From a virus: 20,710 nt of DNA. Shown one piece after another: positions 1-20,710 of this stretch. The stretch lies in IMG/VR virus record IMGVR_UViG_3300035698_019233, positions 1-20,710 of that record; one strand, given 5' to 3'. Within the stretch, counting starts at the first letter, position 1. The number at the start of each line of letters is the position of its first letter. The position numbers were made by a program, and so were the translations under genes. The notes below the pieces were generated by a model. That model did not search any database and had not been told where the DNA came from. It saw nothing but the letters and a program-made list of their open reading frames with translations.

Positions 1-251
1 AAAGCACAAGCCAGAGCCGCGGCCTTCCGCTGGATGTCCTCGCTCTCCATTTGGCGCCTCAAGGCGGTCCCAATCCGCAAAGCCTCGCTCTCGCCCAGGA
101 GAGCGTCCTCCAGGGACAGCGAGGAGCTAGCTAGGCGCTCGGCCTCCGGGAGGAACTCCGCAAGGGGGAGCTTGAGGACCTCCTGGGAGGGGAGAGGAAG
201 GACCCCGAGGGAGTAGGACTCGCTCTCGGGTTGGGGTAGGATTTCTGGCAT
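1..251 (-). CDS. Unknown phage protein, 3' end cut by window edge
   Basis: An open frame starts with ATG at 251 and runs off the left edge after 83 codons without a stop. It begins MPEILPQPESESYSLGVLPL. The visible part is acidic and rich in Leu, Glu and Ser, with a probably helical stretch from about residue 28 onward. An AAGG lies six bases upstream of the ATG, a reasonable ribosome binding site. The frame follows the strand and codon style of the other genes (third positions mostly C or G). I do not recognise the family. It is separated from the next upstream gene by a 104-base gap with a GC-only hairpin, so it may belong to a separate transcript. Confidence 0.6.
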   Translation of the reverse strand, partial: MPEILPQPESESYSLGVLPLPSQEVLKLPLAEFLPEAERLASSSLSLEDALLGESEALRIGTALRRQMESEDIQRKAAALACA

Positions 252-282
252 GTCTGGCCTTCTGTAGCGGTTGGCGGGCATA

Positions 283-316
283 GGGGCCCCCCGAGCTTGG
301 CGGCAAGGGGGGCCCC
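283..316. terminator. GC-only hairpin, terminator-like
   Basis: GGGGCCCCCC at 283-292 pairs perfectly with GGGGGGCCCC at 307-316 around a 14-base loop. On the + strand it is followed by CTTATTTATT, a weak U-rich tail. On the minus strand, the direction of the genes, no U-tract follows. It occupies the 104-base gap between two minus-strand genes. It could be a terminator for opposing transcription, a partial terminator for the gene upstream, or an RNA-stability element. Confidence 0.5.
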
Positions 317-355
317 GCTTATTTATTGGTTCCGAGGTCTCCCCCGGGGTTGGCT

Positions 356-646
356 CTAGCGGTTGGCGTCTATGAGGGCGTAGGCCTTAGCCCGGAGGGT
401 GGGGTCCGAGAGCGAGGCCTCAGCCTCCGCCCAGGCCTCAACCAAGAGGCGGAGTAGGCCCCCGGGGGCCTTGGCCGGCCACCAGGTCAAGCCGATCCCG
501 CCCCGGATGGCCCCTGCTGGATCCCAGCTCTCAGCCCCCGGCTCCCAAACCCGCCACGCGGGAGAGCCGGCCTCAGCGAAGTCCTCTCGCACGTCGAAGC
601 CCTCGCCGCGGAGGAGCTCCACGAGGCGCTCAGCGGGGGAGCTCAC
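356..646 (-). CDS. Unknown small phage protein (96 aa)
   Basis: The frame opens with GTG at 646 and overlaps the stop of the upstream HTH gene by four bases (GTGA), so the two are translationally coupled. The product is 96 residues, with an N-terminal helix (SSPAERLVELLRGEGFDV), a Trp/Gly-rich centre (GIGLTWWPAK) and a C-terminal helix ending ALIDANR. There is no signal peptide, membrane segment or known motif. Coupling to a DNA-binding protein suggests a regulatory or accessory role, but that is inference only. Family not recognised. Confidence 0.65.
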   Translation of the reverse strand: MSSPAERLVELLRGEGFDVREDFAEAGSPAWRVWEPGAESWDPAGAIRGGIGLTWWPAKAPGGLLRLLVEAWAEAEASLSDPTLRAKAYALIDANR

Positions 647-876
647 GAGGTGCGCTCCTTGGCCGGCCGGCCGCGGCGCTCCCCACGAGCTCGCTCGGTC
701 GCCGCGAAGCCCTTAGCCGCCTTCTTGCTGAAGCAATCCCGGCCAATGATCTGGGTGTCATAGGAGAGCTCCCCGGACCGGAGCCTCCGCTTGATCGTCT
801 CGACAGAGACCCCGGCGGCCACCGCGAGTTGCTCACGGTTGTAGAAGGGCAGGTCAAGGAGGAGGCGGATGTCCAC
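643..876 (-). CDS. Small helix-turn-helix DNA-binding protein with AT-hook-like tail
   Basis: This 77-residue protein starts with GTG at 876; GGAG lies seven bases upstream. Residues about 12-50 read as a helix-turn-helix of the excisionase/MerR-like type (NREQLAVAAGVSVETIKRRL, then GELSYDTQIIGRDCFSKKAA). Residues 66-73 contain RRGRPAK, which matches the AT-hook core R-G-R-P that inserts in A/T minor grooves. It is probably a transcription regulator, or an excisionase-like architectural factor. It faces a 435-base non-coding island with repeated GGGTC/GACCC half sites just upstream, so self-regulation is plausible. The downstream gene overlaps it by four bases. The HTH call is fairly firm; the target and role are inferred. 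Confidence 0.75.
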   Translation of the reverse strand: MDIRLLLDLPFYNREQLAVAAGVSVETIKRRLRSGELSYDTQIIGRDCFSKKAAKGFAATERARGERRGRPAKERTS

Positions 877-877
877 G

Positions 878-995
878 GGGTCACTCCGTGGCGGAACCGT
901 TCCCTATTGACCCCGGAGGGGGTCTGATATAGGGTCGATTCTGCCTAGGACCCTCGGCGCGCAACTCTTTTTGACGGACAAGCGCGCCGAGGGTC
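878..995. promoter_or_regulatory. Clustered GGGTC/GACCC half sites, possible operators
   Basis: GGGTC occurs at 878-882, 920-924, 932-936 and 991-995, and its complement GACCC at 909-913 and 949-953. The 909, 920 and 932 copies are spaced 11 and 12 bases apart, roughly one DNA turn, and 909-924 is itself an inverted repeat (GACCCC, four bases, GGGGTC). The cluster lies directly upstream of the HTH gene that starts at 876. This pattern suits an operator region for that protein, but chance is possible in G/C-rich DNA. Confidence 0.35.
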
Positions 996-1047
996 GGTTT
1001 TATGTGAGCCGCAACGGGTTTGAATAACCCTTTGCGGCTCACTTTTT
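940..1047 (+). ncRNA. Candidate small RNA: two tandem hairpins ending in a U-tract
   Basis: Reading the + strand, a perfect 14-bp stem (949-962 with 982-995, 19-base loop) is followed after eight bases by a 17-bp stem with one mismatch (1004-1020 with 1026-1042, 5-base loop) and then TTTTT at 1043-1047. The second hairpin plus U-tract is a textbook intrinsic terminator for + strand transcription. A weak promoter-like pair lies upstream (TTGACC at 907-912, TAGGGT at 930-935, 17-base spacer). No gene in the window runs this way, so a short RNA of about 105 bases is suggested. Alternatively, the hairpins act in minus-strand mRNA ahead of the HTH gene, for example as attenuator or antitermination structures. 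The structures are seen directly; the transcript is inferred. Confidence 0.4.
1004..1047 (+). terminator. Intrinsic terminator, + strand orientation
   Basis: GTGAGCCGCAACGGGTT (1004-1020) pairs with 1026-1042 with one mismatch around the loop TGAAT, and five T residues follow immediately. On the minus strand the stem is not followed by a U-tract, so it is directional and opposes the gene orientation. Confidence 0.65.
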
Positions 1048-1079
1048 AACCCGACGCTCCCACAGGCTCAAGCGCCAAA

Positions 1080-1089
1080 AATATATAAA
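1080..1089. promoter_or_regulatory. A/T-rich -10-like island
   Basis: A/T-rich bases (1077-1089) stand out in otherwise G/C-rich sequence. Read on +, TATAAA at 1084-1089 resembles a -10 box leading into the structured segment that ends at the 1256-1288 terminator. Read on minus, TATATT (1085-1080) could serve the HTH gene. Neither direction has a good -35 box at 16-18 bases, so the direction and even the existence of a promoter are uncertain. Confidence 0.25.
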
Positions 1090-1095
1090 CCCTTT

Positions 1096-1290
1096 GAGGG
1101 TGGGGACTTGCGAGCCGCGGAGGCAAATAGGGACCTCTAACGCGCTCCAAGAGAGCCGATATCGCAGGGGCAAAGCTTGCCGGTGGGGCTGCGAATCTCT
1201 AAAGTCTGGGCCTTCCTTGGCCACAGGCTTTGACAGGTCCTTCCGGTCCCGTCTCAAGAAACCCCGGACTGCAATCCGGGGTTTCTTTGC
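1096..1290 (+). ncRNA. Possible structured + strand RNA (low confidence)
   Basis: This stretch has no supportable gene but holds nested pairings. CGCAG (1163-1167) pairs with CTGCG (1189-1193), enclosing GGCAA (1169-1173) paired with TTGCC (1177-1181). An imperfect 12-bp stem pairs 1201-1212 with 1219-1231 (one G-U pair, one bulge, loop TTCCTT). A perfect 13-bp terminator-type stem ends it. It lies downstream of the TATAAA at 1084-1089. I checked for tRNA features and found no T-loop. It may be a small RNA, or simply the structured 3' untranslated region of the minus-strand gene ending at 1312. Confidence 0.25.
1256..1288. terminator. Perfect 13-bp stem, probably bidirectional terminator
   Basis: AAGAAACCCCGGA (1256-1268) pairs perfectly with TCCGGGGTTTCTT (1275-1287) around the six-base loop CTGCAA. 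Both strands give a G/C core followed by a TTTCTT run, so it can end transcription from either side. It sits 24 bases past the stop of the 476-residue minus-strand gene and is the obvious terminator of that transcript. Confidence 0.8.
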
Positions 1291-1311
1291 GTTCGCGCTG
1301 GATCGCGATCC

Positions 1312-2742
1312 TTAATCGAGCTCAGCGAGGACTAAACGTAGCCAGGTGCGCAGCGGAATAGAGACCCTCAGGGCCTCTATAAGCTCGGATCCCACTGTGG
1401 GAGAAACTCCCGGTGGTAGCCTGAGCACTTCGGCCGGAAACCCTTTGCGGGCCTCGGCTCCAGCCCCAGGACTCTCTCCGATGCTGCAATACACCTCACT
1501 CTTTAGCCCCTCTGCACCTCCTTTGGGTGGCGGGGATTCTAGCGGTTTCTCCCACTCGTCTGTGGGAGACGTGTGGGTGGTTTCTTCTCGAAAGCTCAGG
1601 AGCCGAAGGCAGGAGCGCTTTAGGTCTCGCTTCCACGCGAGCTGGCCCCAGCGGAGGTAGTTATTGATGGTCTTGGCCGCCAGTTCCTGGACCTCTAGCG
1701 AGTCCTGCCACGTGGCTATCACCGACTCCGTGGGGAGACCGATCTCCGCCAGGCGCTTGGCGGCGGTCCTCATGGAGGCCACCGTATTGGCCTTGGCCCC
1801 CTTCTGCTCCACGTGGGCCAGGTGAGCTTTCATCGCGTCGCCTAAGGACAGGCAGGTCCCATTCAGCTCCGCCTCCAGCCGCCTGGCGAGGGACCAAGCC
1901 TCCTCCTTGTCCCGGGTCTTGGCGGACTTCTGGTAGGGCTTCCCGGGCTTCCCTGGGCGCCCCTCGTTCGGCGGAGGGAAGAAACGGAGCTGCCAATTAT
2001 GTCCTTCGCGGCCCTTCGGAGGGCGCGCGGTTACTCGCCATGGCTTTGGCTCAGGTTCCACAAGGTCCAGCTTACCCCTGCCGTCAAGCCCCCTAATAGC
2101 CTCGGCCAAGGACTCAAGGGTCAGGGGAGCGGCAGGGCTGGGAGCCTGGCAAGCATCGCGGAGGAGCGTGGCGACCCAAGGGGCGTAAATCTCCACCCCG
2201 TGAGGGCTCCGCCCGAGCTGAAGGCAGCCCAGAGCCTCCAGCTCCCTAAGCGTATTTAAGACCTGGGCCCTAGGGAGCCGGAGCTTGGCGGAGAGGTCGC
2301 CCAGGACCCCCACTCCCAGTCCTCCGCTCAGGCTCTCCGTGGCGGTTGCCAGAACGGAGATGAGATTGCCCGAGAGGTCAGGCCAGCGCTTGGAGCAAAT
2401 AGCCCGGAACTGGTGGAAGGCGGGAACCCCGTGGCAGATCACGAGGCCAGCCGAAGGGGAGGACTTCTCCATCCGGTAGACACCCCGCGGCGTATTCGCA
2501 AGGAGAACCGAATAGCCAAGCCGGATGGTGGACAAGTCACTGGCGTGGGCTTGATCCGCCAGGGCAACAGGCCAAAGGTCCGAGGTCCCCACTGGCTTCA
2601 GTATATCGACGCCAGCCGCTTCCTGGTAAGCGGGGCTCGCCCAGAGAATCGTATTCTGATCGTCCTTTGCGCACAATACCGCGCGAGGGTCAGCCACCAA
2701 GGCCCTCAACGCGTCAGGCAGCCAGTCAGGCGGGCGGGTCAT
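1312..2742 (-). CDS. PAS-like / winged-helix / integrase-like DNA-binding protein lacking a catalytic domain
   Basis: This 476-residue product starts with ATG at 2742. Residues about 12-115 read as a PAS-like sensor fold (AVLCAKDDQNTILWASPAYQ). Residues about 143-190 form a winged helix (LSAKLRLPRAQVLNTLRELE, then a wing near LGRSPHGVEIYAPW). Residues about 232-293 look like the arm-binding domain of tyrosine integrases (WQLRFFPPP, then SAKTRDKEEAWSLARRLEAE). Residues about 297-372 match the helical core-binding domain (LGDAMKAHLAHVEQKGAKAN, then AKTINNYLRWGQLAWK). The expected catalytic domain with Arg, His-x-x-Arg and Tyr is absent: the last 100 residues are Pro/Ser-rich linker and a short helix, and the other frames do not supply it. 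It probably binds att-like or operator DNA as a signal-responsive regulator, rather than recombining DNA. A decayed integrase is the alternative. The domain reading is by eye. Confidence 0.75.
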   Translation of the reverse strand: MTRPPDWLPDALRALVADPRAVLCAKDDQNTILWASPAYQEAAGVDILKPVGTSDLWPVALADQAHASDLSTIRLGYSVLLANTPRGVYRMEKSSPSAGLVICHGVPAFHQFRAICSKRWPDLSGNLISVLATATESLSGGLGVGVLGDLSAKLRLPRAQVLNTLRELEALGCLQLGRSPHGVEIYAPWVATLLRDACQAPSPAAPLTLESLAEAIRGLDGRGKLDLVEPEPKPWRVTARPPKGREGHNWQLRFFPPPNEGRPGKPGKPYQKSAKTRDKEEAWSLARRLEAELNGTCLSLGDAMKAHLAHVEQKGAKANTVASMRTAAKRLAEIGLPTESVIATWQDSLEVQELAAKTINNYLRWGQLAWKRDLKRSCLRLLSFREETTHTSPTDEWEKPLESPPPKGGAEGLKSEVYCSIGESPGAGAEARKGFPAEVLRLPPGVSPTVGSELIEALRVSIPLRTWLRLVLAELD

Positions 2743-2784
2743 AGATACCGAGAGTCTCCATGACCCGCGGGCAGGATCAACCCA

Positions 2785-3129
2785 TCAGGCTTGATGATCC
2801 GGCTCCGGCTCGGGAATCTCCGGCTCGGGAGGGGAGTCCCCCAGAGAGGGAGGCGGCGGTATCGCCTTGAAGGCCTTACCCGCGGGGAGGGTCACGAGGA
2901 TGACCACCTTCCCCCCCTCGATTTGAGGGCTCAGGTGAGACCCTATGGGGACCTCCAGCCCTTGGTCCTTCAGGATCCGGTAGGAGGCCTCCGTGGCGAT
3001 CTCCCCCGCTTCCGCCTGGGCTTGGTCAAGGATCGCCTGAGCTCGCTCAAGGCGTGATTTGAGGTAGAGGGCTTCATAGGTCCCCTTCACCTCCACGGAC
3101 ATCTTGTTGGTCGTCGCGGGAGCGTTCAT
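2785..3129 (-). CDS. Unknown small protein with Pro-rich C-terminus (114 aa)
   Basis: I place the start at ATG 3129 because AAGGAGG lies five bases upstream. A longer in-frame opening to 3222 would overlap the previous gene and has no comparable site. The product begins MNAPATTNKMSVEVKGTYEA. It has a helical, probably coiled-coil segment at about residues 20-50 (LYLKSRLERAQAILDQAQAE), a short beta-type segment (GGKVVILVTLPAGKAF) and an acidic Pro-rich tail. No family is recognised. It follows the Cys/His-rich gene by 19 bases and precedes the PAS/integrase-like gene by 42. Confidence 0.75.
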   Translation of the reverse strand: MNAPATTNKMSVEVKGTYEALYLKSRLERAQAILDQAQAEAGEIATEASYRILKDQGLEVPIGSHLSPQIEGGKVVILVTLPAGKAFKAIPPPPSLGDSPPEPEIPEPEPDHQA

Positions 3130-3148
3130 ATCGCCCTCCTTCGTGGGG

Positions 3149-3931
3149 TCATTCTCCGGAGCGGACCGACTTTGGGATGCGCCAAGGGCTCGCTCCCTTT
3201 CGCTCGTCCGTCGCGTCAGCAATCGCGCCCAGGAGGTCAGCCCCAGAGAGGGGCTTTGGCTTCCCGCCCTGACCCCAGTCGATCATCCCCGCCTTCCCGA
3301 GCGTCCGGAAGATCCGCGCCCCCGGGGGGAATCCGTCCAATCCATGCTCCCAGGCGATCATCCGGAGCGTGTGCATTTTCCGGGTCTGGAGCTCCTGGCG
3401 AAGGTAGAGCGCAGCGGTCAGGAGCTCCTTGGCGGCCTCCCCGTCCTGGAGCTGATTAGCCTTGCGGAGAAGCTCCATGGAATGGAGCCAGACAGCCTCA
3501 TCCCGCTCCAGGGAAACGTCCAGGAGGTGGCACTGGAGAGCCGAAAGCGAGGACAGGCGGCAGGAGTCATCCTGATCCACCAGGGACAGGTCCACGAGGT
3601 CCACCGCCCCCCTCCCCTCAGCTCGGCCACTGTAGGCGTAATGGGCCCCGCAGGAGTCGCAGTGGTGCCAGGTCCCGCCCCAGGCGTGGCGGAGGTGGTA
3701 TCCCCAGAGCGTCTCCGCGGCCCCCCGGACCTCGCGGAGGAGAAAGGGCTCCGGCCCGCATAGGCAGACCACCCGAAAGGATCCACCCCCAGGGAGGAGG
3801 TCCACGCGGGCCTTCCCCCGGAGGGACTCGTGGCCCTCCTGGCGAGAGCCCATGTCCAGGTCCAGGAGCTCCCGCTCCTCAGCCACAACAGCCGAGAGGG
3901 CCTCCTGGAAGCTCATAGCAAGAACATCCAT
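3149..3931 (-). CDS. Unknown protein with Cys/His cluster (260 aa)
   Basis: ATG at 3931 overlaps the stop of the fibre-like gene by one base (TGATG), which suggests coupling; a second ATG at 3916 is possible. Cys56 and Cys58 (VVCLCG) and the HHCDSCGAHY segment (His89, His90, Cys91, Cys94, His97) look like a zinc-binding site. The remainder is mostly helical: an acidic start, a central Leu-rich helix (SMELLRKANQ), a Gln/Arg-rich helix (YLRQELQTRK) and a basic C-terminus. Not recognised. It sits between tail-fibre genes and the regulator, so it could be a late virion accessory or an early-region protein. The metal site is inferred from residue spacing. Confidence 0.75.
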   Translation of the reverse strand: MDVLAMSFQEALSAVVAEERELLDLDMGSRQEGHESLRGKARVDLLPGGGSFRVVCLCGPEPFLLREVRGAAETLWGYHLRHAWGGTWHHCDSCGAHYAYSGRAEGRGAVDLVDLSLVDQDDSCRLSSLSALQCHLLDVSLERDEAVWLHSMELLRKANQLQDGEAAKELLTAALYLRQELQTRKMHTLRMIAWEHGLDGFPPGARIFRTLGKAGMIDWGQGGKPKPLSGADLLGAIADATDERKGASPWRIPKSVRSGE

Positions 3932-4857
3932 CAGGCGGCCACGTTTACGATCTCGTAGTAACCCGCCTCGCCCGCGAGACCGTCTCCGCCATCGCCACCG
4001 TCTGGCTGGGTGAGGTAGCCAGAGCCTCCCAGGCCCCCGGTCCCCTTGGCTCCTCCGGTCACGTCCGTGGTAAGAGTCCCCGAGGGGGTTATGGACGCCA
4101 GCTTTTGGGCGATGATAGGTCCGCCAGCCCCACCCCCAGCGCCAGCTCCGGCTCCACCGCCGCCCCCGTTCGTGGCGGTCCCGCCGGCCCCACCGTCTCC
4201 GCCATCGCCCCCGGCGGACTCGATCGTCCCAGAGCCCCAGGCGATCGCCGCGGCCATTTCAAGGCTGATGGTCGCCCCAGCCACCCCGCCCGTGGCTCCA
4301 CCACCACAAGAGCCGGGGCTATCGGTGCCACCTCCACCAGAGCCCCCAGACCCAGCGGTCCCAGGGGTGACCCCACTAGGGAGGGAGGTCGTCCCGCCAG
4401 CTCCGCCCGAGGCGGATTCGCTGGCGTCCTCGCTGTTGCCAGATCCGCCGCCCCCCGAGTGGAACCCGTTTTGGGACCCAGGAGCGAACATAATCCAGGA
4501 GCCTAGAGCCCTCATGGCGGCGGCGGCATAGGTCCGGAGTATGGTTTGGCTCGTCCCGCTCGCATCGGTCCCGTCCGCTCCGTCCGCCGCCACTCCGCCC
4601 AAGCCAGGCGCCCCGGTCGTCCCGATCTTCCGACCCCAATTTGATTGGGCAGAATACGAGAATTGGCTAGTGGTCAGGGCGTTCCCACCGTCCCAGAGGC
4701 CAGCGTCTGAGTGGTAGGCGGACCCACCACCCCCAGCCCCTCCAGGAGCCCCGCCCTCGGCGGGAGCCATGGCGAGATTGAGCCCGTCCATAGACGTGGC
4801 GAATGCCATCGCGGGGGCATCCACCCCTGGAGCATCAGCTCCTGCGGGGGCAGGCAT
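3931..4857 (-). CDS. Gly-rich tail-fibre or adhesin-like protein (308 aa)
   Basis: ATG at 4857 overlaps the upstream stop by one base (TAATG). The 308-residue product is dominated by Gly, Ala and Ser, with many GGxGG and GGGGAGAG runs between about residues 150 and 290. A short conserved-looking patch sits near the N-terminus (SDAGLWDGG, about 50-58). Gly-rich blocks of this kind are known from phage receptor-binding adhesins, where they form packed polyglycine-II helices, and from fibre tips. Its place at the end of the structural operon suits a host-recognition protein. Family membership is inferred from composition and position, not from a defined domain. Confidence 0.7.
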   Translation of the reverse strand: MPAPAGADAPGVDAPAMAFATSMDGLNLAMAPAEGGAPGGAGGGGSAYHSDAGLWDGGNALTTSQFSYSAQSNWGRKIGTTGAPGLGGVAADGADGTDASGTSQTILRTYAAAAMRALGSWIMFAPGSQNGFHSGGGGSGNSEDASESASGGAGGTTSLPSGVTPGTAGSGGSGGGGTDSPGSCGGGATGGVAGATISLEMAAAIAWGSGTIESAGGDGGDGGAGGTATNGGGGGAGAGAGGGAGGPIIAQKLASITPSGTLTTDVTGGAKGTGGLGGSGYLTQPDGGDGGDGLAGEAGYYEIVNVAA

Positions 4858-5780
4858 TAGGATGGCTCCATGTAGCCGCGGCCCGTCCCGGAGAGCTTCC
4901 CCGTCCCAGTCAGCGAGAAGGCGCCAGTGGCGCGAATAAGCAAAGCGTCATTAAGAGACGGATACACGGTCACCCCCGTGGCAACGTTGAAAGTTGTGGC
5001 GTGCTTCGCGGCCCCGTAGCCTATTGAGCTGGCCTCACTCACCGCGCCATCCTCGCCCGAGCCACCAATAGCAGGCGGCCCCGTTCCGGCGCCCGTGATG
5101 GCGGTCCCGTCCACCACCAGGCCCCCGGTAATGGACACCCCGCTCCCGTCTAGCGCGAGCTGCTTAGACGTGTTCGGGTCTCCGTCCGAGTCCAAAAGCG
5201 TAATGGTCAGCCCGCTTCCACAGGGCGCCCCCTGGCGGACCTCCGCCCCGCTTCCCGTCAGGCCAGACTTGGACTGATCTGGGTGGGCGAACTTGATGGA
5301 GGAGAGGCCCCCGGGGTAGACGTGGGAGAACGTCTGGGTTGGCGTCTTGTCCTTTCGGCAGGGGTCCCACTCCCCGCCGATCGTTGGAAGGATCCCAGCG
5401 TTAGCAGGAAGGACCACCCCAGCGCCCGAGGAGGTCAGGACCCCGTTGGGCTGGAGGGTCGCGTCCCCGCCACCCGGGGATCCGTCCCCCACAGCGATGC
5501 CAGTCGTGACCCCCACCAGGGGCGTGTCCTGGATCCAGCCCTCATAGGAGCCGGGATCCCCCCCCCCCACCGTGATTGCGTCGGGGTCCGTGGGGACTCC
5601 CATGAGCCCAGACCCTGGCACAAAGGAGCATTGGCTCCCGTATTCGTAGAGCGGGAGGAAATTTCCAGCCGCCGCATCCGCATTCGTGGGCGGGGAGCCG
5701 TCCACGGTCCCAGCTTCCAGGCCAGGGTCATCCGCTATCTCAACGTCATCCCCGACGCCGAAGCCACCGCCCCAGGCCAA
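4857..5780 (-). CDS. Gly-rich structural or fibre-like protein (307 aa), start uncertain
   Basis: The first possible start in this frame is TTG at 5780, with no clear ribosome binding site. The frame stays open for at least 30 codons further upstream, inside the end of the previous gene. The product is Gly/Ser/Thr-rich with beta-type repeats (ATLQPNGVLTSSGAG, ATGAFSLTGTGKLSGTG), few charges and isolated Cys residues, which suits a tail fibre or appendage. Because it continues seamlessly in a neighbouring frame of the previous gene, it may be made by ribosomal frameshifting, or the two may be one gene split by a sequencing error. Its stop overlaps the start of the next Gly-rich gene by one base. 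Confidence 0.65.
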   Translation of the reverse strand: MAWGGGFGVGDDVEIADDPGLEAGTVDGSPPTNADAAAGNFLPLYEYGSQCSFVPGSGLMGVPTDPDAITVGGGDPGSYEGWIQDTPLVGVTTGIAVGDGSPGGGDATLQPNGVLTSSGAGVVLPANAGILPTIGGEWDPCRKDKTPTQTFSHVYPGGLSSIKFAHPDQSKSGLTGSGAEVRQGAPCGSGLTITLLDSDGDPNTSKQLALDGSGVSITGGLVVDGTAITGAGTGPPAIGGSGEDGAVSEASSIGYGAAKHATTFNVATGVTVYPSLNDALLIRATGAFSLTGTGKLSGTGRGYMEPS

Positions 5781-7399
5781 TCCCGACCCCGTTGGGGAGG
5801 AAGGTGTCCGATACGTTGCGTCACGGGGTCGTCGCTGGCGTCCTCGACGGAGCCAGGCTCCACAGGCTCCGCGTCCGCTAACCCGCCCTGAAGCTCCTCA
5901 AAGGCGCCCTCAAAGCCACCACCGCCGATGCTGATGTCGTCGTCAGCCTCCGCCTCCTCGCTGGGCGTGGCACCCGTCGCGGCCCCTTGGCGGTTGGACC
6001 CGCTGGGGCTGAATTCGCTTTCCGGCTCGCCCTCGTGGGACCAGTCCGGGATGAAGATCCCGTCCCAGAAGCCAGCATCCGAGTCCGTGGGCCCCTCGGC
6101 CTCCTCGTCCTGCCCACCCTCGTCCTGAGGCGGCCCCAGCTCTCCGCCAGAGCCAGGCCCGTAGGTGATTTCATCCCCTGATTCCTCAGAGCCGCCACCG
6201 CCTCCGCCGCCGCCCCCCTTGATGACTCCGCCGGGAATGCCGATGATGTCCTCGTCCGGCTCGCGAGGGTCCCGGAAGGGTGGGGGGTCCCAGGGGATCC
6301 AGGGGGGGAGGGTGATAGAGGTTGGTGTCCGGACCTCCCACATCCAGTAGCCAGGCCCAGAGACGCATCCGTTTGCGTGCTTCCCAGTCGGATTCCAACG
6401 AAGATGGACCTTTCTCCACTTCCCAAAGTCCCCATTCGGCTCCACCCACGCGGCAGACTCAAAGGACATCGGGCCATCTCCCCCGTAGCCCTTCCAGAAG
6501 GCATCAGGGGTCAAGTGTGCGGGGAAGCCCTTCCGCCCGTCGGCGTCCGTCCCGAGCTGGCCCCCGTGTTTACATTGGGATCCGTCCGAGAGGAATCCCC
6601 CCAGGCCCGAGGGGAGGGGGTAATACTCCGCCTTATCGTGATCCACCATCACGCCAAAGCCAGGCCCCCCCTCTAGGTTCCCGCCGCGCCCGACGTTCCA
6701 CGCCAGGGACTTCCCGACGAGACCACAGGCTGGCGCCCCCGGCGTCAGATCCAGGACCGTCCAGAAGGACTGGAGCTCCACGTGGCGTGTGGGGTGGAGC
6801 CTAGAGCTTGGGTCCAGGTCATAGACCCGAGTGGCCAGGTCTGGGTCCGCACCCGGGAGATTTGGGCAGATCAGAGCGTTATTCCAACCCGCGATGAAGA
6901 GGTCGATTTCTACCGTCTCCTCCATGGCGGCGGTCACCACCCCGGCGGTCCCGGCGGGGAATCCCTTAAACCCCGGGGGCTTGGACCCCAGCTTCATCGG
7001 GATCTCGCTGAAACGCGTATCCGGTTGGGAGGGACCCCGGAGGGGGAGGAGCTTGTTAGAGCCTGCCACCCTCGCTTTGGTCGCGGGAAGCTTCTGTCCA
7101 GTCTTGGGCTGGGAGCCAGCGGGGGCGGTGGGGGCGCTCGTGAGGATTGAAGCGAAGCAAGGGGAGAGCGAGCTGATAGCCCGCTGCTGGCGTCCCGCTG
7201 ATTTCCACAGGGTGTAGCTCTGGAGGTCCCCCTTGTTGTCCCATGCGTTCCCCTCTGGGCGCACGTAACCGGAGAGCCGCCCCTCTATGAGCTCCACAAC
7301 CGCCCCGTATTGGACAGCTCGCTCCTCTACGTCCTTGGCTCCGTGATCGCGGAGCCCCTTGTGGCCGCGGTGGCCACCTTGGATTGATCCAGCGCTCAT
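5735..7399 (-). CDS. Large unknown tail-region protein with acidic disordered C-terminus (554 aa)
   Basis: ATG at 7399 overlaps the upstream stop by four bases (ATGA). Residues 1 to about 360 look folded, with Trp, Tyr and several Cys residues (Cys81, 178, 225, 276, 345). There is then a Pro-rich hinge (PWIPWDPPPF), nine consecutive Gly at about 395-403, and an acidic low-complexity tail from about 404. The tail contains SDAGFWDG (about 440-447), nearly the same as a motif in the Gly-rich protein two genes downstream. Its place between unknown virion-type genes and fibre-like genes suggests a distal tail, baseplate or appendage protein. No family is recognised. Its last 15 codons overlap the next gene in another frame. 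Confidence 0.75.
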   Translation of the reverse strand: MSAGSIQGGHRGHKGLRDHGAKDVEERAVQYGAVVELIEGRLSGYVRPEGNAWDNKGDLQSYTLWKSAGRQQRAISSLSPCFASILTSAPTAPAGSQPKTGQKLPATKARVAGSNKLLPLRGPSQPDTRFSEIPMKLGSKPPGFKGFPAGTAGVVTAAMEETVEIDLFIAGWNNALICPNLPGADPDLATRVYDLDPSSRLHPTRHVELQSFWTVLDLTPGAPACGLVGKSLAWNVGRGGNLEGGPGFGVMVDHDKAEYYPLPSGLGGFLSDGSQCKHGGQLGTDADGRKGFPAHLTPDAFWKGYGGDGPMSFESAAWVEPNGDFGKWRKVHLRWNPTGKHANGCVSGPGYWMWEVRTPTSITLPPWIPWDPPPFRDPREPDEDIIGIPGGVIKGGGGGGGGGSEESGDEITYGPGSGGELGPPQDEGGQDEEAEGPTDSDAGFWDGIFIPDWSHEGEPESEFSPSGSNRQGAATGATPSEEAEADDDISIGGGGFEGAFEELQGGLADAEPVEPGSVEDASDDPVTQRIGHLPPQRGRDWPGAVASASGMTLR

Positions 7400-9141
7400 C
7401 TGGCCACCTCCCGGCGCAGAACCCGCCGCGTTTGCTCCGGGAGAACGGAGTAGATGTCTGGGGAATCGACTTCCCCGGGAAGGTCTACCACCGTCAGGAC
7501 CGTGGCGTTTCCGTTCTGGAGGAGGCTCACCGTATGGACCACCTCCTGGAGGTTGCCCACGGGGGAGATGTCCGGGAGGTGGGAGAGAACAAGGCGGCCC
7601 TGGGCCCGGTCCAGCATGGGAGCGAGATCCACCGCCGCCGCCGCCTTCGCCATGTCTTCAACCGCTCCGGGGTTGGCCAGAAGATCGTCCAGGGATCCGT
7701 CCCCGTCACCTTGGTCCAGGGGATCGTCATCCCCAAACACGCGAGCCAGGATCTCCACCCTTCGGTCATCGGACCAAGCGAAGCGGGCGGAGTCGATGTC
7801 CACGGAGAGCTCCCGGTCCGGCCCGAGGGACTCACCCGGGATCGGAGCCCCGAGAACCGCCGAGGCCTCCTCCGTTGAAACGATCACGCGATGGAGCCGG
7901 CGCTTGTCGTTTGGGGAGTCCTGGATCGCGCTGAAGATGATCGCCATCTTGAAGTCACGCGCCACGGTCACCTCATGCCAGTAATCCAGAACGTCATTTA
8001 GCTTGGACGTGGGGAGCGGACCGGATGCCGTTCCCACCACGTAGTCCGAGGCCAGGCGGGTTTGATTCAGCCGAGGAGAGACCAGGAACACCCCAGCATC
8101 CGAGTCCAAGACCTGGACATCGAATGGGGAGGACTTGGCATCCTTTAGGTTTGCCTTCCAGTCATCATTTTTCTTTCCGAAGTGGCCCACGCTCACCCCT
8201 TGCTGATTCACCTTCTCGATCCACTGGGTGAACACGGGAGACTTACACGTGACCCCGTTTTCTGGGTCCATAACCGCCACGCGTGTGGCCTTGAATCCTC
8301 TGAGCTTGTCCACCCACTGGGGTAGGAGGCGAAAGAGCTGGCGCCATCCGCTTTGGATCGCGGCCAGCATCAGAGCCAGGTCCCCGTCCGTCTCTTGCCC
8401 GTTCTTCAGGAGGGCATGGGTTTCCGCAAGGACCTCCCACTTTCCCAGCCAGCACTCCCGGATGTCAGCCTGGGTTAAGTCCCCGTGCTTCTGCTCCACG
8501 GTGGCCGCCTTGGAGGCCTTCAACGCGTTGAAGGCCTGGAGGAATACGGGGAAGCGGATGTATTCGCCCTGGGTGGCGGTTTCCCCGTTCGGAAGGGGGA
8601 GGAGGTAAAGCGGGCACTCGATGACGTTGTGGAAGGTGGGGTCCTCCTGGCCAGGCGCCCCCGTTTTGAGGGGGTCAGACTCGCCCCCGGTGTCCTCGAA
8701 ATCGGCTCGGATCTCAATCTCCCGCCGAAAGTAGATGTGGAAGCTCCTGGCTCGGAAATTCTTCCGGTCAGTGATCCAGGCGGAACCAGCGTTTTGGGTC
8801 CCCAAGAGGGGGCGGATAACGTCCACCTCCTCGCCGGAATAGATGTTCCCGAAGGAGATAGATCCGTCCTCTAGCTGGGTGGGTTTGACCCCGGGGAGGA
8901 AGGACAAGATGCGGGATAGCGCCATGTGCCCCTTGTCCCGGACAGAGATCCCGTCTGGCCAGTCCGTGTGCTCCACCACCCCCTCCGGGATGGCGTAGTT
9001 TTCCGCCCCCTCCAGATCGTCCATAATGGACTCCAGACCTTGGATTGGGGTGTAGGGCACCCCGTCCTTTAGGGACACCCGCCGAAAGGCGTAGTCAGGG
9101 GCAATGACCTTGTTCTGGATCGGGATCAGGTCCCCGCCCAC
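7396..9141 (-). CDS. Large unknown virion-type protein (581 aa)
   Basis: I choose GTG at 9141, which overlaps the upstream stop by 16 bases and has GGAG 11 bases upstream. A longer TTG start at 9207 would overlap by 82 bases. The product is mixed alpha/beta and acidic, starting VGGDLIPIQNKVIAPDYAFR as read in the frame. Notable parts are a Trp-rich helical centre (WLGKWEVLAE, SGWRQLFRLLPQWVDKLRG) and an Asp/Gly loop near residue 485 (FGDDDPLDQGDGDG) that could bind calcium. There is no signal peptide or membrane segment. It is followed by a four-base ATGA overlap. Function not recognised; context makes a tail or baseplate component most likely. Confidence 0.8.
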   Translation of the reverse strand: MGGDLIPIQNKVIAPDYAFRRVSLKDGVPYTPIQGLESIMDDLEGAENYAIPEGVVEHTDWPDGISVRDKGHMALSRILSFLPGVKPTQLEDGSISFGNIYSGEEVDVIRPLLGTQNAGSAWITDRKNFRARSFHIYFRREIEIRADFEDTGGESDPLKTGAPGQEDPTFHNVIECPLYLLPLPNGETATQGEYIRFPVFLQAFNALKASKAATVEQKHGDLTQADIRECWLGKWEVLAETHALLKNGQETDGDLALMLAAIQSGWRQLFRLLPQWVDKLRGFKATRVAVMDPENGVTCKSPVFTQWIEKVNQQGVSVGHFGKKNDDWKANLKDAKSSPFDVQVLDSDAGVFLVSPRLNQTRLASDYVVGTASGPLPTSKLNDVLDYWHEVTVARDFKMAIIFSAIQDSPNDKRRLHRVIVSTEEASAVLGAPIPGESLGPDRELSVDIDSARFAWSDDRRVEILARVFGDDDPLDQGDGDGSLDDLLANPGAVEDMAKAAAAVDLAPMLDRAQGRLVLSHLPDISPVGNLQEVVHTVSLLQNGNATVLTVVDLPGEVDSPDIYSVLPEQTRRVLRREVAR

Positions 9142-9545
9142 GAGTCGCTTGTCTCCGCTTGATCGCCGACGTTGAAGGCTCGGTCTATGAGGATCGTCCG
9201 CCACCAATACCGGGAGTCCACGAGGATGACCCTCCCCATTTGGGGGTCCTGCCCAGCCTTGACCGCGAGCGCGAAGAGGTTCCGGAAATTCCGATCCGGC
9301 CCCTGGCTCGGTCGAATATGAAGGGTCAGGGGGCCAGCGGACTGACCACGATCCTGGCTCCTCCCGTCTGGGAATTCAAAGCGAGATGCCTCGTAGATTG
9401 CGAAGGCTCGCGTGATGTCCGTCTCGATTTCCGAGAAGTAGGGCTGGACTCCGTAGCTCTTTCCCCACGTGACAGAGCTCCCCCGCTTAAGGCTGATCGG
9501 CGTCCCCGAGCCCTCCGCCCCGAGCGCAACACTGATGGAGCTCAA
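9126..9545 (-). CDS. Unknown virion-type protein (139 aa)
   Basis: The only start that fits the operon is TTG at 9545, overlapping the upstream TGA by four bases (TTGA). The protein is probably beta-rich, with N-terminal SSISVALGAEGSGTPISLKR and later aromatic strands (GRVILVDSRYWWRTILIDRA). It sits between the Gly-rich helical protein and the 581-residue protein. Size and position suit a small tail-tip or adaptor protein, but I recognise no family. Confidence 0.75.
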   Translation of the reverse strand: MSSISVALGAEGSGTPISLKRGSSVTWGKSYGVQPYFSEIETDITRAFAIYEASRFEFPDGRSQDRGQSAGPLTLHIRPSQGPDRNFRNLFALAVKAGQDPQMGRVILVDSRYWWRTILIDRAFNVGDQAETSDSWAGT

Positions 9546-10198
9546 AGGCCCCCCGCGTTCGCTGCAATCCGGAGGTTCTTAAAAATGCCCATCAGCGTTT
9601 GGGCCTCCTGCCCGAGGGCCCCGAGGTTGGCGGCCACCTCCAGCGCGGTGGCCCCCGCTGAGCCGATCCGCTTGGCCTCCTTCAGGGTTTCCTCATTCGC
9701 GATCGTCGCCACTTGGTCCGCCGCCTTCTGGCCTCGCTTCTGAGCCTTCAGCTCCAGGTCAAAGATCCCGCGCGTTTGCTCGTCCGTGTGGCTCACCCCG
9801 AGCTCTCCAAGCCGGCGGAGGCGACTCGTGACGTTGGCCTGGGCCCGGTCAATCGGAGCGGTCAGGTGATCCACCAGGCCCCCGACCCCAGGAATACTCC
9901 CGGCGGCCTTGAGCCCACTCCTCAGGAGTCCGCCCTGGATCGCCTGGACGCTCCCTCCGCTCTGTAGCCCAGCGGTCACCCCGTCCTCTAGAAACTGTTT
10001 TGCGTTCTTCCCTGCGAAGATTGCGGCTCCTACTGCTCCCGCCTTCCCGAGGGTGAAGGGGCCCCCGCCGCCGCCGCCAGCCTGATCGGCCCCGCCCGAG
10101 GGGGCACCCTCTCCGCCGCCGCCGCCGCCGCCGCCTCCTCCACCTTGGGACTTCAGCTCCGCCAGGATCTGGCGCAGGACGGTTACCACCTCGCTCAT
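9542..10198 (-). CDS. Short Gly-rich helical protein, possible small tape-measure-like protein (218 aa)
   Basis: ATG at 10198 overlaps the upstream stop by four bases (ATGA). An N-terminal helix (SEVVTVLRQILAELKSQ) is followed by a polyglycine linker (about residues 19-46). Then comes a hydrophobic Ala/Gly segment (GKAGAVGAAIFAG) and long Ala/Gln/Leu-rich helices with coiled-coil character to the C-terminus. Helix plus a hydrophobic segment is the usual look of tape-measure proteins, but those are normally several times longer. At about 1.5 angstroms per residue this would set only about 30 nm. It is the only candidate in the window, and a scaffold or inner-tail protein is equally possible. 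The Gly linker is encoded by a CCG triplet run on the + strand. Confidence 0.75.
   Translation of the reverse strand: MSEVVTVLRQILAELKSQGGGGGGGGGGGEGAPSGGADQAGGGGGGPFTLGKAGAVGAAIFAGKNAKQFLEDGVTAGLQSGGSVQAIQGGLLRSGLKAAGSIPGVGGLVDHLTAPIDRAQANVTSRLRRLGELGVSHTDEQTRGIFDLELKAQKRGQKAADQVATIANEETLKEAKRIGSAGATALEVAANLGALGQEAQTLMGIFKNLRIAANAGGL
10113..10133 (+). repeat. (CCG)7 triplet run inside the Gly-rich gene
   Basis: Seven CCG triplets are followed by CCT, CCT and CCA. On the coding (minus) strand they are Gly codons of the polyglycine linker. Slippage here would change linker length without shifting frame. Confidence 0.85.
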
Positions 10199-11577
10199 CG
10201 GGTCACGCTCTGGAGTCCGTTGCTGCTCGTGTTCTTGATTTCCACCCGCCTGAATCGCATGAAGCCAGCGAAGGCGGAGCGAGTCAGCTCGTTAGTGAGC
10301 TTGACGGTTTCAGCTCTTGCGGTTGTCGATCGGGCCCGCCGGACAAAGCCCTGGGCCTCCTGCTCGGAAACCTCGATCTCCATGAGGTCCCTTAGCGCTC
10401 CAGATACGTATCCGTCATCGGGGGCCCCGAGGTCGCCCAGCTCCTCTATTACGATGGTCACGTCCCGGAGCCACCTCGGGCTGAATTCGTGGCGGTCCGC
10501 CTCGTAATCCTCCCCGCTCAGGACTTCCAGAAACTCATCCCCGTCCTCAATCGAGTCCGCATAAAACTTGGACGCGCTCAGGCCCGCCCCTTCCTCGGGG
10601 GCCTCGAAATCCACCGATCCGGAGATGGTATTGGTGGTGGGGTCACCCTTCAGCGTGTTTCGGACCTCCACGAGCTCCCCGGGGACCGTGAGGACGGATT
10701 TGACCGTGGAGCGGATGTAGGGGAGGACTTTCGACGTGATAACCGCATCCAGGTCCTGAGTCTCCGCCTTGTCCACCCCGGAGCTGAAGACCACCCGGAC
10801 CACGGAGACAGGATTGGAGGCGACCCCGGGGAAGGAGATAGACGCCTCCCGGTCCGTGAAGCAAGAGAATTCGATCCCCACAAGCTCAGGGTCATTCGTC
10901 CCCGAGGCGCTTTGGTCATAGATGATCTCCAGGTAGGTGGCGGTCAGCGTGACCGATCTCCCATCCTCATCCTGGACCCTGACCGGACCGGCGGTGGGCT
11001 TGTCCCAGGTTCCGCCCAGGGTGGTCTGGTAGTCAGAGACAGCCTTGGCGAAGCCGTAGGTGGCGTGATCCGCCACCGTGTCAGCGTCACCCACCGCGGG
11101 GATCGGCGTGAAGATGATCGCAGCCTGTAGCTGGCGGACACCCTGGGGGGTCGTGGAGATGGTGTAGCTCTGGGAGCGCTTGCCCTCCTTCCCCGTGTCC
11201 GAGTTGAGGGCGGTGGTCCCCGAGAGGGTGACCTGGTAAATCCGGGAGCGGTCCGTGTGGCCATCGGAGAGAAGTTGGAACCTGGCTTGGGTGCTCTGGG
11301 CGCTCCAGACGCTCCCCACCGTCCCAGGGTCAAAGTCCTCCTTGTTGCTGGCCGTGTATCGGACTCGGACCCGCTGATTCGTGACCCTCAAGGCCTCCTC
11401 AAAGGAGTCAGCCTTGGAAATGCAGTCAGCCTCCGAGCTCCCTATCAGGAGGGCTTTGAAGGTGATGGAGAAGGTGTCCCGGTCCTCCGCCTTCGTGATG
11501 GCGCCATCGATACCCCACCCGGAGTCATCGCTGGACCATGATCCATAAAGGGCGTCAAGGGTGCGGGATACGGTCAC
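10195..11577 (-). CDS. Unknown virion-type protein (460 aa)
   Basis: The start is GTG at 11577, overlapping the upstream stop by four bases (GTGA); an extension to 11679 would read through the previous gene. It begins VTVSRTLDALYGSWSSDDSG as read in the frame. The protein is beta-rich with Thr/Ser/Asp strands. It has a segment of the type DTFSITFKALLIGSSEADCI early on and a second similar block near DPTTNTISGSVDFEAPEE, which hints at an internal duplication of a tail-type beta domain. The C-terminal 90 residues are helical (VSEQEAQGFVRRARSTTARA). Position ahead of the small helical protein suits a tail tube, distal tail or hub protein. Function inferred only. Confidence 0.8.
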   Translation of the reverse strand: MTVSRTLDALYGSWSSDDSGWGIDGAITKAEDRDTFSITFKALLIGSSEADCISKADSFEEALRVTNQRVRVRYTASNKEDFDPGTVGSVWSAQSTQARFQLLSDGHTDRSRIYQVTLSGTTALNSDTGKEGKRSQSYTISTTPQGVRQLQAAIIFTPIPAVGDADTVADHATYGFAKAVSDYQTTLGGTWDKPTAGPVRVQDEDGRSVTLTATYLEIIYDQSASGTNDPELVGIEFSCFTDREASISFPGVASNPVSVVRVVFSSGVDKAETQDLDAVITSKVLPYIRSTVKSVLTVPGELVEVRNTLKGDPTTNTISGSVDFEAPEEGAGLSASKFYADSIEDGDEFLEVLSGEDYEADRHEFSPRWLRDVTIVIEELGDLGAPDDGYVSGALRDLMEIEVSEQEAQGFVRRARSTTARAETVKLTNELTRSAFAGFMRFRRVEIKNTSSNGLQSVTR

Positions 11578-12110
11578 AGGCTCATCCGGGACAGGAGGTC
11601 GGAGACGAAGAGGCGCCCAGAGGCGTCCTCGCGTGCCATGAACTTGGCGCGGAGCTCGCGGGCCCTGTAGGCGCTCCAAGAGAGCCCACCGCCAGGAGCG
11701 TCTCCTACCGCGTCATAGACTATGAAGGCGGCCCGATCCGCCACCCGGTCCGGGACGAAGAGGAGAGAGCTGGAGAGGACCTCGCGGCCAGGGATCCCGG
11801 TAAGGCTAACCGTGGGGATCCCATCCACGTTCGTCCCCACCTCAAATGGGAACTGAGCGTCTAGAGAGTCCTGATCCCAGGAGACCCCGGTGGCGGTCAG
11901 CGTGACCAGCCAGTAGAGGTGGAGCATTCGCGCAGGCGCCCCACCCTTCTCCGCGGCTCTCTCTTGATACCGGACCGGATGAGCCTGGACCTCCACGGAG
12001 AGGAAGGACCCAAGGACCGTCCCGCCATAGTCGGGAGCGCTCGCGAGGTTGGAGGCCCCACGGATGAGGCGCCCAGCGCTGAGGGCCAGCCCTTTAGAGC
12101 GGTCAGCCAC
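11574..12110 (-). CDS. Unknown structural-type protein (178 aa)
   Basis: The frame starts with GTG at 12110, sharing one base with the upstream TAG. The product is beta-rich in the middle (MLHLYWLVTLTATGVSW, PTVSLTGIPGREV) and helical at the end (YRARELRAKFMAREDASG). No signal or membrane segment is seen. It lies between the carbohydrate-binding-type protein and a large virion-type protein in a tightly coupled run of genes, so a virion or assembly role is likely. Family not recognised. Confidence 0.75.
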   Translation of the reverse strand: MADRSKGLALSAGRLIRGASNLASAPDYGGTVLGSFLSVEVQAHPVRYQERAAEKGGAPARMLHLYWLVTLTATGVSWDQDSLDAQFPFEVGTNVDGIPTVSLTGIPGREVLSSSLLFVPDRVADRAAFIVYDAVGDAPGGGLSWSAYRARELRAKFMAREDASGRLFVSDLLSRMSL

Positions 12111-13480
12111 TAGCGATCCGAGATGGTTTCGCTACTCGTCGCGCTGGGAAGGTAGCCCCACTCCGCCACGCGAGAGAGCCACTTTTGCAAGACCCCACGC
12201 GTCCCGCCCTGAGTGTCCACGGCTTCCATCTGATCTCCCTCAAGGAAGGGGGTTTGACCACCGCGGATGGAGAGGTATTGGCCAGAGCCACCGCGTCCCG
12301 CAAGGACGCTCTTGACCTTGCCCACGCGGACCATGGCACCCGCGCCAATGTCGTCCACGTTGACCGTTCCGGTTAGGGAGGTGACCTCAATCTGGAGGCG
12401 GAGGTCCGTGGCGTTGAAGTTTGCCGGCCAGGAGCTAGTCCCGATCGCAATCTTCAGCGTCGTCCACGTGTCAGCCGTGATGCTCGCCAGGCTCACCGAA
12501 GCGGAGACCCCGCCGCTACCAATCGTCCCCGAGAGGCGAAGCGTCACCGTCCCGGTGGACGATGAATTCCTGCGAACCCTCACGAAATGCGTGTATGGGC
12601 CGTTCCTGCTGTATTTAGGTTTGACCCTCTCCCCCTCCTTGGGGTAGATCGAACCATTGGCGCTAAAGGTCAGAGCCGCGTTTTGGCTCGTCCCTGGCTC
12701 CTCCCGGAAGGTGTTGGTGGTGTCAATCGCGATGTTCGTCCCGAGAGTCCCACCGTTAGTCCAGCCAGGGACATCCAAGGAGGCGCCCGTCCCCGAGTAG
12801 TCCGAGAAGGACGGGTTACGGACTAGCTTCCGGCTCTCGCGAGCGGTGATCCCGTAGATACCCCGGACCGTCAGGCCCGAGCCGTCCTCCTTGAGCTTGT
12901 TGGGGTGGGCCTTGGTCCCCTCTAGGTCGAACCGCTCGCGATGCTTCACCACTCCAGGGGTTTGGTCGTCCCCCACGCAAGTGAGCTGGTAGGTATCAGG
13001 GATCCACCCCTCCAGGGAGTAACCGTTCTCGTCCACCGTCAGGCGGTCCACCTCACCGTCTCCCTCAATGGAGCCAGCCGTGATGATGTTCCCGTTGGCC
13101 GAGAAGGCATCGTAGGTGTCACCCGGGGAGTTGATGCTTTTGGTCCCAGCGTGCATCCCGTCATAGACAGCCAGCCAGACCTTCCCCATGGGCGCGTTGT
13201 CTTTGATGGACGAGTCAAAGGCGGAGGCCATCTGCCGAAGCGCTGGCTTCGTCAACAGGCGGACAGAGGCCAAGCTCAGGATGAAGGAGAGGTTTTGGGC
13301 GATGCTCTTGATCGTGCCGATGCCCCCTTGCGCAAGGCGCCCCCGGACCTGATTCCGGTAGGCCTCCTCCAGCGCAACCCACCCCGTGGACGCGTTGGCG
13401 GTGGCCTTCTCCAGCTCGTCCAGAGGGTCCAAGAGATACGCGAGGTCCACGCCAGTCTCATCAAAGGTTGGCTCAGCCAT
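12110..13480 (-). CDS. Virion-type protein with probable carbohydrate-binding (CBM4/9-like) domain (456 aa)
   Basis: ATG at 13480 has AGGAG six bases upstream. Residues 1 to about 215 include helices (LASVRLLTKPALRQMASAFD) and a beta region. Residues about 219-385 look like a jelly-roll carbohydrate-binding module of the CBM4/9 type: an opening LVRNPSFSDY, then VPGWTNGG, beta strands with Ser/Thr repeats (TGTVTLRLSGTIGSGGVSAS) and a closing VNVDDIGAG, which matches the usual order NP.F, PGW, DDI. The last 70 residues form another small domain. A sugar-binding module on a virion protein suggests attachment to a capsule, cell wall or surface glycan. The domain call is by motif order only. Confidence 0.75.
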   Translation of the reverse strand: MAEPTFDETGVDLAYLLDPLDELEKATANASTGWVALEEAYRNQVRGRLAQGGIGTIKSIAQNLSFILSLASVRLLTKPALRQMASAFDSSIKDNAPMGKVWLAVYDGMHAGTKSINSPGDTYDAFSANGNIITAGSIEGDGEVDRLTVDENGYSLEGWIPDTYQLTCVGDDQTPGVVKHRERFDLEGTKAHPNKLKEDGSGLTVRGIYGITARESRKLVRNPSFSDYSGTGASLDVPGWTNGGTLGTNIAIDTTNTFREEPGTSQNAALTFSANGSIYPKEGERVKPKYSRNGPYTHFVRVRRNSSSTGTVTLRLSGTIGSGGVSASVSLASITADTWTTLKIAIGTSSWPANFNATDLRLQIEVTSLTGTVNVDDIGAGAMVRVGKVKSVLAGRGGSGQYLSIRGGQTPFLEGDQMEAVDTQGGTRGVLQKWLSRVAEWGYLPSATSSETISDR

Positions 13481-13489
13481 GTTTCACTC

Positions 13490-13864
13490 CTAAGCCACTG
13501 CCAAAAGCAGCGGGATAGCGATTTGGAGGGCCTTGAGTCCCGCGGAGCCCACCGCGTCCCAGATTTCCTCCCAGTCCTTTTCGCGAGCCAAGGCGGCCCG
13601 GTCTTGCGCGTTGGCGTCGTCCAGGTCCTCCAGGATCTTGTCCCGAGCCTCGCCATAGGCGATTGAGCTCCGAGCGGAGCTCATGTCCCCGCTCTTGAGG
13701 TGCCCGAGGAGCTCGCGGACCTTTTCCGCGCCCCGGCGATCCATGGCGGGGATAGCCTTCCCGAGCTCAGCGATGGCAGAGATGGCCATCTCTCGCTCAG
13801 AGGCGTCCTTGATTTTCCGGATCTCCAGCGCGGCCGCGCTGAGCATGGGCCCCGCCCAGCTCAT
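13490..13864 (-). CDS. Small helical protein with hydrophobic C-terminus (124 aa)
   Basis: ATG at 13864 overlaps the upstream stop by four bases (ATGA). The protein is almost wholly helical and charged (EIRKIKDASEREMAISAIAE, GEARDKILEDLDDANAQDRA). It ends in a hydrophobic segment at residues about 108-124 (GLKALQIAIPLLLAVA) that could insert in a membrane or act as a tail anchor. It is coupled to a gene for a protein with two membrane-type segments, so a joint membrane role such as lysis or DNA entry is possible. No family is recognised. Confidence 0.75.
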   Translation of the reverse strand: MSWAGPMLSAAALEIRKIKDASEREMAISAIAELGKAIPAMDRRGAEKVRELLGHLKSGDMSSARSSIAYGEARDKILEDLDDANAQDRAALAREKDWEEIWDAVGSAGLKALQIAIPLLLAVA

Positions 13865-14409
13865 CTTGACGTGACCGGAGCGGCTCCGCCCATACGCTCC
13901 TCCACGAGGGCCCAGCCCTCGCGATTCTTGCTGAAGACCTCCCGCGCGAACCCGGGGGAAATAGCCTCGTCAGGGAGCTCCAGGGAGCGCTCAAGGGCTC
14001 GCCTGCGAATCGCCGCGGTATCGCGGAGCTGCTCATGGTCAACAAAACAACATCCCTCAGCCGAGAGGAGGAGGAAGGACCCCAGGAGGAGGACTCCTAG
14101 GCGCTTCGTGACCTTCTCCACGGTCCCCGGGAGGCTCTTAACCCCGCGCTCCATGGCGGTCCTATTGACCATCGCCTTGGTCGTGGGGTCACCTCCGCGC
14201 TCAATACCAATGATGGCGGCATCGCGCTCAGCGGTGGCTTCGTCCCGCTCGCCCTCGGCCTTCCGCTTGGCCGCCGCCTCCCGCTTCGCGCGGAGGTGGC
14301 TCAGGACCATGGGGACCAAGGTGAGGGCAGCGGTAACGAGAGCGGACACGATCGCCACGAGGGCGGAGGGCCACCCGAGCTCGGACGTGGCTTGTGCGAG
14401 TTGAATCAT
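13861..14409 (-). CDS. Membrane protein with two hydrophobic segments, possible spanin or holin-type (182 aa)
   Basis: I choose ATG at 14409, which follows the upstream stop by five bases and has AAAGG about eight bases upstream; an opening at 14490 would overlap the previous gene. The first transmembrane segment is at residues about 13-36 (WPSALVAIVSALVTAALTLV). It is followed by a Lys/Arg/Glu/Ala coiled-coil-like stretch (about 38-66). A second segment at about 104-118 (LGVLLLGSFLLLSAEGCC) has a basic lead-in and ends at Cys120 in a lipobox-like setting. A soluble tail follows. A TM plus coiled coil recalls inner-membrane spanins, and the second segment recalls a lipoprotein signal. A holin or injection protein is also possible. 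Confidence 0.7.
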   Translation of the reverse strand: MIQLAQATSELGWPSALVAIVSALVTAALTLVPMVLSHLRAKREAAAKRKAEGERDEATAERDAAIIGIERGGDPTTKAMVNRTAMERGVKSLPGTVEKVTKRLGVLLLGSFLLLSAEGCCFVDHEQLRDTAAIRRRALERSLELPDEAISPGFAREVFSKNREGWALVEERMGGAAPVTSR

Positions 14410-14414
14410 GGAGG

Positions 14415-14738
14415 CTACCTTTCGTGGCCGTGTTCCGTGTAGATGCGGAAGACTCCCGCCCTGACTGGCTCGGCCCCCCTGACATGCCATCCCGTCCCGC
14501 CGGAATCTGTAAGGAGGTCGTCCCGCTTGGGGTCGGCCACGTCCGTGGCCAGGACCAGCCAGCCGCTAGCCTGGGAAAGCTCCTCGGAACTCCCAGAGTT
14601 TCCCTTGGTCAAGCGGAGAGCACTGAAGGAGGAGGAGCTGGCGGTCCCGCTTGAGTCCGCCGGGGCCACCTCGTAGGTAACCGGCTCCCCGTGATTCTCG
14701 ATCGCATCCGCGTGAGCCTGGGAGAAATCCTCGCTCAC
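14415..14738 (-). CDS. Putative head-tail joining protein (107 aa)
   Basis: GTG at 14738 overlaps the upstream stop by four bases (GTGA). The product is a small beta-rich protein. It opens with a helix and strand (FSQAHADAIENHGEPVTYEV), continues with an ALRLTKG strand, and ends with a typical beta pattern (SGWLVLATDVADPKRDDLL, GWHVRGAEPVRAGVFRIY). The layout 'helix, GEPVTY, then a D..L....G..W.V run' resembles head-closure or head-tail joining proteins such as the lambda FII group. Its place between head and tail genes fits. Resemblance is by eye, so the name is provisional. Confidence 0.6.
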   Translation of the reverse strand: MSEDFSQAHADAIENHGEPVTYEVAPADSSGTASSSSFSALRLTKGNSGSSEELSQASGWLVLATDVADPKRDDLLTDSGGTGWHVRGAEPVRAGVFRIYTEHGHER

Positions 14739-15505
14739 GGGGAGACCCCCACTGGGAATTCCGACGCAATCCAGTCAGCCACATCAGATGAGTAGGGGCC
14801 CTCTATGAGCATCGCCATATACATATAGCCAACAGAACTAGCCTGGCCTGAGTATCGACCGACTTCCACGAGATCAATGCCAGTCGGGACCGCCACGCTA
14901 GCCGCGGGCCCCGCGGTGGATACGCCATTTGTGTAGGCCTCAACCGTGGTTGGCGTGAAGGCCGCGGCGTGTTGATAGACCGTCCCTCCGACGATGGAGG
15001 CGCCCGCATAATCGCCTGCCAGACCGTTTGCAGTGTCTTCCTTGAGCGCGTAGCCCCCGCGGCTAGCCGAAGTCCCACGAGCGATAAGCCCCATCGCCTC
15101 CGTGGAGAATTCGCTAGCGTCAACAGCGGACATGATCCCTTCGTATCCGCTATTGGCTAAGGGCTCGTGGACTGCATAGAGCGTGTGTGTGGAGAGAGCC
15201 CCAATGGCCACAGGTGCCGTGTAATAGTTGCCGACACCCATCAGGACACCGACGCCACCACCGCGAGATGAGACCGTGGGGGAGCCTCCCGCGGCGATGA
15301 CCGTGCCGTTCACAGGGTCCAGGAGAGGATTCCCACGAGGGTCCCACAGGAATTTGACTGAGGAGAGGTCCACAGGCGGGGTCGAGATCCCGTCAGCGGA
15401 TCTAACTCCCCATGGGTAGGAGGTCCCGTAGACGTAGGGACGCCTAACGCGCTCATCCTTCAGCCTTCGGCGGATTCTCCTCCTCCTGGCGGGGGGGCGA
15501 GGCAC
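14735..15505 (-). CDS. Concanavalin A/LamG-like virion protein (256 aa)
   Basis: GTG at 15505 lies two bases past the upstream stop. A very basic start (PRPPARRRRIRRRLKDERVR) precedes a short linker. Residues about 100-250 then read as a LamG/concanavalin A-like jelly roll: THTLYAVHEPL, then GYALKEDTAN, HAAAFTPTTVEAYTNGVSTA and EVGRYSGQASSVGYMYMAML. In such domains this order gives the strand pattern 'body, A.Y.NG, VGR....Y.G..A.....'. These folds bind sugars or other ligands and occur in phage decoration and fibre proteins. The arginine-rich N-terminus could contact DNA or the acidic capsid surface. Ligand unknown. Confidence 0.75.
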   Translation of the reverse strand: MPRPPARRRRIRRRLKDERVRRPYVYGTSYPWGVRSADGISTPPVDLSSVKFLWDPRGNPLLDPVNGTVIAAGGSPTVSSRGGGVGVLMGVGNYYTAPVAIGALSTHTLYAVHEPLANSGYEGIMSAVDASEFSTEAMGLIARGTSASRGGYALKEDTANGLAGDYAGASIVGGTVYQHAAAFTPTTVEAYTNGVSTAGPAASVAVPTGIDLVEVGRYSGQASSVGYMYMAMLIEGPYSSDVADWIASEFPVGVSP

Positions 15506-15507
15506 CC

Positions 15508-15915
15508 TTATTCCTTAATCGCGTCGATGGTTAGCCCATAGAGCGTTATGGAGCCATCGCCCACGCGGAACTGATACTCGAAACCGCCACGGATAGGGAA
15601 GGTCAGAACCTCAGTCTTGAGCTTTACCCCCCCGTTAAGAGTGTGGACCACGTAAGAGGGGGAACCTGCGGGGACCGCCTCAGCTAGTTTGATTGCCGAT
15701 ACCGCAGAGAGGCTGAAAGCGATTCTGGCCATCCCTGAATAAGGAGCCACAAATCCAGCATCAAAGGACCCCGAGGGGAACTGGTTACCAGTGGGGGACT
15801 CGCTGGCAACCGAAGTGATGTTCGAGTCGGCAGAGGTAGTGTGGCCCGCCTGTTTGAAGAGGGAGACCATCCGGAAGACATCGACGCCAAGCCGGACAGG
15901 CTTTTGGCTGGCCAT
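15508..15915 (-). CDS. Unknown small beta-rich virion-type protein (135 aa)
   Basis: ATG at 15915 has a near-perfect AAGGAGG five bases upstream, the clearest ribosome binding site in this stretch, so the gene is probably translated strongly. The product begins ASQKPVRLGVDVFRMVSLFK after Met. It is rich in Ser/Val/Gly strands (GMARIAFSLSAVSAIKLAEA, FEYQFRVGDGSITLYGL). High expected expression and the position just after the capsid genes suggest a capsid decoration or abundant virion protein. A hairpin separates it from the upstream gene. Family not recognised. Confidence 0.75.
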   Translation of the reverse strand: MASQKPVRLGVDVFRMVSLFKQAGHTTSADSNITSVASESPTGNQFPSGSFDAGFVAPYSGMARIAFSLSAVSAIKLAEAVPAGSPSYVVHTLNGGVKLKTEVLTFPIRGGFEYQFRVGDGSITLYGLTIDAIKE

Positions 15916-15937
15916 AGTGGCCTCCTTGTGAGGTGAC

Positions 15938-15983
15938 AGAGCCAGGCGGGGGCGGGGTGACCTCCCGCCCCCGCCTTGGCTCT
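15938..15983. terminator. Long G/C hairpin between two virion genes
   Basis: The 19 bases at 15938-15956 pair with 15964-15983 with a single bulged base and a seven-base loop. On the minus strand no U-tract follows, and the next gene's AAGGAGG comes shortly after. It may partly terminate transcription or protect the 3' end of the capsid mRNA, allowing different expression before and after it. Confidence 0.55.
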
Positions 15984-15994
15984 AGTCGAGTTGG

Positions 15995-16447
15995 TTAGCC
16001 TGCCGCAACGGGCGTGATGGTCGCAGTGGGGCGACCGCGATAGGTCACCGTGTAGGGGATCTCGCAATCCGCCTGCTCAGCGGAGAGCTTGACGTAGACC
16101 TTGACCCCCTCCCCGGTGACCTTCCGAGCCGTCAACCGGAGACCGACCCCGGCGGCATTCGTCCCGCTGATCGCAGCCGTGGCATCGTTCGCGTTTGGCC
16201 GGAAGTTGATCCCATCGGGAGCTCCCCCGAGCGTGGCCTGGAGGGTCTCGCTCGTGTGGGTCGCGGCATAACCCGAGGTGGCCTTAGCGAGGTCCAGGGT
16301 CACCTCCAGATCATGGAGGACCTCCCCGTCTCCGCTCGGGACAATCGAAAGGAGCTCAATCCAACCCGTGTAGACCGCCGCGGAGATGTCGATATCCGCG
16401 GTCCCGCGGAAGCGCTGGACCTTCGTGTAGTCCTTGAGGTAGCTCAC
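15995..16447 (-). CDS. Unknown beta-rich head-region protein (150 aa)
   Basis: GTG at 16447 overlaps the upstream stop by four bases (GTGA). The sequence is beta-rich throughout (VYTGWIELLSIVPSGDGEVL, HDLEVTLDLAKATSGYAA, GVGLRLTARKVTGEGVKVYV) and ends with a strand-rich segment (IPYTVTYRGRPTATITP). It has no membrane segment or signal. Two genes after the major capsid protein, a capsid accessory or decoration role is plausible. No family recognised. Confidence 0.75.
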   Translation of the reverse strand: MSYLKDYTKVQRFRGTADIDISAAVYTGWIELLSIVPSGDGEVLHDLEVTLDLAKATSGYAATHTSETLQATLGGAPDGINFRPNANDATAAISGTNAAGVGLRLTARKVTGEGVKVYVKLSAEQADCEIPYTVTYRGRPTATITPVAAG

Positions 16448-16818
16448 TTAGTCCCCGCCTTCTTGGCGGTCTTCTTGGCCGCCTTCTTGGCGGTCTTCTT
16501 GGCCGCCTTCTTGGTCGTCTTCTTCTTGGCCGAGGGCTTCGCCTTGGCCTCTGGCTCCCCGCCGGAAGGAAGGACCCCAGGGAGGAGGACCACGGTGTCC
16601 TCCTCGCCCAGGAGCTCCAGGTCCCCAGGCATAGCGAGGGCGTGGTGGCGGAGCTGGCCCTCCACCACGAAGGCGGAGCCGTCCCCGTTCCCGAGCTGCT
16701 GGGCCTCCAGGATGAACCCGGAGTAGCCCTTGCCCCCTGCCGTCTCCTCCACCCGCTGGGCGAGGAAAAGGCAGGGGTGACCATGGGCGGTCCGGCCCGT
16801 GTGCTTAAACAAGCGCAC
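16444..16818 (-). CDS. Small protein with histone-like Lys/Ala-rich tail (124 aa)
   Basis: GTG at 16818 lies three bases after the capsid gene's stop. Residues 1 to about 85 are beta-type (GYSGFILEAQ, FVVEGQLRHHALAMPGDLEL, DTVVLLPG). Residues about 91-124 are almost only Lys, Ala and Thr in KKxAKK-type steps (AKPSAKKKTTKKAAKKTAKK). That tail resembles the C-terminal tails of histone H1 and bacterial histone-like proteins, which bind DNA without sequence preference. It is encoded by a 24-base tandem repeat. In this context it could contact packaged DNA or the capsid interior, or bind an acidic partner such as the protease tail. Role inferred. Confidence 0.75.
   Translation of the reverse strand: MRLFKHTGRTAHGHPCLFLAQRVEETAGGKGYSGFILEAQQLGNGDGSAFVVEGQLRHHALAMPGDLELLGEEDTVVLLPGVLPSGGEPEAKAKPSAKKKTTKKAAKKTAKKAAKKTAKKAGTK
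16457..16504 (-). repeat. Two perfect 24-base tandem repeats encoding Lys/Ala steps
   Basis: The bases 16457-16480 recur exactly at 16481-16504, and a diverged third copy starts at 16505. On the coding strand each unit gives an eight-residue Lys/Ala/Thr block. Copy number could vary without a frameshift. Confidence 0.85.
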
Positions 16819-16821
16819 GGG

Positions 16822-18111
16822 TTACGCGTCCACAGGAGCGGCGGTCCCGCTCAGGGCCTGGACCCAATGGACGTAGTCCGCGGCGCCGATCTTCTGATCC
16901 CACGCGGCGCGAACCCGGAAGCCCTCGCGAGCGTTGACGAAGGGGAGCGATGCACCCGAGGCGCCACCGTGCATCACGATCTCCGGACGCATCTTCCACT
17001 TGCGGCGGAGGACTCGCTGGGGAGCTCCGTAATACCAAGCGCTCGTGGACAGGTCGTCCAGCTTGGGCGTGGTGACCAGCTTCGGTTGATGCTCGCCACG
17101 AGGACCCCACGGGTTGATCTCGTTCACCGTCCCTGGGACGTATTCCGAATTCAGAATCTTGAAGGCTATCGCCTTCAGAGCGTCCGGGACCAGGAGGCGA
17201 AGTTGGGTCTTGGGGATCGCGATCCGCTTGCCCCGGCTGTTGGTCTGAGCCGAGAGGAGAAGGCGGACCACCTCCAGGCTCGTCTCGTCATTCAGCGGGG
17301 TATCGGTCACCCGGTTACCCGTCGCTCCGAGGCGACTCAGGACCGTATTGACCGCCTGGAAGAAGGCCTTTCCACCGTCCAGGTTCATCAGGTAGGGAGC
17401 CGCGGGAGAGGAGCCGGACCCGAAGTGGTCCGTGATCATCTCCAGCCCGTCCTCCTCAATGAGCTCTTGGGCGAGAGCCCCGAGACCGGTCAGGCGGGAG
17501 ATAATCTCCCCCTTGTTGTTCTCCTCGATCAGCTCTTGGCTAATCGCGATCATCCGGCCGTTTCGCTTGTGCCCAACGGTGAATTTCTCTTCCCCCGCGC
17601 CCAGCATGGGGAAGGGCTTGCCCTCGGGGACCTCCTTGACGTTGTTATCCTCCGACAACACGTTGACCAAGAAAGTGATCTTGTTCGTGTCGTCCATCTC
17701 CGTCACGAGGTCGGGGATGACCGAGGGGACCTCCTCGTAGGCGGCCGAAACCTCCCGGACCGAAAGGGCGGAGGTGACCAGAGCAAAGGCGCTCGTGTTC
17801 ACCGTCCGGGTTTTGCCGGAGCTCGTGGGCTCCTCAAAGCGGAGCTCGATCCCGTCCAAGGCGTCCCGGAGGTCCCGGACGTTTTCGACGTTCCCCCAGC
17901 GGTAGGGAGTGATTCCCTGGCGCTCCATCTCCGAGCTGGAGAGAACCGCCCCGGTCCTAGCGTGGAGACCGGTGGCCTCACGGATAAAGCCGACGAAGGC
18001 ATCAGCCTCCGCTTGGGTTTTGGAAGCCGAAGCCGCCTGAGCCTTGGAGCGAAGGGCTCCCGTGTGGAGACCGTCCCGCGAGAGGACCTGGACCCGATTG
18101 CGCATCTTCAT
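16822..18111 (-). CDS. Major capsid protein, HK97-fold
   Basis: ATG at 18111 has AAGGGGG about eight bases upstream. The 429-residue product has the ordering seen in HK97-fold capsid proteins. A helical, charged N-terminal part (to about residue 100) could be a scaffold-type delta segment. A core follows with NKITFLVNVLSEDNNVKEVP and then EGKPFPMLGAGEEKFTVGHK, leading into the spine-helix region GRMIAISQELIEENNKGEII. Later comes KTQLRLLVPDALKAIAFKIL, and the usual closing pattern FVNAREGFRVRAAWDQKIG. It lies two genes after the prohead protease, as expected. Removal of the N-terminal segment by that protease is likely from family knowledge, but I cannot place a cut site. Confidence 0.85.
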   Translation of the reverse strand: MKMRNRVQVLSRDGLHTGALRSKAQAASASKTQAEADAFVGFIREATGLHARTGAVLSSSEMERQGITPYRWGNVENVRDLRDALDGIELRFEEPTSSGKTRTVNTSAFALVTSALSVREVSAAYEEVPSVIPDLVTEMDDTNKITFLVNVLSEDNNVKEVPEGKPFPMLGAGEEKFTVGHKRNGRMIAISQELIEENNKGEIISRLTGLGALAQELIEEDGLEMITDHFGSGSSPAAPYLMNLDGGKAFFQAVNTVLSRLGATGNRVTDTPLNDETSLEVVRLLLSAQTNSRGKRIAIPKTQLRLLVPDALKAIAFKILNSEYVPGTVNEINPWGPRGEHQPKLVTTPKLDDLSTSAWYYGAPQRVLRRKWKMRPEIVMHGGASGASLPFVNAREGFRVRAAWDQKIGAADYVHWVQALSGTAAPVDA

Positions 18112-18124
18112 TCGAGATGCCCCC

Positions 18125-18631
18125 TTAAGCCTGGAGAGCGGCGTAGTAGGAAACGCTCGCCTTGATGGTGATGCCGACTTCCGACGTGGAGCCGATCGTT
18201 ATGCCCTTGTCTTCCCCGGCGTCGCTGGAGAGGTGACCCTGGAACTGGGGATAGTGGTCCATGTCGGCCACGCTCCCGATCTGGTTGGTAGGCGATGAGG
18301 CGACGCTCTGCGAGCTGGCCCAACCGACCGAGGTCCCAACAGCAATCGCGGCCGCGGCCGAGAGCGCGAAGCGGAAAACGTCTCCGGGGCGCGGGACCAG
18401 GATCCGGTAATAACCGGCCCGGTCTCCCGCCTTGATCTCCTCGCCAGCGATCGCGATGATTCCGGCCATCGACTTGTCAGAAGCGAGCGAGACAAAGACG
18501 CCACCGCTGAGCTCCAGGAGCTCGCCCCGCTTGATCGCAGCCGTATCGCCGGAGGCAAATTTGCCTTTCATTTCAAGGGCCTTGGTGTGCCCGAAGAAGG
18601 ACCCCACAAAGGGGCTTTTGTTGCTTGCCAT
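18125..18631 (-). CDS. Probable capsid decoration or stabilising protein (168 aa)
   Basis: ATG at 18631 has TAGGAG seven bases upstream. The protein is beta-rich and lies between the protease and capsid genes, where tailed phages often encode a decoration protein. The pattern KRGELLELSGGVFVSLA, then AGIIAIAGEEIKAGDRAG, then YYRILVPRPGDVFRFALSAA resembles the small capsid-binding proteins of the DUF2190 or lambda D-like kind. The tail from about residue 110 is Ser/Asp-rich with more strands (GSTSEVGITIKASVSYYAAL). The assignment rests on position and pattern. Confidence 0.65.
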   Translation of the reverse strand: MASNKSPFVGSFFGHTKALEMKGKFASGDTAAIKRGELLELSGGVFVSLASDKSMAGIIAIAGEEIKAGDRAGYYRILVPRPGDVFRFALSAAAAIAVGTSVGWASSQSVASSPTNQIGSVADMDHYPQFQGHLSSDAGEDKGITIGSTSEVGITIKASVSYYAALQA

Positions 18632-18641
18632 CTGCTGGCTC

Positions 18642-19724
18642 CTATCCTAGCGAGGAGGTGAAGTCCCCCGCGGTCATTTCTTGTTGGGGGTTGGGCTTCA
18701 GAGACCTTCCGGCCTCCCTCGTGGGTGTTCCGACTGGCTTAAGCCGAGCCGCTCGCTCCTCCAGGAGCGCAGCGCGAGCCCCGCTCAAAGTGGGCTTGGG
18801 CGTTTCGAGCCACCAGGCCTCAGCGAAGTCCCGAAGACTCGCGGGAGCCAGCTCCAGGATCTCGGACTTCATGGCGGCCCGCTTCCGGGCCCGGACCTCC
18901 GAGGGGAGGGAGCGGGCGGACTCGTCGTCCTCGTCGCCCTTGCCCTCGGCGTCCTTGTCCTCGGCGTCCTTGTCCTCGGCGTCCTTGTCCTCGGCGTCCT
19001 TGTCCTCGGACCGCTCGTCCGGGATCTCCTGGCCGCAGGCCTCGCAAGTCTTGGGCTCGTCATCGGCTCGCTCGTCCTCGGCGGCCTCGTCGTCCTTGGG
19101 GTCCTTGTCCTCGTCCGCGGCGGCCCTCGCGGCCTCGTAGAGCCCACGGGGGGCGTTGCCCTTCTTGGTCTTGACCTTCATCGTGTCGTCGTCCTGGCCG
19201 GGATACAGGACCCCGTAGAAAGCGCTCCTCTTGAGCGCGAGTTGATCCGCCGGGATGGCGCAATTTGAGATTTCATGGAGCTCCCACTCATTGCAGATCA
19301 GCGCGGGACCCTTCACGAGGGCCTCGCCCGTTCCGTCCGAGTCACCGTCTCCAAGGCGGAGAATCCGCTTTTCGTTGACCGCGTAGCCGATTGAGACAGC
19401 GCGCAGGAAGTCACCCACCACCAGGTCCCAAGCCAGGTTCCCGAGCTTGGTTGTGGCGTATTCGATTTCCGCGATGAGCTCCCGGGCCTTCAGATCAATC
19501 CGGACCGTGGCCTTTCCGATCAAGCAGGTGATCGACCCCCGGTTGTGGGAGTCCAGCACCACGGGATTGGCGCGAAAGCGCTTGAGCCGCCCGCCCTTCA
19601 TGCGAAGGACCTCGGGACCCCAAGGGGTCATTACCGCAGTCTCCGTGCTTGCCACAAAGGTGGCCTTCCGGGATTCCAGGTCGTGAGACCGGAGCGAAAG
19701 GGATCGGGTCAGGAGCTCAGTCAT
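18642..19724 (-). CDS. Prohead protease, HK97-type, with acidic repeat tail (360 aa)
   Basis: ATG at 19724 overlaps the portal's stop by four bases (ATGA). Residues 1 to about 175 carry the protease: RFRANPVVLDSHNRGSI with candidate catalytic His60, GKATVRIDLKARELIAEIEY, and GDFLRAVSIGYAV with candidate Ser111. ICNEWELHEISNCAIPAD follows, the closing block seen in this family. It probably cleaves scaffold and capsid N-termini inside the prohead. After about 180 the protein is long for the family. It holds an acidic region with four tandem DKDAE-type units (about 241-260), a CEAC motif (227-230) with no obvious second pair, and a helical C-terminus. The tail may serve as scaffold. Confidence 0.8.
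   Translation of the reverse strand: MTELLTRSLSLRSHDLESRKATFVASTETAVMTPWGPEVLRMKGGRLKRFRANPVVLDSHNRGSITCLIGKATVRIDLKARELIAEIEYATTKLGNLAWDLVVGDFLRAVSIGYAVNEKRILRLGDGDSDGTGEALVKGPALICNEWELHEISNCAIPADQLALKRSAFYGVLYPGQDDDTMKVKTKKGNAPRGLYEAARAAADEDKDPKDDEAAEDERADDEPKTCEACGQEIPDERSEDKDAEDKDAEDKDAEDKDAEGKGDEDDESARSLPSEVRARKRAAMKSEILELAPASLRDFAEAWWLETPKPTLSGARAALLEERAARLKPVGTPTREAGRSLKPNPQQEMTAGDFTSSLG
18951..19010 (-). repeat. Four tandem 15-base units inside the protease gene
   Basis: Unit GTCCTTGTCCTCGGC (+ strand) occurs four times end to end, the last with one changed base. It encodes the acidic DKDAE run. The unit is a multiple of three, so copy changes keep the frame. Confidence 0.9.
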
Positions 19725-20710
19725 GCCGCCGCCTTTGGGAGGGCGAGGAGTTGGGCCTGGCCGCCGGTATTGACCGCGGGGGAGTCGCTCAGGCCAGCCT
19801 TCTCCAGCTCCTCTTTCCAGCGCTTCATTTCTGTGATGCGTTGGTCTTGGATCTTTCGCCAGTCCTTCCCCATCTTGCTGGCTTCGTCCTGGAGAGACGT
19901 GAGGTTTAGCTCTAGTTGGATCTGGACCGCTTCCGCCTGGGCCTTGGGGTCAACCCACTCCCAACCGTTCCCGATGAAGCCCACCGCGCGTATGTCAGCA
20001 TCCGAAACACCCCGGAGGCGGTGGTCCCCGAGGAGCCTTGCGTCCTCAAGGACTCCGACCCAAAGCCACTCCAGGTAGCCCTTGATGAGCTTGTGCTGGA
20101 GGTAGCGGTAGAGCCTCCGGTCCCGGAGGAGGTCCGTCCTAGCGGAGCTGTAATTGGACCCGCTGAAGTCATTCAGGACCGTCTGATAGCTGACCCCAAC
20201 AGCCGCTCCAATCCTCCGAGCCAGGAGGACCACGAGGCGCTCCAGGTCAGGGATGGGGAAATTGGGGGTCAGCGTGGTGACCTTCTCCCCAGGCATCAGC
20301 TTGAAGATCATTCCCGGGGAAATGTCCTCGTCTAGCTGATATCCGTATTCCTTGGCGGTTGCGTCGAAAACGTCCCCGATTGACTCCTGGGATTCCAGAA
20401 ATACCGCCAGGCAAGCGCTGATCTGGAAGCGCTTCATCACAGCCAGCATCAGGAGGTCCAGGTCCCGGAGGTCCTGCATCACAGCGTGGAGAAGGGGGAC
20501 CCCCCGGGATTGGCCCGGGCGGTCCGTAATCTTGATGTGCTTACAGGAGGAGACGGGGACCCGCGTGTAGTGCTCCACGGAGAGGGGGACCACCGTTGGC
20601 ATCTTGCCGGCCACGTGGCCCACGGGCGTGTCCCCTGGGTGGTGGGAAGCGACCCAGTAAGCCACCACCCGCCCAAGTCCGTCCCGCTCCACCCCCGCTC
20701 TAACCTGGCA
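19721..20710 (-). CDS. Portal protein, lambda-type, 5' end cut by window edge
   Basis: The frame is open to the right edge, giving 329 residues. The GTG at 20692 is internal: the reading upstream of it (CQVRAG) is part of the conserved block leading to GVERDGLGRVVAYWV. The protein matches the lambda gpB-type portal family by eye: HHPGD, then RPGQSRGVPLLHAVMQDLRD, then SYQTVLNDFSGSNYSSARTD with a downstream Arg/Tyr-rich helix. The C-terminal part is helical and ends with an Ala/Leu-rich tail. The portal forms the dodecameric DNA channel at one capsid vertex. Its stop overlaps the protease start. The terminase would be expected upstream, outside this window. Confidence 0.88.
   Translation of the reverse strand, partial: CQVRAGVERDGLGRVVAYWVASHHPGDTPVGHVAGKMPTVVPLSVEHYTRVPVSSCKHIKITDRPGQSRGVPLLHAVMQDLRDLDLLMLAVMKRFQISACLAVFLESQESIGDVFDATAKEYGYQLDEDISPGMIFKLMPGEKVTTLTPNFPIPDLERLVVLLARRIGAAVGVSYQTVLNDFSGSNYSSARTDLLRDRRLYRYLQHKLIKGYLEWLWVGVLEDARLLGDHRLRGVSDADIRAVGFIGNGWEWVDPKAQAEAVQIQLELNLTSLQDEASKMGKDWRKIQDQRITEMKRWKEELEKAGLSDSPAVNTGGQAQLLALPKAAA

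What the first reader, a model, noticed from the sequence alone, without database searches (positions are those of the whole stretch)
1312..2742. PAS-like, winged-helix and integrase DNA-binding domains fused, with no recombinase catalytic domain
Seen: a 476-residue frame reading as PAS-like (about 12-115), winged helix (143-190), arm-binding type (232-293) and core-binding type (297-372) segments. The Arg/His-x-x-Arg/Tyr catalytic block expected after that is missing in all frames. Known: tyrosine integrases carry arm and core domains ahead of the catalytic one. Inference: the phage may use an integrase-derived DNA reader coupled to a sensor domain, as a signal-dependent regulator or att-site occupant that works with or against an integrase elsewhere.
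Basis: partly seen in the sequence, partly recalled or inferred. Interest (0 to 1): 0.75.

Follow-up and report, generated by a model that had tools for sequence, protein, structure and literature searches.

The report
Phage integrase lacking its catalytic half
A phage gene carries the DNA-gripping front half of an integrase (the enzyme that inserts phage DNA into the host) behind what looks like a sensor domain, but it has no cutting half; the gene's own coding signal stops exactly where that half should begin, so it is probably a recently cut integrase and only possibly a switch protein.

Summary
The reading frame is real: minus strand, 2742 to 1312, 476 codons. A profile built from 22 real integrases matches residues 267-364, its arm-binding and core-binding part, at 12.7 bits; the best of 200 shuffles scores 2.1. 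The catalytic profile matches nothing in any of the six frames of the whole 20.7-kb record, so the missing catalytic domain is confirmed. A winged helix at about 143-190 has only weak support. The PAS call fails sequence-profile tests, but all 50 listed structure matches of a low-confidence model of residues 1-122 are PAS/LOV-type proteins: plausible, unproven.

New here: phage-like codon usage stops at codon 383, the core-binding/catalytic linker; the last 93 codons look intergenic. Just beyond lies a hairpin-rich island with two short motifs, three copies each, found nowhere else in the window, including a core-site-like dyad. An excisionase/MerR-like gene follows. Best reading: an integration module whose integrase, with an unusual N-terminal extension, was cut, probably recently, before its catalytic domain. 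If made, the product could still occupy its sites as repressor or competitor. A dedicated sensor-gated regulator like SPbeta MrpR is not excluded. No relative was found.

The parts
1312..2742 (-). Whole reading frame, 476 codons plus stop, ATG at 2742
2398..2709 (-). PAS-like segment, residues about 12-115
   Evidence: Suggestive only: profile tests negative; low-confidence model whose 50 listed PDB matches are all PAS/LOV-type, none significant alone
2173..2316 (-). Winged-helix-like segment, residues about 143-190
   Evidence: MarR_2 E 0.0068 below cut-off; CodY wHTH phmmer E 0.39; home-made MarR profile negative
1864..2049 (-). Integrase arm-binding-type segment, residues about 232-293; profile match envelope starts at 244
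   Evidence: Integrase profile; DUF6538 E 0.018
1627..1854 (-). Integrase core-binding (SAM-like) segment, residues about 297-372; profile match ends at 364-369
   Evidence: Integrase profile; Phage_int_SAM_1 E 0.042 and SAM_4 E 0.11
1312..1593 (-). C-terminal tail (codons 384-476) with non-coding-like codon usage; replaces the catalytic domain
   Evidence: Change point at codon 383; lower than all 99 windows of 90 codons from other genes; permutation p 0.0005; chance of a 93-codon stop-free run 0.029
1548..1569 (.). Dyad TCTCCCAC-AGACGA-GTGGGAGA, 8-bp arms and 6-bp spacer: candidate crossover core or operator
   Evidence: one half belongs to the CTCCCACAG family at 1057, 1395 and 1560
1009..1450 (.). 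Four CCGCAAAGGGTTT-type sites at 1009-1021(+), 1025-1037(-), 1087-1099(-), 1438-1450(-): candidate arm-type sites or operators
   Evidence: All four matches in the window lie here; 1 of 100 shuffles reaches 4; two 9-mers present three times each in the island against at most one in 200 shuffles
877..1311 (.). Island with strong hairpins at 949-995, 1004-1042 and 1256-1287; terminators and/or att/regulatory region
   Evidence: Local folding z down to -7.0; repeats; no Rfam family above threshold
643..876 (-). 77-aa HTH protein, MerR/excisionase-like; candidate directionality factor next to the island
   Evidence: phrog_2474 E 1.2e-4, phrog_66 excisionase E 0.0096; HTH_17 E 0.067
2734..2768 (.). 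Hairpin or dyad overlapping the start codon (9-bp perfect stem)

Best explanation
This is the integration module of an uncultured tailed phage (integrase, attP-like island, excisionase-like HTH gene) in which the integrase gene has been cut at the linker between its core-binding and catalytic domains. The integrase had an unusual N-terminal extension of about 230 residues (PAS-like plus winged helix). Shown: arm/core-binding homology, absence of a catalytic domain, loss of coding signal at codon 383, clustered repeats just beyond it. Inferred: the truncation is fairly recent, the repeats are arm-type (CCGCAAAGGGTTT) and core-type (TCTCCCAC dyad) sites, and the protein if made cannot recombine DNA but can still sit on these sites, repressing its own region or blocking another integrase.
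For: Integrase N-terminal profile hits only this frame and the catalytic profile nowhere in six frames; PF00589 absent. Coding signal ends at codon 383, about profile position 150, where the catalytic part starts in real integrases. Tail codon usage equals the intergenic island. Two motif families confined to 1003-1569, and a dyad with recombinase-core geometry 24 nt past the change point. Excisionase/MerR-like gene directly beyond. A distant relative by its head genes carries an ordinary complete integrase (G008).
Against: The 383 codons are intact and have normal phage codon usage, and the 93-codon tail has stayed open (chance 0.029), so the protein may be in use. No relative with an intact catalytic domain was found to prove a loss. 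The att reading of the island is inferred from repeats only; the candidate arm sites are up to 560 bp from the dyad, further than in lambda.
Confidence: 0.48

Rival explanations
1. A dedicated regulator: an integrase-derived DNA reader gated by a sensor domain, binding the repeated sites in the island to control lysogeny, as MrpR does in SPbeta.
For: Intact 383-codon coding region with normal codon usage; repeated sites beside the gene; published precedents: MrpR has lost recombinase function and works as master repressor (PMC10516654), P4 integrase represses through its N-terminal part (cited in PMC8612738), PAS plus HTH senses a signal in phage VP882 VqmA (PMC8284805); all listed structure matches of residues 1-122 are PAS/LOV-type.
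Against: The abrupt end of coding signal at a domain border looks like an accident not yet smoothed by selection. MrpR keeps a catalytic-domain fold, absent here. The sites are only beside the gene, not spread over the 20.7 kb seen. PAS not significant by sequence.
Confidence: 0.25
2. Partition on integration: attP lies inside the integrase gene, as in the archaeal virus SSV1, and this record is the integrated form, with the catalytic half at the other prophage end.
For: The coding signal stops 24 nt before a dyad with core-site geometry; the catalytic half is absent from the record.
Against: The motif families run through the supposed host side (1009-1450), and the genes beyond (643-876, 356-646) have phage-like codon usage and one matches phage families. 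No second att copy is in the record.
Confidence: 0.08
3. Assembly chimera: the metagenome assembler joined the integrase front half to the island of another strain.
For: Virus record from a metagenome collection, probably a fragment; a sharp change of coding signal.
Against: Same strand and phage-like codon usage on both sides; the order int, att, xis makes biological sense.
Confidence: 0.1
4. Not integrase-derived: a lineage-specific phage transcription factor with chance resemblance.
For: No family above a curated cut-off.
Against: Integrase-profile score far above 200 shuffles and 24 other window proteins, two adjacent domains in the right order.
Confidence: 0.05

Closest known systems
Arm-binding-domain tyrosine recombinases (phage/ICE integrases, PF00589 with arm-binding and core-binding domains)
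   Same: Arm-binding end plus core-binding domain in order and contiguous with an integrase profile; att-like repeats and an excisionase-like gene next door
   Different: No catalytic domain in any frame; about 230 extra N-terminal residues
MrpR (YopR), master repressor of Bacillus phage SPbeta (PMC10516654)
   Same: Phage protein derived from a tyrosine recombinase without recombinase function, repeated DNA sites in the phage
   Different: MrpR keeps the overall tyrosine-recombinase fold including the catalytic-domain part; here that part is gone and a sensor-like and winged-helix extension is added; function not tested
VqmA of vibriophage VP882 (PMC8284805)
   Same: Phage regulator with an N-terminal PAS domain ahead of a DNA-binding domain; its structure 7dwm is among the fold matches of residues 1-122
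   Different: VqmA has a C-terminal HTH domain and no integrase part; PAS not proven here
Fusellovirus SSV1 integrase, partitioned on integration (from general knowledge; only partly testable in this window)
   Same: Integrase front half ending at a dyad that could be a crossover core
   Different: Repeats and phage-like genes continue past the dyad; no second half seen

Membership tests
Phage tyrosine integrase | Core-binding (SAM-like) domain | tested here: met
   Integrase profile hit at residues 267-364, 12.7 bits against at most 2.1 in 200 shuffles; Pfam SAM matches weak
Phage tyrosine integrase | Arm-binding domain | tested here: inconclusive
   Only its C-terminal part (from residue 267, envelope 244) aligns; DUF6538 E 0.018
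Phage tyrosine integrase | Catalytic domain with Arg, His-x-x-Arg and Tyr | tested here: not met
   PF00589 none in the record; catalytic profile none in six frames
Phage tyrosine integrase | attP with core dyad and arm-type sites beside int | tested here: inconclusive
   Clustered repeats and a dyad found; no attB/attL/attR comparison possible
PAS domain | Match to PAS profiles | tested here: not met
   No Pfam hit; home-made profiles within shuffles
PAS domain | PAS fold | tested here: inconclusive
   pLDDT 41; 50 of 50 listed PDB matches PAS/LOV-type, best E 0.58; the full-length low-confidence model gave mixed folds
MarR-like winged helix | Profile match above cut-off | tested here: not met
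   MarR_2 17.0 bits against a cut-off of 27; no signal with a home-made profile. A winged helix of another type stays possible
MrpR-like integrase-derived repressor | Tyrosine-recombinase fold including an inactive catalytic domain | tested here: not met
   Catalytic part absent
MrpR-like integrase-derived repressor | Operator element repeated across the phage genome | tested here: inconclusive
   Motifs only at 1003-1569 in the 20.7 kb held; the rest of the genome is not held
MrpR-like integrase-derived repressor | DNA binding and maintenance of lysogeny | not testable with these tools
   Needs EMSA and genetics
SSV-type partitioned integrase | att core inside int, halves at opposite prophage ends | tested here: inconclusive
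   Dyad at the break, second half not in the record

The most novel reading that the evidence does not exclude
A phage lysogeny switch in which a PAS sensor gates a catalytically empty integrase front half, so that a host or environmental signal decides whether the att/regulatory island is occupied.
Probability: 0.17. Interest if true: 0.75.

Novelty: new variant of a known kind. Interest (0 to 1): 0.42.

Why it matters
Integrase-derived repressors are known from SPbeta-like phages (MrpR), and signal-sensing PAS regulators from VP882-like phages. A protein joining both ideas would suggest that integrases can be turned into signal-gated switches by losing the catalytic domain. Even as a cut integrase it is of use: an integrase with a sensor-like N-terminal extension is unusual (no relative turned up), and the break sits on a domain border beside its likely binding sites, which makes the step from enzyme to DNA-binding regulator directly testable.

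Tried and rejected
Relatives of the protein: IMG/VR pattern scans with the whole protein, the PAS core and the arm/core part, GTDB genomes, tblastn in phages and plasmids, 63 related virus and genome records and 396 genomes of the phylum of L087: none; three weak hits looked like chance. Frameshift hiding the catalytic domain: rejected by the six-frame profile. Structured RNA gene in the island: no Rfam family reaches its threshold; the strong folding comes from a few hairpins. Insertion element ending the gene: a 12-nt inverted pair at 1137/1612 has no target duplication and could be chance. Homology of the island to known phages or plasmids: only hairpin-sized hits. Full-length AlphaFold without relatives: uninformative, pLDDT 35; its fold matches are mixed.

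Full report
What is there. The window is a complete record of a virus collection, 20,710 bases, linear, probably a fragment. It holds the head and tail genes of a tailed phage, all on the minus strand (portal, protease and capsid families). The frame of the finding runs on the minus strand from ATG 2742 to the stop at 1312, 476 codons.

Integrase part. Pfam alone gives only sub-threshold hits (DUF6538 E 0.018, Phage_int_SAM_1 E 0.042). I therefore built a profile from 22 integrases taken from related phages and from genomes of the phylum of L087. It matches residues 267-364, contiguous with profile positions 20-133 of 384, at 12.7 bits (15.8 for the fragment 228-400). The best of 200 shuffles reaches 2.1 bits and the best other window protein -0.7. 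Split in two, the N-terminal integrase profile finds only this frame in a six-frame translation of the whole record, and the catalytic profile finds nothing. The Pfam catalytic family is absent too. So the protein has the front of an integrase and no catalytic domain in any frame.

Where the gene really ends. Synonymous codon usage of codons 1-383 matches the other phage genes (0.071). Codons 384-476 score -0.173, like the intergenic island, and the tail is below all 99 windows of 90 codons in other genes. The change has permutation p 0.0005. Codon 383 lies about 19 residues past profile position 133, in the linker after the core-binding domain; in a complete integrase the catalytic part begins there. 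A stop-free run of 93 codons in such DNA has a chance of 0.029. The simplest reading is that native coding DNA stops at the core-binding/catalytic linker and the frame runs on into non-coding DNA.

N-terminal parts. For the winged helix there are a sub-threshold MarR_2 match and a CodY match at E 0.39; a home-made MarR profile gave nothing. For PAS, no sequence profile is significant. A single-sequence AlphaFold model of residues 1-122 has pLDDT 41, yet the 50 Foldseek matches listed from the PDB are all PAS or LOV-type proteins, the best at E 0.58. The equally poor full-length model gave mixed folds. This agreement is suggestive, not proof.

Surroundings. Region 877-1593 is rich in hairpins (local folding z down to -7.0). 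Two motifs occur there and nowhere else in the window: CAAAGGGTT (in CCGCAAAGGGTTT, four copies with at most one mismatch) and CTCCCACAG (three copies). In 200 shuffles of the island at most one such triplicate 9-mer arises. One CTCCCACAG copy is half of a dyad, TCTCCCAC-AGACGA-GTGGGAGA at 1548-1569, with the geometry of a recombinase core site, 24 nt past the end of coding signal. Beyond the island lies a 77-aa HTH gene with MerR/excisionase-type matches. Integrase front, att-like island and excisionase-like gene together read as an integration module; the att assignment is inferred.

Relatives. None of the protein, in phages, plasmids, IMG/VR pattern scans, GTDB pattern scans and 396 genomes. 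The head genes have relatives at about 40-50% identity in some 55 virus contigs and one contig binned as Nitrospiria. Five of 14 of these records searched hold ordinary integrases, one of them checked to have the usual arm, core and catalytic order. The pattern scans reach close relatives only, so 'none found' is not 'none exist'.

How it most likely works. As it stands the product cannot cut or join DNA. If expressed it could bind the island through its arm-binding and core-binding parts, and so repress its region or block a complete integrase acting in trans; that is inference. The abrupt end of coding signal favours a fairly recent cut over an old dedicated regulator. A dedicated regulator has real precedents: MrpR of SPbeta, a recombinase-fold repressor (PMC10516654), repression by the N-terminal part of P4 integrase (cited in PMC8612738) and the PAS-HTH sensor of phage VP882 (PMC8284805). 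Against filing it with MrpR: the catalytic-domain fold is absent, and the candidate sites are not spread over the genome part seen.

Verdict. It is not a member of the tyrosine recombinases as it stands, because the catalytic domain was tested and not met. It is best filed as a new variant of a known kind: a catalytically empty integrase front half with an unusual N-terminal extension.

Noticed in passing
window 2734-2768: A 9-bp perfect stem (15 nt at 87%) overlaps the start codon of the integrase-like gene; translation control or an operator dyad.
   Followed up: partly
window 949-995, 1004-1042, 1256-1287: Three strong hairpins; followed by T-runs mainly on the plus strand although all likely genes here are on the minus strand.
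   Followed up: partly
window 16444-16818: Small gene next to the capsid gene ends in a lysine-rich, histone-H1-like tail (AKKKTTKKAAKKTAKKAAKK...).
   Followed up: no
window 18642-19724: The protease-like gene carries an acidic low-complexity repeat (EDKDAEDKDAEDKDA), scaffold-like.
   Followed up: no
L087, and about 55 loci among L006-L013 and L088-L137: A clade of uncultured phages shares portal, protease and capsid genes with the window at about 40-50% identity but has different tail and early genes; one contig is binned as Nitrospiria.
   Followed up: partly
L140:5300-6600: A relative's record has six copies of ACAGCCCGGAAAGACGGGCACTAG-type repeats interleaved with tRNA-like TpsiC sequences, two of them called as tRNAs; looks like a degenerate tRNA array with a repeated spacer.
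   Followed up: partly
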